Source: an uncultured Sunxiuqinia sp. (lineage in GTDB: Bacteria > Bacteroidota > Bacteroidia > Bacteroidales > Prolixibacteraceae). Taken from it: a stretch of DNA of 64,000 bases. A model generated the notes under the pieces. That model saw only the letters and a list, made by a program, of their open reading frames with translations. It was not told where the DNA came from and did no database searches. Of the stretch, positions 1 through 64,000 are shown one piece after another. Positions within the stretch are counted from its first letter, which is position 1. Each line of letters begins with the position of its first letter. Where the stretch lies: positions 124,001-188,000 of the forward strand of contig NZ_CANLZV010000007.1 in NCBI RefSeq assembly GCF_947495665.1, written 5' to 3'. The position numbers were made by a program, and so were the translations under genes.

Positions 1-2
1 AG

Positions 3-74
3 CCAGAAATTCACTGGTTCAAAGAAGGAAAAGAAGTTCAATTCGGGAAAACCGGTTTTAATCATTTTCAATAA
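3..74 (+). CDS. 3' end of an unidentified gene (partial)
   Basis: The window opens inside a reading frame that closes with TAA at 72-74. Only 23 residues are visible, ending in KTGFNHFQ, too few to name a family. All three forward frames stop within the first 81 bases; this one was preferred because its composition (mixed charged and aromatic residues) looks most protein-like. It stops 16 nt before the thiD start, so if real it would probably share a transcript with thiD. Confidence 0.35.
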   Translation, partial: PEIHWFKEGKEVQFGKTGFNHFQ

Positions 75-90
75 TTTCTAAATCGTAATA

Positions 91-915
91 ATGAACTATA
101 AACGAGTTTTAAGCATTGCCGGAAGTGACCCCAGTGGTGGTGCCGGCATTCAGGCTGACCTAAAGGCAATTTCAGCCTGTGGCTGTTTTGCAACAACAGC
201 TATCACCGCCATTGTTGATGAAAACACGGTTGGAGTTTATGGCGTCCACCCTGTCCCAATCGATTTTGTAAAAGGACAGATAAAATCAGTTTTGGAAGAT
301 GTTGGAACTGATGCCATAAAAATTGGTATGTTGCACTCTTCGGAACTCATTCGTGCTGTTAAAGAGTCAATCCTGCCACACCAGGTCAACAATATTGTTC
401 TGGATCCGGTTATGGTAGCTACCTCTGGCGACAAACTTCTACAAGACGAAGCCATTGCAACCTTACAACAAGAGCTGATTCCAATGGTGCGGGTAATCAC
501 CCCCAATATTCCGGAAGCAGAAATCTTGTCCGGCCTAAAAATCAACCAGCAAGCTGATTTGAAAAAAGTTGCCAAGGCCTTATCCTGCCAGCAAACCGTT
601 TCCGTTTTGCTCAAAGCAGGACACTTAACGGATGATGAGCTTATCGACGTGTTTTACAATGCTGAAACGGATGAGTTTCTGGAGCTTTCATCAAAACGGA
701 TCAATACCCGGAACACGCACGGAACAGGCTGCACCTTTTCTTCGGCATTGGCCGCTTTCCTGGCTAAACAAGAATCGCTGAACGATGCAGTGACTCATGC
801 AAAACAGTACATCAATCAAGCCATTGAAAAAGGAGCTGCCTACCAAATCGGCAAAGGCAACGGGCCTGTTCATCATTTCCACAACCTTTGGAAAGAAGAA
901 CCACAATTGGTTTGA
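91..915 (+). CDS. thiD: Hydroxymethylpyrimidine/phosphomethylpyrimidine kinase ThiD
   Basis: This 274-residue protein matches the full length of the ThiD family (ribokinase fold). ThiD phosphorylates hydroxymethylpyrimidine and then its monophosphate to give HMP-PP for thiamine synthesis in the cytoplasm. The N-terminal glycine-rich substrate loop GSDPSGGAG lies at residues 11-19. The anion-hole and catalytic signature NTHGTGC ends at Cys214, in the position of the active-site cysteine of characterised ThiD. The ATG at 91 directly precedes the conserved start of the fold (YKRVLSIAGSD). No TPP riboswitch is visible in the short upstream gap, so any thiamine control would act further upstream. 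A bidirectional terminator follows. Confidence 0.95.
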   Translation: MNYKRVLSIAGSDPSGGAGIQADLKAISACGCFATTAITAIVDENTVGVYGVHPVPIDFVKGQIKSVLEDVGTDAIKIGMLHSSELIRAVKESILPHQVNNIVLDPVMVATSGDKLLQDEAIATLQQELIPMVRVITPNIPEAEILSGLKINQQADLKKVAKALSCQQTVSVLLKAGHLTDDELIDVFYNAETDEFLELSSKRINTRNTHGTGCTFSSALAAFLAKQESLNDAVTHAKQYINQAIEKGAAYQIGKGNGPVHHFHNLWKEEPQLV

Positions 916-936
916 CACCATGCCCAAAGGCAAAAA

Positions 937-973
937 AAAAGCGGAGTGAAAATCCATTCACTCCGCTTTTGCT
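937..973. terminator. Bidirectional intrinsic terminator between thiD and helicase
   Basis: Stem GCGGAGTGAA (941-950) pairs perfectly with TTCACTCCGC (957-966) around a 6-nt loop, and is extended by flanking A (937-940) and T (967-970) runs. It lies between convergent genes and provides a U-tract on either strand, so it can end both transcripts. Confidence 0.9.
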
Positions 974-2698
974 TTATCTTTTTGTCCGCTTGCGTTTGGC
1001 CCTTGGCTGGTCCATGGCGGTTTTCTTTTTCTTCTTAATTTTCGGAACCGACACGCGCTCTTCGCCCGTCACTCGGTCAACCTCCAAAGAATGGCCATCC
1101 AATGAAGACTGGTTCATCGATTGAATCAATTCCTTTTCAAAACGACTATCGATCTCGAAGAAGGAGAATTTACGTTGAATATCGATTTTGCCAATTTCAA
1201 CATTTTTCCGTTTCGAGTGCTCATTAATCAAGCCTAACAGGCGTGAAGCATTCAGGTTTTGCTTTTTACCCGCATTGATAAACAGGCGGCTAAAGTTCAT
1301 TCCATTGTCGTTGTAGTCATTTCCACGATCACCACGCCGGCCACGCTTATCTCCACCCTTGCGTTCCTGTCCGCGAACGTTCAGGTCCGGTGCATTTTTA
1401 TAGTATGCTAAGAAGCGGTTAAATTCAGCCGAAACAAATCGCTTGAGTATTTCCTCGCTGTTCAATCCTTCAAACTTCGCCATAATGGCCGGCATGTAAG
1501 GATCAATTTTAGAGTCATTCACTTCAACCTGCGCTACTTTTTCTGCCAGGTGCATCAACTGAACTTCACAGATTTCTTCTCCTCCCGGAACGTCTTTCCG
1601 CTCGAAGCGCTTATTGAAGATTTTCTCAATATGTCTCAGTTTTCCGGTTTCACGCATGTGTAAAATAGAAACTGAGATTCCACTTTTCCCAGCTCTACCG
1701 GTACGTCCACTACGGTGAATGTATGCTTCCGGATCATCGGGCAAGCTGTAGTTAATAACATGGCTCAGGCTATTCACATCAAGCCCACGTGCTGCCACGT
1801 CGGTTGCTACCAACATCTGCAATTGCCCCGTACGAAAACGGTTCATCACATAATCGCGCTGTGCCTGCGACAAGTCGCCATGCAAAGCATCCGCATTATA
1901 ACCATCTTCCATCAGCTTTTCTGCCACATCGCGTGTTTCCATACGAGTACGACAGAAAACAATAGCATAACAGTTGGGGTAGTTGTCAGCCACTCGTTTC
2001 AAAGTAGCATATTTATCTTTGGCCTGAACCACGTAATAATGATGCTCCACATTTGCGGCACCTTCATTTTTACGCCCTACTGAAATTTCCTCAGGAGAAT
2101 GTAAATATTTGTTGGTCATGTTGGAAATCTCACGAGGCATGGTCGCCGAAAAAAGCAGGGTTTGCTTGATGGCCGGTGTTTCTGCTAAGATTGCATCCAA
2201 CTCTTCCTTGAAACCCATGTTTAGCATTTCATCCGCCTCATCCAATACCATCCATCGAATCTGACTAACGTTTAACACCTTACGGCGAATCAAGTCATGT
2301 ACACGCCCGGGGGTTCCTACAACCACCTGGCCGCCACTGCGCAACTCACGAATTTGCTTACTGATATCGGCACCACCATAAACGGCAATGTTTTTAAAAC
2401 CACGTAGGTTCTTGGAAAAAGCATCCAAATCGCGACTAATCTGCAAACACAGCTCGCGCGTTGGGCACAAAATCAAAGCCTGAATATCTTTTTTAGTCAC
2501 ATCACAATTGTGAAGAACAGGCAAACCAAAAGCAGCTGTTTTTCCCGTACCTGTTTGCGCTAAAGCAATCAAGTCGTTTTTGTTATTGATAAGATGTGGA
2601 ATTGTTTTCTCCTGAATAGGAGTAGGTTGCTCAAAGCCCATTTCTGAAATGGCGCTAAGCAGTTCGGGTTTGAGACCCGTCTGTTCAAATGTCATCAT
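974..2698 (-). CDS. DEAD-box ATP-dependent RNA helicase with DbpA-type RNA-binding domain
   Basis: A 574-residue superfamily 2 helicase that unwinds RNA, probably in ribosome assembly or cold adaptation (inferred from the DeaD/CsdA family). Visible in order: Q motif (FEQPTPIQ, ~22-29), Walker A AQTGTGKT (47-54), PTREL, GTPGR, the DEAD box in VLDEADEM, the SAT motif, then the second RecA domain with VFCRTR, ARGLDV and HRSGRTGRAG. After a basic Arg/Gly-rich linker, residues ~468-540 resemble the DbpA RNA-binding fold found in DeaD and DbpA. The tail is strongly Lys/Arg-rich. The protein could start at Met1 or Met2. It lacks the extra C-terminal length of enterobacterial DeaD, so the precise subfamily is left open. 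Confidence 0.93.
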   Translation of the reverse strand: MMTFEQTGLKPELLSAISEMGFEQPTPIQEKTIPHLINNKNDLIALAQTGTGKTAAFGLPVLHNCDVTKKDIQALILCPTRELCLQISRDLDAFSKNLRGFKNIAVYGGADISKQIRELRSGGQVVVGTPGRVHDLIRRKVLNVSQIRWMVLDEADEMLNMGFKEELDAILAETPAIKQTLLFSATMPREISNMTNKYLHSPEEISVGRKNEGAANVEHHYYVVQAKDKYATLKRVADNYPNCYAIVFCRTRMETRDVAEKLMEDGYNADALHGDLSQAQRDYVMNRFRTGQLQMLVATDVAARGLDVNSLSHVINYSLPDDPEAYIHRSGRTGRAGKSGISVSILHMRETGKLRHIEKIFNKRFERKDVPGGEEICEVQLMHLAEKVAQVEVNDSKIDPYMPAIMAKFEGLNSEEILKRFVSAEFNRFLAYYKNAPDLNVRGQERKGGDKRGRRGDRGNDYNDNGMNFSRLFINAGKKQNLNASRLLGLINEHSKRKNVEIGKIDIQRKFSFFEIDSRFEKELIQSMNQSSLDGHSLEVDRVTGEERVSVPKIKKKKKTAMDQPRAKRKRTKR

Positions 2699-3104
2699 TG
2701 TATTTATTTAACCGAAAAGCAACACGCTTTCCGAACCCAATAAGCACTGATGACAATAAAATTTACTTTTCAATACACCCCTATGCCACCGATGCCAAAA
2801 ATTGAGCTGCAAAGATAGGTTAATTTTCCAGACCTGGCTCCCGCGGCTTCCTCATGTAAATTTCCTGTTAAGGCACACAAATACAAACCACACCAAACAA
2901 CTACAGCAGAACACATTACAAAAAACAAAACAATAACCAACAAACAACGACCAGACTGCTAAATCATCAATTATTGCATTTTATGGAAGGCTTGGAAGCC
3001 CTCAGAAAGTCAGTAACCCGATTCAAATTGAAAAACTTTGAACCAACCGCCAACAAAAAAGACAGACAAAAATCTATGCTGAAATAATTCAGCAAACCAA
3101 ATGC
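2699..3104. other. Gene-free stretch between divergent helicase and small membrane protein
   Basis: About 400 nt of AT-rich sequence with no convincing ORF. It should carry the helicase promoter, possibly with a long leader of the kind common for cold-regulated helicases, but I could not pick out a clear -7 box on the minus strand. No repeat or RNA gene is recognisable. Confidence 0.5.
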
Positions 3105-3134
3105 TTTGGAATTAAGTTTATATCCTTAGTTTTG
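3105..3134 (+). promoter_or_regulatory. Candidate Bacteroidota promoter for the 82-aa membrane protein
   Basis: TTTG at 3105-3108, an 18-nt spacer, then TAGTTTTG at 3127-3134 match the Bacteroidota -33/-7 consensus (TTTG, TAnnTTTG). The start codon at 3151 would leave a very short leader. Confidence 0.45.
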
Positions 3135-3150
3135 ATCTAAAGAAGTTGAA

Positions 3151-3399
3151 ATGACCATTGTACTCGTTGCCCTTTGTGTTTTTATTTTGAATATCCCTTT
3201 TGGCTACCTTCGCTCCAAGCACAAAAAGTTCAGCCTGATGTGGTGGCTTTATATTCACATTCCGGTTCCCTTTGTCATATTGCTCCGCATATACAGCGAT
3301 ATTGGCTTTGCTTTTTACACCTATCCGATTCTTGTTGGTGCATTTTTTGCCGGCCAACTGACTGGAAGACTCTGCTTTGCCCCACGATCAAAAAACTAA
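3151..3399 (+). CDS. Small conserved-looking membrane protein, function unknown
   Basis: An 82-residue protein with three probable membrane segments: residues ~2-18, ~29-45 and ~50-72. Short basic loops (RSKHKK, ~22-27) and a polar tail (APRSKN) surround them. It starts with ATG, follows a plausible promoter and has the hydrophobic pattern of a true integral membrane protein rather than a shadow ORF. It stands alone between divergent and convergent neighbours, so context gives no clue. I do not recognise the family. Confidence 0.6.
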   Translation: MTIVLVALCVFILNIPFGYLRSKHKKFSLMWWLYIHIPVPFVILLRIYSDIGFAFYTYPILVGAFFAGQLTGRLCFAPRSKN

Positions 3400-3497
3400 G
3401 TCAGCAGTACGTTTTATCGCCTGTTGCTACCCATAAGGCCAGTCATTTTTCGGCATACCAAATCCGAATTACCCGAACCCCAAAAGGCTGGTTCAGC

Positions 3498-4076
3498 TTA
3501 CTCAACTGCCTTTTTTGAACTGGCCAATTCTACAAGCCTGGCGGGAATAGCTTCAAGACTGAGCCTGATTTCGGGCTGAGCTATTTTTAAGGCAAAGCGC
3601 GGCATAATCGGGGCAATAGCATGACAAGGGTCCTGAACGATTGTTTTCCCTCCAAAGCTTTTGATAGTCTTCAGGCCTTCAGCACCATCAGAATTGGCGC
3701 CAGTAAGTATCAAGCCAATAAGCTCGTGTTGATAGGCCCAGGCAGCCGACTCAAAAAGGATGTCGATAGAGGGGCGCGAATAATTCAGTTTTTCATCCGT
3801 CGACAAGGAAAAGGTCCGGTCATCTTCAACCAACAAATGGTAGTTTGGCGGTGCAAAATAAATGTGTCCGGGTAAAACAGGCTCCTTACTTTCGGCTTCT
3901 TTTACCTGCAAAGTACAAAGCTCATTTAAAAGCCGTATAAACGTATCATTCTTATGCTCGCCAATGTGCAAAACGACAATGACGGGCAACGGAAAATCTT
4001 CGGGCAGCTGAGGCAGTATAAGCTTCAGTGCTTCCAAGCCGCCATAGGAAGTACCAACAACTATTGCTTTATACAT
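3498..4076 (-). CDS. cheB: Stand-alone CheB-type methylesterase domain protein
   Basis: A 192-residue protein covering only the CheB catalytic domain, with no N-terminal receiver. CheB hydrolyses glutamyl methyl esters on chemoreceptors. The catalytic triad is recognisable: Ser10 in GTSYGG (usual form GASTGG), His37 in VVLHIGE, and Asp130 in TGANSDGAEG. The start ATG overlaps the end of cheR by 8 nt, so translation is probably coupled. It is the last gene of a four-gene minus-strand operon with two hybrid kinases. Without a receiver it cannot be activated by its own phosphorylation in the classic way. No chemoreceptor or flagellar gene lies nearby, so the methylated target is unknown. Confidence 0.88.
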   Translation of the reverse strand: MYKAIVVGTSYGGLEALKLILPQLPEDFPLPVIVVLHIGEHKNDTFIRLLNELCTLQVKEAESKEPVLPGHIYFAPPNYHLLVEDDRTFSLSTDEKLNYSRPSIDILFESAAWAYQHELIGLILTGANSDGAEGLKTIKSFGGKTIVQDPCHAIAPIMPRFALKIAQPEIRLSLEAIPARLVELASSKKAVE

Positions 4077-4914
4077 TCAACTTCTTTTTAAAAATTTTCT
4101 GCTTGTCATCCAGAGCGACAAACCGATTTTCAACCGTCGAAAATTTCAGGCTTTCTTTACTTCCCAGGCACAAATAGCCGGCAGGCACCAAACTTTCTGT
4201 CAACAAATTCAGCACTTTATCCTGAAGCATCTTATCAAAATAGATCAACACATTCCGGCACATAACCAGGTTCACTTCCGCAAAAACACCATCGGTAACC
4301 AAATTATGGTCGGCAAAAACAATCCGTTTGGAAAGCTCCTTTTTAAACATGACCGATCCATACATTGAATTGTAATAATCCGATAACTTTCCCTTTCCGC
4401 CTGATAGCTGGTAATTGCGCTCATACAGCTCCATGTCGGCTTTCTGATAAACCCCTTCTTTTGCAATTTCCAGCACCTTTCGGTTAAAGTCGGTGGCATA
4501 AAACTGGCAACGCTCCAGCAAGCCTTCTTCCTGCAGCAAAATAGCCAGCGAATATACTTCCTCTCCCGTGGCACAGCCGGCATGCCACACCTTAAAATAG
4601 GTGTAGGTTTTAAGTTTGGGAACAATGTTCTCGCGAAACGAGCGGTAAAAATCCGGATCACGAAACATCTCGGTGACATTAATGGAAAGGTCTTCCAAAA
4701 AGTCCCGAAAAAAATCCGGGTCACGCAAAACCTTGTTTTGTAATTCCGACACGGTTTCCAGCCGGCACAAACTCAGCCGGTTTAAAACCCGCCTGCGAAT
4801 ATGGGCTTTGCTGTAATTTCTGAAATCATAGCCGTATTTCTGGAAAATCCCTTCCAAAAGCAGCTGCAATTCGATGGTCAACAAGTCGGCATTGGCATCA
4901 CTATAGGCACTCAT
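4069..4914 (-). CDS. cheR: CheR-type protein-glutamate O-methyltransferase
   Basis: At 281 residues this has normal CheR length. The N-terminal helical CheR_N domain (~10-75) is followed by the SAM-dependent methyltransferase domain. Signatures seen are NVTEMFRDP (79-87), GCATGEEVYS (113-122, SAM-binding motif I; usual form GCSTGEEPYS) and the conserved NLVMCRNVLIYFD segment near the C-terminus. It overlaps the upstream hybrid kinase by 14 nt and cheB by 8 nt, indicating one transcript. By family it methylates glutamates using SAM. In this chemoreceptor-free operon the substrate may instead be a sensory kinase or a receptor encoded elsewhere. Confidence 0.92.
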   Translation of the reverse strand: MSAYSDANADLLTIELQLLLEGIFQKYGYDFRNYSKAHIRRRVLNRLSLCRLETVSELQNKVLRDPDFFRDFLEDLSINVTEMFRDPDFYRSFRENIVPKLKTYTYFKVWHAGCATGEEVYSLAILLQEEGLLERCQFYATDFNRKVLEIAKEGVYQKADMELYERNYQLSGGKGKLSDYYNSMYGSVMFKKELSKRIVFADHNLVTDGVFAEVNLVMCRNVLIYFDKMLQDKVLNLLTESLVPAGYLCLGSKESLKFSTVENRFVALDDKQKIFKKKLNV

Positions 4915-6520
4915 GTTCAGTCTGATTCTTTGTTGTTTTCGTTCGACTAACTTCCTGCAATACCAATAAAAGTTCTTTTTCAGAAAAAGGTTTACTTAAA
5001 AAGTTATTCATTCCGGCCAGCATGCAATCTTTTTTCTCTTCAACCAAGGAATTGGCCGTTACGGCAGTAATATAAACCGGATGTTTTACCAAGGCCTCCC
5101 GTTCCATTTTCCTTATCGCTTTGGTAGCCTGAATACCATTCAGAACCGGCATTTGCATATCCATCAAAATCAAGTCGTAGGGCAACTGCTGGTGCATATC
5201 GACAGCCTCCTGCCCATTGTTGGCAATGTCGCATTTGTAGCCCAGTTGTTTTAAACTAAGCTCACAAACCCGCTGATTAATGGCGTTGTCTTCTGCCAGC
5301 AAAATGCGAAAATCAGCTTGATGCTGTACATCCTGCCTTTCCAACTCTCCCCCCGGGCATGCCGCTTTTTTTAACGGAAGACGAAACCAGAACTCAGCTC
5401 CCTGCCCCAGTTCACTGTTCACATTTATTTCGCCATTCATCAGGCACACCAAGTTTTGTGAAATGGCCAACCCCAATCCTGTGCCGCCATATTTTCGCGT
5501 GATGGATGTTTCCGATTGAGAAAACTCTTTAAACAACAACAGCTTGCCTTCCTCCGAAATACCAATTCCTGTGTCAATCACCCGGAATAAAATTCGTGCC
5601 ATGGATTCGTGCCAATCCACTAATTCAATACAAATTTCGACTTTCCCCTGGTGGGTAAACTTAATGGCATTATTGACCAAGTTCATCAAAATCTGGTTAA
5701 TCCGTAAAGGATCTCCGCAAAGCCTTTCCGGCACATCATCGCCAATAGCGTACTTAAATTGAATGCCTTTTTCAATGGCTTTAAACTTCATCAGCTGAAA
5801 GACATTCTCAACCAGTTCTTTTAAATTGAAGTCAATCATTTCAAGCTGAATCTGCCCGGATTCAATTTTTGAGAAGTCCAAAATATCGTTGATAATCAAC
5901 ATCAAATTCTCACCCGAATTGGTCACAATATTGAGCAGTTCTTTCTGATCATCGTTTAAATCCGTTTTTTGCAACAACTTGGAAACCCCAAGCACACCGT
6001 TGAGTGGCGTACGTATTTCATGCGACATATTGGCCAGAAACATGGACTTGGTTCGTGTAGCCTCCTCAGCTTTGTCTTTGGCTATTTTCAGATTCAAATT
6101 GGCCTTTTCCATTTCGCCGAGCAGGTAATCCAGCTTGGCTCGCTGCAAGTACAGGTCGAGAAAAACTTGGACTTTCCCCTTCAAAATATCAGGAATAATG
6201 GGTTTGGGGATAAAATCGACTGCACCGGTTTCGATGCCCTTGATAATGTGCAAATCACTTTGATGAATGGCAGAAACAAAAATAACAGGCAGGTACCTGG
6301 TCTTCTTACGTTGGCGCATCATCTCCAGGGTTTCATATCCATTCATCCCGGGCATCTGAACATCCAGGATTACAAGCGCAAATTCCTCTTTCAAACTTAA
6401 TTTCAGTGCTTCTTCTCCTGAATACGCCCGAAAAATATCACTATCAAAATCCTCTAAAACAGCCTCCAGGCTAATGAGATTCTCAACCAGATCGTCGACA
6501 ATCAGAATTTTTGGTTTCAT
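4901..6520 (-). CDS. Hybrid histidine kinase, REC-HisKA-HATPase-REC
   Basis: A 539-residue soluble hybrid kinase without membrane segments. Order of domains: receiver 1 (residues 1-~120, phospho-acceptor Asp53 in VILDVQMPG), a short coiled linker, HisKA with His167 in NMSHEIRTPLNG, HATPase with N, G1 (DTGIGIS) and G2 (GGTGLGLAI) boxes, then receiver 2 (~405-525, Asp454 in LILMDMQMP). A receiver at the N-terminus suggests that it accepts phosphate or regulatory input from the large membrane kinase encoded 73 nt upstream. It overlaps cheR by 14 nt. Output is not visible in the protein itself, so it is probably an intermediate in a phosphorelay. Confidence 0.93.
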   Translation of the reverse strand: MKPKILIVDDLVENLISLEAVLEDFDSDIFRAYSGEEALKLSLKEEFALVILDVQMPGMNGYETLEMMRQRKKTRYLPVIFVSAIHQSDLHIIKGIETGAVDFIPKPIIPDILKGKVQVFLDLYLQRAKLDYLLGEMEKANLNLKIAKDKAEEATRTKSMFLANMSHEIRTPLNGVLGVSKLLQKTDLNDDQKELLNIVTNSGENLMLIINDILDFSKIESGQIQLEMIDFNLKELVENVFQLMKFKAIEKGIQFKYAIGDDVPERLCGDPLRINQILMNLVNNAIKFTHQGKVEICIELVDWHESMARILFRVIDTGIGISEEGKLLLFKEFSQSETSITRKYGGTGLGLAISQNLVCLMNGEINVNSELGQGAEFWFRLPLKKAACPGGELERQDVQHQADFRILLAEDNAINQRVCELSLKQLGYKCDIANNGQEAVDMHQQLPYDLILMDMQMPVLNGIQATKAIRKMEREALVKHPVYITAVTANSLVEEKKDCMLAGMNNFLSKPFSEKELLLVLQEVSRTKTTKNQTEHECL

Positions 6521-6593
6521 GTAATTTACAATTTATCTTCAATAAGCCCGCCAGTTATTCGAAAGCCATGCCTCGCCAGCAGTCTAAAAATCT

Positions 6594-9500
6594 TTAATTT
6601 CTGTAAAGCCAAATTTTAAGCATGGAAAATAATTTTCCTTCATCCAATGGCTTGGACAAATAATCATTGGCTCCGTTTTTCAAGGCATTCTCATGATCTT
6701 CTTTCATGGCTTTAGCCGTTAGACAGATGATTGGAATATCTTTTATTTTGGGCGTGTTGCGAATAATGTGCATGGCCTGATACCCATCCATAACAGGCAT
6801 CATCACATCCATCAAAATCAAGTCGACCTGAGGATCCTCCTGCAGCAAGTCGATGGCCACTTGCCCGTTTTCGGCATCAACCACTTCAATTTCCCGCTCT
6901 TCAAGAATTTGCCCCAACGCAAACACATTGCGAATATCATCGTCAACAACCATAATCTTTTTCCCTTTAAAAAGGGCTTCCTCATTGGTGATGGCCGGCT
7001 TCGTTTTCTTTCCTGGAATCTGTCTGGAAACCTGATGCAAAAACAAGGTTACTTCGTCCATCAACCGTTCATCGGATTTAATACCTTTCAAAATAATGGT
7101 GTCAGTATAGGCATTCAACTCCCGCACTTCCTCCTGCGACATTTCTTTGCCGGTGTACACAATCACTTTCGGTATGGCAATTTTGTGCTCTTTCAGTTTT
7201 TCGAGCAACGCCTTGCCGGAGTAGTCTGGCAAACCCAAGTCCAGAATCACACAGTCGAAGGTCTCGCGGCTCAATAGATCGAATGCTTCGTGTGCCATTT
7301 CCACCTCACTGATTTCCAGGTCAAGATCAAACAGCATGGTTTTAATCACACTGCGCGTCACCGCATTATCTTCCACAATCAGCATTCGTTTTAGCGGAGA
7401 CGCAAAATGGCTGTCAAGCGACTTTAAAGCGTCAGCGAATTCTATGGTTTCAAGGGTTTTCAGCTCGCCTTGTTCTTCCGACTCGTTGTAGTCAATAGGC
7501 GTAATTACATGAACCGGCAGCTTCCCTAACAGCCGGTGAGTTTTCAGTTTTTGATAATCAGCATCGGCGGTGTTGGCAAACTCTACCGCCAGCATAATGG
7601 CTTTGGGGTGAAATTTCTCTGCCAGAATAATTCCATCCGGAATATTAGCTGCGGCAATCACACGAAAATCTTTTGCCCGGGCTTGCTGTAAAAACTTCTC
7701 GGCTTGCGCTTTGGATGGGTGAATGACCAGAACGGTCTGCCCGTTCAGGGAATCATTTCGGTCATCGTCAATAAAAGGCGTAAGTATCGGATCCGAAATT
7801 GGGTGACTTACCGGAATTGTTTCTGATGCTTCCTGAATATTGGCCACTTTCGGCTGAGCAAATTTCACCGGCTCCGAAATGGCGTCCATTCCGGCATGAA
7901 CAGGCAAATAGACGTAAAACACAGAGCCTTTGCCAACCTGGCTTTCCAACTGAATTTCGCCACCAAGCATGCGTATAAGTTCGCGCGAAATGGACAAGCC
8001 CAGCCCCGTTCCTCCAAATTTGCGGGAAATACTTCCGTCAGCCTGCTGAAACGCTTCGAAGATGGCCTCCAGCTTCTCTGCCGGAATCCCTACCCCACTG
8101 TCTGAGACCTGAATGCAGCAAGTGTTTTCTGGCTGAAGTCCGGCTGACCGGAACTGTGTTTGCGGACAACTCCCCATAAAATAAACCGCAACTTGCCCTT
8201 GGCTGGTAAACTTGAACGCATTGGAAAGCAGGTTTTTCAACACTTGCATTAAGCGGTGCCTGTCGGTCCTTATTTCGTTGGGAAAGCCCGCCTCAATCAG
8301 CACCTCAAAAGCCAGCTTTTTATCTTCGGCTGTGGCCTTGAAACTCATCAACACTTCTTCCTTCAAATCAATCGTTTGAACGAAATCCATGTCAACAGTC
8401 ATCTTGCCAGCCTCAATTTTCGACAAGTCCAGAACCTCGTTGATCAAGTGCAGCAAATCGGCTCCACTTTTGTGAATAATTTTGGCCGACTGAACCTGAT
8501 CTTCCGTCAGGTTGCCTTTTTTATTGGCCGACAACAGACTCGATAAAATCAGCAGGCTGTTCAACGGTGTCCGCAGCTCATGCGACATGTTGGCTAAAAA
8601 CTCGGACTTATACTGGCTGGCTAGCTGAAGCTCTTTGGCTTTGGCCTCCAGCTGATCATGAGTTTCTATCAACTCATTATTTTTTAAACTAATATCTTCT
8701 TTCTGAAGTTCCAACTGGCGGGTTCGCTCTTCCAATTCCTCGTTGGCCACCCGAAGTTCTTCCTGCTGTACTTGCAGCTTTTTCTCATTATCGGTCAACA
8801 CCTTGGTATGTTCCAGCAGCTCCTCATTGGCCACCCGCAACTCTTCCTGCTGTACTTGCAGCTCACTGGCCTGATCCTGTGTTTTCTGCAGGAGTTCGTT
8901 GGTTTTTAACACATTCTCAGACAAATTGAGGTAGATGGACAGAATTTTAGATGCCTGTTGCAGAAAATCCAGTTCCAATGACGTATAAGCGGTGAGCGAA
9001 GACAACTCCAGTGTTCCGATAAGTATTTCGTTGAAAAGCAGCGGAATCACCACCACCTGGCTGGGCTTAAACTGTCCCGAAGACGAGTAAGTGAGGTAAG
9101 ATTCATCCGGGATATCATTCAGAATAACACGTTCTCCCGATGCAGCCACCTGACCAATAATTCCTTCGTTCAGTTTGATTTTGCTTTTCAGTTTCTGCGG
9201 ATCGAATCCTGAGGAGCTGAGCAAGGTCAAAAACTTGTAATCCGGATCGTACATATGAATGCTCCCCAACTGAGAATGCAGGAACTCCATCAGAAAGGTC
9301 AATGCTTTGGATGAAATTTCATCCGGTTGCTGGTTGCCCCGGAGTTTTTCATTGATTGAATTAATTCCGGCATTAAACCACGAATCCTTGGCTGTCCTTT
9401 CCTGCGCTTCCCGCAGTTCGTCCACCATCTTATTCAGCGCCTGGCTTAATTCATCTTTGGAAGACCGGGGAACAATCTGAGTGCTGTAATTGCCATTCGC

Positions 9501-10370
9501 CACGTTTTTGGTGTAGTTGATCACCTCACGAAATCCGTTTTGAATCTCCCTGAATGAGTTGGCCAGTTCGCCAATCTCATTATTGGCCTGGATCGCCAGA
9601 TCGGCTGTAAGATCCCCCTTGGCAATCTCTCCAAATTTTTCAACCATTTCTTGCACTGGCTTGGTTATAGAGCGACTAATCCACTCGGATGCCGCAAATA
9701 CGATAACAACCAGCACTAGCACGATCAGCAAAATACCAGCCAACAACAAGTTATTTGCCATGGTATTTAAAGAAGAAATAGCTTGGGCAAAATCACCATA
9801 AAAGCCCCTCATTTGTGCCAAGTCGTCCGTAATTTCAGCTTTCGTTGCTTGGTCCGTGTTAAATCGGTAGGCCAACACTTCCTTTTGAATTTGCTCTCCC
9901 AGTTCATAGCCTCTTCGAGTGATTTGCTGAGCTTCATCCAACTTATCTGAATCAAGTGCCAATAGCAATTTAACCCGGCTTGCCATTAACACCGCATTTG
10001 AGCGATCATCATTATATGCCTCTCTATAGCAACTAAAAAGAGTATCAACAAATGCTTCACGGGGCAGTTGAGCCAGCTGCTCAATAGCAGCAAAATTCCG
10101 GGCCATCTGGTTGGCAGCTTCCATTTTCGCTACCGCCTGATTCCGCAACGCTTCATCATTCGAAATCTGGTAGCGATAAAAATCCTCGATACCTTCATGG
10201 AACACATTGTTATGCACCCGCTCTGCATTAATCATCAGATTAAGTGTTTTTCCTGTGTTGTAAAAAAAGTTGGAGATAAAGCCTAACACGATTAAACTTA
10301 GAATAGAAAAAAGACTCAGAAGCCGGAGTTTATTCCGAAGCTTCAGTCCGCTGAAGTTAGCCATGGTCAT
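6594..10370 (-). CDS. Large membrane hybrid histidine kinase (TM-HAMP-GAF-HisKA-HATPase-3 receivers)
   Basis: A 1258-residue sensor. TM1 lies near residues 15-37 and TM2 near 205-230, enclosing a helical extracytoplasmic domain. Then come HAMP (~231-285), GAF (~345-480), and a long coiled coil (~495-590) containing two copies of a 15-residue stretch with consensus LQVQQEELRVANEEL exactly 28 residues apart. HisKA follows with His597 in NMSHELRTPL, then HATPase (DSGVGIP, GGTGLGLSI) and three receiver-like modules. The first (~880-990) lacks acidic-pocket and acceptor residues. The second has Asp1044 (LDLGLPD) and the third Asp1188 (LMDVMMP). It is the first gene of the operon leading into the hybrid kinase, CheR and CheB. 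Met1 or Met3 could be the start. Confidence 0.93.
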   Translation of the reverse strand: MTMANFSGLKLRNKLRLLSLFSILSLIVLGFISNFFYNTGKTLNLMINAERVHNNVFHEGIEDFYRYQISNDEALRNQAVAKMEAANQMARNFAAIEQLAQLPREAFVDTLFSCYREAYNDDRSNAVLMASRVKLLLALDSDKLDEAQQITRRGYELGEQIQKEVLAYRFNTDQATKAEITDDLAQMRGFYGDFAQAISSLNTMANNLLLAGILLIVLVLVVIVFAASEWISRSITKPVQEMVEKFGEIAKGDLTADLAIQANNEIGELANSFREIQNGFREVINYTKNVANGNYSTQIVPRSSKDELSQALNKMVDELREAQERTAKDSWFNAGINSINEKLRGNQQPDEISSKALTFLMEFLHSQLGSIHMYDPDYKFLTLLSSSGFDPQKLKSKIKLNEGIIGQVAASGERVILNDIPDESYLTYSSSGQFKPSQVVVIPLLFNEILIGTLELSSLTAYTSLELDFLQQASKILSIYLNLSENVLKTNELLQKTQDQASELQVQQEELRVANEELLEHTKVLTDNEKKLQVQQEELRVANEELEERTRQLELQKEDISLKNNELIETHDQLEAKAKELQLASQYKSEFLANMSHELRTPLNSLLILSSLLSANKKGNLTEDQVQSAKIIHKSGADLLHLINEVLDLSKIEAGKMTVDMDFVQTIDLKEEVLMSFKATAEDKKLAFEVLIEAGFPNEIRTDRHRLMQVLKNLLSNAFKFTSQGQVAVYFMGSCPQTQFRSAGLQPENTCCIQVSDSGVGIPAEKLEAIFEAFQQADGSISRKFGGTGLGLSISRELIRMLGGEIQLESQVGKGSVFYVYLPVHAGMDAISEPVKFAQPKVANIQEASETIPVSHPISDPILTPFIDDDRNDSLNGQTVLVIHPSKAQAEKFLQQARAKDFRVIAAANIPDGIILAEKFHPKAIMLAVEFANTADADYQKLKTHRLLGKLPVHVITPIDYNESEEQGELKTLETIEFADALKSLDSHFASPLKRMLIVEDNAVTRSVIKTMLFDLDLEISEVEMAHEAFDLLSRETFDCVILDLGLPDYSGKALLEKLKEHKIAIPKVIVYTGKEMSQEEVRELNAYTDTIILKGIKSDERLMDEVTLFLHQVSRQIPGKKTKPAITNEEALFKGKKIMVVDDDIRNVFALGQILEEREIEVVDAENGQVAIDLLQEDPQVDLILMDVMMPVMDGYQAMHIIRNTPKIKDIPIICLTAKAMKEDHENALKNGANDYLSKPLDEGKLFSMLKIWLYRN

Positions 10371-10386
10371 TTTGGATTATTTTGGC

Positions 10387-10394
10387 CAAAAATA
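10387..10394 (-). promoter_or_regulatory. Possible -7 box for the kinase/CheR/CheB operon
   Basis: On the minus strand this reads TATTTTTG, matching TAnnTTTG, and lies 16 nt before the kinase start. I see no good TTTG at -33 and the leader would be very short, so this is tentative. Confidence 0.3.
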
Positions 10395-10611
10395 GAAAAT
10401 GATTACTTAGCGGACCCATACTTTTTGAAATTGTTTGCACAAAAAGATGCCGAGCAATGGGGTTTAAACAAAACCTTTATCTCATCTTACACATTCATAA
10501 CTCCATACACGCAGCTAAACCAGGCAGTCAAACAAAACCCAAAACAAGAGAGGAACAACAACCGCTAAACGACTGATTAACTTCCGGTAATCAAGCAAGG
10601 GGCACACCTCA

Positions 10612-10625
10612 TGCAATCGATTGTA
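10612..10625. promoter_or_regulatory. LacI-family type operator overlapping a promoter
   Basis: TGCAATCGATTGTA is a palindrome with a single mismatch and fits the general LacI/GalR-family operator TGnAAnCGnTTnCA at all but one defined position. It overlaps the proposed -33 element (TTG at 10621-10623), an arrangement expected for repression. No lacI gene is in the window. Confidence 0.5.
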
Positions 10626-10652
10626 TTTTATTGGTATTAATTCCTATATTTG
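10621..10652 (+). promoter_or_regulatory. Bacteroidota promoter of the DUF4861-like gene
   Basis: TTG at 10621-10623 and TATATTTG at 10645-10652, separated by 21 nt, match the -33/-7 consensus. The position decides the start of the downstream gene: an in-frame TTG at 10650 lies inside the -7 box, so translation must begin at the ATG at 10689. Confidence 0.65.
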
Positions 10653-10688
10653 CCTGCAATGGATATAATTAATAATAAATATTTCAGT

Positions 10689-11549
10689 ATGAAGACTCTA
10701 ATCACCTTTGCACTGATTTCCCTCTTTGGACTCTCAGCAGCAGCACAGAACAAAACGGAAATCAGCTTATTCTGGAAAGACAATCCGGACCAAGTCAGCG
10801 CTATCGAATCGTTAAGCGGAGACTTATACCGTCAACTTGGTCATCATGGCCCGGCAGTTGAAAATGAATGGTTGGGCCTGCGCCTCTATTTCGACCACAA
10901 AGTGGCCATTGACGTGTACAACAAAACCAAACCGCAGTTGGAACTTGCACAAGCCCGCTGGTACCCGACTCCGAAGCAACAGCAAGAAGACTGGGGAGCT
11001 GATCAGTACAAAGTAGGCCAAACGGTTGGATTGGGCGGTGTTCGTCTATGGGACGGCGAGCAGATTGTTCTTCTGGATCCGGTTAGTAAACGAACTGCCC
11101 GGGTAAAAAAAGAAGCCAACCAATCGTACATGGAAATGCTTTCTGAAAATGTGCCTTACAAAGGTGACAGCATTGATGTGCTGGTTCGCGTTACGGTTTA
11201 TTCGGGCCAACGCGAAGCCAAGGTTGAAGCATTTGCCTTTAGTTCTGAGCCGGTTCAATTTATGACTGGCGTAAACTTCCATCCGGGAACAGCCACGCAG
11301 GACGGTGATGGCTACGTGGCCAGCTGGGGCCTTCACCCCGCCGATGTAGCTGCCTACCAACTCACCATTGGGGCTGCCTTGCTCTATCAGCCCGAGGATT
11401 TTGTAAGCAAGGAAAAAGGAGACGATCAATACATCCTGATTTCGAAGCCAACCAACTACATGAGCACCTGGATTACTTCAGCCTGTGAGAAAGAAGAAGG
11501 ATTTAACTCGTTGGAAGATTTTATAAGCTACCTCAACAACATTCAATAA
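10689..11549 (+). CDS. Secreted DUF4861-like protein
   Basis: A 286-residue protein with a clear signal peptide (MKTLITFALISLFGLSAAAQ, cut near residue 20). The mature part has the pattern LGLRLYFDHKVAIDVYNK, then a KVG...GLGGVRLW segment and a C-terminal half rich in beta-strands. I associate this with the DUF4861 family of Bacteroidota carbohydrate-utilisation loci; that assignment is from memory of motif style and is moderate. No enzymatic residues can be named. The start is set by the promoter just upstream. A LacI-type operator at the promoter suggests control by a sugar, consistent with a periplasmic or secreted role in glycan use. It is monocistronic, ending at a terminator. Confidence 0.75.
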   Translation: MKTLITFALISLFGLSAAAQNKTEISLFWKDNPDQVSAIESLSGDLYRQLGHHGPAVENEWLGLRLYFDHKVAIDVYNKTKPQLELAQARWYPTPKQQQEDWGADQYKVGQTVGLGGVRLWDGEQIVLLDPVSKRTARVKKEANQSYMEMLSENVPYKGDSIDVLVRVTVYSGQREAKVEAFAFSSEPVQFMTGVNFHPGTATQDGDGYVASWGLHPADVAAYQLTIGAALLYQPEDFVSKEKGDDQYILISKPTNYMSTWITSACEKEEGFNSLEDFISYLNNIQ

Positions 11550-11567
11550 GATTCCTTTTAAGAAACA

Positions 11568-11597
11568 AAAAATCCCGCCTTCCAGCGGGATTTTTGT
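11568..11597. terminator. Bidirectional terminator between DUF4861-like gene and sucD
   Basis: TCCCGC (11573-11578) pairs with GCGGGA (11585-11590) across a 6-nt loop, extended by A- and T-runs on either side. It serves the two convergent genes. Confidence 0.88.
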
Positions 11598-12479
11598 TTA
11601 GGCGTTGACCTTAGCCAACTTTTCTTTTAACAATCCGGGAATCTCGGAAGGCTCTTTGGCTACCGGCACGTTGGCCTTGGCAAAAGCCTTGATTTTTTCT
11701 TCGGCCGTTCCTGAGCCACTTGAAATAATAGCTCCGGCATGCCCCATTCGTTTTCCGGGAGGTGCGGTTTGTCCGGCAATAAAGGATACCACCGGCTTGG
11801 TCATGTGTTTGGCAATGTACTCAGCAGCCTGCTCTTCGGCATCGCCACCAATCTCGCCAATCAACACCACAGCTTCGGTTTCAGGATCATTTTCATACAT
11901 CTCCAGCAAATCAATATAGTACAAGCCGGCTACCGGGTCTCCCCCGATGCCAACAACCGTACTCTGCCCCATATCACTTTTTGTCAACATATTGACCACC
12001 TCATAGGTCAAGGTGCCACTGCGCGACATCAACCCGATGTTTCCTTTTTTGAAGATCATTCCCGGCAAAATCCCAATCAGCGCCTCATCGGGCGTAATTA
12101 GTCCGGGGCAGTTGGGGCCAATTAACTTGGTTCCGTTGCGCTCAATGACTGAGGTTACCCGAATCATATCCTGAATAGGAACTCCTTCGGAGATCGCCAC
12201 CACCAACTCAATGCCTGCGTAAGAAGCTTCCAGAATGGCATCGGCAGCAAAGGGGGCCGGCACAAAAATGATTGATGTATTGGCACCTGTTGCCTGGACA
12301 GCCTCAGCGACTGTATCAAAAACCGGAATGCCATCAACGACCTGACCGCCTTTCCCGGGCGATGTTCCGGCTACAATATTGGTTCCATATGCTTTCATAC
12401 GGCCGGCGTGAAATTGTCCGTCACGGCCGGTTATTCCCTGCACCAGCAGTTTTGTATCTTTATTTACGAGAATACTCAT
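11598..12479 (-). CDS. sucD: Succinyl-CoA ligase (ADP-forming) alpha subunit SucD
   Basis: A 293-residue protein of typical SucD length. Together with SucC it interconverts succinyl-CoA and succinate with substrate-level phosphorylation in the TCA cycle. The CoA-binding Rossmann start ([17 protein letters not shown], ~9-25), the signature [21 protein letters not shown] and the phosphorylated His247 in MGHAGAI are all seen. It follows sucC by 12 nt on the same strand, an operon with the usual sucC-sucD order. Fermenting or anaerobic Bacteroidota can run it in either direction. Confidence 0.96.
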
Positions 12480-12491
12480 GGTTTCGATTTT

Positions 12492-13634
12492 TTAAGATTC
12501 CTGAATTCGACTTAACTCAATCGCTTTTTTGGCCGCTTCACTCATGGTTTGCACAGTCGGCAATCCTTTTTCTTTCAGCAAAGCCAAACCTTCTTCGGCA
12601 TTGGTTCCCGACAAACGCACCACAATAGGCATCTTGGATCCAATGGTGTCCAGCGCTTCGATCAAGCCACGCGCCACGTCATCGCAACGGGTAATTCCGC
12701 CAAAAATATTAATCATCACTGCCTTCACATTCTTGTCCGAAGTCAGGATATTCATGGCATCCACCACTTTTTGCGGGTTGGAACTTCCGCCAATATCCAG
12801 GAAGTTGGCTGGTTCACCACCATAAAGCTTAATCATATCCATGGTAGCCATCGCCAGTCCTGCGCCATTCACCATACAGCCAATGTTGCCATCAAGCTTC
12901 ACATAAGACAAGCCTTTTTCGTGAGCATCAATCTCTTTCAGCTCATCTTCATCAGCTTCACGCATGGCTTCAATTTCCGGTTGACGATACAAGGCGTTAT
13001 CATCAAAATTCATCTTGCCATCAATGGCCCAAATCTTCTGATCGGGGGTTAGCACCAAAGGGTTGACTTCTGCAATAGTCGCATCGGTTTCTACAAACAG
13101 GGTGTATAGCTTTTGCATAATGCCGGCTGCCTTGCGGGCCAGTTTGACGTCGCCAAACAGCTTCATTCCAATGGCACGGGCCTGAAAATCGAGTAAGCCT
13201 GTCAAGGGATCAATGGGGAATTTATGGATCAGCTCCGGCGTATTCTTAGCCACTTCTTCAATTTCCACTCCCCCTTCGGCACTGGCCATCAGGGTGACCG
13301 ACTTGGTATTCCGGTCATTGATCAGACCAACATAAAATTCCTTTTCAATATCGACAGCATCAGCCAGCAAAACCTTCTCTACCGTAAAGCCTTTGATGTC
13401 CATTCCCAGAATTTGGCGAGCTGCATCTACGGCTTCCTGCTTGGTTTTAGCCAGTTTTACTCCGCCGGCTTTTCCGCGTCCGCCAACAAGCACCTGCGCT
13501 TTTACAACAACCATGTCGTCTTTCTTTGCCATTGCTTTTTCTACTTCCTCTACCGAATGGCAAAGCACATCGTTCGGTACCGGAAGGCCGTATTTCTTGA
13601 AGATTTCCCGGGCTTGATATTCGTGTATCTTCAT
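12492..13634 (-). CDS. sucC: Succinyl-CoA ligase beta subunit SucC
   Basis: The 380-residue protein begins MKIHEYQAREIFKKYG, the conserved SucC N-terminus. The frame is open further upstream (to 13715) but those 27 codons have no family counterpart, so the ATG at 13634 is chosen. It contains an ATP-grasp domain (VKAQVLVGGRGKAGGVK, ~42-58) and the C-terminal ligase domain (CMVNGAGLAMATMD, NIFGGITRCD). It forms a complex with SucD encoded 12 nt downstream. The gene is preceded by a long AT-rich leader region. Confidence 0.95.
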   Translation of the reverse strand: MKIHEYQAREIFKKYGLPVPNDVLCHSVEEVEKAMAKKDDMVVVKAQVLVGGRGKAGGVKLAKTKQEAVDAARQILGMDIKGFTVEKVLLADAVDIEKEFYVGLINDRNTKSVTLMASAEGGVEIEEVAKNTPELIHKFPIDPLTGLLDFQARAIGMKLFGDVKLARKAAGIMQKLYTLFVETDATIAEVNPLVLTPDQKIWAIDGKMNFDDNALYRQPEIEAMREADEDELKEIDAHEKGLSYVKLDGNIGCMVNGAGLAMATMDMIKLYGGEPANFLDIGGSSNPQKVVDAMNILTSDKNVKAVMINIFGGITRCDDVARGLIEALDTIGSKMPIVVRLSGTNAEEGLALLKEKGLPTVQTMSEAAKKAIELSRIQES

Positions 13635-13978
13635 AAAGTATTTATTAATAAAGGTTAGAAAATTCTTGCTTGGTTTAAATGTATCAAAATATCCAGTGGC
13701 ATGGAAGTACATCACTCATAGTCACTAGCTATTTTAAAACATATAAACACCCGCATTACTGAATTGTTTGTACAAAAGTTCCAAGACAAAACATCGCGAC
13801 CCGGAGCATTATTTCGGTAGTATTTTTCATCAGAAGCCTTCTGCCAGGCAGGGCAATAAGCCGTCAATAAGGAGTGGCAGCCCATAAAATAAAGGGGTGT
13901 TAAGCCAACAGCAGTGCTGCCTCCAAGAGAAAGATGCCTATTGAAATGCCGTAAGGCTCCTTAAAAGTGTCAGGCTCA
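13635..13978. other. Divergent intergenic region upstream of sucC
   Basis: This 344-nt stretch separates the divergent sucC and sugar-phosphate isomerase genes. It should contain the sucCD promoter, but no exact TAnnTTTG box was found on the minus strand (a near match, with one spacer base missing, lies around 13685). No ORF, RNA gene or repeat was recognised. Confidence 0.45.
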
Positions 13979-14009
13979 TTGGCAAAAGCTAAAAATAACT
14001 GTAATTTTG
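13979..14009 (+). promoter_or_regulatory. Promoter of the SIS-isochorismatase operon
   Basis: TTGG at 13979-13982, 19-nt spacer, TAATTTTG at 14002-14009: a close match to the Bacteroidota -33/-7 consensus. It leaves a leader of about 65 nt before the ATG at 14084. Confidence 0.65.
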
Positions 14010-14083
14010 GGCGCACAAATTTCAAGTGTTCTGTTTCATGAGCACTTCATGATAAAAAAACGCCAAAGCACAACATAGAAAAA

Positions 14084-14701
14084 ATGAAAGAGGAAGTTAT
14101 CAAACTGATTAAGCAGGAAGCCGACGCCATTGCCAACATTCCTGTTACCGACCAATATGAAGAAGCCATTCGGATTATTGAAAAATGTGTTCACCAAAAA
14201 CAAGGTAAGCTGGTAGCCAGCGGAATGGGGAAAGCCGGACAAATTGCTTTAAACATTGCCACTACGTTTAGCTCAACCGGTACGCCGGCCGTATTTCTGC
14301 ACCCGAGCGATGCGCAGCATGGCGACTTGGGAGTTGTTCAGCCCAACGATGTGTTGTTGTTAATTTCCAATTCCGGAAAAACCCGGGAGATTGTGGAACT
14401 GGTCAACCTGGCCGACAACCTGTATGAGAATATTCCGATTGTGGTAATTACCGGAAACCCTGACAGCGAACTGGCTCAACTGGCCGATGCCGTTCTTTTC
14501 ACCGGCAACCCGGATGAAGTTTGTGCCTTGGGTTTAACGCCCAGCACATCCACCACAACCATGACCGTTATTGGTGATATTTTGGTGGTGCTGTTGATGA
14601 AAAAAATTGGATTTACAAACGAAGATTACGCCAAGCGTCACCACGGTGGCTACCTGGGAGACAAATCCCGCACACAGGCACGTCTTCAAAATAAAAAATA
14701 G
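14084..14701 (+). CDS. SIS-domain sugar-phosphate isomerase (KdsD/GutQ-like, without CBS domains)
   Basis: A 205-residue single SIS domain. It shows the phosphosugar-binding pattern GMGKAGQIALNIATTFSSTG, then HPSDAQHGDLG, SNSGKTRE and the KdsD-like ending LAKRHHGGYLG (here YAKRHHGGYLG). These are the hallmarks of arabinose-5-phosphate isomerase, which feeds KDO synthesis for lipopolysaccharide. Classical KdsD/KpsF carries two CBS domains after the SIS domain; they are absent here, so this is the short form and the substrate is less certain. It is translationally close to the isochorismatase-family gene 3 nt downstream. Confidence 0.82.
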   Translation: MKEEVIKLIKQEADAIANIPVTDQYEEAIRIIEKCVHQKQGKLVASGMGKAGQIALNIATTFSSTGTPAVFLHPSDAQHGDLGVVQPNDVLLLISNSGKTREIVELVNLADNLYENIPIVVITGNPDSELAQLADAVLFTGNPDEVCALGLTPSTSTTTMTVIGDILVVLLMKKIGFTNEDYAKRHHGGYLGDKSRTQARLQNKK

Positions 14702-14704
14702 ACC

Positions 14705-15247
14705 ATGCGCATTACAAGAGAAAATACCGTAGGATTAGTGATCGACATCCAGGAACGACTGGTGCCAGCCATGGCTGAAAACGAAACACTGACCGCCCAT
14801 TGTAAAATTTTAATTGAAGGGTTACAAACCCTTCAGATTCCCTTGCTTGTGACCCAGCAGTACACCAAAGGACTGGGAGAAACCATTCCGGAGATCAGCG
14901 CGCTCATTACCGACTTTAAACCGATTGAAAAGCGTGATTTCAGCTGCTGTGACGAAACAGCGGTGAGCGAACAGCTCCAAACACTGGAAGCCAAAAATGT
15001 CATTATTTGTGGTATCGAAAGCCATGTGTGCGTGTTGCAAACTGCCATCGATCTGAAAGAGTCGGGTTACAACCCGGTAGTGGTGATGGATTGTGTTTCA
15101 TCCCGCTCTCTGGATAACGTTGACCTTGCTGCGGAACGCTTCCGCCACGAGGGTATTATGATGACTTCTTACGAATCCATTTTATTTGAATTGACCCGTT
15201 CTGCAGCTGCAGCTGAGTTCCGGACAATTTCAAAACTGGTTAAGTAA
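14705..15247 (+). CDS. Isochorismatase-family cysteine hydrolase
   Basis: A 180-residue cysteine hydrolase fold. Residues of the catalytic triad are visible: Asp14 in LVIDIQERL, a Lys in the FKPIEKRDFSC segment, and Cys109 in GIESHVCVLQTA. The cis-peptide region preceding Cys is also conserved. The family includes nicotinamidases, isochorismatases and many amidases of unknown substrate, so a substrate cannot be assigned. It sits 3 nt after the SIS isomerase gene and shares its promoter. An intrinsic terminator follows 41 nt after the stop. Confidence 0.85.
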   Translation: MRITRENTVGLVIDIQERLVPAMAENETLTAHCKILIEGLQTLQIPLLVTQQYTKGLGETIPEISALITDFKPIEKRDFSCCDETAVSEQLQTLEAKNVIICGIESHVCVLQTAIDLKESGYNPVVVMDCVSSRSLDNVDLAAERFRHEGIMMTSYESILFELTRSAAAAEFRTISKLVK

Positions 15248-15288
15248 GCTCACAAAAAAGGTCTCTAAATAACAGAGCACGAACACAT

Positions 15289-15322
15289 AAGCCGGAAGCA
15301 TGCCTGTTTCCGGCTTTTTTTT
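15289..15322 (+). terminator. Intrinsic terminator of SIS-isochorismatase operon
   Basis: AAGCCGGAA (15289-15297) pairs with TTCCGGCTT (15308-15316), followed by an eight-T run. Confidence 0.9.
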
Positions 15323-15371
15323 AATACCTAATTAACCTTCAGGTCGAGTCTGAATTTGTATTTTTAGCCTC

Positions 15372-16496
15372 ATGGATAATAAACTAAACATTGGGTTTGA
15401 CGCGAAAAGGGCGTTTCTGAATGATGCCGGACTGGGCCATTTCAGCCGGAACACCATTCTTTCGCTATCGGATTTCTACCCGAAAAACAACTATTTTCTT
15501 TTCACACCCGATGTTGATATTGAACGATTTCAGGCACCGGAAAGAGCCACCATCATTTACCCACAAGCCTGGTGGTCCATCCTCAAATCGTTATGGCGCA
15601 CTTATAAAATTGCCGGACTAGCAGAAGCTGCCGGACTCGACATTTACCATGGCCTCAGCCACGAGCTTCCCCGGGGGATTGAACAAACCGGAATCAAATG
15701 TGTGGTCACCATGCACGATCTCATCTTTATGCGATTCCCGGAGTTCTACAACATGACCGACCGAAAGATCTATCTCCGGAAGGTACAGCACGCTTGCCAG
15801 GCAGCCGATAAAATCATCGCTATCAGTCAGCAAACCAAAAATGACCTGATTCAGTTTATCGGAGCTGATCCAGCCAAAATCAAGGTGATTTACCAAGCCA
15901 TCAAGCCCATCTATTTCACCAAGTCCAGCAAACAGGAACTGCTGGAAACTCAAAAGAAACTGGCGCTTCCTCCGCATTTCATGCTCACGGTTGGCACCCT
16001 TGAAGCCCGGAAAAACCTGGCTTCCATTCTGAAAGCCCTCAACAAGCTAAACACCCGGACACCGCTGGTCGTTATTGGTAAAAAAACCAATTACCTGAAC
16101 CACTTAAAACCCTTGGTTCAAAAGCTGGGCGATCAGCTTATTTTCTTGCAGGAAGTCAACGACACCGACCTGAGCCGGCTTTACCAGCTGGCTGAACTAA
16201 TGATTTACCCTTCGGTTTTTGAAGGATTTGGCCTCCCCATTGCCGAGGCACAGGCCTGTGGCTGCCCGGTGATTACCTCCAACATCAGCAGTATGCCCGA
16301 AGCAGGAGGTGATGGCGCGCACTACATTCATCCGAAAAAATACAAGGAAATCAGCGAGGCCATCCAGCAGATCAGTAAGGATAAAGCCTATCGTGATGTG
16401 CTGATTTTTAAAGGCCAGTTAAATGCCGAACGTTTTACCGGTAAGGCTTATGCCCAACAATTGATGACCCTTTATAAAGAATTAGACCATGCATAA
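15372..16496 (+). CDS. Glycosyltransferase family 4 (GT-B) protein
   Basis: A 374-residue GT-B fold enzyme. The N-terminal half shows NIGFDAKRAFLNDAGLGHFSRN and YHGLSHELPRG; the C-terminal Rossmann half has VGTLEARKNLASIL, and the E-x7-E retaining-transferase motif in FEGFGLPIAEAQACG. It probably transfers a sugar from an NDP-sugar to a surface glycan or lipid-linked acceptor on the cytoplasmic face of the membrane. The acceptor cannot be inferred. Its last 8 nt overlap the start of the TsaC-type gene, so the two are co-translated although functionally unrelated. Confidence 0.9.
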   Translation: MDNKLNIGFDAKRAFLNDAGLGHFSRNTILSLSDFYPKNNYFLFTPDVDIERFQAPERATIIYPQAWWSILKSLWRTYKIAGLAEAAGLDIYHGLSHELPRGIEQTGIKCVVTMHDLIFMRFPEFYNMTDRKIYLRKVQHACQAADKIIAISQQTKNDLIQFIGADPAKIKVIYQAIKPIYFTKSSKQELLETQKKLALPPHFMLTVGTLEARKNLASILKALNKLNTRTPLVVIGKKTNYLNHLKPLVQKLGDQLIFLQEVNDTDLSRLYQLAELMIYPSVFEGFGLPIAEAQACGCPVITSNISSMPEAGGDGAHYIHPKKYKEISEAIQQISKDKAYRDVLIFKGQLNAERFTGKAYAQQLMTLYKELDHA

Positions 16497-17052
16497 CGAT
16501 CTTAAAAAAGCACTGGAAGTGCTGCAAAACGGGGGAATTATTCTTTACCCTACCGATACCATTTGGGGAATTGGCTGCGATGCCACCAACGAAGAAGCAG
16601 TATCGCGTATTTACCAGCTAAAAAAGCGGGAAGACTCCAAAAGCATGCTGGTGCTCATGGAAAACATTAATTTCTTGAGCCGCTATGTGGAAGAAGTTCC
16701 TGAAATCGCCTATGACCTGATTGAAGTGAGCGACAAACCACTGACCATCATTTATCCGGGAGCCAAAAACCTGGCTAAAAACCTGGTGGCAGCGGATGGA
16801 AGCATTGGCATACGCTTGACTTCCGAGGATTTTACCCGCCAGCTGATTCAGCGTTTCAAAAAACCGCTGGTTTCTACTTCGGCCAATATCAGCGGCGAGG
16901 GTTCGCCCGCCTTTTTTGATGAAATTAGCCCGGAGATTATCGATGCAGTTGACTATGTGGTAGAATACCGACAGGATGACACCACTCCGAAAAGCCCGTC
17001 AAGCATTATAAAACTGGGTGTTGGCGGCGAAATAGATATTTTAAGGAAATAA
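16489..17052 (+). CDS. YrdC/Sua5-type L-threonylcarbamoyladenylate synthase
   Basis: A 187-residue YrdC domain, the short TsaC form without the Sua5 C-terminal domain. It makes threonylcarbamoyl-AMP from threonine, bicarbonate and ATP for the t6A37 modification of ANN-decoding tRNAs. Motifs: YPTDTIWGIGCDA (~18-30), the KKRE segment of the nucleotide site, GSIGIRL, and STSANISGEGSP near residue 130. The start ATG lies within the end of the glycosyltransferase gene (8-nt overlap). Length and motif order are normal for the family. Confidence 0.9.
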   Translation: MHNDLKKALEVLQNGGIILYPTDTIWGIGCDATNEEAVSRIYQLKKREDSKSMLVLMENINFLSRYVEEVPEIAYDLIEVSDKPLTIIYPGAKNLAKNLVAADGSIGIRLTSEDFTRQLIQRFKKPLVSTSANISGEGSPAFFDEISPEIIDAVDYVVEYRQDDTTPKSPSSIIKLGVGGEIDILRK

Positions 17053-17124
17053 CCTGTCCCCAAGGCTTCCATCCCTTCACAAAAGATGGAAGCCTTGGTC
17101 GACTTTCAACTTCCGAAAACCTGA

Positions 17125-17215
17125 ACATCCAAAATTCCTTTCTCCCGCTTCCTGGCTCCTGCCTCCATTCTCCTCTTTGCTCTTTCCTCTCCGCCCTCTG
17201 CTCTCCCCAACAGGC
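17125..17215. repeat. Pyrimidine-rich low-complexity intergenic tract
   Basis: The plus strand is almost purely C/T with repeated CTCC/TCTC/GCTC words. It is the strand-reversed counterpart of the purine-rich tracts at 26976-27140, 28252-28308 and 30386-30455. It does not encode a credible protein. Confidence 0.55.
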
Positions 17216-17222
17216 CGAATCT

Positions 17223-17250
17223 TGAGAGCTCAACAGAATAATTATCTTTG
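17223..17250 (+). promoter_or_regulatory. Promoter of the GH20 gene
   Basis: TTG at 17223-17225 and TATCTTTG at 17243-17250 (TAnnTTTG) precede the GH20 start at 17290. The 17-nt spacing is on the short side. Confidence 0.5.
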
Positions 17251-17289
17251 CACGCTTATGAAATTTTACCCCAATAATTATTTCAAATC

Positions 17290-19680
17290 ATGCTCAAACA
17301 AATTACACTCTTTGCACTTGGTTGTATTTTATTTTCAGCCGCCCATGCAAACACAGCGTCAAGCGCTGATTCAACTTCAATGGCCCGACTAAAAGAAGTC
17401 GCCTCAACCATTCAGCTAAGCTCGCCCGCCAAAGGCGACCAATCGATCAACACTCCGAAAGTACCTACCGACCTTAAGCTAAAACTGATTAGCTCCGATT
17501 GTCTTCCGGTAGTTGCAGCTGATGGTTCAATTGTTTCGCCACTGGTCGATACCAAAGTTCATCTTTACTATGTGTTAAGCGACCAGCAAGGCAATAAAAC
17601 CGATGTGCCTTCCATTCCGGTACTTATTCCGGGACGCTACCAAAACACGGATCAATCAAATCCGAAACCCTTTGTGGTTCCCGCACTTCGCGAATGGCTG
17701 GGACACGAAGGAGAATTTCTTATTTCCGACAAAATGGAGCTTGCCGTAGATCCACAGTACAAGTCGGAACTGCAGGAGGTAGCCGAAACACTGGCCGGCG
17801 ATTACGCGGAACTCTTCGGTAAAAAAATGAAGATCCGCTACAAGCTTCCTAAGAAAGGCAACATCTTCCTTTCCCTCAACAACGAAGAAAAAACCATAGG
17901 CGATGAAGGCTATGTACTGGAGATTAAGGACTGGATAAGCCTAAAAGCCAACACCAGCCAAGGCTGTTTCTGGGGAACCAGAACACTGCTGCAGCTGTTG
18001 GAACAATCGGACCGTATTCCCAAAGGCCTTGCCCGCGACTACCCAAAATACGAACGCCGGGGCTTTATGCTCGATGTAGCCCGCAAATTTTTCACCATCG
18101 ATTTTCTTCGCGATTACGTCAAATTCATGTCGTATTATAAAATGAATGAGTTTCAGATTCACCTGAACGACAACGGATTTAAGCAGTTCTTCAACCACGA
18201 CTGGGACAGCACCTACTCGGCTTTCCGCCTTGAAAGCACCACATTCCCCGGCCTTACCGCCAAAGACGGTCATTACAGTAAAGAAGAATTTATCGATCTG
18301 CAATTACTGGCTCAGCAATACGGCGTGAACATTGTCCCTGAGATTGATGCTCCGGCACACACCCTGGCCTTTTACCACTACAACCAGGAGTTGGGAAGCG
18401 AGGAATTTGGCCGCGACCACCTTGATCTTGACAATCCCAAAACCTATGAGTTCATGGATGCTCTTTTCAAGGAATACCTGGAGGGACCAAATCCGGTTTT
18501 CATTGGAAACGAGGTCCATATCGGAACCGATGAGTACTCCAATAAAGTAGCTGAAAAGTTCCGTGCCTTTACCGATCGGTACATTCGGTATGTGGAGTCG
18601 TTCGGGAAAAGAGCCCGTGTTTGGGGAGCTTTAACACACGCCAAAGGAAGCACGCCGGTTAAATCGGAGAATGTCATTATGGATGCCTGGTACAACGGTT
18701 ACGCCAACCCGGCCGACATGATTGAACTGGGCTACGACCTGGTAAGCATTCCGGACGGACTGGTTTACATTGTTCCGGCTGCCGGCTATTACTACGACTA
18801 CCTCAACGACCAATACCTTTATGAGAACTGGGAACCGGTTCAGATCGGGAAGGCAGTATTTCCGTTTGGACACCCGCAGATTTTAGGTGGAAAGTTTGCC
18901 GTTTGGAACGACCATGTTGGCAATGGTATTTCGGAAAAAGATGTGCATCATCGCGCACTGAATTCCATGAAAGTCTTGTCGCAAAAAATGTGGATGGGCA
19001 ACAGCACCGCACTAAGCTTCGACCAGTTCCAGTCGAAAGCGGCCAAGCTGAGCGAAGCACCTGGGGTTAACCTGGCAGGACAGGTAGCCTCGAAAAGCGA
19101 GCTGGTGCTACACTATAGCTTCAACAACAAAAAAATTCAGGACCGGTCGGCCAATGCCTATCATGCCCGTGCCGGCAAACAAACCAAAACGGTTCCCAGC
19201 ACAAACAGCCAGGCACTGCAGCTGTCCAAAGGATCGGTGGTTCAACTGCCCATTGATGAAATTGGCTACAACTACACGGTAAGCATGACCATCAAACGAG
19301 ATCAGGCCCTGCCCGGAACCGTGCTTTTTGAATCACCCAACGCCAAACTTTGGTTGAGTGATGCTGAAACCGGCAAGCTGGCCTTCTCACGCGATGGTTA
19401 CACCTTCAACTTTGACTACACGGTTCCGGAAAACGAATGGACCTCCATCGTCATTGAAGGCGACCACAAAGGGACATCTCTTTTTGTGAATGACAAGCAA
19501 CTGGAGCGCCTGGAAGGAAAAATGCAGGAATTCAACGAAGGGAAAGACAAAATGGCCTGCATCCAAACGCTGGTATTCCCACTCCGACACTTAGGCTCTG
19601 ATACAAACAAGGAAACCTTCCAGATTGATGAACTAAAGGTTTTCAACTGCAAGCTTTCTGAAAAAGAAACCAGCAAATAA
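17290..19680 (+). CDS. Secreted GH20 beta-N-acetylhexosaminidase with C-terminal LamG-like domain
   Basis: A 796-residue secreted glycosidase. Signal peptide 1-20 (LFALGCILFSAAHA). An N-terminal beta-rich region (~50-125) precedes the GH20b-like domain (~130-255), which leads into the GH20 TIM barrel: RRGFMLDVARKFF, FQIHLNDNGF, PEIDAPAHTLAF and the catalytic Asp414-Glu415 pair in HIGTDEYS. GH20 enzymes remove terminal GlcNAc/GalNAc using substrate-assisted catalysis. Residues ~610-796 form a beta-sandwich resembling LamG/concanavalin-like binding modules (LVLHYSFNNKKIQDRSANAYHA start). The substrate is likely a host or algal amino-sugar glycan or chitin fragment. No SusC/D genes lie beside it, so it is an orphan enzyme. 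It ends at a strong terminator. Confidence 0.93.
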   Translation: MLKQITLFALGCILFSAAHANTASSADSTSMARLKEVASTIQLSSPAKGDQSINTPKVPTDLKLKLISSDCLPVVAADGSIVSPLVDTKVHLYYVLSDQQGNKTDVPSIPVLIPGRYQNTDQSNPKPFVVPALREWLGHEGEFLISDKMELAVDPQYKSELQEVAETLAGDYAELFGKKMKIRYKLPKKGNIFLSLNNEEKTIGDEGYVLEIKDWISLKANTSQGCFWGTRTLLQLLEQSDRIPKGLARDYPKYERRGFMLDVARKFFTIDFLRDYVKFMSYYKMNEFQIHLNDNGFKQFFNHDWDSTYSAFRLESTTFPGLTAKDGHYSKEEFIDLQLLAQQYGVNIVPEIDAPAHTLAFYHYNQELGSEEFGRDHLDLDNPKTYEFMDALFKEYLEGPNPVFIGNEVHIGTDEYSNKVAEKFRAFTDRYIRYVESFGKRARVWGALTHAKGSTPVKSENVIMDAWYNGYANPADMIELGYDLVSIPDGLVYIVPAAGYYYDYLNDQYLYENWEPVQIGKAVFPFGHPQILGGKFAVWNDHVGNGISEKDVHHRALNSMKVLSQKMWMGNSTALSFDQFQSKAAKLSEAPGVNLAGQVASKSELVLHYSFNNKKIQDRSANAYHARAGKQTKTVPSTNSQALQLSKGSVVQLPIDEIGYNYTVSMTIKRDQALPGTVLFESPNAKLWLSDAETGKLAFSRDGYTFNFDYTVPENEWTSIVIEGDHKGTSLFVNDKQLERLEGKMQEFNEGKDKMACIQTLVFPLRHLGSDTNKETFQIDELKVFNCKLSEKETSK

Positions 19681-19701
19681 TTCATTTTCAATCATAAGCA
19701 G

Positions 19702-19738
19702 CGAGGGCTTACCGCAAGGTTAAGCCCTCGTTTATTTT
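19702..19738 (+). terminator. Intrinsic terminator after GH20
   Basis: CGAGGGCTTA (19702-19711) pairs with TAAGCCCTCG (19721-19730), with further CC/GG pairing in the loop, followed by TTTATTTT. Confidence 0.88.
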
Positions 19739-19854
19739 GGGCAGCTCTTCGCCATCCCATCATTCGCAAGTCCTGAAGGAGGATTACCCAACCAACCATC
19801 TCTTCCCAACCTCTTCCGGGTGCAACAATTGCCTGACCGTACTCGTTTTAATGG

Positions 19855-20769
19855 ATGACTAACCGAAGCACCGGGCTCTTAACACAACTGACAATGGATA
19901 CAACTTACACACTCGACACTTATTTTAAAGACGGTATGCCTTGCTTACTATTCAATATGGAGGAACTCAACCACACCCCTCCCTACGACAATCGATCGGC
20001 TCACCGGCACGCCTACTACGAAATATACCTGTATCAACAAGGCCAAGGGACACACACCATCGACTTTACAAGCTACAACTACCATCCCGGCTGTGTGTCG
20101 GTCGTGTTTCCCCATCAGACCCACCAATTCAACAGAAGTGCCGACGCACAAGGGCATGTCATCATGTTTAACGAAGAATTGTTTTGTTCCGAAATGCTTC
20201 GCAAAGAGCTACGGGCCTATTGTGTGGACTTAAAAAACAGGCTCAACTTCCTGAAGCTAAGCGAAAGTCAGTTTACCGAAATCCAACTCCTTTTCCAGCT
20301 CATCCAATCGCTTTTCAACGATTTGAATGTGCTGGGCAAAGAACAAATCAGGCATTTAATCAAGGTGATTTTGCTGAAACTGATGGACTACAGCAAGACC
20401 AAAGAACTGTCGCAAAAGGAAACCTCCGAGTCAGACTTGTATTATGCCTTCTCCAATCTGGTCGACCTTCATTTTAAAGAGAAAAGGTTGGTGAGCGAAT
20501 TTGCCGACCTGCTGGACGTAACCCCCAAAAAGTTAAACGCCCTATCCAAAACCTATGGCGGAATCACGGCCTTGCAGGTCATTCACGAACGCATTTTTCA
20601 GGAAGCCAAACACCTGCTGGCCTTCTCCGGATTGACCCACAAGGAAATTGCCTACCAGCTCAAGTTTGACTCCCCCTCGGCCCTGAACAAGTTTATTCAG
20701 AAGAAAGCCGGCTGCAGTCCCTCAGACTTGCAGAACCGCCTCACCCAAATTTATATCAAACAGCCCTAA
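19855..20769 (+). CDS. AraC-family transcriptional regulator
   Basis: A 304-residue regulator. The N-terminal half has a cupin-like sensing pattern (SAHRHAYYEIYLYQQGQGTHTID, split about a metal- or sugar-binding HxH) near residues 42-66. The C-terminal third (~195-300) holds the two helix-turn-helix units, with the signature HKEIAYQLKFDSPSALNKFIQKKAGCSPSD. An alternative start is Met14 (at 19894). It lies 110 nt upstream of, and in the same direction as, an iron-containing alcohol dehydrogenase, which it may control. AraC proteins of this type often respond to sugars such as rhamnose or fucose; no ligand can be read from the sequence. Confidence 0.9.
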   Translation: MTNRSTGLLTQLTMDTTYTLDTYFKDGMPCLLFNMEELNHTPPYDNRSAHRHAYYEIYLYQQGQGTHTIDFTSYNYHPGCVSVVFPHQTHQFNRSADAQGHVIMFNEELFCSEMLRKELRAYCVDLKNRLNFLKLSESQFTEIQLLFQLIQSLFNDLNVLGKEQIRHLIKVILLKLMDYSKTKELSQKETSESDLYYAFSNLVDLHFKEKRLVSEFADLLDVTPKKLNALSKTYGGITALQVIHERIFQEAKHLLAFSGLTHKEIAYQLKFDSPSALNKFIQKKAGCSPSDLQNRLTQIYIKQP

Positions 20770-20799
20770 ATGTATATCGCCAGTCACTGACAGTCAGAC

Positions 20800-20807
20800 T
20801 ACTTTTG
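20800..20807 (+). promoter_or_regulatory. -7 box for the Fe-alcohol dehydrogenase
   Basis: TACTTTTG matches TAnnTTTG and would start a transcript with a ~65-nt leader. There is no clear TTTG at -33, compatible with dependence on an activator such as the neighbouring AraC protein. An in-frame TTG at 20805 lies inside this box and is not a start. Confidence 0.5.
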
Positions 20808-20879
20808 TATTCGAAAAAACAAGGGAACTCTTCCTCAAACGGAAATTCCCCAAACGAATCGATTAAAGTAGAAAGTAAG

Positions 20880-22031
20880 ATGGCAAAATTTATTGTTCCC
20901 AAGGAGATTTACCATGGAATTGGAAGTCTCGAAAATGTAAAAGAATTAAAAGGTAAAAAAGCCGTGATTGTGATCGGCGGAAGCTCAGTAAAAAAGAATG
21001 GGGCCCTGCAGCGCACTCAGGCCTATTTAGCCGAAGCCAACATCAGCTCGGTTGTGTTTGAAGGTGTTGAAGCCGACCCATCTATTGAAACCGTATTGAA
21101 AGGTGCTCAGTTTTTCAGCCAGGAACAACCGGATGTAATCATCGGGCTGGGAGGTTGCTCGGCCATTGATGCCGCGAAGACCATGTGGGTGTATTACGAG
21201 TACCCGGACTCGAAACTGGAAGAGCTGGCTCAGCCGTTTGCCGTAAAGCCCCTGCGCAACAAAGCAATCTTTGTCGCCATTCCAACAACCAGTGGAACCG
21301 GCACCGAAATTACCGGGCTGGCAGTTATTACCAACACCGAAAAAGGCACCAAACACCCCATTGTGTCGCACGAGTTGACGCCTGATGTTGCCATTGTTGA
21401 CGGAGAGCTTTGCAAGTCGATGCCAGCGCATGTAACCGCCAACACCGGCTTGGACGCGCTGAGCCATGCCGTGGAAGCGTATGTGTCGAACATTGCTGAC
21501 CGCTACAACGACGCCTTGGCTAAAAACGCCACCGACCTGATCTTCAACTACCTGCCAACGGCCGTTAGCGAGCCCCAAAATGAGGAAGCCCGCCAGGCCA
21601 TGCACGACGCATCCTGTATGGCAGGCATGGCCTTCACCAACGTTTGGCTGGGTATTGTCCACGCCATGTCGCACCAACTGGGAGGCACCTTTGGCATTCC
21701 TCACGGGTGTGCCAATGCGATTCTGATGCCGAACGTCATTCGCTTCAACAGCCAGGTAACCGACAAGTATAATGACTTGGCTGCTGTGTTGGGCAAAACA
21801 AACGCCGAAGAGCTGGCTGAGGAAATTGCAGCCCTGCGCAGCAAGGTAGGTACCATTTCATCCATCAAGGAATATGGCATTGACGAACAAGTGTGGGCTG
21901 ACCACCTGGATCAGCTAACCGAAAATGCCCTGAAAGATCCCTGTACCTTGTTTAATCCGCGGGTACCCAAGGCTGAAGAAATCAAAGCCATTTACCAGGC
22001 TTGTTTCGAAGGAACAGCAATCAACTTTTAA
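20880..22031 (+). CDS. Iron-containing (type III) alcohol dehydrogenase
   Basis: The 383-residue enzyme begins MAKFIVPKEIYHG. The 25 codons open upstream are low-complexity (Ser/Asn) and overlap the promoter, so the ATG at 20880 is used. NAD-binding GGGS-type loop (GLGGCSAIDAAKTMW, ~95-110), then the PTTSGTGTE motif, and the iron site GLDALSHAVEAYVS ... HAMSHQLGGTFGIPHGCANA supplying Asp and three His ligands. Family members reduce lactaldehyde to 1,2-propanediol or aldehydes to alcohols in fermentation. The AraC regulator upstream hints at sugar-linked control. A terminator follows directly. Confidence 0.92.
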   Translation: MAKFIVPKEIYHGIGSLENVKELKGKKAVIVIGGSSVKKNGALQRTQAYLAEANISSVVFEGVEADPSIETVLKGAQFFSQEQPDVIIGLGGCSAIDAAKTMWVYYEYPDSKLEELAQPFAVKPLRNKAIFVAIPTTSGTGTEITGLAVITNTEKGTKHPIVSHELTPDVAIVDGELCKSMPAHVTANTGLDALSHAVEAYVSNIADRYNDALAKNATDLIFNYLPTAVSEPQNEEARQAMHDASCMAGMAFTNVWLGIVHAMSHQLGGTFGIPHGCANAILMPNVIRFNSQVTDKYNDLAAVLGKTNAEELAEEIAALRSKVGTISSIKEYGIDEQVWADHLDQLTENALKDPCTLFNPRVPKAEEIKAIYQACFEGTAINF

Positions 22032-22067
22032 GCATTAAAAGAAAAAACGGATTCTTCCGTTTATTCG

Positions 22068-22097
22068 AAAAAGGCTGCCCCCACGGGCGGCCTTTTT
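22068..22097 (+). terminator. Intrinsic terminator after Fe-alcohol dehydrogenase
   Basis: AAAAAGGCTGCCC (22068-22080) pairs with GGGCGGCCTTTTT (22085-22097) with one G-T wobble and a 4-nt loop. Confidence 0.9.
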
Positions 22098-22230
22098 CAT
22101 TGGTGGTCCTAAACATCCGGCCAAAAAAAAGGGCAACCTCACATCCAGTTGTCCTTTTTCACCAAGGGAAGCACAGCAACTTGCTTAGCCCCGATCCAAA
22201 ACCCGGCATTTAGCTAAGCAGCCCCGGGCA

Positions 22231-22545
22231 TCATCCCCATTTTTTAATCGCATTTTCAATGGCCGCACCGGCCTTGCCCAGGTCTTCCGGAGTCATTACC
22301 GGGTAAAAATCAATCTCCGCATGGAGCCACATAAAAAACGGCTCAGCCACAGCAGGCATTTGCGAAGCATCATCCATATTCACCACCACAAAACAGCCCC
22401 TGCTTCCGCAAAGGGTTGTAAAATAAGCAGCTTCCGCTTTCACTTCGGCCAAAAGCGCTTTCATCTTTTCGCCAAATTTAGGGTCTTTCAACAGGTCGTT
22501 GCTACTCGCGGCTGTGGGCCACTTCACGCGCATGACATACTTCAT
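22231..22545 (-). CDS. Small conserved-type protein of unknown function with Shine-Dalgarno start
   Basis: A 104-residue soluble protein. The chosen ATG at 22545 is preceded by GGAG spaced 7 nt away on the coding strand, a clear Shine-Dalgarno sequence that is rare in this window; the 32 codons open further upstream have no start support. The body contains AEAAYFTTLCGSRGCFVVVNMDD followed by AVAEPFF and PVMTPEDLGKAG, a pattern I recall from conserved hypothetical proteins in proteobacteria and acidobacteria (possibly a dimeric alpha-beta barrel fold). No catalytic residue can be named. The SD-type start and wide distribution would fit horizontal acquisition. Confidence 0.75.
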   Translation of the reverse strand: MKYVMRVKWPTAASSNDLLKDPKFGEKMKALLAEVKAEAAYFTTLCGSRGCFVVVNMDDASQMPAVAEPFFMWLHAEIDFYPVMTPEDLGKAGAAIENAIKKWG

Positions 22546-22712
22546 AAATTGCTCCTTTCTTTTTTGGGAAATTACTGGTATTGAATACTCAGGCAGCACA
22601 CTTCTGCAACGAACAGGATTCGGAAAAGCAAGTAGAACCACCTGTTGAAAGCTTACCCCTCGTTTCCGAAAAAGTTACATGCCGGCAAGCTGCTTTCACC
22701 CAACAGCCCTTC

Positions 22713-22968
22713 CCTGTAAGCCCTTGAGGCGTCCTGTAAGCATCCGGGAAGCCCTGTAGCTTCTAAAGCCTCCCTGCGGCCTTGTCCCCTTCCCTGCTAC
22801 GCAGGATTACAAAATCTGACTACAGGGCCGGAAAAAACCCTGCAGGATTACAAAAAAAGCTTGCAGGACGACAAAAAAGGGCACAGGATCAGAAAAAAAC
22901 CTACAGGAACAGGGAAAAGACCTACAGGACAACCAGAAAAGCTACAGGACGGCTAAAGATTCCACAGG
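22713..22968. repeat. Head-to-head array of 14 phased CAGG motifs with phased A-tracts
   Basis: Left arm: five CCTG(T/C) motifs beginning at 22713, 22733, 22753, 22773 and 22793, exactly 20 bp apart. Right arm: nine inverted (A/G)CAGG motifs beginning at 22801, 22822, 22842, 22863, 22883, 22903, 22924, 22944 and 22964, 20 or 21 bp apart. The orientation switches around 22799. In the right arm each motif is followed by an A-tract (4-7 A) starting at 22811, 22832, 22852, 22873, 22893, 22915 and 22937, also phased at about two helical turns. The sequences between motifs are degenerate. The period is not a multiple of three, so it is not a coding repeat. It lies in the gap between two divergent genes. 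Confidence 0.85.
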
Positions 22969-23175
22969 GCGCCAACACGCTCTATAGCATAAAAAACATA
23001 ATCCAACTTATCATTTTGTTTTGCTAACTTGCTCTGGAATTGGAAGAAATGAAGATAAGGCGGGGGGAGATGAAAGTGCAAGTGATTCATAGTTTATTAC
23101 CAAAATTGCAAATCTGAACACGACAAAAAAACTCTTTATCATTAAAAAGAGAAATACTAACAAAAACCTGAAACA

Positions 23176-25029
23176 ATGAAACTTGAAAAAATCCTTGACA
23201 ATGTTAATTCTCTTGAAAAAAATTCTTTTCTAAAGATTATTGACAACATTAAGTCCTCCAATCCCAAAAACAGTAAGGAAATTGATAAAATTCTTTCGGA
23301 GAGTAGTAATAACCTAAAAAGCGTGGACAGTATTAACATCGCCAAGGTTTTTGACCTAATAAAAGATGAGTTTGCAGAAACCATTAAAGCAGAGTTTGTA
23401 AATACAACCTCGCAACTCGACATTCTAATTGACATAGTTATAAAAGACGGAAACAACATCTTAAAACAAGATTGGTTTGCAAGGCTCTACGAAAGAGAAT
23501 TAGTAAAAATCAGAAAGAAAACGAAAGAACTAAAAACACAACTTGAATCCGACAAATCTGAAATTAGCGAATTGAGAAAACGTGACTATCTCATCTATAA
23601 AGCATGTGTAGAAACGGCCTATAATAACGACTACGAAAATAACAGAGATTCAAAAATCACTGATGATGAATTATCAATTTTACTAACACTAACAAATCAA
23701 TTAGAATTATCACAAGAGGAAGTAAAACTGATCAACTACCTAATCATTCCACCTGAGAAATCTGATATTGATACGGTAACAACATTCCTTAAAAATATTG
23801 GGGTAATATTTTTCTCAAAAAAGAACAACCTGATTTATGTAGCAGATGAAGTTGTTCTGGTTCTGCGAAAAGTCAGAAAAAAACAAATCGCAGACAAATA
23901 CTTCCGCCGGATACTTAAGACCTTAAAGGAATCACAAATAAACCTCATCTGTCGCAAACATAACATCGATGTTAAAGAACTTGATTACGAATCAAAGATT
24001 AAGCAAATAATTAAAGAGGGTATTTCATTTTCAAATCTGCTAAAAAGCAGTATGCACAAAGATGGAACTAACTTAACTGATAGAAAAAAAGCAATTACCG
24101 ATATTTGGAGCAAAGGGTTAAAAATATCGACAACACTAAAAGGGAGTACACTGGATGAAAAAATTGAAAATATAATTGCCCATTTCAATGAAATTGAACT
24201 TGATGAAAAAGTCGGTATTTCAGTTGAAGGCTACGAAAAACTACTTTTAGAGATCAATGATGAATTGAAGTCTTTTAGAAAGTTAGTGCTAAATGAGTTT
24301 GAGATGCCTGACGAGACAGTCTTGAACAGCAGTACTCTTTTAGATTTTAACATCAAACCACGTGATGTTCTCGACATTTTACCAACGGAGGACCTTAAAA
24401 CCTTTATTGCTGCCAAAGAATTAAAATCAAGAGGTGATTTAGTTCTTAACATTTTAGATGCTTACAAAGATTCAGAAAACCTACTCATTGAAAACTATGT
24501 TGCTATTGGATTTCGAAACTTGAATCTATTGAAAGAAAATGGCATCATCATTAAAGAAAGTGAACTTGGATTAAAGTTTGAATGCCTCACCCAGAAAATT
24601 TTTGAGCAACTAGGTTTTAATGTTGATGAATCATTGAAGAAAAAACTTAATACTGCTAAGAACAAAATCGACCTTGTGTTGAACTTAGGGAATAATGACA
24701 TAATAATAGTTGAATGCAAAACAGTAAAAGAGAGCGGTTATAATAAATTCAGTTCCGTTTCCAGACAAATAAAGTCTTACGTGGATCTAGCCAAAAAAGA
24801 AGGCTTCAATGTTGTAAAATCGCTCCTGGTTGCACCTGACTTTAGCGATGAATTTGTAAACGATTGTGACTTAGAATTCGAAATAAATTTATCATTGATA
24901 ACGGCAAGTTCGCTTGTAAGCATCCTTGATGGATTCCGAGAATCAAAACACAAGCAATTTCCTTACCAATTGCTCATGAAAGATGTTCTGATAAAAGAAG
25001 AAAGAATTTTAAAGGCAATAAAGAAGTAG
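23176..25029 (+). CDS. Putative PD-(D/E)XK nuclease with coiled coil and SAP-like segment
   Basis: A 617-residue, Lys/Glu-rich protein that is visibly AT-richer than its neighbours. The N-terminal ~90 residues are helical; ~100-140 is coiled-coil-like (RKKTKELKTQLESDKSEISELRK, read in two parts). Residues ~150-215 are helical with a TerB-like appearance. A stretch near 395-435 (ILPTEDLKTFIAAKELKSRG) resembles SAP-type DNA-binding helices. The C-terminal ~465-570 region has the restriction-endonuclease pattern: ECLTQKIFEQLGF, Asp499 in NKIDLVL, and Glu513-x-Lys515 in IVECKT. Those residues would bind Mg2+ for DNA cleavage. No methylase or ATPase partner is adjacent, so it may be a single-gene defence or repair nuclease. 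The function is inferred, not established. Confidence 0.8.
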   Translation: MKLEKILDNVNSLEKNSFLKIIDNIKSSNPKNSKEIDKILSESSNNLKSVDSINIAKVFDLIKDEFAETIKAEFVNTTSQLDILIDIVIKDGNNILKQDWFARLYERELVKIRKKTKELKTQLESDKSEISELRKRDYLIYKACVETAYNNDYENNRDSKITDDELSILLTLTNQLELSQEEVKLINYLIIPPEKSDIDTVTTFLKNIGVIFFSKKNNLIYVADEVVLVLRKVRKKQIADKYFRRILKTLKESQINLICRKHNIDVKELDYESKIKQIIKEGISFSNLLKSSMHKDGTNLTDRKKAITDIWSKGLKISTTLKGSTLDEKIENIIAHFNEIELDEKVGISVEGYEKLLLEINDELKSFRKLVLNEFEMPDETVLNSSTLLDFNIKPRDVLDILPTEDLKTFIAAKELKSRGDLVLNILDAYKDSENLLIENYVAIGFRNLNLLKENGIIIKESELGLKFECLTQKIFEQLGFNVDESLKKKLNTAKNKIDLVLNLGNNDIIIVECKTVKESGYNKFSSVSRQIKSYVDLAKKEGFNVVKSLLVAPDFSDEFVNDCDLEFEINLSLITASSLVSILDGFRESKHKQFPYQLLMKDVLIKEERILKAIKK

Positions 25030-25130
25030 ATGATCAAATAAATTCCAACAACCTTGCAACCTTAAAGCAGTCGTCAAATCGGTGCTTTATTGCACAAAAA
25101 CAACTATTTTTAGGGGAAAACAACGATCCC

Positions 25131-26234
25131 ATGACAACGAACATCAGCCTGGAAGACTTGGGCTATAAGGCAAGCTTCGAAGAATTACGGAAGGCCAATC
25201 AGTTGGAGGATTTTGAAATCGGACGGGTGATTGCCGAACACAAGGAACGCTACCTGGTGAAAACCGCAACGGGCGATTTCGAAGCCGAGGTGACCGGCAA
25301 CTTACGGTTTGCGGCTCAGAGCCGGGAGGACTTTCCTGCGGTTGGCGACTGGGTGGCCTTAATCAGCTACGACACCAATCTGGCCTTTATTCACAGCATC
25401 CTGCCCCGCCAGTCGGTACTTGCCAGGCAGGCCGTTGGGAAGTTTGGCGAAAAACAGCTCATTGCCACCAATATCGACTTTGCTTTTTTGGTGCAGGCCG
25501 TCGACCGTGATTTCAACATCAACCGGTTGGAGCGCTACCTGACCATCTGCTATTCGTCAAACGTCAGCCCAATCATCGTGCTGACCAAAACCGATTTAAT
25601 CGCCCCGCCAAGGCTACAGGAAATTGAGGAAAGCATAAAACGCCGGATTAAAAACAGCCCCATCCTGGCCATCAGCAACGAAACCATGGCAGGTTATGAC
25701 TCACTAACAGGAATTTTGGAAAAAGGAAAAACCTATTGCTTGCTGGGTTCTTCGGGCGTTGGCAAGTCCACACTGATGAACAAGCTGTCGGGCAGGCCCC
25801 TCATGAAGACCAGCTCCATCAGCACAAGTACCCATAAAGGCCGGCATGTTACCACCCACCGCGAACTGATTATTCTCCCCGGCGGAGGAATCCTTATTGA
25901 CAACCCGGGCATGCGGGAAATCGGAATCACAGACGCTGCCCAAGCTTTGGAAGCGACCTTCGACGAGATTATGCATCTTGCGCAGCAGTGCAAATTCGGC
26001 GATTGCACCCACACTTCGGAAAAAGGCTGTGCGGTTTCCGAAGCCGTCAAACAAGGAAAGCTGGATGAGCAGGCCTATGAAAACTTCCTGAAAATGGAAC
26101 GGGAGCAGGCGCATTTTGACCTTTCGGTTTCTGAAAAACGCAAAAAGGATAAAGCCTTTGGAAAAATGATTAAGAACGTTAAAACCGACATGCAAAAGTT
26201 AAGTGCCAAACACCACAAACCCACCAAAAAATAG
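25131..26234 (+). CDS. rsgA: Ribosome small-subunit-dependent GTPase RsgA
   Basis: A 367-residue circularly permuted GTPase that acts late in 30S maturation. The OB-fold domain spans ~25-95. The GTPase motifs occur in permuted order: G4 TKTD at 152-155, G1 GSSGVGKS at 206-213, then the G3 DNPGMRE. The C-terminal zinc knuckle follows with CKFGDCTHTSEKGC, and a basic tail. It contains the usual substitution of hydrophobic residues before G1. The gene stands alone with a short AT-rich upstream region. Confidence 0.95.
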   Translation: MTTNISLEDLGYKASFEELRKANQLEDFEIGRVIAEHKERYLVKTATGDFEAEVTGNLRFAAQSREDFPAVGDWVALISYDTNLAFIHSILPRQSVLARQAVGKFGEKQLIATNIDFAFLVQAVDRDFNINRLERYLTICYSSNVSPIIVLTKTDLIAPPRLQEIEESIKRRIKNSPILAISNETMAGYDSLTGILEKGKTYCLLGSSGVGKSTLMNKLSGRPLMKTSSISTSTHKGRHVTTHRELIILPGGGILIDNPGMREIGITDAAQALEATFDEIMHLAQQCKFGDCTHTSEKGCAVSEAVKQGKLDEQAYENFLKMEREQAHFDLSVSEKRKKDKAFGKMIKNVKTDMQKLSAKHHKPTKK

Positions 26235-26333
26235 CGCACACGTTCACCCCAGGCAACATCCGTGCATTCCTCCCGGCCCGAACTCTTAATTTTTTGGTAA
26301 TGCTGGACTTAAGGGCGTTCATTAGAATTTGGC

Positions 26334-26341
26334 TACTTTTG
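26334..26341 (+). promoter_or_regulatory. -7 box for the HAD phosphatase gene
   Basis: TACTTTTG matches TAnnTTTG and leaves a ~20-nt leader before the ATG at 26368. It excludes the in-frame TTG at 26329 as start. No convincing -33 element. Confidence 0.5.
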
Positions 26342-26367
26342 CTGCTCATTTTAGAAAGCACATTAAC

Positions 26368-26976
26368 ATGACAGCAAAAATAGAAGTAAGCCCGGAGATT
26401 AAAGGACTGATTTTTGACCTGGATGGTACCATCTCCGATACCATGCCAATTCATTACATCGCTTGGAGAAATGCAGCCGCCCGCCACGGCATCGATTTCA
26501 CCACCGAGCTGTTTGAGCAGCTGGCCGGCATTCCGCTCTACCCAACAGTTGAAAAGCTGAATGAGCTCTTCAACAAAAACATTGATCCCCGGGAAATGGG
26601 CGATGCCAAAGAACAGGAATACGAAGACAACATGCACCAAGCGCGTCCGGTAGAACCGGTAATGGAAGTAATCCGTCGCTATCATGGCCAATTACCCATG
26701 GCTGTTGGAACCGGTGGTGGCCGCCAAATTTCGCAAAAAGCCATGCGCCTGGTGGGTGTCGATCAATACATTAATGAACTGGTTTCGGCCGACGATGTTA
26801 CTCACCACAAACCCCACCCGGAAACCTTTTTGAAATGTGCCGAGCTGATTGGTATTGATCCCAAAGACTGCCTCGTATTTGAAGATGGCGTACTGGGAAT
26901 TCAAGCCGCCCAAACCGCCGGCATGCGCGTAGTGGATGTTACCCAATACTACCAGGTAACCATTGGACAGGAGTAG
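26368..26976 (+). CDS. HAD-superfamily phosphatase, beta-phosphoglucomutase-like
   Basis: A 202-residue HAD hydrolase of subfamily IA. Nucleophile Asp17 and acid/base Asp19 lie in IFDLDGTISDT; motif II is the GTGGGRQ segment; motif III Lys is in HHKPHPETF; motif IV is FEDGVLGIQAA. A helical cap domain lies at ~25-85. It resembles beta-phosphoglucomutase/YqaB-type sugar-phosphate phosphatases, so it probably acts on a sugar phosphate. The start is set by the promoter box just upstream. Confidence 0.9.
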   Translation: MTAKIEVSPEIKGLIFDLDGTISDTMPIHYIAWRNAAARHGIDFTTELFEQLAGIPLYPTVEKLNELFNKNIDPREMGDAKEQEYEDNMHQARPVEPVMEVIRRYHGQLPMAVGTGGGRQISQKAMRLVGVDQYINELVSADDVTHHKPHPETFLKCAELIGIDPKDCLVFEDGVLGIQAAQTAGMRVVDVTQYYQVTIGQE

Positions 26977-27140
26977 TTGATTGGGAGAAAGGAAACCGGA
27001 GGAAGAAGAGCGTGGGGCAAAAGCATGGAGCAGAGGGCAGAGTGCATGGAGCAAAGCGTTAAGATTGAAGACGAACGTTCCGACCACAATTCACGGGTCA
27101 CCGATCACCAGTAAAGAGTGCAAAGAGCAGGGAGCAGAGA
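26976..27140. repeat. Purine-rich low-complexity intergenic tract
   Basis: The plus strand is dominated by G and A with recurring words such as GGAG, GCAGAG and GGAGCA. Similar tracts occur at 28252-28308 and 30386-30455, and in reverse orientation at 17125-17215. The ORF that can be drawn through it has no protein character. Confidence 0.55.
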
Positions 27141-27250
27141 ACGATGCCAACTCAGGAACTTTTGAACACAGGAACTCAACTCCAGGCAGATTGATTAACT
27201 TTAGGGGCAAATCCGTTTATCAATAACCAGACATTCAAACAACGCCAACG

Positions 27251-28249
27251 ATGAAATCAAAACTTATTCTACTTGCTCTTGTCGTCCTTGTCCTTAGCGC
27301 CTGTCAGCCTAACCCGCTGACCAAAAGGGCAACCCTTGTTTTCTACAATGTTGAAAACCTGTTTGACACCATCAATGATCCGGCCATTAACGATGAAGAG
27401 TTTTTGCCGGATGCGGAGAAAAAGTGGAATAGCGAACGATACACGAAAAAACTGGAAGACCTAAGCCGGGTGCTTGGGGCGGTTAACCCCGAAGAACTTC
27501 CTGAAATTATTGGTCTGTGCGAAGTTGAGAACCGGCAGGTGGTTGAAGATTTGGCGGCAACAGCTCCGCTGGCTGAGGGCAAGTACCAAGCGGTTCATAT
27601 CGACAGTCCCGACAAGCGCGGCATTGATGTGGCCCTGCTTTTCAGAAAAGGTGCATTTAAACTGATTCATCACGAAGCCCTGCCCGTTGATCCGGGCTTC
27701 GAAACCCGGGACATCCTGCACGTATATGGCAAGCTGGGAAAGGATAAAATACACCTGTTTGTCAATCACTGGCCTTCGCGCTGGGGTGGACTAAAAAAAT
27801 CGCAGCCCAACCGGCTGGTCGCTGCGCAAACGCTCAAAACCAAAGTGGACGAGCTGCTGACTGCCGACCCCCAAGCCAAGATTATCATTATGGGCGATAT
27901 GAATGACGAGCCAGACAACAAAAGCCTGGCCGAAGTGCTGAATGCCCGGGCGCCCAACACCCAGGCCGAACTCTATAACCTGATGATTCCACTGGATGAA
28001 CAGCAAAAAGGGAGTTATTTCTACCGCGGCAACTGGAACATGTTGGACAACCTGGTTGTTTCAGCTTCGGTACTTCGCGGAAAAGGATTTGTTGTTACCG
28101 ACCAGCTGGGACAAGTTTTTCAGCAGGAATGGATGGAATACCGGAACAAGAACGGACAGGTATCGCCCAACCGGACCTACGGTGGCCCCAACTATTACGG
28201 CGGCATTTCCGACCACTTTCCGGTTTATCTTCAACTGAACTGGCAATAG
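27251..28249 (+). CDS. Endonuclease/exonuclease/phosphatase-family lipoprotein
   Basis: A 332-residue protein with a lipoprotein signal (lipobox LSAC, Cys18), so it is probably anchored to a membrane facing the periplasm or outside. The EEP fold is shown by FYNVENLFD, LCEVENRQV, HIDSPDKRGIDVAL, VNHWPSR, IIMGDMNDEPDNK and the C-terminal GISDHFPVYLQL, providing the metal-binding Asn/Glu and catalytic His/Asp. Members include extracellular nucleases and phosphodiesterases; an exported nuclease scavenging DNA or phosphate is the simplest reading. It is flanked on both sides by purine-rich low-complexity DNA. Confidence 0.9.
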   Translation: MKSKLILLALVVLVLSACQPNPLTKRATLVFYNVENLFDTINDPAINDEEFLPDAEKKWNSERYTKKLEDLSRVLGAVNPEELPEIIGLCEVENRQVVEDLAATAPLAEGKYQAVHIDSPDKRGIDVALLFRKGAFKLIHHEALPVDPGFETRDILHVYGKLGKDKIHLFVNHWPSRWGGLKKSQPNRLVAAQTLKTKVDELLTADPQAKIIIMGDMNDEPDNKSLAEVLNARAPNTQAELYNLMIPLDEQQKGSYFYRGNWNMLDNLVVSASVLRGKGFVVTDQLGQVFQQEWMEYRNKNGQVSPNRTYGGPNYYGGISDHFPVYLQLNWQ

Positions 28250-28251
28250 CC

Positions 28252-28308
28252 AAAATGGGGAAGGGAAACGGGAGAAAGGAGAACGGAAACCGGAGGACGG
28301 AAGCATTA
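28252..28308. repeat. Short purine-rich low-complexity tract
   Basis: Runs of GGGA, GGAG and GAAAC words on the plus strand between the EEP lipoprotein gene and uvrB. It belongs to the same family as the tracts at 26976 and 30386. Confidence 0.5.
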
Positions 28309-28367
28309 AAACAGGAATTGAGCATTTTTCAGCAATTCAGAAACGTAGCATTTAGGACAGACAGAAG

Positions 28368-30386
28368 ATGGATTTAAAAGTAGTTTCACCCTATGAACCA
28401 ACCGGGGATCAACCCGAAGCAATTAAACAACTGGCAGCCGGCATCCGTCAGGGAGAACGCAACCAGACTCTTTTAGGGGTAACCGGATCAGGAAAAACAT
28501 TCACCATGGCAAAAGTGATTGAGGAGGTGCAGCGCCCAACCCTCATCCTAAGCCACAACAAAACGCTGGCCGCCCAGCTGTACAGCGAGATGAAGCAGTT
28601 TTTCCCCGACAATGCGGTGGAATACTTTGTATCTTATTACGACTATTACCAGCCCGAAGCTTACCTGCCCACCACCGACACGTACATTGAAAAAGACCTT
28701 TCCATCAACGAGGATATTGAGAAGCTGCGACTCAGCACCACCTCTGCCCTGCTGTCCGGAAGGCGTGATGTGGTGGTGGTCTCATCCGTTTCTTGCCTCT
28801 ACGGTATTGGAAACCCCGAAGATTTCCATGCTAACGTAACCAGCGTCAGCGTTGGCGAAACACTCAACCGCAACCAGTTTCTGCATAAGCTGGTTGACGC
28901 ACTTTACTCCCGCAACGAAGCCGACTTCAAGCGAGGCAACTTCCGGGTGAAAGGCGACACCATTGATATTTTCCTGGCCTATGACGACAAAGCCATCCGC
29001 GTGGTTTTCTGGGGAGATGAAATTGAGGAAATCTACAGCTTCGATCCGACAGACGGAACCACCATAGATGAGCTGGAAACAGCCATCATCTACCCGGCCA
29101 ATATTTTTGTCACCACCAAGGAACGCATGAAGTCGGCCATCCACCAAATTCAGGATGATCTTCTTAAGCAAGTCGATTTTTTCAAGGAAATCGGAAAGCC
29201 CTTAGAAGCCAAACGTATTTTAGAACGGGTGGAATACGACATGGAAATGATGCGTGAGCTGGGCTACTGCCCCGGTGTTGAAAACTACTCACGCTATTTC
29301 GATGGACGGGCGGCAGGCACACGCCCCTTCTGCCTGCTGGATTATTTCCCGGACGATTTCCTGACCATCCTGGATGAAAGCCATGTGACGATTCCCCAAA
29401 TCCGCGCCATGTATGGGGGTGACCATTCGCGCAAAATCAACCTGGTGGAATACGGGTTCCGGCTTCCGGCAGCCATCGACAACCGCCCGCTGAAATTTGA
29501 AGAATTTGAGGACCTGGTCAACCAAACACTTTATGTTAGCGCCACGCCAGCCGACTACGAACTGGAAAAATCGGAAGGGGTGGTTGTTGAACAGATCATA
29601 CGCCCCACCGGACTGCTTGACCCAATCATTGACGTACGTCCTTCGGCCAACCAGATTGATGACCTGATTCATGAAATCAACCTGCGCATTGAAAAGAACG
29701 AGCGCATCCTGGTAACCACACTTACCAAACGTATGGCTGAAGAGCTCAGCAAATACCTGATCAACATGGGGATTAAAACGCGCTACATCCACTCCGACAT
29801 CGACACGATGGAGCGCATTGAGATTCTGGAAGAACTGCGCAATGGCGGCTTTCACGTGCTGGTCGGCATCAACCTGCTTCGGGAAGGGCTCGACCTGCCG
29901 GAAGTTTCACTGGTCGCCATTATCGATGCCGATAAGGAAGGCTTCCTGCGCTCGGAACGCTCACTCACCCAAACTGCAGGGCGTGCGGCCCGAAACCTCA
30001 ACGGCATGGTCATTATGTATGCCGACAAGATTACCGACTCGATGCAAAAAACCATCGACTCCACCAATTACCGACGCACCAAGCAAATACGCTACAACGA
30101 GGAGCATGGCATTACGCCCAAAGCCATCGTTAAGCCCACACGCGAAATCATCGGCTACGAGTACCGCAACAGCAAGCAGAAAGAATATGCAGGCGGAGCA
30201 AGTCATCCGGATGTTGCAGCCGACCCGGTTGTTCAGTATATGAGCCCGGAGGCCCTGGAAAAAACCATTGAAAAAACGAAAAAAGAAATGCAGGCTGCTG
30301 CGAAAGAACTTGACTTTATTGAGGCTGCCCGCCTGCGCGATGAGATGTATCGCCTGCAGGAAATTTTGAAAGAGAAGAAAAAGTAA
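28368..30386 (+). CDS. uvrB: Excinuclease ABC subunit B (UvrB)
   Basis: A full-length 672-residue UvrB. It verifies DNA damage after UvrA loading and recruits UvrC in nucleotide excision repair. Walker A GVTGSGKT at 37-44; the damage-probing beta-hairpin in [20 protein letters not shown] near 90-110; helicase motifs [14 protein letters not shown] and QTAGRAARN; and the C-terminal UVR motif ([22 protein letters not shown]) that contacts UvrC. The start agrees with the family N-terminus ([12 protein letters not shown]). No LexA-type box was identified upstream. Confidence 0.97.
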
Positions 30387-30455
30387 GGGCAGAGAGCCAA
30401 GAGCAAAGGGCATAGGGCGAAGAGGAGAATGGAAACAGGAAGCCGGAGGAAGGAT
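30386..30455. repeat. Purine-rich low-complexity tract after uvrB
   Basis: The plus strand carries repeated AGAGCA/GGGCA/GGAGAA words between uvrB and the convergent acetyltransferase gene. No hairpin terminator is evident here. Confidence 0.5.
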
Positions 30456-30525
30456 TGTCAGATATTCGGATTTCTGGATTTTCAGAATATTGAACTCCAA
30501 ATACTGTACTCCGCCCACCAGCAAC

Positions 30526-30969
30526 CTACTTCTTCTGCAGGCGCATTTCGAGATATTTCGAGCTGAAGCCCAGCTTTTCATACAGGCGACGTGCCGGATT
30601 ATCCGGCTCCACATGCAAAGCAATGTTTCCTTCCGCCTGCTGAATGGCCGCCTCCATCAACTGCCGGCCAAGACCCTGCCCACGGTGTTCGTTATGCGTG
30701 GCAATATACACCAGAATATTCTCCGGAATATAATCCTTCATCCCGGTTTGATTAATCACCACTGCCCCAACTAGCTGCCCGGCATCATAAGCCCCAAGGA
30801 CAAAACCGCCAAACGATGGATACACTTTCAAGGCATAATCCATGGCTTTTTCAATGTCGTTCTTCGGATCTCCAAAATTCTCCAGATGATGGTATAAAAA
30901 ATCCAGCAACCGGCTCTTTTCTTCCCGGCTTGGCTGATTGGTTTCCGTAAAAAATTTCAATTCAATCAT
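30526..30969 (-). CDS. GNAT-family N-acetyltransferase
   Basis: A 147-residue single GNAT domain. The acetyl-CoA pyrophosphate loop is HRGQGLGRQLM (motif A, Q/RxxGxG/A), preceded by a beta-strand ENILVYIATHN and followed by NPARRLYEKLGF near the C-terminus. The substrate is not identifiable. It is monocistronic and convergent with uvrB. Confidence 0.9.
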   Translation of the reverse strand: MIELKFFTETNQPSREEKSRLLDFLYHHLENFGDPKNDIEKAMDYALKVYPSFGGFVLGAYDAGQLVGAVVINQTGMKDYIPENILVYIATHNEHRGQGLGRQLMEAAIQQAEGNIALHVEPDNPARRLYEKLGFSSKYLEMRLQKK

Positions 30970-31043
30970 GGTTTGGTTTTAATCATTCAACTACACCAAC
31001 GGCTACTTCAGCAAAAAGTTGAATAAAATTGACAGCCAAAGAA

Positions 31044-31070
31044 AAGGGCCTGCCAGACAGGCAGACCCTT
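31044..31070 (-). terminator. Intrinsic terminator of the glnK-amtB operon
   Basis: On the minus strand, AAGGGTCTGCC pairs with GGCAGGCCCTT (one G-T wobble) around a 5-nt loop, followed by TTCTTT-type U-rich sequence. It lies 36 nt past the amtB stop. Confidence 0.85.
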
Positions 31071-31105
31071 GAGAAAGCTACAGACTTTGAAGGCTGAAGA
31101 AACTA

Positions 31106-32338
31106 TTAATTGTAGGCACTTTCTCCATGTTCATAAACATCAAGGCCTTCTTCCTCGATGCGTTTAGACACCCGGAGGATTTTGGCTTTTTTCAGGATAT
31201 AGAATAAAACCAAACCACATCCGAACGCCCAAACAAAGAAGGCAAGTACGCCAATAGCCTGAATTCCCAGCAAGCCGGCGCCATGCCCGTAAAACAAGCC
31301 TTCTGAAGTTGAAAACAAGCCAACGGCCAGGGTTCCCAGTGCACCACTAATACCATGCACCGAGATCGCTCCAACCGGGTCGTCAATCTTCAGAACTTTA
31401 TCAAAAAACTCAACCGCAAAAGGCAACACTATTCCGGCCATGGTTCCAATCAAAACGGCCCCCACCGGATCAACGGCATCACAACCGGCAGTAATGGCTA
31501 CCAGACCGGCAAGAGCGCCGTTCAACGAAATGGAAAGCGCCGGCCGCTTGTAGCGAAACCAGGAAACCAACATAGCCACCACTGCACCCGCCGCTGCGGC
31601 CAGGTTGGTTGTTACAGCAATGTGCCCAAGTGCCACGGCATTTTCGGTTCCGGCGGCTGCCAGCTGCGAGCCCGGGTTAAAGCCAAACCAGCCAAACCAC
31701 AGGATAAAAACCCCTAAAGCACCTAAGGCCAGGTTATGTCCCGGAATAGCTTTAGCCTTGCCATCTTTCCCGTATTTGCCAATACGCGGACCAATGATGG
31801 CAGCACCAGCCAATCCCAACCAGGCCCCCACCGAATGCACAATAGACGAGCCGGCAAAATCGTGAAAACCCAGCTGGCTCAACCAGCCACCACCCCAGGT
31901 CCAGTGTCCTGAGATCGGGTAAACAAAAATCGTAATCACAACACTAAAAATCAGGTAAGCCTTAAATTCAGTCCGTTCAGCCACGGCCCCCGACACAATC
32001 GTTGCGGCCGTTGCGGCAAAAACAGTTTGAAAAAACAGGTCAGTATAGTCCGAATAGTTCTCGCCAAATCCTTCACTCATAAAGAATAAGTCGGGTGTCC
32101 CAATCAAACCTCCAAGCGAGTCTCCATACATCAGGGTAAATCCAATAAACCAATAGAGCAAGGAGCCAATGGAAAAGTCCATCAAGTTCTTCATCAAAAT
32201 GTTCGCAGTATTCTTCGAGCGGGTAAAACCAGCCTCCACCATTGCAAAACCAGGCTGCATAAACATCACCATAAACCCTGCAATCAGTAACCACATATTG
32301 TCGATGCCTATTTGTAGGCCTTGTAAAGTTTCATCCAT
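31106..32338 (-). CDS. amtB: Ammonium transporter AmtB
   Basis: A 410-residue Amt/Mep/Rh channel with about 11 membrane helices. The twin-His pore is recognisable: one His in SSIVHSVGAWLGL, the other in ISVHGISGALGT. The signature FDFAGSSIVHS (here FHDFAGSS) and NTANILMKNLMDFS are present. It brings ammonium into the cell and is blocked by GlnK bound to its cytoplasmic face. The gene follows glnK by 21 nt in a porin-like protein-glnK-amtB operon and ends at a terminator. The length and lack of a signal peptide fit other short bacterial Amts. Confidence 0.95.
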   Translation of the reverse strand: MDETLQGLQIGIDNMWLLIAGFMVMFMQPGFAMVEAGFTRSKNTANILMKNLMDFSIGSLLYWFIGFTLMYGDSLGGLIGTPDLFFMSEGFGENYSDYTDLFFQTVFAATAATIVSGAVAERTEFKAYLIFSVVITIFVYPISGHWTWGGGWLSQLGFHDFAGSSIVHSVGAWLGLAGAAIIGPRIGKYGKDGKAKAIPGHNLALGALGVFILWFGWFGFNPGSQLAAAGTENAVALGHIAVTTNLAAAAGAVVAMLVSWFRYKRPALSISLNGALAGLVAITAGCDAVDPVGAVLIGTMAGIVLPFAVEFFDKVLKIDDPVGAISVHGISGALGTLAVGLFSTSEGLFYGHGAGLLGIQAIGVLAFFVWAFGCGLVLFYILKKAKILRVSKRIEEEGLDVYEHGESAYN

Positions 32339-32359
32339 GATTGTTTTGTTTTAGGGTTA

Positions 32360-32716
32360 TTACTCTTCTTTGCCTTTGATGAATAAGGACTCATCACCAA
32401 ACTCTCCGGTGCGTATGCGGTACGACTCTTCAATGTTTGAAATGAATATCTTACCATCGCCAATCTCGCCGGTTCGTCCGGCTTGCATAATGGCCAACAC
32501 CGTTTTTTCCACATTTTTATCGCGTACAATAATGGAGAGGATCGTCCGCTCAATCGTGCTGGTATCGTAAACAACACCCCGATAAGCGCGCTCTTGCCGG
32601 GTTTGTCCAACGCCACGGACATCCCAGAAAGAGAAGAACTCAATGCCTGCTTCATGAAGCGCTTCAGTCACTTCATCAAACTTGGTTTTTCTAATAATTG
32701 CTTCAATCTTTTTCAT
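32360..32716 (-). CDS. glnK: PII nitrogen-regulatory protein (GlnK/GlnB family)
   Basis: A 118-residue PII protein. It senses ATP/ADP and 2-oxoglutarate and gates AmtB. The N-terminus (MKKIEAIIRKTKFDEV), T-loop, B-loop (TGEIGDGKIF) and C-terminal RIRTGE are intact. In the T-loop the tyrosine corresponding to Tyr51 is kept (RGVVY) but the following MVDFLPK of enteric PII is replaced by DTSTIERT and the loop is one residue shorter. Uridylylation therefore cannot be assumed. It lies directly upstream of amtB, the usual linkage. Confidence 0.94.
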   Translation of the reverse strand: MKKIEAIIRKTKFDEVTEALHEAGIEFFSFWDVRGVGQTRQERAYRGVVYDTSTIERTILSIIVRDKNVEKTVLAIMQAGRTGEIGDGKIFISNIEESYRIRTGEFGDESLFIKGKEE

Positions 32717-32733
32717 CTCTATCGAATTTTGTT

Positions 32734-33384
32734 TTATAATGAAATGCCTACAACAATGTGAAACTGCTCAGAAGAAGGATTCAAAATGGCTGTTCCGGTA
32801 ACAGGAAGTGAGAAGGAGTCTGTAATTTTGATTTCTTTCGAAGTGCCTACACCAATATTACAAACATTGAAATTGCCATTTGTCGTATAAGCCCCGTCAC
32901 CTGCCCCCAAGGTTAAAGCCAGTTTTCCAACGTTCAGACCGGCCTCCAGGTAAACATCGCTCACATCTGTGGCATCCGAGCCAATCATGTAAGCCGCCAG
33001 GAAAGAGAAGTCACCCAATTCCAGTCCAACCATTGGCTCAAAAAAGTGGGAATCACCATTGAAATAATCCGTTCCGGGGAAGTAATAGTCCGTAACCGTA
33101 AAAGACAAAGCCGCTCCCTCACTCAAATCAAACCCGTAACTGACATATAAGTCAGCCTCCGCCGCTTCATCATCGGTAAACCCGTATGAGCCCCAGGCCC
33201 CAAGCGCAAAACCGCCGGTACTATACTCCGCCCAAGGTTGAATAGCCGGACCTGTTCCGAATTTCGTTCCACGCCACACATAGCTTGAAACAAAGTCTGC
33301 CCCGGTATCCCAGTCCTGAGCTTGTAAATTTCCAGCCAGTGTTATTGCCAATACAAAAACGGGAAGTAATCGTAATTTTTTCAT
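32734..33384 (-). CDS. Outer-membrane beta-barrel protein, TorF/Gcw_chp-like
   Basis: A 216-residue protein with signal peptide (cut after LAGNLQAQ, ~22) and alternating hydrophobic/aromatic strands throughout, ending with a terminal hydrophobic strand (HIVVGISL). The start of the mature part (DTGADFVSSYVWRG) matches the Gcw_chp/TorF putative porin family, often encoded beside glnK and amtB. By context it may help ammonium or small nitrogen compounds cross the outer membrane. It is the first gene of the operon, 17 nt before glnK. Confidence 0.82.
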   Translation of the reverse strand: MKKLRLLPVFVLAITLAGNLQAQDWDTGADFVSSYVWRGTKFGTGPAIQPWAEYSTGGFALGAWGSYGFTDDEAAEADLYVSYGFDLSEGAALSFTVTDYYFPGTDYFNGDSHFFEPMVGLELGDFSFLAAYMIGSDATDVSDVYLEAGLNVGKLALTLGAGDGAYTTNGNFNVCNIGVGTSKEIKITDSFSLPVTGTAILNPSSEQFHIVVGISL

Positions 33385-34128
33385 GATTCTAAAATTTAAT
33401 GGTTTTACAATTTTTCATTTGATCTACTTTGGTGTGTACTTGCTATAGCGTGTAATTCTGAAAAAGTCTCTTTTTTTGAACATGACCCCCTATTTTTTGT
33501 GGTCTCTCATTCAAAAGTATGTCTATTTCGAGAACACACCCCCAGTACAGACAGGGTTGATTTCATATTTAATACTCAATTAACATCACACCCCCCCTAT
33601 TTCAGAGGGGGTTAATCTTGAAAAATCATTGTTTTTATGGAAATATGTCAGATTATGGAGGAGTAGACAAAAAAAATATCGTTTTTTAGACACAATGGAC
33701 AACAAACAACAAGAAAAATGACATTTTAACACTTTTCAGCTCACAATGAAGTCACCAAGACATCCTTATCTTGCTCGAATATTCAAAATGACACAAAAGA
33801 CAAATAGAAACCACCCATTTGCTAAAAACCACTCCAATTCACCCGCCTTATGATCGCACTAAAAGCAATTCCAAAGAAGACCTGCCATACGATCAAACAC
33901 CCAACATGCGAACTCGTATACTATATATTAATATACACCCTCCGCGCTCGTCATCCTTCAACTTAAAGCCAGGCCAAGCCTGAGGGGAAAGACTATTTTT
34001 CAAGGAAGCCAGAATAGGACTATTGGGAAAAAAGTAATTAATTTGTAGTTTCTTTCTTTCACAGAATAAATTGATTCGTGCTTGTCCAGTGATGACCGGC
34101 ACCAAGTAACTCGCTAATTTTTTATTGT
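33385..34128. other. Gene-free 744-nt divergent regulatory region (porin-glnK-amtB / argH)
   Basis: No credible gene is present. It should hold the promoters for the nitrogen operon (minus) and argH (plus). Visible features: three C-run motifs between 33484 and 33614 (listed separately), AT-rich sequence around 33630-33830, and a perfect 12-bp palindrome TATATTAATATA at 33924-33935. I found no -24/-12 sigma-54 element and no exact TAnnTTTG box for either flanking gene. Confidence 0.5.
33484..33614. promoter_or_regulatory. Three C-run motifs spaced 52-53 bp upstream of the nitrogen operon
   Basis: ACCCCCTATTT (C-run from 33486), ACCCCCAGTA (from 33539) and ACCCCCCCTATTT (from 33591) recur at 53 and 52 bp, about five helical turns. 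The last is followed by AGAGGGGG, forming a CCCCCT/AGGGGG inverted repeat. They lie 100-230 bp upstream of the porin-glnK-amtB operon and may be activator sites for it. Confidence 0.4.
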
Positions 34129-35460
34129 ATGAAACTCTGGGACAAAGGTATATCTGTAAATAAACTCATCGAAGAATTCACCGTAGGCCAAGATCGCGAA
34201 CTGGATCTTTACCTGGCTAAGTTTGACATCCTGGGCTCCATGGCCCACACCAAAATGCTGCAATCAATCGGCTTACTAGAGCAGGACGAACTGGACCAGC
34301 TGCTTCAGGAAATGAAAGCGATTTACCAATTAGCCGAAAATGGCGAGTTCACCATCGAAGAAGGAGTTGAAGATGTACACTCTCAGGTAGAAGCCCTCCT
34401 GACTCAAAAACTGGGGGATGTTGGAAAGAAAATACACAGTGGCCGTTCCCGGAACGATCAGGTGTTACTTGACCTGAAACTTTATGCGCGCGACGAAATC
34501 CGCCAGCTGGTAGAGGCCAGCCAGGAATTGTTTGCCACCCTTATCGCCAAGGCCGACAAGCACAAAGAGCAACTGATGCCAGGCTACACCCACCTTCAGG
34601 TAGCCATGCCTTCGTCGTTTGGTCTTTGGTTTAGCGCTTATGCCGAAAGCCTGGTTGACGACCTCACCCTGTTGCAGGCAGCCTTTAAAATTACCAACCA
34701 AAACCCACTGGGCTCAGCAGCCGGTTATGGTTCTTCATTCCCCCTCAACCGCGAGCTTACCACAGAGTTGCTGGGCTTCGACTCGATGAACTACAATGTA
34801 GTTTATGCCCAAATGGGACGGGGCAAAATGGAAAAAACGGTCGCCTTTGCCATTTCATCCATTGCGGCCACACTTTCGAAACTGGCCTTTGACACCTGCC
34901 TGTTCATGAGCCAAAACTTTGGCTTTATCGGTCTGCCCGATGAACTGACGACCGGCTCAAGCATTATGCCTCACAAGAAAAACCCGGATGTTTTTGAGTT
35001 GATTCGTTCGCACTGCAACAAGCTGCAAGCACTTCCAAACCAAATTACTTTAATGACCAACAACCTGCCCAGCGGCTATTTCCGCGACCTGCAGATTATC
35101 AAGGAAGTCTTCCTGCCCGCTTTTCAGGAACTCATGAGCTGCATTAAAATTGCCAACTTCGCCATTAGTGAAATGACGATCAAGGAAAACATTCTGGAAG
35201 ATAATCGCTACCAATACCTGTTTAGTGTTGAAGATGTTAACCGACTGGTTCAGGAAGGAACTCCCTTCCGCGATGCCTACATTCAGATTGGCAAGCAGAT
35301 TCAGCAGGGCGAATACACCCCCACCAAACAGGTGGCTCACACCCATGCCGGAAGCATCGGAAACCTGTGCCTTCCCGAGATTCAACAAAAAATGGAACAG
35401 ATCATAAATTCATTTAACTTTAAAAAGATGGATTTGGCAATCAAAAAGCTATTAAAATAG
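34129..35460 (+). CDS. argH: Argininosuccinate lyase ArgH
   Basis: A 443-residue member of the fumarase/aspartase superfamily; it cleaves argininosuccinate to arginine and fumarate. Conserved regions: HSGRSRNDQVLLDLKLYARD, YTHLQVAMP (catalytic His in region C2), and GSSIMPHKKNPDVFE with the flexible-loop serines 277-278. It starts with MKLWDKG, the typical ArgH beginning. It is monocistronic here, away from other arginine genes but in a nitrogen-metabolism neighbourhood. It is slightly shorter than the usual ~460 residues, within family range. Confidence 0.95.
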   Translation: MKLWDKGISVNKLIEEFTVGQDRELDLYLAKFDILGSMAHTKMLQSIGLLEQDELDQLLQEMKAIYQLAENGEFTIEEGVEDVHSQVEALLTQKLGDVGKKIHSGRSRNDQVLLDLKLYARDEIRQLVEASQELFATLIAKADKHKEQLMPGYTHLQVAMPSSFGLWFSAYAESLVDDLTLLQAAFKITNQNPLGSAAGYGSSFPLNRELTTELLGFDSMNYNVVYAQMGRGKMEKTVAFAISSIAATLSKLAFDTCLFMSQNFGFIGLPDELTTGSSIMPHKKNPDVFELIRSHCNKLQALPNQITLMTNNLPSGYFRDLQIIKEVFLPAFQELMSCIKIANFAISEMTIKENILEDNRYQYLFSVEDVNRLVQEGTPFRDAYIQIGKQIQQGEYTPTKQVAHTHAGSIGNLCLPEIQQKMEQIINSFNFKKMDLAIKKLLK

Positions 35461-35590
35461 GGGTCAACTGTTAACTAAACGTTATTTCTAAAATCCTTTT
35501 AATTACAAAATGACATTCGGTCTTCACGCGTAAACACGGTGAATTCCACGTTTTTATATCACAAACTTTAAAAGAACAAAGGAATTTGTT

Positions 35591-35606
35591 CATGTTATCA
35601 AACATG
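35591..35606. promoter_or_regulatory. Candidate operator palindrome upstream of gltBD
   Basis: CATGTT-ATCA-AACATG is a perfect 6-bp inverted repeat, extended imperfectly by TTTG on the left and CAAA on the right. It lies 17 bp upstream of the proposed gltB -33 element, the usual place for an activator site. Confidence 0.4.
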
Positions 35607-35623
35607 CAAAACAGAGCTAGCAA

Positions 35624-35654
35624 TTGGATATCATTCAATTAATAGCTATTTTCG
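35624..35654 (+). promoter_or_regulatory. Candidate promoter of gltBD
   Basis: TTGG at 35624-35627, a 19-nt spacer and TATTTTCG at 35647-35654 resemble the -33/-7 consensus with one mismatch. It gives a leader of about 125 nt to the gltB start. Confidence 0.4.
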
Positions 35655-35789
35655 CTATCACTTCATAAGTATTTTGTGGGTTTTGCTTAGAGTTTTTAAG
35701 TAGCTGTAAATGGCTTCAATCTACTCGTGTTGTGTCCTGCTGTGAAAAGGCAAGACAAGGTGTGATAAAAACTTAAAAAAGGATATAGA

Positions 35790-38700
35790 ATGCAGTTAAG
35801 ATTTCCAAAAGAACAAGGGCTTTACAGCTCTGCCAACGAACATGACAATTGTGGGATCGGGTTTGTGGCGCACATCAAGGGCCAGGCCTCTCATGACATT
35901 ATCACCAGAGGCCTTCGGGTATTAGAAAACCTGGATCACCGGGGAGCAACCAGTGCCGATAATGCCACAGGAGATGGCGCAGGAATACTCATGCAAATTC
36001 CTCACGAATACATTCAGTCGGTTCTGAAGATCGATGTTCCTGAGCCTGGTCAATATGGCACCGGATTAATATTTCTGCCTCAAAAAGAAAGCGAAGCAGA
36101 TATTTGTCTGGACATTCTGACCAAACACATCAACGAGGAAGGCCTGGAACTCATTTGCTATCGCGATGTTCCTGTTGACACCTCTGCGCCAGGAGAGATC
36201 GCCAAGCAAACCGAGCCGGCCATCAAGCAGGTATTTATTAAAGGAAAGCTGGAGCCCGAAGCGATGGAGCGTAAACTTTACATCATCCGCAAGCTAACGG
36301 AACATGCCATTGCGAACTCCAACCTGACACACAAGGAAGCATTTTACCAACCCAGTTTGTCAGCCAGAACCATTGTTTACAAAGGGATGTTAACCCCACA
36401 CCAGCTGTCGGATTATTACAAAGACCTGCAACACGAACGTTTTAAATCAGCCATTGCCTTGGTGCACTCGCGCTTTAGCACCAACACCTTCCCAACCTGG
36501 GACTTGGCCCAGCCTTTCCGCATGATTGCCCACAATGGCGAAATCAATACGGTTAAAGGAAACCGCAAATGGATGGAAGCCCGGGAAGCCTTGCTGAAAT
36601 CGGAAATATTTGGCGAAGACCTGCAAAAGCTTCTACCCGTCATTGAAGACAATAAATCCGACTCCGCGTCCTTCGACAATGTGCTGGAATTTTTGCACCT
36701 CACCGGACGCTCGCTGCATCATGCCTTGTGTATGATGATCCCGGAATCGTTCAACGAAAAGAACCCCATTCCGGAATCGCTCAAAGCGTTTTACGAATAC
36801 CACTCCACCATCATGGAACCGTGGGACGGACCAGCCTCCATGGTTTTTTCTGACGGACGATACATTGGAGGAACACTCGACCGCAATGGCCTGCGTCCTT
36901 CGCGCTACGTCATTACTAAAAACGACCTCATTGTGATGGGATCGGAAGTTGGTGTTCAGCATTTCCAACCCGAAGAAATCATTGAAAAAGGCCGTCTTCG
37001 CCCCGGAAAAATTCTACTGGTAGACACCAAACTCGGCATTATCATTCCCGACAAGGAAGTCAAAGACCAGTTAAGCAAACGCAATCCTTACGAGATGTGG
37101 TTAAAACAGAACCGCATGCGTATGAAAGATATTAAAGTCAAAAAACGGGTTCCTTCTGAAGTAGCAGATTTTGAGACCCTGGCACAGGTGTTTAATTACT
37201 CCAAAGAAGACCTGCACGACCTCATTCAGCCGATGGCTGTGGGCGCTGCCGAACCAACCAGTTCCATGGGAAATGACACCCCGCTGGCTATTTTCTCTGA
37301 CAAGCCCCAGCTTTTCTTTACCTATTTCAAGCAAATGTTTGCCCAGGTTACCAACCCGGCCATCGACCCCATTCGGGAAGGGCTGGTGATGGCACTAACC
37401 AATTATATCGGCTCCCTAAGCTCCAACATTTTGGGAGAAACGCCGGAACACTGCAAGCTGATTAAATTTGACGGACCACTGATTACCAATACCGACCTTG
37501 GCAAAATTAAAGACCTGAAGGACGAAATGTTTACCCACAAAACGATCCCTATGGTTTTCCCGGTAAAAGGTGGCTACCAGGCATTCAAAGAAGCATTTGA
37601 CAACATGCTGGAGATGGCCGAAAAAGCCGTTGACGATAAAAAGAATTTCATCATTTTGTCGGACCGTAAAGTTGACTCGGAACACGCACCAATTCCTTCG
37701 CTGCTGGCCGTTGCTGCTGTTCACCACCATCTGATCTCCAAAAAGAAACGGATGCAGGTTGGTATCATTGTAGAGACAGCCGAAGCACGCGAAATCAACC
37801 ACTTTGCCTTATTGCTGGGTTATGGAGCCAGCGTGATCAACCCCTACATGGCCTTTGCGGCAATCGACCGCCTGGTTAAAGAAGGGGAGGTTGAACTGGA
37901 ATACAAAGATGCCCGCAAAAACTACATCAAAGCGGTTGATAAAGGCTTGCTGAAGATTTTATCGAAAATGGGAATCTCCACACTCCGCTCCTACCACGGC
38001 GCTCAAATGTTTGAAGCGATGGGCGTCAGCCGCGAGTTGATCAACCAGTATTTTACCGGCACAGCCTCCCGCTTAAGCGGTATTGGTCTGGAGGAAATCG
38101 CTGAAGAATACAGCCGCTTCCATCAAGCAGCCTATAAAATTGCCAAAACTTCCGAAAGGTTTCGTTTCGAAAATTCAGGGGTTTACGCCTGGCGGAAATA
38201 CGGCGAACACCATGCCTGGAACCCCGAGGCCATTGGCCTGCTGCAGTGGGCAACCCGCACCAACGACTACAACAAATACAAAGAATACAGCGCCCTGATT
38301 GACCAGGACAACAAAAAGCCGGGCTTCATTCGAGGATGCTTCAAATTCAAGCAAAACCCAATTCCATTGGACCAGGTGGAGCCTGTTGAAAACATCATGA
38401 AACGCTTTGTTACAGGCGCCATGTCGTACGGATCCATCAGCAAGGAAGCACACGAAGCGCTGGCCATTGCCATGAATACCGTTGGCGGAAGAAGCAACAC
38501 TGGTGAAGGGGGCGAAAGCTCAGACCGTTTTGGCACCATCAAACAAAGCTCGATCAAGCAAATTGCTTCCGGACGTTTTGGAGTGACCAACAACTATTTG
38601 ACCAACGCCCATGAACTTCAAATTAAAGTTTGCCAAGGGGCAAAGCCGGGTGAAGGAGGTCAGCTTCCGGGCTTTAAGGTGAACAAGATCATTGCTAAAC

Positions 38701-40310
38701 TTCGGAACTCAACCCCCGGAATTACTTTGATTTCGCCACCACCCCACCATGACATCTACTCCATTGAGGACCTGGCACAGTTAATCTACGACCTGAAAGT
38801 GACCAATCCCAAAGCCAAAGTCTCCGTGAAACTGGTAGCCGAAAATGGCGTTGGAACCGTTGCCGCAGGGGTAGCCAAAGCCTTCTCCGACCTGATCATC
38901 ATCTCCGGTGGAGAAGGTGGAACCGGAGCCAGCCCGGCCAGCTCAATCAAACATGCCGGACTGCCTGCTGAAATGGGAATTGCTGAAGCCCAGCAAACCC
39001 TGGTGATGAACAACCTGCGCGGACGGGTGAAGCTGCAGGTTGACGGCCAGCTGAAAACCGGTAAAGACGTGGTTTCCATGGCCTGCCTGGGAGGCGAAGA
39101 GTTTGGTTTTTCCACCTCAGCCCTGATTACCATGGGATGTATCATGATGCGCAAATGCCACCTGAACACTTGTCCGGCGGGTATTGCCACTCAGGATAAA
39201 GAACTGCGGAAACGCTTCATCGGAAAAGCCGAGTTTGTGATTAATTTCTTCCGTTTCATAGCCGAAGAAGTTCGCGAACACCTGGCCGAAATGGGATTCT
39301 CCAAGTTCGAAGACATTGTTGGACGTGCTGACCTGCTGGAAGTAGATGAAAAAGCCACCAACTGGAAAATGAAAAACATCGACTTCTCCCAGGTATTGCA
39401 CATGCCGGAAGAAGCCAAAAAATACGACATTCGCAACACGCATCCGAACCTGAAATCCATCGAGGATCACCTGGATCACAAACTGATTCTGGATGCCAAC
39501 AAAGCGATTAAAGGCAAGGAGAAAGTATGGATTTCACATCCGATCATCAACACCGACCGGACCATCGGAGCCATGCTGTCCGGTGAAATATCCAAGCGCT
39601 ACGGCGAAGAAGGCCTGCCGGAAGATACCATCAGCTGCACCTTCCACGGAACTGCCGGCCAAAGTTTTGGTGCCTTCCTGGTCAAAGGGATTAACTTCCG
39701 ACTGGAAGGAGACGCCAACGACTACATCGGCAAAGGGCTTTCCGGCGGTAAGATTGTGGTGGTTCCACCAGCCGGGTCAACCTTCAAGCCGGAAGAAAAC
39801 ATCATCATCGGCAACACCACCTTCTATGGTGCTACCAAAGGTGAAGGTTACATCCGCGGAGTGGCCGGAGAGCGTTTCTGCGTACGAAACTCAGGAGCCA
39901 AAACCGTTGTTGAAGGTACCGGCGACCACTGCTGCGAGTACATGACCGGCGGCCGCGTTGTGGTGCTGGGCAAAACCGGTCGTAACTTCGCTGCCGGAAT
40001 GAGTGGCGGTATTGCTTACGTGCTGGATGTGGACGGTGATTTCGATTACTACTGCAACAAAGGACTGGTTGAACTTTCGGCAGTGGAAGACCGCACCGAC
40101 ATTGATGAACTACAGGAAATGATCAGCAAACATCTTTTATACACGCAAAGTTCTTTAGCGGCAAAAATTCTGACCAACTGGGAAGAGTACCTGCCTCGAT
40201 TCGTAAAAGTAATTCCGTTCGAGTACAAGAAAGTGCTTGAGGAACTGAAGTTGAAGGAACTGGAACGCAAATTACAACTGACGGAAGACGATCCATCCCG
40301 TCACGAATAA
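35790..40310 (+). CDS. gltB: Glutamate synthase large subunit GltB
   Basis: A 1506-residue GOGAT large subunit. The N-terminal glutamine amidotransferase (class II) begins at Cys21 (EHDNCGIGFVAHIKG), exposed after removal of a 20-residue propeptide. The central domain is followed by the FMN-binding synthase barrel (~850-1230) with the 3Fe-4S cysteines in CIMMRKCHLNTCPAG, and then the C-terminal right-handed beta-helix (GXXG repeats such as GKGLSGGKIVV, MTGGRVVVLG). With GltD it makes two glutamates from glutamine and 2-oxoglutarate. The gene is followed 46 nt later by gltD. Confidence 0.97.
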   Translation: MQLRFPKEQGLYSSANEHDNCGIGFVAHIKGQASHDIITRGLRVLENLDHRGATSADNATGDGAGILMQIPHEYIQSVLKIDVPEPGQYGTGLIFLPQKESEADICLDILTKHINEEGLELICYRDVPVDTSAPGEIAKQTEPAIKQVFIKGKLEPEAMERKLYIIRKLTEHAIANSNLTHKEAFYQPSLSARTIVYKGMLTPHQLSDYYKDLQHERFKSAIALVHSRFSTNTFPTWDLAQPFRMIAHNGEINTVKGNRKWMEAREALLKSEIFGEDLQKLLPVIEDNKSDSASFDNVLEFLHLTGRSLHHALCMMIPESFNEKNPIPESLKAFYEYHSTIMEPWDGPASMVFSDGRYIGGTLDRNGLRPSRYVITKNDLIVMGSEVGVQHFQPEEIIEKGRLRPGKILLVDTKLGIIIPDKEVKDQLSKRNPYEMWLKQNRMRMKDIKVKKRVPSEVADFETLAQVFNYSKEDLHDLIQPMAVGAAEPTSSMGNDTPLAIFSDKPQLFFTYFKQMFAQVTNPAIDPIREGLVMALTNYIGSLSSNILGETPEHCKLIKFDGPLITNTDLGKIKDLKDEMFTHKTIPMVFPVKGGYQAFKEAFDNMLEMAEKAVDDKKNFIILSDRKVDSEHAPIPSLLAVAAVHHHLISKKKRMQVGIIVETAEAREINHFALLLGYGASVINPYMAFAAIDRLVKEGEVELEYKDARKNYIKAVDKGLLKILSKMGISTLRSYHGAQMFEAMGVSRELINQYFTGTASRLSGIGLEEIAEEYSRFHQAAYKIAKTSERFRFENSGVYAWRKYGEHHAWNPEAIGLLQWATRTNDYNKYKEYSALIDQDNKKPGFIRGCFKFKQNPIPLDQVEPVENIMKRFVTGAMSYGSISKEAHEALAIAMNTVGGRSNTGEGGESSDRFGTIKQSSIKQIASGRFGVTNNYLTNAHELQIKVCQGAKPGEGGQLPGFKVNKIIAKLRNSTPGITLISPPPHHDIYSIEDLAQLIYDLKVTNPKAKVSVKLVAENGVGTVAAGVAKAFSDLIIISGGEGGTGASPASSIKHAGLPAEMGIAEAQQTLVMNNLRGRVKLQVDGQLKTGKDVVSMACLGGEEFGFSTSALITMGCIMMRKCHLNTCPAGIATQDKELRKRFIGKAEFVINFFRFIAEEVREHLAEMGFSKFEDIVGRADLLEVDEKATNWKMKNIDFSQVLHMPEEAKKYDIRNTHPNLKSIEDHLDHKLILDANKAIKGKEKVWISHPIINTDRTIGAMLSGEISKRYGEEGLPEDTISCTFHGTAGQSFGAFLVKGINFRLEGDANDYIGKGLSGGKIVVVPPAGSTFKPEENIIIGNTTFYGATKGEGYIRGVAGERFCVRNSGAKTVVEGTGDHCCEYMTGGRVVVLGKTGRNFAAGMSGGIAYVLDVDGDFDYYCNKGLVELSAVEDRTDIDELQEMISKHLLYTQSSLAAKILTNWEEYLPRFVKVIPFEYKKVLEELKLKELERKLQLTEDDPSRHE

Positions 40311-40356
40311 GAAGTAAAGAACGAATTGTAAAACAAAAAGAAAAGATTATAGCATT

Positions 40357-41775
40357 ATGGGAGATCCAAGAGGTTTTATGAAAGTAGCGCGGAAAGAAAG
40401 CGGCTACCGACCTTTAAACGAAAGAATATACGACTACGGGGAAGTGGAGCAAACCCTGAACGAAGAAGACAGAAGATTACAGGCATCACGTTGCATGGAC
40501 TGTGGCGTACCGTTTTGCCACTGGGGATGTCCGGTTGGCAGCAAGATTCCGGAATGGCAGGATGCCATTTACCACAAGAACTATGCAGCGGCTTATGATA
40601 TTCTGCACTCCACAAACAGCTTTCCGGAAATGACCGGACGGGTTTGCCCGGCACCCTGCGAAAAATCCTGCGTGCTGGCTATCCACAACGAGTCGGTGAC
40701 CATCCGCGAGAACGAATCCTCAACGGTAGAGAAAGCCTTTGACCTGGGCCTGATTAAAGCCAATCCGCCCCAAACCCGTACCGGAAAGAAAGTGGCCATT
40801 ATTGGCTCCGGACCGGCCGGTTTATCGGCTGCCGACCTGTTGAACCGGGCCGGACATGAAGTAACCGTTTTTGAAAAGAACGATGCCATTGGCGGACTGC
40901 TGCGCTATGGTATTCCCGACTTCAAACTGAACAAAGGAATCATTGATCGCCGTTTGTCCATCTTCGAAGAAGAAGGAATCATATTCAAAACGAATGTTTA
41001 CGTGGGGAAAGACATTTCGCAAAAAGAACTGCTGAATGATTACGATGCCGTTTTGCTGGCGATGGGGGCCGAACAACCCCGCGACCTGGTTACCGAAGGA
41101 CGGGAATTGAATGGCGTTCATTTTGCCATGGATTTCCTGACTCAGCAAAACAAAGTGGTGGCCGGCAAAAAGGTAAGCACGAAAGCGCGCCTGTCGGCCG
41201 AAGGCAAACATGTACTTGTGATTGGTGGTGGCGATACCGGCTCCGACTGCGTGGGGACATCCATCCGCCAAAAAGCGGCCAGCGTAACTCAGATTGAGAT
41301 TATGCCCAAGCCCTCAGAAACAAGAGCCGAAAACAACCCCTGGCCCTATTGGCCCACCACGCTGCGTACCTCCAGCTCGCACCTGGAAGGCTGCGACCGC
41401 AAATGGGCACTTTCAACCAAACGGCTGATTGGCGAAAACGGGCAGGTAAAAGAAGCTGAGGTGATTGAAGTAGCCTGGGATAAAGATAAAGACGGACGCT
41501 GGCTGATGTCTGAAGTACCCGGAACGGAACAAATCCTGAAAGCGGACCTGGTCTTGCTTTCCATGGGATTCACCCAACCGGTTCACAACGGCTTGCTGGA
41601 AGAACTGGGCGTAGAATACGACAACCGCGGCAACGTGAAAGTCAACCAGAAAAAGCAAAGCTCCGTGGACAAAGTTTTTGCAGCCGGCGACGTGGAGCGA
41701 GGCGCCAGCCTGGTGGTTCATGCCATTCAATGCGGCAAAGAGGCAGCAGCAGCCATCGATGAATTTTTAAGCTAG
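40357..41775 (+). CDS. gltD: Glutamate synthase small subunit GltD
   Basis: A 472-residue NADPH-dependent GltD. The N-terminal 4Fe-4S cysteines are in CMDCGVPFCHWGCPVG and CPAPCEKSC. The FAD-binding Rossmann motif is IGSGPAGLSAADLL and the NAD(P)H-binding motif VIGGGDTGSDC. It passes electrons from NADPH to GltB. It is co-transcribed with gltB and followed by a terminator. Confidence 0.97.
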   Translation: MGDPRGFMKVARKESGYRPLNERIYDYGEVEQTLNEEDRRLQASRCMDCGVPFCHWGCPVGSKIPEWQDAIYHKNYAAAYDILHSTNSFPEMTGRVCPAPCEKSCVLAIHNESVTIRENESSTVEKAFDLGLIKANPPQTRTGKKVAIIGSGPAGLSAADLLNRAGHEVTVFEKNDAIGGLLRYGIPDFKLNKGIIDRRLSIFEEEGIIFKTNVYVGKDISQKELLNDYDAVLLAMGAEQPRDLVTEGRELNGVHFAMDFLTQQNKVVAGKKVSTKARLSAEGKHVLVIGGGDTGSDCVGTSIRQKAASVTQIEIMPKPSETRAENNPWPYWPTTLRTSSSHLEGCDRKWALSTKRLIGENGQVKEAEVIEVAWDKDKDGRWLMSEVPGTEQILKADLVLLSMGFTQPVHNGLLEELGVEYDNRGNVKVNQKKQSSVDKVFAAGDVERGASLVVHAIQCGKEAAAAIDEFLS

Positions 41776-41801
41776 AATTACTTAACTCGTAATACCCTCC
41801 A

Positions 41802-41835
41802 AAGGCCTCGCAACATTTTGCGGGGCTTTTGTTTT
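41802..41835 (+). terminator. Intrinsic terminator of gltBD
   Basis: GCCTCGCAA (41805-41813) pairs with TTGCGGGGC (41818-41826) with one wobble and a 4-nt loop, followed by TTTTGTTTT. Confidence 0.88.
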
Positions 41836-41900
41836 GGCAGCCTCTGCAAGCCGGAGAAACTCAAAGCAGAAATCGCAAATTCCAATCCGCCGTCAACACC

Positions 41901-42218
41901 TTATTTCGTAGCCCCAAACTTTCGTCGGTGCTTTTCTTCCGTCGCATAAATCGCATTCACGAATCCCAGCATAATACCAATGCCTGTCAGGATATAAATC
42001 GTCGTGAATATTTTCCCAAAATCAGTTTGAGGGCTAAAATCACCATAGCCAACCGTTGTTAAAGTAATGACCGAAAAATAAAAAGCATCAACCCATCTCC
42101 ACCCTTCTACAAAATGGTAGACAAACGTTCCGTTAAACAGTGTTACTAAAGTTGAAATTACCAGGTTACGATACGTTTTTTCCTTAAGAAAAAGTATGAT
42201 TGTCTTAAACATCCCCAT
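41901..42218 (-). CDS. Two-TM potassium channel
   Basis: A 105-residue KcsA-like channel subunit. TM1 ~18-36, pore helix ~44-53, selectivity filter TVGYGD at 55-60, TM2 ~70-92, with a short charged C-terminus (EEKHRRK). It would assemble as a tetramer in the inner membrane and conduct K+. There is no regulatory RCK domain. It faces away from the LamG protein gene, with a long palindrome between them. Confidence 0.9.
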   Translation of the reverse strand: MGMFKTIILFLKEKTYRNLVISTLVTLFNGTFVYHFVEGWRWVDAFYFSVITLTTVGYGDFSPQTDFGKIFTTIYILTGIGIMLGFVNAIYATEEKHRRKFGATK

Positions 42219-42322
42219 GCATGAAATTTTTACTACGCGTGTGATTTTCTAACGCAAAAGTACGACATATTTCAAAACTGCAACACCCCATCATCCTGGC
42301 TCTCAACCTCACCCCCTTTGCC

Positions 42323-42355
42323 AGTGAGGTCTTCACTTCGAGTGAAGACCTCACT
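42323..42355. repeat. Palindromic element P1 (15-bp stem)
   Basis: AGTGAGGTCTTCACT (42323-42337), TCG loop, AGTGAAGACCTCACT (42341-42355): a perfect inverted repeat. It shares the loop-proximal TTCACT/AGTGA core with P2 (43875-43907) and P3 (47072-47110). It lies between divergent genes, so it is not a terminator. Confidence 0.85.
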
Positions 42356-42441
42356 AACAAACAAACCCAATTACCAGTCGGATACAGCATCAAAAGGCCA
42401 TAAAATCCGTAACATCAGTTACAAACCAAAGATCGTACGTT

Positions 42442-43830
42442 ATGAAAGAATCAGCACAAACCCGATTCACCCCTCAAGCTACCCGGTCGATCTTAAAACA
42501 ATACCTCCCCTGTTTGCTTGTTGTTTTTTGCTTACTGGCACTCTCTTCAACTACCGCTTTGAGCCAGGATGCCCTGTTGAAACACGCGTATACCTTTGAG
42601 GATGGAACGGCCAATGACATTGTTGGCGAGGCACATGGCACCATTAATGGCGGAAAAATCATCAACGGGGAGTATGTTTCGTTTTCGCAAGGGCAGTTCA
42701 TCGTTCTGCCGGCCAATAAGATTGCGCTCAACAGCTATCCCGCGTTGAGCCTGGAAGCTTACCTGGGTGCCGGGCATCTGAATGCCTATTTCACCATGTT
42801 CTCCTACTTTGGAAATTCAGTGGGACCTCTCGGAACAAGCTACCTGTTTCAATCGCTGACCAACGGCGGACACAGCGCAACCGCCATATCGTGCAAGAAC
42901 GACCAGACCCCCTGGGCTACCTGCACCAATGTATTTGGTACGCCACTCGTAGATGCCAAATACCACCATGTGGTGAGCACCTTCGACAACCATGAAATGA
43001 AATTTTATGTGGATGGAATCTTAGTTGGGCAAAACACCATTGATGAGTTTCCCAACAATTCAATTGCCAACCTCAGCAACCAGTTCGCCTACCTGTGCAA
43101 ATCGGGCTATATGCAAGACCCCACCTGGTTTGGCACCATCGACCGTTTCAACATTTACGAGGGTGTTCTGGACGCCACCACCATTGCCGCTTCGGCTAAA
43201 AAATACCAGGCTGGCCTAAAAGACTTACCTGCGGAAATCAAAGCACTGCTCGCCAATGTCCTGGTCAATCCGGGATTTAAACCCGAAAGCGACTTGTCCG
43301 CAGACTTTCTGCAATCGTATAAGCCCGGCAAGTTTGTGGTTTACCCCACCGTTATTCGCACCCCTGATTCAACCGCTTTTTCGCCAGGCTCGGCCAAAGC
43401 TTTTGCCGACTTGCTGATAAACGATTTGCATTTAAATGCCGAATTCAACGAAACAATACTCAACCCGGGACAACTGGAAGGTCAGGGGCAGCTGAACTTC
43501 TTCAATAACGACATGAAACGGCTGGCCAGTGCCATTCGGGAAGAAGGAACAAATGCCGACTACTACGTGGTTTTGGAAATCCTGTTTCCTCCCCGGCAGT
43601 CTGAGGCAGTCAATGTTTTTGGCATTCATATCCTCGTTCTGGATAAGGATACAGAGAATGCTTTTTCGTTTTTACTGAATGCGCACCACGATTATATGGC
43701 CTACAACAGTTTGTGGGCAGTAAATGCTGAGCCGGCTAATTTAGAACCTCTGAAAATTAAATGTGCTAAAGTGGCTTTTGATGCCTTGTGCAAACAGCTT
43801 GAGTATGCTGAAAGTGCCATGGTAAAATAA
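42442..43830 (+). CDS. Secreted LamG-domain protein with unassigned C-terminal domain
   Basis: A 462-residue exported protein with a long N-terminal region and a hydrophobic signal core at ~22-40 (cut near ALSQ, 42). Residues ~45-250 form a LamG/concanavalin-like sandwich (HAYTFEDGTANDIVGEAHG, HHVVSTFDNHEMKFYVDG, TIDRFNIYEGVLD). The C-terminal ~260-460 part is a separate alpha/beta domain that I do not recognise; it has a ADYYVVLEILFPP stretch and resembles proteins that assess or bind another partner more than an enzyme. LamG modules bind carbohydrate or protein ligands. The gene is bracketed by palindromes P1 and P2. Confidence 0.8.
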   Translation: MKESAQTRFTPQATRSILKQYLPCLLVVFCLLALSSTTALSQDALLKHAYTFEDGTANDIVGEAHGTINGGKIINGEYVSFSQGQFIVLPANKIALNSYPALSLEAYLGAGHLNAYFTMFSYFGNSVGPLGTSYLFQSLTNGGHSATAISCKNDQTPWATCTNVFGTPLVDAKYHHVVSTFDNHEMKFYVDGILVGQNTIDEFPNNSIANLSNQFAYLCKSGYMQDPTWFGTIDRFNIYEGVLDATTIAASAKKYQAGLKDLPAEIKALLANVLVNPGFKPESDLSADFLQSYKPGKFVVYPTVIRTPDSTAFSPGSAKAFADLLINDLHLNAEFNETILNPGQLEGQGQLNFFNNDMKRLASAIREEGTNADYYVVLEILFPPRQSEAVNVFGIHILVLDKDTENAFSFLLNAHHDYMAYNSLWAVNAEPANLEPLKIKCAKVAFDALCKQLEYAESAMVK

Positions 43831-43874
43831 TTCCATCGCCCTTTCCTCCATCACCAAACTCTGGATCTTTCACC

Positions 43875-43907
43875 AGTAAGGGTTTCACTTTGAGTGAGAC
43901 CCTTACT
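43875..43907. repeat. Palindromic element P2 (15-bp stem)
   Basis: AGTAAGGGTTTCACT (43875-43889), TTG loop, AGTGAGACCCTTACT (43893-43907), paired throughout with one G-T. Compared with P1, several stem positions differ on both arms so that pairing is kept. It is 44 nt downstream of the LamG gene but has no T-run. Confidence 0.85.
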
Positions 43908-44113
43908 AAAAGCCCTCACCAGACCTCGCCTCTTATTTGTATTCCATCCAAACAAGCAAATGCCGAACCTGCAACACCCCTTTCTTGTTGAATTTCAGAC
44001 ACTACATGCTCATTAACATATTTGATGTAAATAATAAATTGCTTTATTTTATTCTGCTTAAGGTGTGGTAAGAGAAAATACGTTCAGGATTAATCATTAA
44101 AAAACGAACAAAA

Positions 44114-44755
44114 ATGAATCAAGATCAGAACAAACACATGCGTATGTACCTGGCTACGCAGACGGCGCTGGACAACCACACCCCGCGCTGGAACACCATT
44201 CCGGTAATGGTGACTGTGAAAAACGAGCTGGATGAACTGATCCAGCGTATTCAAGAAAAAAATGAAGAGACCGATGCCAACAGCAAAGGCACGACCGAGC
44301 AGAAAGAGACTGTTCGCCGAGGGGTGGCCGAAAAGGCGGTGAGCATCTCCGGCATTTTGCAGGCTTACGCCGCTTTTAACGACGACAAGGTGCTGGCCGG
44401 GCAGGCAAAGCTCATTAAATCGGACTTGTTAACCTGTCGCGAAACCGATGTGGAAGCAGCAATTCGCCCGGTTTTAACCCTGGCCCGTAACCTGCTTACC
44501 GAGCTGGCCGATTTTATGCTCACCGAAGCCATGGTGGTAGAAACCGAAACCAGCCTCGACAGCTTTAAAGCCCTGATCGGGCAGCCGCGTACCATCCGCA
44601 ACCAGGCCTTTTCGGCGATGAGCATGCTCGAAGAAATGATGGACCAAGTGGATGCCCTGCTGAAGCAAAAAATGGATAAGCTGATGATCCGTTTCGAATT
44701 TACCGATCAGCCTTTTTTCGAAGAATATACCCGGGCCCGGGTCATTGTTGACTGA
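44114..44755 (+). CDS. Helical protein of unknown function, upstream of the 21-bp array
   Basis: A 213-residue cytoplasmic protein predicted to be nearly all alpha-helix, with no signal peptide or membrane segment. The middle (~35-185) looks like a repeated four-helix arrangement with conserved-looking blocks (ETVRRGVAEKAVSISGILQAYAAFN; ARNLLTELADFM; GQPRTIRNQAFSAMSMLEEMMDQVDALL, read in pieces). It ends in FEEYTRARVIVD, a tail I recall from a Bacteroidota-specific family of uncharacterised proteins. Enzyme motifs are absent. The 14-unit 21-bp repeat array starts about 70 nt after the stop codon, so the gene and the array may form one unit. Confidence 0.8.
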   Translation: MNQDQNKHMRMYLATQTALDNHTPRWNTIPVMVTVKNELDELIQRIQEKNEETDANSKGTTEQKETVRRGVAEKAVSISGILQAYAAFNDDKVLAGQAKLIKSDLLTCRETDVEAAIRPVLTLARNLLTELADFMLTEAMVVETETSLDSFKALIGQPRTIRNQAFSAMSMLEEMMDQVDALLKQKMDKLMIRFEFTDQPFFEEYTRARVIVD

Positions 44756-44826
44756 ACCGGGGTATTGACGTTTACTTCTTGCAATCTTAAACCGGCAGCC
44801 GGGGAAACCTGGTTGCCGGTTGCTTT

Positions 44827-45125
44827 AAGCATACCGCCAAACAGCCAGAACAGCATACCCGATAGCCAGACGATGAAGCCAACTAGCCAGACCACCCCGG
44901 CTACCTGCCAGACGATGATGCCCGGCTGCCAGACGAACTCCGCGACTCGCCAGACGATGATGCCGAATAGCCAGACCAACTCCGCTACTCGCCAGACGAT
45001 GTCGCCGAACAGCCAGAACAAGCCGGCCGGGAGCCAGACGATGACACCAACCCTCCAGACGATGTTGGAGGAGCGCCAGACGGTGTCGCCAACCCTCCAG
45101 ACGCACTCGGCGAGGCGCCAGAACA
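44827..45125. repeat. 14-unit tandem array, exact 21-bp period
   Basis: The core GCCAGA(C/A)(G/C) (first base T in two units) occurs 14 times; its CCAGA begins at 44845 and then every 21 bp up to 45118 with no insertion or deletion. Each 8-bp core is separated by a 13-bp variable segment. Higher-order pairing is visible: units 5-6 and 7-8 are near copies 42 bp apart, and units 11 and 13 share their variable segment in large part. It is not CRISPR (repeat and spacer too short). Both strands are open in several frames because the unit lacks stops, but none of the frames starts with ATG, so I treat it as non-coding. Confidence 0.9.
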
Positions 45126-45308
45126 TCGGCAGGACGCGGGAAGCAGGGGAAACGACCTGAATTGGGATACCGGGCAGGTGATCAAGAAAAGAGCCATTCC
45201 CCTGGGGACTGGAAAAAGAAAGTCTTTGGTCGGAGGTAAAATGAGTTACAAACTCCAAACAGCTAGCCCCTGCTTACCGATTCGCTCATACAACAGGAAA
45301 ACGGGCAA

Positions 45309-45357
45309 CCGGATTAAAAATCCGGATTTAGCAGGGTCGGGATTGCAAATCCCGACC
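45309..45357. repeat. REP-like element with two adjacent hairpins
   Basis: Hairpin 1: CCGGATT (45309-45315), AAA, AATCCGG (45319-45325). Hairpin 2: GGTCGGGATT (45335-45344), GCA, AATCCCGACC (45348-45357), perfect. The paired-hairpin layout with GGATT/AATCC cores is like REP/BIME sequences mobilised by RAYT-type transposases. No RAYT gene is in the window. Confidence 0.65.
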
Positions 45358-45422
45358 AGCCGGGAAACGAAATTAAAACCAAGATATTAACAATCACCTA
45401 AAACAACCTTAAGTCAACTATT

Positions 45423-46976
45423 ATGAAAAACTATTTATTCGCGGCCTTGATGGTAGTCCTAACAATTTCCTCAACAAATGCTCAAGATGTTTATGTGAGA
45501 TTAGATGTTGCAGGATCTGCCTTAAAGAAGATCTCAAAGGACATCCAGGAAGGAGATCAATTTGAAGCTCTCATTTTAAAAGGGATGGCAGACAACACGT
45601 CAAACTCAGGATATCCTACAAGAAAAAATGTGGTTTCTGTGATAAAAACAAATGGAGAAGTTTTAGACTTTGACTATTCTAAAAAGTTTGAGGAGGACTT
45701 AAATCTCACCATTACTCCAGAATCATTCTGGACAGTTAAAGCCCTACAAGCCAGAGTCTACAACGACATCATTGAAGCAGGATTTCAATACGATGTCAGA
45801 AATTACCTGGAGGAAGAGAGTCTTGATTATCTGAGTTACCTCAGTAATCAGGATGCCTTTGTAAACGATGCAGTTATCAAAGACTATCTCCAAAGCATCT
45901 TCCTAAAAATATATCAAAAACCTATAAACGATGGGCGGCTTGGCCAGTTAGATATCCGAATCCTAAAAAACAATGAGCCCTATGCTGCGATACTTCCAAA
46001 TGGAACAGCTTTAATATCAATTGGCTTGCTAAACCTGGTTAATACAGAAGAGGAATTAACCGCTGTTCTTGCTCATGAAACGGCACACTTTATTTTGGAT
46101 CATGCTGTCAAGAATATAAATCTTGAACTAAAAAAACAGAAGCGGGCTGAATTCTGGGCAGGCGTGACATCCGTTGCTGTTGCAGCTACGGCCACGTATG
46201 CTTCGGTAAACCATGACATATACGTTGATCCATCGATAATTTCAACCTCAGCTGCTTTAGCTTATACGATTTCATCACAAATTAGCGAAAGAGTGGGGTT
46301 AAAATATTCGCGAGAGCAGGAAATGGCTGCTGATAACTGTGCGGCAGAACTTATGGAATATCTGGGTTACAATAAAGACGCTTTAGGCTCAGTCTTGTCG
46401 AAGCTAAAAGACTATTATTACTATACTGGCAATTTTAAAGTCTTTTCAGACGAAGGCACACATCCAAACATTAGTTATCGCATTGAAAACGTAGGAATTC
46501 CGGAAATTGAATATCGTGACACCGATTTCGATAAGAAAATTTCAGACTTACTAACTCAAGGTGCATATTATGAATATAGCAAGAGTCACTTCCAGACCTG
46601 TGAAAAGCTGTTGTGGCGTAATATTAAATCAGGTGCTGCAACAGAAGAAGACTACATCCTTATGGCGTTGGTAAATTTGGCCCAGTATAACACAAGCGAA
46701 AAATATGCAGAATCTCTTAATTTTTTAGAAAAAGCGAATCAATTGGGTATAAATCCAGACTACCAGACTTTCAAAGTTGAATCCTTAATCCATTTAAGAA
46801 AGAATGATGAATTGGCAGCGATCAATGCACTTTCTCGTTATCAGACAGAATTACAAGAACATTTAAACAGTATTGATCTAAATTTATTGACCTCTAATAA
46901 CTGGATGGACTTAAATAGTCGTTTAAATGACGAACTCATATGGACAAAGAAAATGTTGTTTAAAATGAAGAAATAG
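45423..46976 (+). CDS. Secreted M48-family zinc metalloprotease
   Basis: A 517-residue protein with a signal peptide (cut after SSTNAQ, ~21). The zinc site is HETAH at 218-222, with the third ligand in the REQEMAADNCAAELM segment about 85 residues later, as in M48 peptidases of the BepA/YfgC type. Between them is a small hydrophobic stretch. The C-terminal ~160 residues are helical and TPR-like. In other Gram-negatives such proteins act in the periplasm on outer-membrane assembly intermediates. It is visibly AT-richer than neighbours and stands alone between a REP-like element and palindrome P3, consistent with later acquisition. Confidence 0.88.
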   Translation: MKNYLFAALMVVLTISSTNAQDVYVRLDVAGSALKKISKDIQEGDQFEALILKGMADNTSNSGYPTRKNVVSVIKTNGEVLDFDYSKKFEEDLNLTITPESFWTVKALQARVYNDIIEAGFQYDVRNYLEEESLDYLSYLSNQDAFVNDAVIKDYLQSIFLKIYQKPINDGRLGQLDIRILKNNEPYAAILPNGTALISIGLLNLVNTEEELTAVLAHETAHFILDHAVKNINLELKKQKRAEFWAGVTSVAVAATATYASVNHDIYVDPSIISTSAALAYTISSQISERVGLKYSREQEMAADNCAAELMEYLGYNKDALGSVLSKLKDYYYYTGNFKVFSDEGTHPNISYRIENVGIPEIEYRDTDFDKKISDLLTQGAYYEYSKSHFQTCEKLLWRNIKSGAATEEDYILMALVNLAQYNTSEKYAESLNFLEKANQLGINPDYQTFKVESLIHLRKNDELAAINALSRYQTELQEHLNSIDLNLLTSNNWMDLNSRLNDELIWTKKMLFKMKK

Positions 46977-47071
46977 TTCTCGTCCACTGGTGCTGGTCTG
47001 TCCCCGTTGTCATACCTACGGCCCTTCATCATAGCGCAATTGAAAACAGGGGGAGCATTGACAGTAGAGAA

Positions 47072-47110
47072 CTTAATGAGGGCTTCACTTTGAGTGAAGC
47101 CCTCATTAAG
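47072..47110. repeat. Palindromic element P3 (18-bp stem)
   Basis: CTTAATGAGGGCTTCACT (47072-47089), TTG loop, AGTGAAGCCCTCATTAAG (47093-47110): perfect over 18 bp. It shares the core with P1 and P2. It sits between convergent genes, where it might act as a terminator, but no strong U-tract follows. Confidence 0.85.
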
Positions 47111-47138
47111 CCAATCCGTTCAATAAAATTTTTAACCT

Positions 47139-48515
47139 TTAGCGCTTGATTTGTCCCCGGTTGTAGGAGAAGTAAATACCCAAAACACTGATGAGCGAAA
47201 AGCTGATGAAGCCCCACTTTACAACCTTCAGAAACAAGGCATCCGACACCTGTTCGACTGCTTCTCCACCCAGCATGGCTGCAAAAAACAACGTGGCAAT
47301 GGTCATGCTCACAATTTGCCCCAACACCCGCATGGTAGCCGCCGATCCCGAAGCCAGACCATACTGACTTTTATCAACCGAACTCATAATGGTATTCATA
47401 TTGGGCGAAGAGAAAAAGGCGAAACCCAGTCCCACCCAAACCAGCAAAGCCACAATGAGTCCAATCGGGGTGCTCTCCGCAAGAAACGCAAAGGCTGCCA
47501 GGCCCAGGGTACACATGCTCATTCCCAGTGTTGCCAGGTAGCGGGGCTGAATCCGATCGGAGAGCCGGCCGGCCATGGGCGAAAAAATGGCCATCATAAT
47601 GGGCTGAGCAATCAGAATGGTGCCGGCATCGCGTGGCGACAAACTTTGAATTTTCTGCAAGTACAAGCTCAGCAAAAACACAATGGCAAAGGTTGCACTA
47701 TAGTTGATGAGCGCGGCCAGGTTCGAAAAGGCAAACAAGCGATTACGGGTAAACAGCCGGGTATCAATCACCGGGGCTGTCGAGCGGGATTCCATCCACC
47801 AAAAGCCCAGCAAAGCGAAACTGCCTGCTCCCATCAGCAACCAGCCCAACGGCTTGTCGATATGAGCCGAGCCATAAACCAGCGCCACCAGCCCAAGCAT
47901 ATAAAAGATTGTTCCTCCGAAGGCAATTTGTGCCGGCTTCTCTTGGCGCATCTCATCCTTTCCTAGAAAAAGATAAGCCACCAACACCGCAATGCCCCCG
48001 AAAAAGGTGGCCACCAAAAAGATGGAGCGCCAGCCCAGGTATTGCGTCAGCAAACCTCCGGCAAAAGGCCCAAAAGCCAGGCCCAGGTACACCGCCGAAA
48101 CAGCCAGTCCGAGCACCCGCCCCCGGTGACGAGGCAAAAACGCCGAAACCAGAATTGCCGGGCCAGTGGTACTCGTAAAAGCAGCGCCTACCCCCTGAAC
48201 ATAGCGGAAAAGAATCAGCCAAAAACCTGAAGGAGCCAAGCCACAAGCCAGCGATGACAAAGTAAAAACCAACACACCAAACTTAAAGAGTCGTCGAACA
48301 CCTTTCAGGTCACCCAAACGCCCCACCGGCAACAAGAACATTGCTGTGGCCAGTAAAAAGGAAGTGATCACCCAGCTCAAGCTCACCGCATCCAGCCCAA
48401 AGTCCCGCTCAATAGCCGGAAGGGCAATGTTGACCGAGGAGATCAAAAAAGTCCCCATGAAAGAAGTTACTGCCACAACGGCTATAATGGAAATTTGCGC
48501 TCGGGTCCACTGCAT
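47139..48515 (-). CDS. MFS transporter, DHA2 (14-TM drug:H+ antiporter) type
   Basis: A 458-residue major facilitator with about 13-14 membrane segments. Motif A-like GRLGDLKGVRRLF follows TM2, and motif C-like sequence is near GLAFGPFAGGLL. Such EmrB/QacA relatives export drugs or metabolites using the proton gradient. The N-terminus (MQWTRAQISIIAVVAVTSF) is the usual short cytoplasmic lead. It is monocistronic, and no adaptor (EmrA) or regulator is adjacent, so the substrate is unknown. Confidence 0.92.
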   Translation of the reverse strand: MQWTRAQISIIAVVAVTSFMGTFLISSVNIALPAIERDFGLDAVSLSWVITSFLLATAMFLLPVGRLGDLKGVRRLFKFGVLVFTLSSLACGLAPSGFWLILFRYVQGVGAAFTSTTGPAILVSAFLPRHRGRVLGLAVSAVYLGLAFGPFAGGLLTQYLGWRSIFLVATFFGGIAVLVAYLFLGKDEMRQEKPAQIAFGGTIFYMLGLVALVYGSAHIDKPLGWLLMGAGSFALLGFWWMESRSTAPVIDTRLFTRNRLFAFSNLAALINYSATFAIVFLLSLYLQKIQSLSPRDAGTILIAQPIMMAIFSPMAGRLSDRIQPRYLATLGMSMCTLGLAAFAFLAESTPIGLIVALLVWVGLGFAFFSSPNMNTIMSSVDKSQYGLASGSAATMRVLGQIVSMTIATLFFAAMLGGEAVEQVSDALFLKVVKWGFISFSLISVLGIYFSYNRGQIKR

Positions 48516-48603
48516 TCTATTGGGTTTGGCATTCGTTTTACAAAAACGGAATAAAATACGTCAACAAAAAGAAAGCACACCAGGCAAGAGTTGCTGCTCT
48601 TCC

Positions 48604-49659
48604 CTAGGCTTTGCTAAGATCCACTCCATCCAGTAAGGCCTGATAAATCCGGAAGCCTTCCTCCATCTCCGAAACCAGGATGTATTCATCTGCCGTATGC
48701 GAACGGGCACTGTCGCCAGGCCCAATCTTGATGGATTGAAAAGGCATTACCGCCTGATCTGATGTGGTGGGCGAACCGTAATACGTCAGGCCCAGCTCCT
48801 GCCCCCGACGCACCAGGGGATGATCCACCGCAATACCCGATGAGTTTAAGCGAAAAGACCGTGCCTTTACTTCGGACTCAATCAGCTGATCCACCAGTTC
48901 AAAAGTCTCCTGGTTGGAATAATACTCGTTGGTACGCACATCGATGACAAAGGAACACTGGTCGGGCACCACATTGTGTTGCGAGCCCGCATTGATTTGG
49001 GTAACCGAAAGTTTCACCTCACCCAATACTTCCGAAACCTTTTCAAAACGATAATCCCGCAGCAGGCGAATATCATCCAGTGCTTTGTATAAGGCATTCA
49101 CACCTTCGTTACGCGCAGCATGACCGGCTTTTCCGTATGCCGTGCAGTCCAGCACCATCAGCCCTTTTTCGGCAATGGCCATCTGCATTTGGGTGGGTTC
49201 ACCCACAATGGCCAGGTCCACTTGTCCCAGTTCCTCAATCAGGCTGGCCATCCCATTGGGCCCCGAAATTTCTTCCTCTGCCGAAGCCGCATAAATCAGG
49301 TTAAAAGGAAGATTTTCCTGTTCATTGAAGTGGACAAACACGGCCAGCAAAGTAACCAGCGATGCTCCGGCATCGTTGCTTCCCAAACCATAGAGGCAAT
49401 CGCCATCCAACTCCGCCCCAAAAGGATCTTTGGTCCAGTTTTTGGCCGGCCGTACCGTGTCAACATGCGAGTTCAGCAAAATCACCGGCAGCCCTTCCTT
49501 CCAGCTGTGATTGCGCGCCCAGGTGTTGTTATTCTTCGTTTGAAAAGCAATGCCCTTGGCAGTTAAAGTCGCTCGAATTAATCCGGCTGCAGGTTCTTCT
49601 TCCTTACTGAACGACTGGGTCTGAATAAGTTTCCTTAGTAAATCAATATATTCTTTCAT
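48604..49659 (-). CDS. M20-family metallo-hydrolase (ArgE/DapE-like)
   Basis: A 351-residue M20 peptidase. Metal ligands and catalytic residues: His65 and Asp67 in NSHVDTVRP, Asp96 in GLGSNDAGAS, Glu128-130 in AASAEEEISG, and a dimerisation domain in between (~170-275). In Bacteroidota the ArgE-type members deacylate N-acetyl- or N-succinyl-citrulline in arginine synthesis; that role is possible, especially with argH in the window, but no other arg gene is adjacent. DapE-like activity cannot be excluded. Confidence 0.9.
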   Translation of the reverse strand: MKEYIDLLRKLIQTQSFSKEEEPAAGLIRATLTAKGIAFQTKNNNTWARNHSWKEGLPVILLNSHVDTVRPAKNWTKDPFGAELDGDCLYGLGSNDAGASLVTLLAVFVHFNEQENLPFNLIYAASAEEEISGPNGMASLIEELGQVDLAIVGEPTQMQMAIAEKGLMVLDCTAYGKAGHAARNEGVNALYKALDDIRLLRDYRFEKVSEVLGEVKLSVTQINAGSQHNVVPDQCSFVIDVRTNEYYSNQETFELVDQLIESEVKARSFRLNSSGIAVDHPLVRRGQELGLTYYGSPTTSDQAVMPFQSIKIGPGDSARSHTADEYILVSEMEEGFRIYQALLDGVDLSKA

Positions 49660-49895
49660 GTACTTGAATTAGCTGATTCCAAATTTCTTGATTGATACAG
49701 AACTTTAAAAATACGGTTTTTCTTTAAGTTCGTGTAACAATCCCTTCGAAATAGAAGGACTTCAAGCAGCTGATAAAGCGTTCTTAAAAAACAGGAAACA
49801 TGCCACCGGGCAACAACTCAGCAATGGCAAAAAACAGAGCAAACCATGCTTCCCGATTTCAGGAAGCACATACCCATCTCCCACCTTCCGTAAAA
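49660..49895. other. Gene-free gap between M20 and creatininase genes
   Basis: About 235 nt upstream of the M20 gene (minus) and downstream of the creatininase-like gene (minus). It should contain the M20 promoter but no exact -7 box was found. Nothing else recognised. Confidence 0.4.
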
Positions 49896-49936
49896 AATGC
49901 GGAGTGGCTATTCGCAACGAACAGCCACTCCGCATT
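49896..49936 (-). terminator. Intrinsic terminator of the creatininase-like gene
   Basis: AATGCGGAGTGGCT (49896-49909) pairs perfectly with AGCCACTCCGCATT (49923-49936) around a 13-nt loop. On the minus strand it is followed by a T-run (A-run at 49892-49897 on plus), and it lies 13 nt past the stop of the creatininase-like gene. Confidence 0.88.
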
Positions 49937-49949
49937 CTGGTCAGTCAGG

Positions 49950-50828
49950 CTATTGCCTGGTCTTTAACGGGTCAGCAGCCTCCTTAAAAAACTGTTTCTG
50001 CAAAGCAGGCACGCCCTCATCGGCTTTTACAGTCCGGATTGTTTTCACCAGCTGATCCACCACCGACTGCAGCAGCAAGGCACCAGCCTCGGCATTGGCT
50101 TTAGCACCATCGCCCCCATAATGATTGGGGTAACTGGCATACCACCAAATGCCGGTATAAACGTTCGAGAGGTGTTTCAACCGGTCCTGATCCACACCCG
50201 ATTGCTGACCAGCCCGCTCCGGATGAACCACCTCCGGCTGGATGGCCGCCATCAGCGAAGATTCGCGGTTGCCGGCATGTGAATCATACTCATCATGCTG
50301 GGTCAGCTCTTCCATACGCTCAAGCACTTCGGAATCGTAATTGGGTTGAAACCAATACAGGCTATAATCCCGTTCTTCGGAAAGCTGCGCCATACCAAAG
50401 TAGTTCAAAAAGGCATTATTGCCCCCATGTCCGTTGACGATAATGATCTTTTCGAACCCATTTCGAGCCAGCTCATCAAGCGTTTCCTGCAACATTTTCC
50501 AAATCAGCTCAGGACTGTAAGAGATGGTTCCCGGCTGATGACGGGCCTCATTAATCTGGCTAAAGTAATACCAGGGAAAAACAAGGGTGTACTCCGCCGC
50601 CGCAGCACGAAGGGCCAGTTCACGGGCGATGTACAAGTCGGTACCCAAAGGCAGGTGTGGTCCATGTTTTTCAAACACACCAATAGGTAAAATGCAGGTT
50701 TTAGACGACTTTTCAACTGCTTGCACGTAATCCGGAGCGGTTAGCTCCTCTAAGCGGAAAGAGAGCTCCTGCGCCTGCAGGCCACATACAAGAAAAAAAA
50801 GAATGCTAAGGTTAATCCATGTTTTCAT
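49950..50828 (-). CDS. Exported creatininase-family amidohydrolase
   Basis: A 292-residue creatininase-fold protein with a signal peptide (cut after GLQAQ, ~20). Metal-binding residues are in place: Glu53 and His55 in FEKHGPHLPLG and Asp64 nine residues later; VNGHGGNNAF supplies the third His, and Glu in SHAGNRESSLM the next ligand. Family members hydrolyse creatinine, or act on cyclic/formamide metabolites such as in riboflavin/mycofactocin pathways. Export to the periplasm is unusual and indicates a nutrient-scavenging or cell-envelope substrate. It is monocistronic. Confidence 0.88.
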   Translation of the reverse strand: MKTWINLSILFFLVCGLQAQELSFRLEELTAPDYVQAVEKSSKTCILPIGVFEKHGPHLPLGTDLYIARELALRAAAAEYTLVFPWYYFSQINEARHQPGTISYSPELIWKMLQETLDELARNGFEKIIIVNGHGGNNAFLNYFGMAQLSEERDYSLYWFQPNYDSEVLERMEELTQHDEYDSHAGNRESSLMAAIQPEVVHPERAGQQSGVDQDRLKHLSNVYTGIWWYASYPNHYGGDGAKANAEAGALLLQSVVDQLVKTIRTVKADEGVPALQKQFFKEAADPLKTRQ

Positions 50829-51061
50829 TCATTCAGGAATTTAGTAGGTTTGCTTAAATTTACACTTTATTTTCTGAAAACAGCTGAACGTAGCCACTGG
50901 ATTGTAGTTATTCTATTAATCAACACTTTGCGTTATTGTTCTTGAACTGGAAATTTTGCAGGTTCACCAAACGCAGCATCCAGAATTTGCAAGAAAATAC
51001 GGGCAGCTGACCGGAAAACCCAACAGCCCATAGGTTGTTGTTAAGAATAGAAAAGGAGGAC

Positions 51062-51796
51062 ATGCAAACAACACGAATTAATAAATACCTGAGCGAAGTG
51101 GGATTCTGTTCCCGCCGGGCTGCCGACAAATTGATTGAACAAGGCAAAGTAACCATAAACGGGAAGAAACCTGAAATGGGGACGAAAGTAGGCCCCGGCG
51201 ATGAAGTACGGGTAAATGGCAAACTGATTTCTGAACCTACAGAAAAGCCGGTTTACATCGCGTTCAACAAACCGGTGGGTATTGTTTGTACAACCGACAC
51301 CCGTGTAGAAAAGAACAACATCATCGACTACATCAATTACCCCAAACGCATTTTCCCCATCGGGCGGCTTGACAAACCCAGCGAAGGGCTCATATTTTTA
51401 ACCAACGATGGAGACATTGTCAATAAAATTTTGCGTGCCCGCAACAACCACGACAAAGAATACATTGTAACGGTCAATAAGCCCATCACAAAAACATTTA
51501 TTCAGAAAATGGCCGGAGGTGTTCCAATCCTGGATACCGTTACCCGCAAGTGTGAGGTAGAACAGATTAGCAAATACGTTTTCAGAATAATTTTAACCCA
51601 AGGGCTTAACCGGCAAATACGCCGCATGTGTGAATACCTGAACTATGAGGTGACCAAATTGAAGCGCGTGCGGATAATGAATATTTCACTCGATGTACCT
51701 GTTGGCAAATGGCGGTACCTCACGGCCAAAGAACTCAAAGAGATCAACCGACTGGTGTCTGATTCAACCAAAACACACGACACTCCAAACAACTGA
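51062..51796 (+). CDS. 23S rRNA pseudouridine synthase, RluF/RluB type
   Basis: A 244-residue synthase. The S4 RNA-binding domain is at ~4-60 ([23 protein letters not shown]). The catalytic domain carries Asp104 in [17 protein letters not shown] and the ending [21 protein letters not shown]. It isomerises a uridine in 23S rRNA; the sequence is closest to RluF in style. An ATG at 51062 is chosen; GGAGG lies only 2 nt upstream of it, too close to be a good Shine-Dalgarno. A TTG at 51035 is in frame but upstream residues have no counterpart. Confidence 0.92.
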
Positions 51797-52130
51797 TACC
51801 CGATTCGTTTTCAGCACAAACAAACGGGAAATTGTTGTCTAAAAATGAAATTAAGGGAACCTGAGAACAGAAATTATTATTCCAACAAATAAAATTGTAA
51901 CTTAGCCGATATTACAGGTTCAAAAATGGCAGTATTCAAACTTGATCCACTCCTTATTATTCGTTCAGTATTGTTTCCTTTTTTTGATCCTTTTCATAAC
52001 AACCGAATTGTCATTCATGCGTATACCAACAAGCGCCAGAATACCAAAATAATCCGGCCTGCTATTTCGTCTGAATCACAAGAAATGCGGAAAATAAAAA
52101 TTATAAGTAACAATAAATAGAAAAGAATTT
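51797..52130 (+). other. Long leader region of the cold-shock-domain gene
   Basis: This 334-nt gap precedes the CSD gene. A 64-codon ORF from 51926 to 52120 (ATG start) ends 10 nt before the CSD start but its composition is unremarkable, so it may be chance. A promoter near 51890-51915 would produce a leader of over 200 nt, as in cold-shock mRNAs where leader structure senses temperature. This is an inference; no defined structure was drawn. Confidence 0.4.
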
Positions 52131-52583
52131 ATGGGTAGATCTCAAGAATCGTTTAACAAAAAAGAAGTACGAAACAAAAAAGAGAAAAAGAGAAAAGAGA
52201 AAGAGAAGAAACGACTGGCCAGAAAAGACAATGAAAAGTCAGGAAGCCTGGACGATATGATCGCTTATGTCGACGAGAATGGTAACATCACCGACACTCC
52301 CCCCGATCCCTCTCAAAAAGCTGAAGTCAATATCGAAGATATCGAAGTCAGCGTACCTAAAAGCGATCCGAATGAAGAAATTGATCCGATACGTAAGGGT
52401 ACAGTAACTTTTTTCAACGAATCGAAAGGCTATGGCTTCATCCGCGATTCGGAAACAAAAGAAAGTATTTTTGTCCATATCAATAATGTTCTGGAAGATA
52501 TCAAAGAAGGAAACTTAGTGAGCTTCGAAGTTGAAATGGGACAAAAAGGGCCAACGGCAGTCAAAGTAAAACAAATAAAATAA
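52131..52583 (+). CDS. Cold-shock-domain protein with lysine-rich N-terminal extension
   Basis: A 150-residue protein. Residues ~8-35 are extremely basic (runs such as KKEKKRKEKEKKRLARK), ~40-85 are acidic and probably disordered, and ~88-150 form a cold-shock domain with RNP1 KGYGFI (99-104) and RNP2 IFVHI (113-117). Cold-shock domains bind single-stranded RNA/DNA and melt RNA structure. The charged extension is absent from classical ~70-residue CspA and recurs in Bacteroidota members; it may promote RNA or ribosome association. A terminator follows. Confidence 0.92.
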   Translation: MGRSQESFNKKEVRNKKEKKRKEKEKKRLARKDNEKSGSLDDMIAYVDENGNITDTPPDPSQKAEVNIEDIEVSVPKSDPNEEIDPIRKGTVTFFNESKGYGFIRDSETKESIFVHINNVLEDIKEGNLVSFEVEMGQKGPTAVKVKQIK

Positions 52584-52649
52584 AGGAATACGTTTCTTTG
52601 GAATCTGTACAGCCTCCAAAGACGGCATGTTCCTATTATCTGATACCTC

Positions 52650-52680
52650 AAAAGGCCTTCCAATTCGGAAAGCCTTTTTG
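52650..52680 (+). terminator. Intrinsic terminator after the CSD gene
   Basis: AAAAGGCCTTCC (52650-52661) pairs with GGAAAGCCTTTTT (52667-52679) with one internal mismatch, followed by a T-rich sequence. Confidence 0.85.
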
Positions 52681-52803
52681 TTTTTTCTGACAGCACCTTA
52701 GCTTTCTGAAACGCACAAGCAGAGGCAAACTCTTGCTTCGTTTAAAGTATAAAAAAAACGAAAGCTCCTGAGCCTAAAGGAGCACCAATAACCAACTAGC
52801 ACT

Positions 52804-54006
52804 ATGAAATCATCAATCCTAATCTTATGTCTGGCTTATCTATGCTTAAGCTGTACCAATAACCAAAACGTCACCGTAAAGGCAAAGCCAATAGCTGCTG
52901 AAATAGATGACCATGTGCTCTCCGGGCCATCCACTTTAAACGATCCTGATCGCTTTGTGTGGGGAGGCAGCGTGATTAAAGGCGATGATGGCAAATACCA
53001 CATGCTTTACTCAACCTGGGAATGCGGTGATTCTCTGCCCAAGTTTTCCGACTCCTGGGTCCTTCATTCGCAAATTGCCTATGCGGTTTCAGACTATCCC
53101 GACAGGGATTTTAAATTTCAGAAAGTGGTGCTCAAAGGCAGGCAGGCCGAAGGAGATTCAACCGCTTGGGATGCCCAAATGGCACATAACCCCCATGTCA
53201 AAAAATTCAATAATCGCTACTATTTGTATTACGTAGGTGGTAAAGATCCGGGCCCACAACCCACTGGATCGAAAGGAGAAAAAGTCGATAAACGCAACCG
53301 CGTTCAGCAAAGTCAGTGCATTGGTGTGATTGAATTTGAAAGCTTTGACGACTTAGTTCAAGGAAACTATAGCCGATCAGAAAACCCCTTGCTTTCGCCA
53401 AGAACCCGAGTGAAGCCAGATAACATTGTGGCTCCCTCGCCCGAAGGCACTGAACCCAAACCCGACAACATCATCGTTGTTAACCCTTCGGTTGTTCAGC
53501 GCCCTGGCGATGGCAAATACTTACTCTTCTTTAAAGGAAACTTTTATAATCCAGGCTGGCGAGGCGTTCATGGAGTCGCAATTGCCGACTCACCTGCCGG
53601 CCCTTTCACGCCTACGGATCATTTTGTTTTTGATGTTCGAAACGAAGATGGCACCATTGCCAGTGGTGAAGATCCGTATGTTTGGTATCATCCCAAACAC
53701 GAAAAATTTTATGTCGTGCTCAAGGATTTTACAGGCCGAATAACTGAGGATAAACCGGGGCTGGCTCTACTTGAATCACTCGATGGCATCAAATGGACCA
53801 AGCCGGTCAATACGTTTTTCATGAAGAAAGAAGTCGTTCTTCAATCGGGAGATACGATAAAAATGAACCGGCTGGAGCGCCCCCAACTTTTGATTGACGA
53901 AGATGGTAACCCCACAGTTTTATACTGTGCCGGTGCCATAACAGAGGTGAATACACGAACAGATGGCGCTTCATTCAATGTTCAGATTCCTCTCGAAACA
54001 AACTGA
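52804..54006 (+). CDS. GH43-like (five-bladed propeller) glycosidase lipoprotein
   Basis: A 400-residue lipoprotein with lipobox ending at Cys17 (LCLSC). The mature chain has the repeating strand pattern of the five-bladed propeller glycosidases of clan GH-F/J: WGGSVIKGDDGKYHMLYSTW, AHNPHVKKFNNRYYLYYVG, NPSVVQRPGDGKYLLFFKG, GEDPYVWYHPKHEKFYVVLKD and ERPQLLIDEDGNPTVLYC. Acidic residues for catalysis lie at blade starts but the exact trio cannot be fixed without alignment. It may act on an arabinan, xylan or sulfated algal glycan. It stands alone and lacks SusC/D neighbours. Confidence 0.8.
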   Translation: MKSSILILCLAYLCLSCTNNQNVTVKAKPIAAEIDDHVLSGPSTLNDPDRFVWGGSVIKGDDGKYHMLYSTWECGDSLPKFSDSWVLHSQIAYAVSDYPDRDFKFQKVVLKGRQAEGDSTAWDAQMAHNPHVKKFNNRYYLYYVGGKDPGPQPTGSKGEKVDKRNRVQQSQCIGVIEFESFDDLVQGNYSRSENPLLSPRTRVKPDNIVAPSPEGTEPKPDNIIVVNPSVVQRPGDGKYLLFFKGNFYNPGWRGVHGVAIADSPAGPFTPTDHFVFDVRNEDGTIASGEDPYVWYHPKHEKFYVVLKDFTGRITEDKPGLALLESLDGIKWTKPVNTFFMKKEVVLQSGDTIKMNRLERPQLLIDEDGNPTVLYCAGAITEVNTRTDGASFNVQIPLETN

Positions 54007-54037
54007 TTGCCAAAACATAAAGACAGTTCCCAAATGG

Positions 54038-54060
54038 AAAGGACTTCATGAAGTCCTTTT
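54038..54060 (+). terminator. Palindromic terminator after the GH43-like gene
   Basis: AAAGGACTT-CATG-AAGTCCTTT (54038-54059) followed by T and a short pyrimidine stretch, 32 nt past the stop. The U-tract is short, so strength is uncertain. Confidence 0.7.
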
Positions 54061-54250
54061 GCTTTCAAATCAGCAGTCCTGTTCTAACAAGATTGCCTGG
54101 TAGCCATTCGTTCTGATCGCCAGCGATTAAGCCTTTCGATCCAGATTCGCAGATCATTTTTTTTGTTATCGACCTAAACTAATCGCTTGAATTCAGCGTT
54201 CCTTTTAGAAGTTTAATTATTTTCGAATAAAAAAAAATCAATCTATAACA

Positions 54251-54661
54251 ATGGCAAGATTACTCGGCCCGCGAACAAACGATGCGGTAGTGAACTTATG
54301 GTTACTTATTTTTCGGGTAGCCGCAGGTGGTTTTATGCTGACTCACGGCATTCCCAAGTTTTTGAACTTAATTGAAGGCAATACCCAATTTCCAGACCCT
54401 TTCGGCATAGGGTCAACCCTTTCGCTGATCCTTACGGTGTTTGCAGAATTTCTCTGTTCCGTTCTGGTGATACTGGGTATTGGTACCCGACTGGCCAGCA
54501 TCCCTATCATCATCACTATGGCAGTAGCCGCATTCATTATTCATGCATCGGATGCCTTTAAAAGCAAAGAAATGGCTTTGCTCTACCTGATTGTTTTCTT
54601 AACCATATTGGTTTACGGTGGAGGAAAATTTGCATTGGGCAGAGTCTTTCGGGGACGCTAA
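54251..54661 (+). CDS. DoxX-family membrane protein
   Basis: A 136-residue membrane protein with four helices (~15-35, ~50-75, ~78-98, ~102-125). The DoxX pattern is seen in LIFRVAAGGFMLTHGIPKF, VFAEFLCSVLVILGIGTRLAS and AFIIHASDAFKSKEMALLYL. DoxX relatives are linked to redox stress or quinol oxidation but most are uncharacterised. A convergent terminator separates it from the MBOAT gene. Confidence 0.88.
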   Translation: MARLLGPRTNDAVVNLWLLIFRVAAGGFMLTHGIPKFLNLIEGNTQFPDPFGIGSTLSLILTVFAEFLCSVLVILGIGTRLASIPIIITMAVAAFIIHASDAFKSKEMALLYLIVFLTILVYGGGKFALGRVFRGR

Positions 54662-54695
54662 AACAGAGAATACGAAATAGGCTTTTATAGCTTCG

Positions 54696-54738
54696 AAGCT
54701 TCTACTTGCAAAGCAAACAGGTAGAAGCTTTTTTTTAT
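54696..54738. terminator. Intrinsic terminator between DoxX and MBOAT genes
   Basis: AAGCTTCTAC (54696-54705) pairs with GTAGAAGCTT (54721-54730) with further TTGC/GCAA pairing inside, followed by eight T. It primarily ends the DoxX transcript. Confidence 0.85.
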
Positions 54739-54741
54739 GCC

Positions 54742-56262
54742 CTAAAACCGGAAGTAGATAAACGGCTGCAAGTTGGCCTGAGCAACAAAAGCAATTAGCA
54801 ACAGCACCAATAACACCAGGGGAAGCTGTCCCCATACCGGAAGGTTGATAAAAGCGCCTCTCAGTTTTTCTTTGTACCGATTGGGCACCCAAATCAGCAC
54901 CAGCCCGAGGACAAAAATGCCAAGTACCATACGATAACTTTCCCAACCCATGCTGATATTTTCGGGCCAAAAATGAAACCGAAGCTGGAACCAAAACTGT
55001 TGCACAGCACTGTAGTCTCGTGCCCGAAAGAAAAGCCAGGTCAGGCTGACAACTTGAAAGGTAAAAAAGACCGCAATCGGCTTTTTCCAACGCCGGGGCC
55101 TTGCATGATGTAAAAAGGCCTTTCGAACCAGCTTTTCCACTACCAGCCCCAAACCATGAATTGCGCCCCAGATAATAAACCGCAGGTTTGCGCCATGCCA
55201 CAAACCACCCAGCACCATCGTAATTAAAATATTGACGACCATACGCCCCTTTCCCTTTCGGTTTCCCCCCAAAGGAATATAGAGGTAATCGCGTAACCAA
55301 AGCGACAGCGAAATGTGCCAGCGATGCCAAAAGTCCGTCAAGCTGGTGGCTTGGTAGGGCGCATTAAAGTTTACCGGAATTTTAAACCCCAGGATCAGGG
55401 CCAGGCCAATGGCAATATCGGTATAACCCGAAAAATCGCCATAAATCTGGATGGAATAGGCATAAAGCGCCAGGAGGTTTTCAAAGCCGGAATATGCCAT
55501 GGGCGCCTCAAAAATTCGATCGATCAGGTTCATAGCCAGAAAGTCGGCAATAACCATCTTCTTAAACAGCCCTTTGGTGATTAAAAACAAGGCATGACTG
55601 AATTCCTCCTTCTTCAGGCGAAATTTTTGATACAACTGCGGAATAAAAGAGGAAGCCCGCACAATGGGACCAGCCACCAATTGGGGAAAAAAACTCAAAT
55701 AAAAGCTAAAGTCCAAGGGATTTCTCACCACCTTGGAATCGCCGCGATAAACATCAACCAGGTAGCTGATGGCCTGAAAAGTGTAAAACGAAATTCCGAT
55801 GGGAAGCAAAATCGACTGTTCATCAACCACACTGCCAACAGCCCGGTTAATCAACCAGCCTACCCAGTTGAAAACTTCCCAGTTGGCTTGAAACAAAGCA
55901 TTAACCTGCTCAATAAAAAAATAGGTGTACTTAAAATAAGCCAACACCAATAAATTAAACCCGACAGCTACAGCCAAGACAAATCGTTTTCGCGATTGCG
56001 CATGAATCCAAAGACCAAACCCATAATTTACCGCACAGGAAAAAGCCAACAACAGCAAAAAAGCACCGTTCATTTGGTAATAAATGAACCAGCTTATCAA
56101 GAGCAAATACCCGTTACGGATAGCTTTTTGCCGATACACCAAGGCGTAAATCCCCAAAAAGGCTGTAAAAGCAATCCAAAAGGCCAGTCCGGTATAAAAC
56201 AAGGGTTCATCCGGATGATACTGCCAGATACTCTCCATGGTATGTTTGATCGACTCCTTCAT
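54742..56262 (-). CDS. MBOAT-family O-acyltransferase (AlgI/DltB-like)
   Basis: A 506-residue inner-membrane enzyme with about 10-12 transmembrane segments. It carries the AlgI-type signature FWHRWHISLSLWLRDYLYIPLGG and the catalytic His in VLGGLWHGANLRFIIWG, plus FPQLVAGPIVRASSF. MBOAT proteins move acyl (usually acetyl) groups across the membrane to extracytoplasmic acceptors. It overlaps the upstream SGNH gene by 4 nt (ATGA), so the two form a coupled acylation pair comparable to PatA/PatB or AlgI/AlgX. The glycan modified may be a surface polysaccharide or peptidoglycan. Confidence 0.93.
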   Translation of the reverse strand: MKESIKHTMESIWQYHPDEPLFYTGLAFWIAFTAFLGIYALVYRQKAIRNGYLLLISWFIYYQMNGAFLLLLAFSCAVNYGFGLWIHAQSRKRFVLAVAVGFNLLVLAYFKYTYFFIEQVNALFQANWEVFNWVGWLINRAVGSVVDEQSILLPIGISFYTFQAISYLVDVYRGDSKVVRNPLDFSFYLSFFPQLVAGPIVRASSFIPQLYQKFRLKKEEFSHALFLITKGLFKKMVIADFLAMNLIDRIFEAPMAYSGFENLLALYAYSIQIYGDFSGYTDIAIGLALILGFKIPVNFNAPYQATSLTDFWHRWHISLSLWLRDYLYIPLGGNRKGKGRMVVNILITMVLGGLWHGANLRFIIWGAIHGLGLVVEKLVRKAFLHHARPRRWKKPIAVFFTFQVVSLTWLFFRARDYSAVQQFWFQLRFHFWPENISMGWESYRMVLGIFVLGLVLIWVPNRYKEKLRGAFINLPVWGQLPLVLLVLLLIAFVAQANLQPFIYFRF

Positions 56263-57623
56263 CGTGTAACCAAATTCCGATCGGTTTTTAACTCTTCCAA
56301 AAGCAAACGCGCCAATTCCTTACCAACCACAGCCGCCCCTTCCGCTGAAAAATGCACATAATCCGTCCGCCCTAAAGCCGGGCTTCGGTTTACCCATTGC
56401 ACCATGGCCCCTTCCCCACCCATGAAGTTTTGCAAGTCCCAAAAAGCCGTGTGATTTTTCATGGCCAATTCATATTGAATCGCTTTTATTTGGGGAATAT
56501 TGGGATAGGAAGCATACGTCCCATCCAGCTTTTTTGCCATATCCGAAACCCCTATAATCAGGATGGGGACTTCGGGACGGATGCTCTTCAAATAGCTAAT
56601 TTGACGCTGAAAATTTCGTTCAAAATGCCGGTAATTATTCGAAATGTAGGGCACCAGGTTCACTCCAAAGTGCAACACAAACAGCCCCACATTCACCTGA
56701 TTCAGCATTTGGTGAATCATCTCCTGGTTCGAGGCATCAAAAGTGGGATAAGACAAGCCGCGCAAAGCAACATTGTCCACCAGCACACCACCGCCACTTT
56801 CCAGTGACAAGCCCGCAATATTCAGCGTGTCGCGAACCGTAAAATCAAAGCGAATGTCATCCGGTGTTCGGTTAAACTGAAAATCAAGAGTAGATACTCT
56901 TTCATGCGGTAGTAAAAACCCCGTATAAATCACATCCTTTCCCTGCCTTACGGTGAGCCTGCAGCTGTCGCGAGCGGTATAATAAAGTTTCATCAACTCA
57001 TAATCGGGCTTCGGCCCCAATCGCTTAATCCGCCGAATTCGAAACCACCCTTCGGGATTAGCTGCTGTTAACAAGGCATTTTTGAACAACAAACTTTCGT
57101 TCACAAAATCCTTATCCTGAAAAGTTTTGATTTCCCAATTTCCGGAAGGCTCAATCAGCAAGCGGTGATGGGTATTGTAATACTCATCCAAAGGTACAAA
57201 ACCGGGTCCGCGACCCGCATATTGTGCTTGTAACTGCTTACGCAAAACCGAAGTAATCCGGTCATTTTCGATTTGCGAATCCCCAAAGTAAACAATCCGA
57301 ACGGGTAACTTTGATGCATTGGCGTTCTGCAAACGATCGGTTAAAAATTGCAAGTGAACAGAATCGCTTTCGGCAAAAACAAAAGGACTTGGCTGAAAAA
57401 GTTCCCGCTCCACCTTAGGCTCTGTGGCAGGCTCATCCTCCGGCGTTTGCATAGTCTGCAAAGAATCAGCGGCTGGCTCGGCTTGCACAAGCGTATCTAC
57501 CACCGGTTCGTTAAACTCTGCTACCGAAACGGGCGCAGGAACCTCTTCCTTCCACAACAAAAGGATAAAGGAAAAAATGAGAAGTAAAATAAGAAAATAT
57601 ACAAATTCCCGAACAGGTGTCAT
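56259..57623 (-). CDS. Membrane-anchored SGNH/GDSL-family hydrolase
   Basis: A 454-residue protein with one N-terminal membrane helix (~7-24), a Pro/Glu-rich linker (~25-75) and a periplasmic SGNH domain. Block I is YFGDSQIENDR, the Gly block precedes GGGVLVDN, the Asn block may be FGVNLVP (in HFGVNLV), and block V DYVHFS supplies Asp and His. Such proteins transfer or remove O-acetyl groups from glycans. It pairs with the MBOAT gene (4-nt overlap), which supplies acyl groups, and lies 69 nt downstream of the lytic transglycosylase gene. Confidence 0.88.
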   Translation of the reverse strand: MTPVREFVYFLILLLIFSFILLLWKEEVPAPVSVAEFNEPVVDTLVQAEPAADSLQTMQTPEDEPATEPKVERELFQPSPFVFAESDSVHLQFLTDRLQNANASKLPVRIVYFGDSQIENDRITSVLRKQLQAQYAGRGPGFVPLDEYYNTHHRLLIEPSGNWEIKTFQDKDFVNESLLFKNALLTAANPEGWFRIRRIKRLGPKPDYELMKLYYTARDSCRLTVRQGKDVIYTGFLLPHERVSTLDFQFNRTPDDIRFDFTVRDTLNIAGLSLESGGGVLVDNVALRGLSYPTFDASNQEMIHQMLNQVNVGLFVLHFGVNLVPYISNNYRHFERNFQRQISYLKSIRPEVPILIIGVSDMAKKLDGTYASYPNIPQIKAIQYELAMKNHTAFWDLQNFMGGEGAMVQWVNRSPALGRTDYVHFSAEGAAVVGKELARLLLEELKTDRNLVTR

Positions 57624-57692
57624 GGTGCGATTTTAGCTTCCCACTAAAAGTAAAGTTAAAATCGTGTATCTGCAAATACCTGAAAGACTTCC

Positions 57693-59312
57693 TTAAGAGC
57701 GGGTTTGAATTTTAAGTTTTTGTCCCACCTGAATTTTATTGGCATTGCGAATATTGTTCCACCGCATGATGTCGTTATTCGACACCCCGGGAAACTTCCG
57801 GGCAATGGACCAAAGGTTATCGCCACGACGAACGGTGTAGTAGACAAACTTTCCGTCAGCACTTGTTTGTGTACTGGCTGAAACCGCTTTTGTAACCGGT
57901 GTTTTCTTTTTATAGGCTTGCTTTTCAGCAAAACTCATCCGATTGATCTTGGCAAAAAAATCAGCTTGCCCCTGGGGAACATAAATGGCTAATTTTTGCC
58001 CCACGCGAATCAGGTTTCGGTTGATGTTGTTCCAATAGCGCAAATCAGAAATCCGTACATGAAACCATTCTGAAATAAAACCTAAATTATCACCCGATTT
58101 CACCGTATACAGCACTTTGTCTTTTCCACTTACACTGGATACATGGTAGCTATTGCGGCTTTTGGGGTTGATGATTTCATTATTTGGAAAAAACTCATCA
58201 CGCTTGTAGGCATAAATTTGATCCTCATTATCAATAAAGTCAGCCACTGACTCAATCGGAATCTTCAGGGCATAATGCTTCTCCTTTTTAGCCGGAATAA
58301 TGTTCATCCGATATTGCGGATTAAGCGCCTGCAGGGCTTCTACCGGAATATTCGTCAAGGCAGAAACCTGGTCAAAGTGCAGGTAGCTATTAATCATGAT
58401 CGTGTCGGTAACAATCGGAAAATCGGGGTAACGCGCCTTTAGCGAATGTTCGTTGTAATAATTCATCACATAAGAAGCGGCAATGAAAGCAGGAACATAC
58501 CCACGGGTTTCGCGTGGCAAACGGTAATAAATTGCCCAATAATCACGCGTACCGCCCGAACGACGAATGGCCTTATTCACATTTCCTGGACCACAGTTGT
58601 AGGCTGCAATCACCAGGTGCCAGTTCTTGTAAATTTTATACAACTGGCTCAGGTAACGGGCAGCTGCATCGGTTGATTTTACCGGATCTCGCCGTTCATC
58701 AACAAAGGTTCCGATCTCAAGCCCAAGCCATTTTCCGGTACCATACATAAATTGCCACAAGCCAACGGCATTGGCCCGCGAGCGAGCTGTCGGGTTCAAA
58801 GCCGATTCTATGATCGCCATGTATTTCAACTCCATGGGTAAATCGTACTTGTCCAACGCTTCTTCAAAAATGGGAAAATAAAAGCTGGCTAGTCCCAGCA
58901 TCATCTCCACCTGATCGCGGCGACGCTGGGTATATAACTCAATAAAGTTCTTAACCGTTTTGTTGTAAGATAAATCAATGTAGCTGTCAATGGCCTGCAA
59001 CCGATTGATATAAACCGAATCAGGAATGGCGACAATGGGCTGACTATCTTGCAAGGCCTCGCCTACCGGCATTTCAAATACATTTTGCATGTACCAGGAA
59101 TTCAAGAGACTGTCAATCTTTTCAGCAAAAAGATCATTCAGGTTTTCATCGGGAATTCGATACCTCTTTTCATATCCGTCCACACTATCCAAGGCCACCA
59201 CCTCAATGCTGCTAATCCGTTTCAAAACTTCTTTATCATTCCGGTCTGCAAAGGTGTTCAACACGGCCAAACTCAATAAAAGAAATCCGGCTAATCCTGC
59301 TTTTTTAGTCAT
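57693..59312 (-). CDS. LysM-containing membrane-bound lytic transglycosylase (MltD-like)
   Basis: A 539-residue secreted protein with signal peptide (~1-22). An SLT/GEWL domain lies at ~130-270 with the catalytic Glu in AIIESALNP followed by ANAVGLWQFMYGTGK and AAYNCGPGNVNKAI. Two typical LysM repeats occupy the C-terminal part (YTVKSGDNLGFIS..., YTVRRGDNLWSIA..., each ending VGQKL), with a possible degenerate one between the SLT domain and these. It cleaves peptidoglycan glycan strands to 1,6-anhydro-MurNAc. The gene is 8 nt after the DUF5683 gene in the par cluster, a conserved Bacteroidota arrangement. Confidence 0.93.
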   Translation of the reverse strand: MTKKAGLAGFLLLSLAVLNTFADRNDKEVLKRISSIEVVALDSVDGYEKRYRIPDENLNDLFAEKIDSLLNSWYMQNVFEMPVGEALQDSQPIVAIPDSVYINRLQAIDSYIDLSYNKTVKNFIELYTQRRRDQVEMMLGLASFYFPIFEEALDKYDLPMELKYMAIIESALNPTARSRANAVGLWQFMYGTGKWLGLEIGTFVDERRDPVKSTDAAARYLSQLYKIYKNWHLVIAAYNCGPGNVNKAIRRSGGTRDYWAIYYRLPRETRGYVPAFIAASYVMNYYNEHSLKARYPDFPIVTDTIMINSYLHFDQVSALTNIPVEALQALNPQYRMNIIPAKKEKHYALKIPIESVADFIDNEDQIYAYKRDEFFPNNEIINPKSRNSYHVSSVSGKDKVLYTVKSGDNLGFISEWFHVRISDLRYWNNINRNLIRVGQKLAIYVPQGQADFFAKINRMSFAEKQAYKKKTPVTKAVSASTQTSADGKFVYYTVRRGDNLWSIARKFPGVSNNDIMRWNNIRNANKIQVGQKLKIQTRS

Positions 59313-59320
59313 ATGTTCCT

Positions 59321-59941
59321 TTAAAATCTTATCCTACAATGAATTCCTACTCCTCGTTGGTCGGCACAATAGATTGGCCCGGGCACCCATTTAAATGTCA
59401 GATCATCACTGATATCAAAATCAAAAAAATGGGCATCCACACTGGCGTCAATAATATTGAGTACATAAAAGGCTGCGGTCGAAATAATCACCAGGTCGCG
59501 GTTACGCCGGGCATTATCCTTAGCTCGCTCAAGCCTGTTGCTAAACTGTTGCATCTGGCTGTCCCACCGTCCGTCTTCATTAAACTGCTGAAACGAATTG
59601 GTGTTTGGATCATCGTCCCGAAGGTCGGCATAAGCTTGTTTGTAAATCAGGTATTGATCGTTATTCCAATCGATGAAATAACCAAAAGCACCAAAGCCAA
59701 TATAAACCAACGGAACTTTCCAGTACTTCTTATTGTAAATTTGCCCCATGCCCGGCAAAACAGCGGAATAAATTGTTGCTTTCCGAGGCGAGTGCTTCGG
59801 TTTTTCAAAGGCAATGTCAATGCTGTCAGCTGCTGTAATTTTCTGGGCAGATGCAATAAATCCTGTTGTTAAAAACAGGATTACGAGTGCGGCTTTTATT
59901 ATATTGTTCAATGTTTTCTTTTTTGAAATCGTATTAGCCAT
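59321..59941 (-). CDS. DUF5683 envelope protein of the par cluster
   Basis: A 206-residue protein starting at ATG 59941 (MANTISKKK); the reading frame is open for 33 more codons upstream but these overlap parB fully and lack a start. A signal/anchor helix at ~13-32 ends in ASAQ. The pattern ATIYSAVLPGMGQIYNKKYWKVPLVYIGFGAFGYFIDW is typical of DUF5683, likely with two further membrane-proximal helices. It overlaps parB by 8 nt and precedes the transglycosylase gene by 8 nt, so it may couple chromosome segregation and envelope growth; the molecular role is unknown. Confidence 0.85.
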   Translation of the reverse strand: MANTISKKKTLNNIIKAALVILFLTTGFIASAQKITAADSIDIAFEKPKHSPRKATIYSAVLPGMGQIYNKKYWKVPLVYIGFGAFGYFIDWNNDQYLIYKQAYADLRDDDPNTNSFQQFNEDGRWDSQMQQFSNRLERAKDNARRNRDLVIISTAAFYVLNIIDASVDAHFFDFDISDDLTFKWVPGPIYCADQRGVGIHCRIRF

Positions 59942-60818
59942 TTCGCTTGTCCAGAATGCTAATAATTCGTTCCAGGTCTTTTGACGACCCAAACGGAATA
60001 ACGATTTTTCCTTTCCCTTTATTGTTGAGCGTAAAGTCAACTTTTGTGTTAAAAAAGCGACTCAGGTGTTCTTTCAATTCTCCATATTCTTCCGGGTGCT
60101 TGGCTTTAGGCTCTGGTTTGCTCGCTTTCTTTTCCGATGAATTCAGCTCGCGCACCAGTTCTTCCACTTTACGAACCGAAAGCTCATTTTCCAGAATGGC
60201 CTGATAGATAGCCAGCTGATCTTCCGGGTTTTGAATGTTAACCAAAGCACGGGCATGCCCCATGGAAATGGTTTTTTCGACAATTCCTTTCTGAATAAGT
60301 GCCGGAAGTCTTAACAACCGCAGGTAGTTGCTCACTGTTGAGCGTTTTTTTCCTACCCGATCACTCAAACTTTCCTGGGTCAACTGGCACTCGTCAATCA
60401 AGCGCTGATACGACAGGGCAATTTCAATGGCATCCAGGTCTTCACGCTGAATATTCTCAACCAAGGCCATTTCCAGCATGCCTTCATCTTCTGCCTTACG
60501 CACATAAGCGGTGATGGTTTCCAGCCCTGCCAGCTTCGAAGCTCTGAAACGCCGCTCCCCCGCAATGATTTGATACTTACGATGGGCGACCTTGCGCAGT
60601 GTGATTGGTTGAATAATACCAATTTCCTTGATGGAAGCGGCCAATTCCTTCAATGCTTCCTCATCAAATTTAGTCCGGGGCTGAAACGGATTCGCTTCAA
60701 TTTCTTCAATTGCTATTTCACTAATTGATGAACTAACTTCCCGATCCTGATCCCGGTCCCGATCCGCATCATCAATCAAAGCGCCTAGCCCTCTACCCAA
60801 TGCATTCCTTTTTGCCAT
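59934..60818 (-). CDS. parB: Chromosome-partitioning protein ParB
   Basis: A 294-residue ParB/Spo0J. Near the N-terminus is RNALGRGLGALIDD, the ParA-stimulating peptide; the CTPase/ParB-N domain includes NPFQPRTKFDEEAL and box II GERRFRASKLAG; the HTH region has VGKKRSTVSNYLRLLRLP; and the C-terminal dimerisation domain follows. It loads at parS and spreads as a CTP-dependent clamp. It is 15 nt downstream of parA. No parS site was found in the window. Confidence 0.96.
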   Translation of the reverse strand: MAKRNALGRGLGALIDDADRDRDQDREVSSSISEIAIEEIEANPFQPRTKFDEEALKELAASIKEIGIIQPITLRKVAHRKYQIIAGERRFRASKLAGLETITAYVRKAEDEGMLEMALVENIQREDLDAIEIALSYQRLIDECQLTQESLSDRVGKKRSTVSNYLRLLRLPALIQKGIVEKTISMGHARALVNIQNPEDQLAIYQAILENELSVRKVEELVRELNSSEKKASKPEPKAKHPEEYGELKEHLSRFFNTKVDFTLNNKGKGKIVIPFGSSKDLERIISILDKRNG

Positions 60819-60833
60819 GAATACGCGAATTAT

Positions 60834-61634
60834 TTAATCGATTACTTTTTCTGTATTTTTGACCTTGGTCAGGTCGTTCTTTTGCACAATTTCCCGAGCC
60901 AGATCCATGTAGTTCTCTGATCCTCGTGAGTTGGCATCGTATAAAACAACTGGTTTCCCATAACTGGGAGCTTCACTTAGCCGGATATTTCTTGAAATTG
61001 TACTTTCAAAAACCATATCTCCAAAGTGAGTACGCACTTCTTCCAACACCTGGTTTGATAAGTTTAAGCGTGAATCGTACATGGTTAGCAGGAAACCTTC
61101 AATCTCCAAATCAGGATTCAAACGGGTCTGAATAATTTTAATGGTATTCAGCAGTTTTCCCAGACCTTCCAAAGCAAAGTATTCGCACTGCACCGGAATA
61201 ATGATTGAATCGGCAGCGGTCAACGAGTTGACAGTAATCAATCCCAATGACGGCGAACAGTCAATCAGAATAAAGTCGTAGTCATCCCGAAGCTTTTCAA
61301 TCACTACTTTCATGACTTTTTCGCGATTGGGCAGATTGAGCATTTCAATCTCGGCACCAACCAAGTCAATATGTGATGGAATCAGGTCTAATCCTTCGAT
61401 TTCAGATTTTAAAACGATTTCCCGTGGATCAATATCATCCACAATACACTCGTAAATACTATTCTCGACATCTCTAACATCAAAGCCGATTCCGGAAGTA
61501 GCGTTTGCCTGAGGATCAGCATCAATAATCAATACCTTGTATTCTAACACAGCCAGGCTGGCCGCCAAATTAATCGCTGATGTTGTTTTTCCTACGCCTC
61601 CTTTTTGGTTGGCTAGTGCAATAACTTTTCCCAT
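60834..61634 (-). CDS. parA: Chromosome-partitioning ATPase ParA (Soj)
   Basis: A 266-residue ParA with deviant Walker A KGGVGKTTSA (11-20), Walker A' IIDADPQANAT (~38-48) and Walker B ILIDCSPSLG. There is no N-terminal HTH, so it is the chromosomal Soj type. Its ATP-dependent DNA binding drives origin segregation with ParB. A -7 box precedes it by about 30 nt, and it leads the parA-parB-DUF5683-transglycosylase transcript. Confidence 0.96.
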   Translation of the reverse strand: MGKVIALANQKGGVGKTTSAINLAASLAVLEYKVLIIDADPQANATSGIGFDVRDVENSIYECIVDDIDPREIVLKSEIEGLDLIPSHIDLVGAEIEMLNLPNREKVMKVVIEKLRDDYDFILIDCSPSLGLITVNSLTAADSIIIPVQCEYFALEGLGKLLNTIKIIQTRLNPDLEIEGFLLTMYDSRLNLSNQVLEEVRTHFGDMVFESTISRNIRLSEAPSYGKPVVLYDANSRGSENYMDLAREIVQKNDLTKVKNTEKVID

Positions 61635-61662
61635 AGTTCTTTTAGTGATTTTCGCTAAGTTC

Positions 61663-61670
61663 CAAAGTTA
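61663..61670 (-). promoter_or_regulatory. -7 box of the parA-parB operon
   Basis: On the minus strand this reads TAACTTTG, fitting TAnnTTTG, and gives a ~23-nt leader for parA. No clear -33 TTTG at the expected spacing. Confidence 0.5.
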
Positions 61671-61752
61671 ATATTTTATGCATAAAATGATTGGCTTATT
61701 GAAAATTTATATTGTGTGTCCGACTTAATCGCCTGATTCCAAAACCCTTAAT

Positions 61753-62754
61753 TCACGGGGCCATCTCCATTCGCTGCGCTTCTCGCATAAGTTGCTCTTG
61801 ATCAATCGGAACAACCCCGGAACGCTCACAAACAAGCCCACCAGCCAGGTTCGATAACTGGGCTACAAACTGGCTGGACATGCCCGCTGCCATACACAAA
61901 CTTGCAACAGCAATGACGGTATCTCCGGCCCCCGAAACATCGGCAATATCACGAACCTCTGCCGGAAAATGATCTTGATTTTGCCCGTTGCTTATAATAA
62001 CTCCAGAGTCGGACAAAGTTACAAAGATCATCCCTTGCTTGCTGCTTTTCCGAAATGCTTCGGCAGCTTCCAACAGCCCCGGAATGTTATCCTTCTCAAC
62101 GGGCACTCCTTGTCCTTCCTTGAACTCCTTAAAATTGGGTTTAAACAAGTGAACTCCGGAGTAATTATTAAAATTCCGTTTTTTAGGATCAACCGCAATC
62201 AAAAGCTTTTTGGTCTGAGCCAAACAAATAATTTTATCGATTAGGCTTGAGGTTATCATTCCCTTGTCGTAATCGATGAACATTACAAGGTCAAACTTCT
62301 GGCTATTGATAAGCTGTTCAATACGCTGATAAACCAGTTTTTCCACCTCCGAATCAATTTCTTCGGTTACCTCTTCATCAACCCGGAGCACTTGTTTTTT
62401 GCCACTCATTACCCGGGTTTTAACCGTTGTTTGCCGGTTGTCCAATCGCAGTATCCCGGTACCGGACAAGCCCTTTTCGCGGAGCAGTTGCATGAAATTA
62501 TCGCCCTTCAGATCATTTCCTACTAAAGACACCAGAACAGGAGTTGCTCCAAGCGACTGCAAGTTCAGCGACACATTGCCGGCTCCTCCAATTCGATCTT
62601 CACGCTGCTGAACAGTCACGATGGGAACAGGAGCTTCTGCCGAAATACGATCAACGCATCCCCACAGGTAAGAATCAACCATTGCATCACCGACCACCAG
62701 TGCCCGCATGTTGGAAAATTTGGTAAAAACCTCCTGAACCTTAAACTCTTCCAC
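61753..62754 (-). CDS. rfaE1: D-glycero-beta-D-manno-heptose-7-phosphate kinase-like PfkB kinase
   Basis: A 333-residue ribokinase-fold sugar kinase, equal to the N-terminal half of HldE. Visible: VVGDAMVDSYLWG, the substrate loop GGAGNVSLNLQSLGA, and the anion-hole/catalytic motif DVSGAGDTVIAVASL (catalytic Asp after GAG). It would phosphorylate heptose-7-phosphate for lipopolysaccharide inner core. The cytidylyltransferase half (rfaE2) is not fused here and not in the window. Confidence 0.9.
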   Translation of the reverse strand: MEEFKVQEVFTKFSNMRALVVGDAMVDSYLWGCVDRISAEAPVPIVTVQQREDRIGGAGNVSLNLQSLGATPVLVSLVGNDLKGDNFMQLLREKGLSGTGILRLDNRQTTVKTRVMSGKKQVLRVDEEVTEEIDSEVEKLVYQRIEQLINSQKFDLVMFIDYDKGMITSSLIDKIICLAQTKKLLIAVDPKKRNFNNYSGVHLFKPNFKEFKEGQGVPVEKDNIPGLLEAAEAFRKSSKQGMIFVTLSDSGVIISNGQNQDHFPAEVRDIADVSGAGDTVIAVASLCMAAGMSSQFVAQLSNLAGGLVCERSGVVPIDQEQLMREAQRMEMAP

Positions 62755-62779
62755 TGTTTTATCTGATTTTTGTGACCTA

Positions 62780-62787
62780 CAAAAGTA
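62780..62787 (-). promoter_or_regulatory. -7 box of rfaE1
   Basis: On the minus strand this reads TACTTTTG (TAnnTTTG), giving a leader of about 20 nt to the ATG at 62754. No good -33 element. Confidence 0.5.
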
Positions 62788-62949
62788 GTAAAAATTGAAA
62801 GTGCTAAAAATAAATTCGTCCCCTCAGCTTGAGTTCACCACTGCTCCGCTCCGCCACATTGCTTCCGGATCCCTTGGGAAATAAACGGCTAACAACGCAA
62901 ACCGCTCCCCAAGTTCCTGCTGCTTTTGCAGTAGCTTCCAAGCAATCTT

Positions 62950-64000
62950 CTACATCGGATCGACATCGGCATAAATGACTAAGCCCGTATTATTCGGAAG
63001 TGATTTAACCTGATCGATTGAATCCATCAAGAACTTCTTCCCTTGTCCCAGTGTCTTGTTTTTGTCCAGCTTCAGCCAAATTTCCTTTTGATACCAGGAT
63101 TGAATTCGTCCAATGACCGGATACTCGGGTCCAAGCACCTGATTGCGAAATTGATTTCGCAAGATGGAAGCCAACTGATTCGCCCCCAAATCCAGCCGAT
63201 CGCGGTTTTTATGCTTGACCACAATCTTGATTAAACGAAAATACGGCGGGTAGCGAAAAAGCTTGCGCTCAAGCATCTGTTTATTAAACAATTGGATAAA
63301 ATCGTTGTGGGCCACTTTCTGCAGCACTTCGTGCTCCGGCTGGCTCGATTGAATCACCACTTTCCCTCGTTTCCCTTTCCTTCCGGCACGCCCACTTACC
63401 TGAGCCATCAACTGAAATGAACGTTCAAAAGACCGGAAGTCGGGAAAATTGAGCATCTGATCCGCATTTAGAATCCCGACCACTCGAACATGATCAAAAT
63501 CAAGTCCTTTAGTCACCATTTGGGTGCCTACGAGTAAATCAATTTGCCGGTTCTCAAATTTGTAAATCAACTGATCAAAGGCACGTCTGGCGCGAGTGGT
63601 ATCCATATCCATCCGGGCAATAGTAGCCGCAGGAAAAAGCAGGTTCAATTCCTCTTCAATCTGCTCGGTTCCAAAACCTTTGGTTTGAATTTCATCGGAA
63701 GGACATTCCTCACAATGCATGGGAACACTGGTGGTATGCCCACAATAGTGACACACCAATCCTGCTCGAAACTTGTGATAAGTTAAACTCACATCGCAAT
63801 TTTTGCATTTTGGTATCCATCCGCAGCTTGTACATTGCATGTAAGGCGCAAAGCCCCGCCGGTTTTGAAATAAAATCACCTGTTCTTTATTTTCGAGCGC
63901 CAGTTTCACCTCATCGTACAAGGCTGGCGTAAGCAAGGAGACCATTTGCTTTTGGCGTGTTGCTTTTCGGATGTCTGATACCACAATCTCCGGAAGCTCA
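62950..64000 (-). CDS. priA: Primosomal protein N' PriA, C-terminal part (partial)
   Basis: The frame runs off the window end; residues upstream of the internal GTG at 63984 (reading ELPEIVVSD) continue the PriA sequence, so the gene begins beyond 64000. Roughly 350 C-terminal residues are visible. PriA is the SF2 helicase that restarts stalled replication forks. Seen here: FQNRRGFAPYMQC, the two zinc-binding clusters (CTSCGWIPKCKNC and CHYCGHTTSVPMHCEEC), helicase motifs V/VI (VGTQMVTKGLDFDHV, QVSGRAGRKGK) and the C-terminal PriA domain. All eight cysteines of the zinc sites are kept. Confidence 0.96.
   Translation of the reverse strand, partial: ELPEIVVSDIRKATRQKQMVSLLTPALYDEVKLALENKEQVILFQNRRGFAPYMQCTSCGWIPKCKNCDVSLTYHKFRAGLVCHYCGHTTSVPMHCEECPSDEIQTKGFGTEQIEEELNLLFPAATIARMDMDTTRARRAFDQLIYKFENRQIDLLVGTQMVTKGLDFDHVRVVGILNADQMLNFPDFRSFERSFQLMAQVSGRAGRKGKRGKVVIQSSQPEHEVLQKVAHNDFIQLFNKQMLERKLFRYPPYFRLIKIVVKHKNRDRLDLGANQLASILRNQFRNQVLGPEYPVIGRIQSWYQKEIWLKLDKNKTLGQGKKFLMDSIDQVKSLPNNTGLVIYADVDPM

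Follow-up and report, generated by a model that had tools for sequence, protein, structure and literature searches.

The array and its neighboring gene

The question raised by this locus is what a strictly phased array of short direct repeats does beside a gene for a small, apparently helical protein. In the window (the whole 64-kb stretch of DNA analyzed here), the pentamer CCAGA occurs 70 times on the + strand, and 14 of these copies, with starts at 44845, 44866 and so on to 45118, are separated by 13 steps of exactly 21 bp; the original prediction of an exact 14-unit array in 21-bp phase with no insertion or deletion is thus correct. The array as a whole occupies 44844–45137 (+ strand, 14 units of exactly 21 bp), and TRF likewise detects 21/42-bp arrays at this site. 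Its core sequence GCCAGAC is exact in nine of the 14 units, with GCCAGAA in three and TCCAGAC in two. The original division of each unit into such a core and 13 variable bp stands only in part; the core is present, but the best-kept columns across the 14 arrays that lie downstream of their genes (see below) are A..AC.AA, and these overlap the right end of the core and extend into the segment that had been called variable. The "8-bp core" is only the lineage-specific, homogenized part of the motif. Units 5–6 and 7–8 form two near-identical 42-bp doublets (44928–45011, + strand; different at 5 of 42 bases, lag-42 identity 0.75), and similar doublets are common among the related arrays, in agreement with the earlier suggestion of growth by duplication. 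The right-hand end of the array (45118–45156, + strand) is held in common with a second array on contig C4 of the same genome; 45123–45156 is 91% identical over 34 bp to bp 9850–9883 of that stretch (L115).

The adjacent gene (44114–44755, + strand) encodes a 213 amino acid protein that is predicted to be all-helical. The AlphaFold2 model contains only helices (mean pLDDT 88.7, pTM 0.54), and a similar layout was predicted from another alignment, headed by the relative L018 (pLDDT 91.6, pTM 0.58). A terminator-like hairpin, read from the sequence as AACCGGCAGCC...GGTTGCCGGTT, lies between gene and array at 44790–44821 (+ strand). The protein belongs to an unnamed Bacteroidota family that is absent from the libraries searched. 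The window protein has no Pfam family above the cut-off, and Pfam, NCBIfam, PHROGs, and PADLOC yielded no more than isolated weak matches, none of them in more than two of the 30 or 51 family members scanned and none to a transposase. The PDB contains no sequence match better than E 0.12, and no fold in the PDB or BFVD matches at E 0.001 or better. Family genes are under purifying selection (approximate dN/dS 0.09–0.14 for the window gene against three relatives and 0.05–0.20 for 11 pairs within the family), and their products are mostly acidic (median pI 5.35, with pI above 7 in 17 of 71).

Homologs are present in 46 of 120 genomes of the same taxonomic family and in 17 of 395 and 23 of 392 genomes in two overlapping samples of the phylum. 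The genome of the window itself has two clear paralogs (31 and 29% identical to the window protein), each with a 21-bp array of differing sequence, which lies upstream of the gene rather than downstream as in the window. A plasmid or phage origin is not supported; the window protein has no match in 72,556 plasmid records and no phage match. The window lies on a 264-kb contig, and the relatives L008, L014, and L015 are on chromosome-sized contigs of 4.9–6.2 Mb. The neighbors of the window gene are a LamG-like gene (42442–43830) and an M48 peptidase gene (45423–46976). Among seven genomes of the genus the former is matched only in its own, and the latter is matched in six, outside its own genome only weakly (E 1e-4 or worse). 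Since neither neighbor has a true ortholog in this genus sample, no empty insertion site can be demonstrated, and the locus may lie within an accessory region.

Arrays at homologous loci

The original prediction tied the array to the helical-protein gene, and comparison of homologous loci bears this out. Of the 79 gene loci compared, 65 have a 21- or 42-bp array signal, and among 400 control segments 4 reach it by the same measure (identity of at least 0.55 at a lag of 21 or 42 bp over 126 bp, anywhere in loci of mostly 3.6 kb; the controls are 3.6-kb segments); at another threshold the counts are 49 of 59 loci and 4 of 100 control segments. The 79 loci, which are phylogenetically non-independent, comprise 32 from the source genome and a search of its taxonomic family, 27 from the phylum sample of 395 genomes, and 20 further matches from the taxonomic family. 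By a maximal-segment score 66 arrays were delineated, 52 upstream and 14 downstream of the gene, and the latter all belong to close relatives of the window gene. The median distance between gene and array is 198 bp for the upstream type and 92.5 bp for the downstream type, and the arrays have a median length of 11.7 units (range 5.9–27). One locus (L161) was counted as positive with its array partly masked and was excluded from the array statistics. In L038 a second array, of period 22, lies downstream of the gene, on the opposite side from its 21-bp array.

Fourteen of the 79 loci fall below the threshold. At two of these (L022 and L058) the match starts at a contig edge and the upstream side is missing, L046, L048, and L049 are partial matches and L051 a marginal one, and in L003, L063, and L037 arrays are visible by eye or by a second measure (spacing is a mixture of 20 and 21 bp in L037 and L046). 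Four loci, L016, L044, L166, and L177, have a full-length match and full flanks with no detectable array. Two genes are interrupted by a stop codon. L028, the last of the 14 loci below the threshold, retains only an array remnant, and its counterpart L020, 81–83% identical around it, has an intact array; in L025, on the other hand, the array is retained. With a locus of the DUF6261 family discussed below (L292, a stop in the gene and no array), there are two cases for and one against a joint decay of gene and array, which is too little to argue from.

The period is far better conserved than the sequence. When each of 62 arrays was scanned with its own profile, successive units were 21 bp apart in 606 of 647 spacings, 634 were multiples of 21, and none was 20 or 22 bp, though these arrays had been preselected by their 21/42-bp lag and are thereby biased towards 21. 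This set is the 66 delineated arrays minus L025, L050, L059, and L060, whose proteins are short or contain a stop; exceptions seen by eye include a 1-bp shift in L025 and the mixed spacing of L037. The core, on the other hand, differs by lineage (GCCAGAC, GTTGGAAC, GAAACGA, and others). The earlier proposal that the phase is under constraint agrees with a 21-bp period kept across the phylum despite the sequence differences. The less similar two proteins are, the less similar their arrays tend to be (Mantel r 0.53; none of 2000 permutations as high). L007 and L010 are 87–89% identical to L160 in the upstream flank and 82–83% in the gene, yet little of the array can be aligned, which indicates that the arrays turn over. 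The strand of the array relative to the gene is mostly kept, with 30 same-strand and two reverse pairs at a similarity of at least 0.6 among 48 arrays. For L032 and L040, similarity to other arrays appears only when the reverse strand is compared, which would fit an array inverted relative to its gene.

Orphan arrays, divergent homologs, and DUF6261

Arrays with the same core also occur apart from family genes. Two GCCAGAC motifs 21 bp apart, used as a search pattern, match 11 times in the source genome. Six of these matches fall in the window array and the other five on contig C4. The pattern matched in seven of 120 genomes (several times each in G000, G023, and G048, and once each in G007, G044, G052, and G058). 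Seven such orphan arrays with matching cores were collected, on contigs C4 and C28 of the source genome (G000), C66 and C169 of G023, and C24, C3, and C89 of G048. A tblastn search of the orphan stretches with three family proteins found no family gene; the top-scoring hit (E 0.002) covers 61 residues within a different gene. The orphan on C28 was found with the array of L164, resembles that of L003 by eye, and appears by eye to be followed by a terminator-like hairpin. In G048, the orphan on C24 and a gene-linked array on C22 align over 486 bp at 92% identity, with differing flanks and, by eye, hairpin-like ends. The C3 and C89 orphans seem by eye to have their leading units in common, and the flank that follows the C3 array is also found at the gene-linked L164.

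Three intergenic 21-bp arrays with no recognizable family gene alongside (L070, 3574–3871; L080, 15915–16274; L083, 14445–14791) are possibly further orphans. A different type of array, with CCTGYA-type repeats about 21 bp apart that by eye flip to their reverse complement, TRCAGG, near the center, was seen in three genomes (22700–22960 in the window, 16811–16961 in L071, and 12654–12815 in L192), and no family gene was seen beside the first two. A count of dispersed 21-bp arrays found four places in 456 kb of the source genome, namely the window array, the C4 stretch (which had been fetched for its array), window position 22801, and a site upstream of a DUF6261 gene. Two samples of 400 kb from genomes with the gene contained four and one, and 400 kb from six genomes with no family match contained none, with one, of low complexity, in a further 400 kb of one of these; a general link between dispersed arrays and presence of the gene is too weak to use.

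Weak profile matches led to divergent, mostly longer proteins, eight of which, aligned as a group, match the family by hhalign with a probability of 97.6% (E 4e-12). Two of the four scanned have weak Fn3-type matches, below the cut-off, in their C-terminal parts. A 21-bp array is present at 11 of 14 distinct places with such homologs, and these 11 include a fourth family member in the source genome, on contig C1, and two places already among the 79 loci. The array of L255 is weak, that of L254 lies about 2.3 kb from the gene, and L243, L247, and L249 have no 21-bp array. One divergent homolog weakly matches DUF6261 (E 0.071, below the cut-off).

DUF6261 (PF19775), with seven genes in the source genome, turned out to have arrays of its own. 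The 42 loci examined (L258–L299) come from the source genome and from a further search that listed about 100 matches, and in 27 of them the best lag is 41 or 42 bp, always on the upstream side, against 6 of 400 controls at lags of 41–43; the count of 27 holds for an unrounded threshold of 0.55, and rounded scores give 30 (42 bp in 19, 41 in 10, and 43 in one). A lag of 21 reaches 0.5 in only one of the 42 loci. Some DUF6261 array units contain inverted repeats, and of the ten arrays that could be folded, five reach a z of at most −3 on one strand or both. One DUF6261 gene in the source genome (L269, contig C7 at about 84646) has two arrays, one of 41 bp and, at a greater distance upstream, one of 21 bp. 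The searches do not place the 21-bp family in DUF6261; none of the 51 members of the family alignment matches PF19775 at E 0.01, hhalign probabilities are only 4.9% and 7.6%, and the best E value is the 0.071 noted above. Both families occur in Bacteroidota and have similar-sized proteins with an array adjoining the gene, but they differ in period (41 or 42 bp against 21) and in the inverted repeats within some DUF6261 units. The period thus goes with the protein family. The strongest single point in favor of a period set by the protein, or by something linked to it, is that each of the two families has kept one of its own.

Possible roles of the arrays

We suggest, with a probability of roughly 0.45, that the array offers its cognate protein a phased platform of nucleic acid, most likely duplex DNA. 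The two-part locus would combine a non-coding array of 21-bp direct repeats with a gene whose product is small, predicted to be all-helical, and in most cases acidic. Since 21 bp is two turns of B-DNA, the repeated cores would fall on one face of the helix, where protomers or dimers could dock side by side to build a regular nucleoprotein assembly. Through orphan arrays that have its core, a single protein could work in trans at several genomic sites. Within each array the units are homogenized, apparently through duplication of 21- and 42-bp blocks, which would let the core sequence change in step with the protein even as the period stays fixed. Candidate outputs of such a platform include autoregulation, local organization of the chromosome, and upkeep of an element. 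A phased DNA platform is chosen because of the two B-DNA turns, the exact spacing, the lack of a reading frame or fold, and the position of the window array beyond the likely terminator of its gene. The association with the gene (65/79 against 4/400), the Mantel correlation of 0.53, the orphans, and the separate DUF6261 period also count for it. Binding itself, the choice of DNA over RNA, and oligomerization are what we infer from these patterns. Against it are the mostly acidic proteins with no match to a known fold, the four full loci with no array, the dispersed arrays with no gene, and L025, whose gene contains a stop codon but whose array is kept. In addition, the 41-bp period of DUF6261 is 3.9 helical turns and so not exactly in phase, the strong folds in five of the ten DUF6261 arrays folded would suit RNA, and DNA sites alone would not require the array strand to be kept.

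The mostly kept strand would suit an array that is transcribed and whose RNA, with about 12 similar unstructured binding stretches, acts as a scaffold or sponge for the helical protein, which we consider an unlikely explanation but one to be taken seriously. The strong folding of some DUF6261 arrays and the apparent terminator after the C28 orphan fit such an RNA, as does the sense strand of 44 of 66 arrays, which is richer in A than in T (binomial p 0.009), though the same holds for 40 of 64 gene-array spacers. Against such an RNA, gene and array are separated by a terminator-like site at 10 of the 14 downstream-array loci, the window among them (shuffled mean 0.0), and at none of the 14 does one come after the array; a site in this position speaks against the arrays of the window's clade serving simply as 3′ UTRs. 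Among the 52 upstream arrays, such sites precede the gene in five cases on each strand, against 19 that follow it, and precede the array in six on the sense and five on the antisense strand (shuffled 0.8–1.5). To judge from sequence, there is little support for a separate array transcript. Promoter-like sites were predicted before four of the 52 arrays, though the scan is insensitive, finding them before only seven of the 52 genes; this and the strand composition are weak as evidence. The 21-bp arrays themselves have no fold signal (mean z 0.08 and −0.01 on the two strands of 48 arrays, against a null of permuted unit columns), none of nine loci scanned matches an Rfam family at E 0.5, and a structured regulatory RNA was rejected on these grounds. 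Nor is there a clear need for a spacing of exactly 21 in flexible RNA.

A somewhat less probable idea is that the array is a mobile, non-autonomous element whose copying or upkeep is aided by the helical protein, with the orphans as its copies. The 92% identical C22 and C24 arrays in differing flanks, with their hairpin-like ends, and the apparently common leading units of C3 and C89 and trailing flank of C3 and L164 would fit such copying, but the protein matches no transposase, only one or two orphans were found per core, and no target-site duplication is shown. Neutral minisatellites that arise by chance near these genes would explain why arrays are homogenized, turn over (as in L007/L010 and L160), and exist where there is no gene; the enrichment at gene loci, a period exact throughout the phylum, and a different period at DUF6261 make this quite improbable. 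As 21 is a multiple of three, and both strands of the window array contain open frames, it might also encode a heptad-repeat protein (seven codons per unit). This we regard as very improbable indeed, and a coding repeat was rejected, since a sense frame is open in 23 of 48 arrays (19.2 ± 2.9 expected from permutation of unit columns) and an antisense frame in 20 (21.2 ± 3.0 expected), 19 have stops in all six frames, and ten DUF6261 arrays have a 41-bp period. The coding, fold, and strand tests were run on 48 arrays, those among the first 59 loci with a score above a more stringent limit. The outcomes set at the start as counting against the original prediction, a conserved reading frame or the absence of arrays beside homologs of the 213 amino acid protein, were thus not found.

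The phased platform has partial parallels among known systems. Iteron arrays of plasmids are direct repeats about two helical turns apart beside the gene for their cognate Rep protein, with further copies in trans, and the present array is like them in its spacing, in its position beside a gene, and in having copies elsewhere. Unlike Rep, the family protein is not a replication protein by family or fold, the window protein is unmatched in the plasmid records, and several paralogs with different cores occur in one genome. An iteron-Rep replicon was rejected because the weak Pfam, NCBIfam, and PHROGs matches include no replication family and no PDB fold matches at E 0.001; iteron-type arrays are the nearest working analogy, and membership fails on the protein. 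At partition sites such as parC/ParR, centromere-binding proteins assemble a higher-order nucleoprotein complex on a direct-repeat array. Here too a gene for a short protein adjoins such an array, and a comparable complex may form, but the protein matches no known fold and no motor-protein partner was seen in an unsystematic look at the neighboring genes. REP sequences with RAYT genes are gene-linked repeats that also have copies elsewhere in the genome, as here; they are single palindromes rather than phased direct arrays, and the present protein has no transposase match. A CRISPR array was rejected, since the 21-bp units are similar over their whole length and the repeats diverge, the nine loci have no Rfam match, and neither of the two neighboring genes scanned belongs to a Cas family. 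The TAACTGA repeats of Beggiatoaceae are likewise intergenic direct repeats, but they are heptamers in another group of bacteria, and the accessible part of that report mentions no linked helical-protein gene (PMC4679880). The titles and opening lines of abstracts that were searched contain nothing on such arrays, and the one paper naming DUF6261 concerns, in its accessible part, Streptococcus (PMC10376253). That no known feature type fits, as was proposed at the outset, agrees with the lack of a matching library family. The usual presence of an array beside the family gene suggests a two-part protein-and-array system, of which the libraries and literature searched yielded no description.

It is conceivable, if rather doubtful, that self-contained nucleoprotein-array loci form a general class in Bacteroidota. 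Small proteins would there assemble on repeat arrays whose period is set by the family (21 bp here, 41–42 bp in DUF6261), with fast-evolving cores, several specificities per genome, and orphans as docking sites in trans; such loci would be a bacterial counterpart of satellite or centromere DNA with its co-evolving binding protein. The present analysis ties an unnamed protein family and the named but uncharacterized DUF6261 to phased arrays that are undescribed in the libraries and literature searched. If the protein binds its own array and the period matters, these loci would amount to a bacterial protein-array system of a new type, in which a single cell has several independent specificities.
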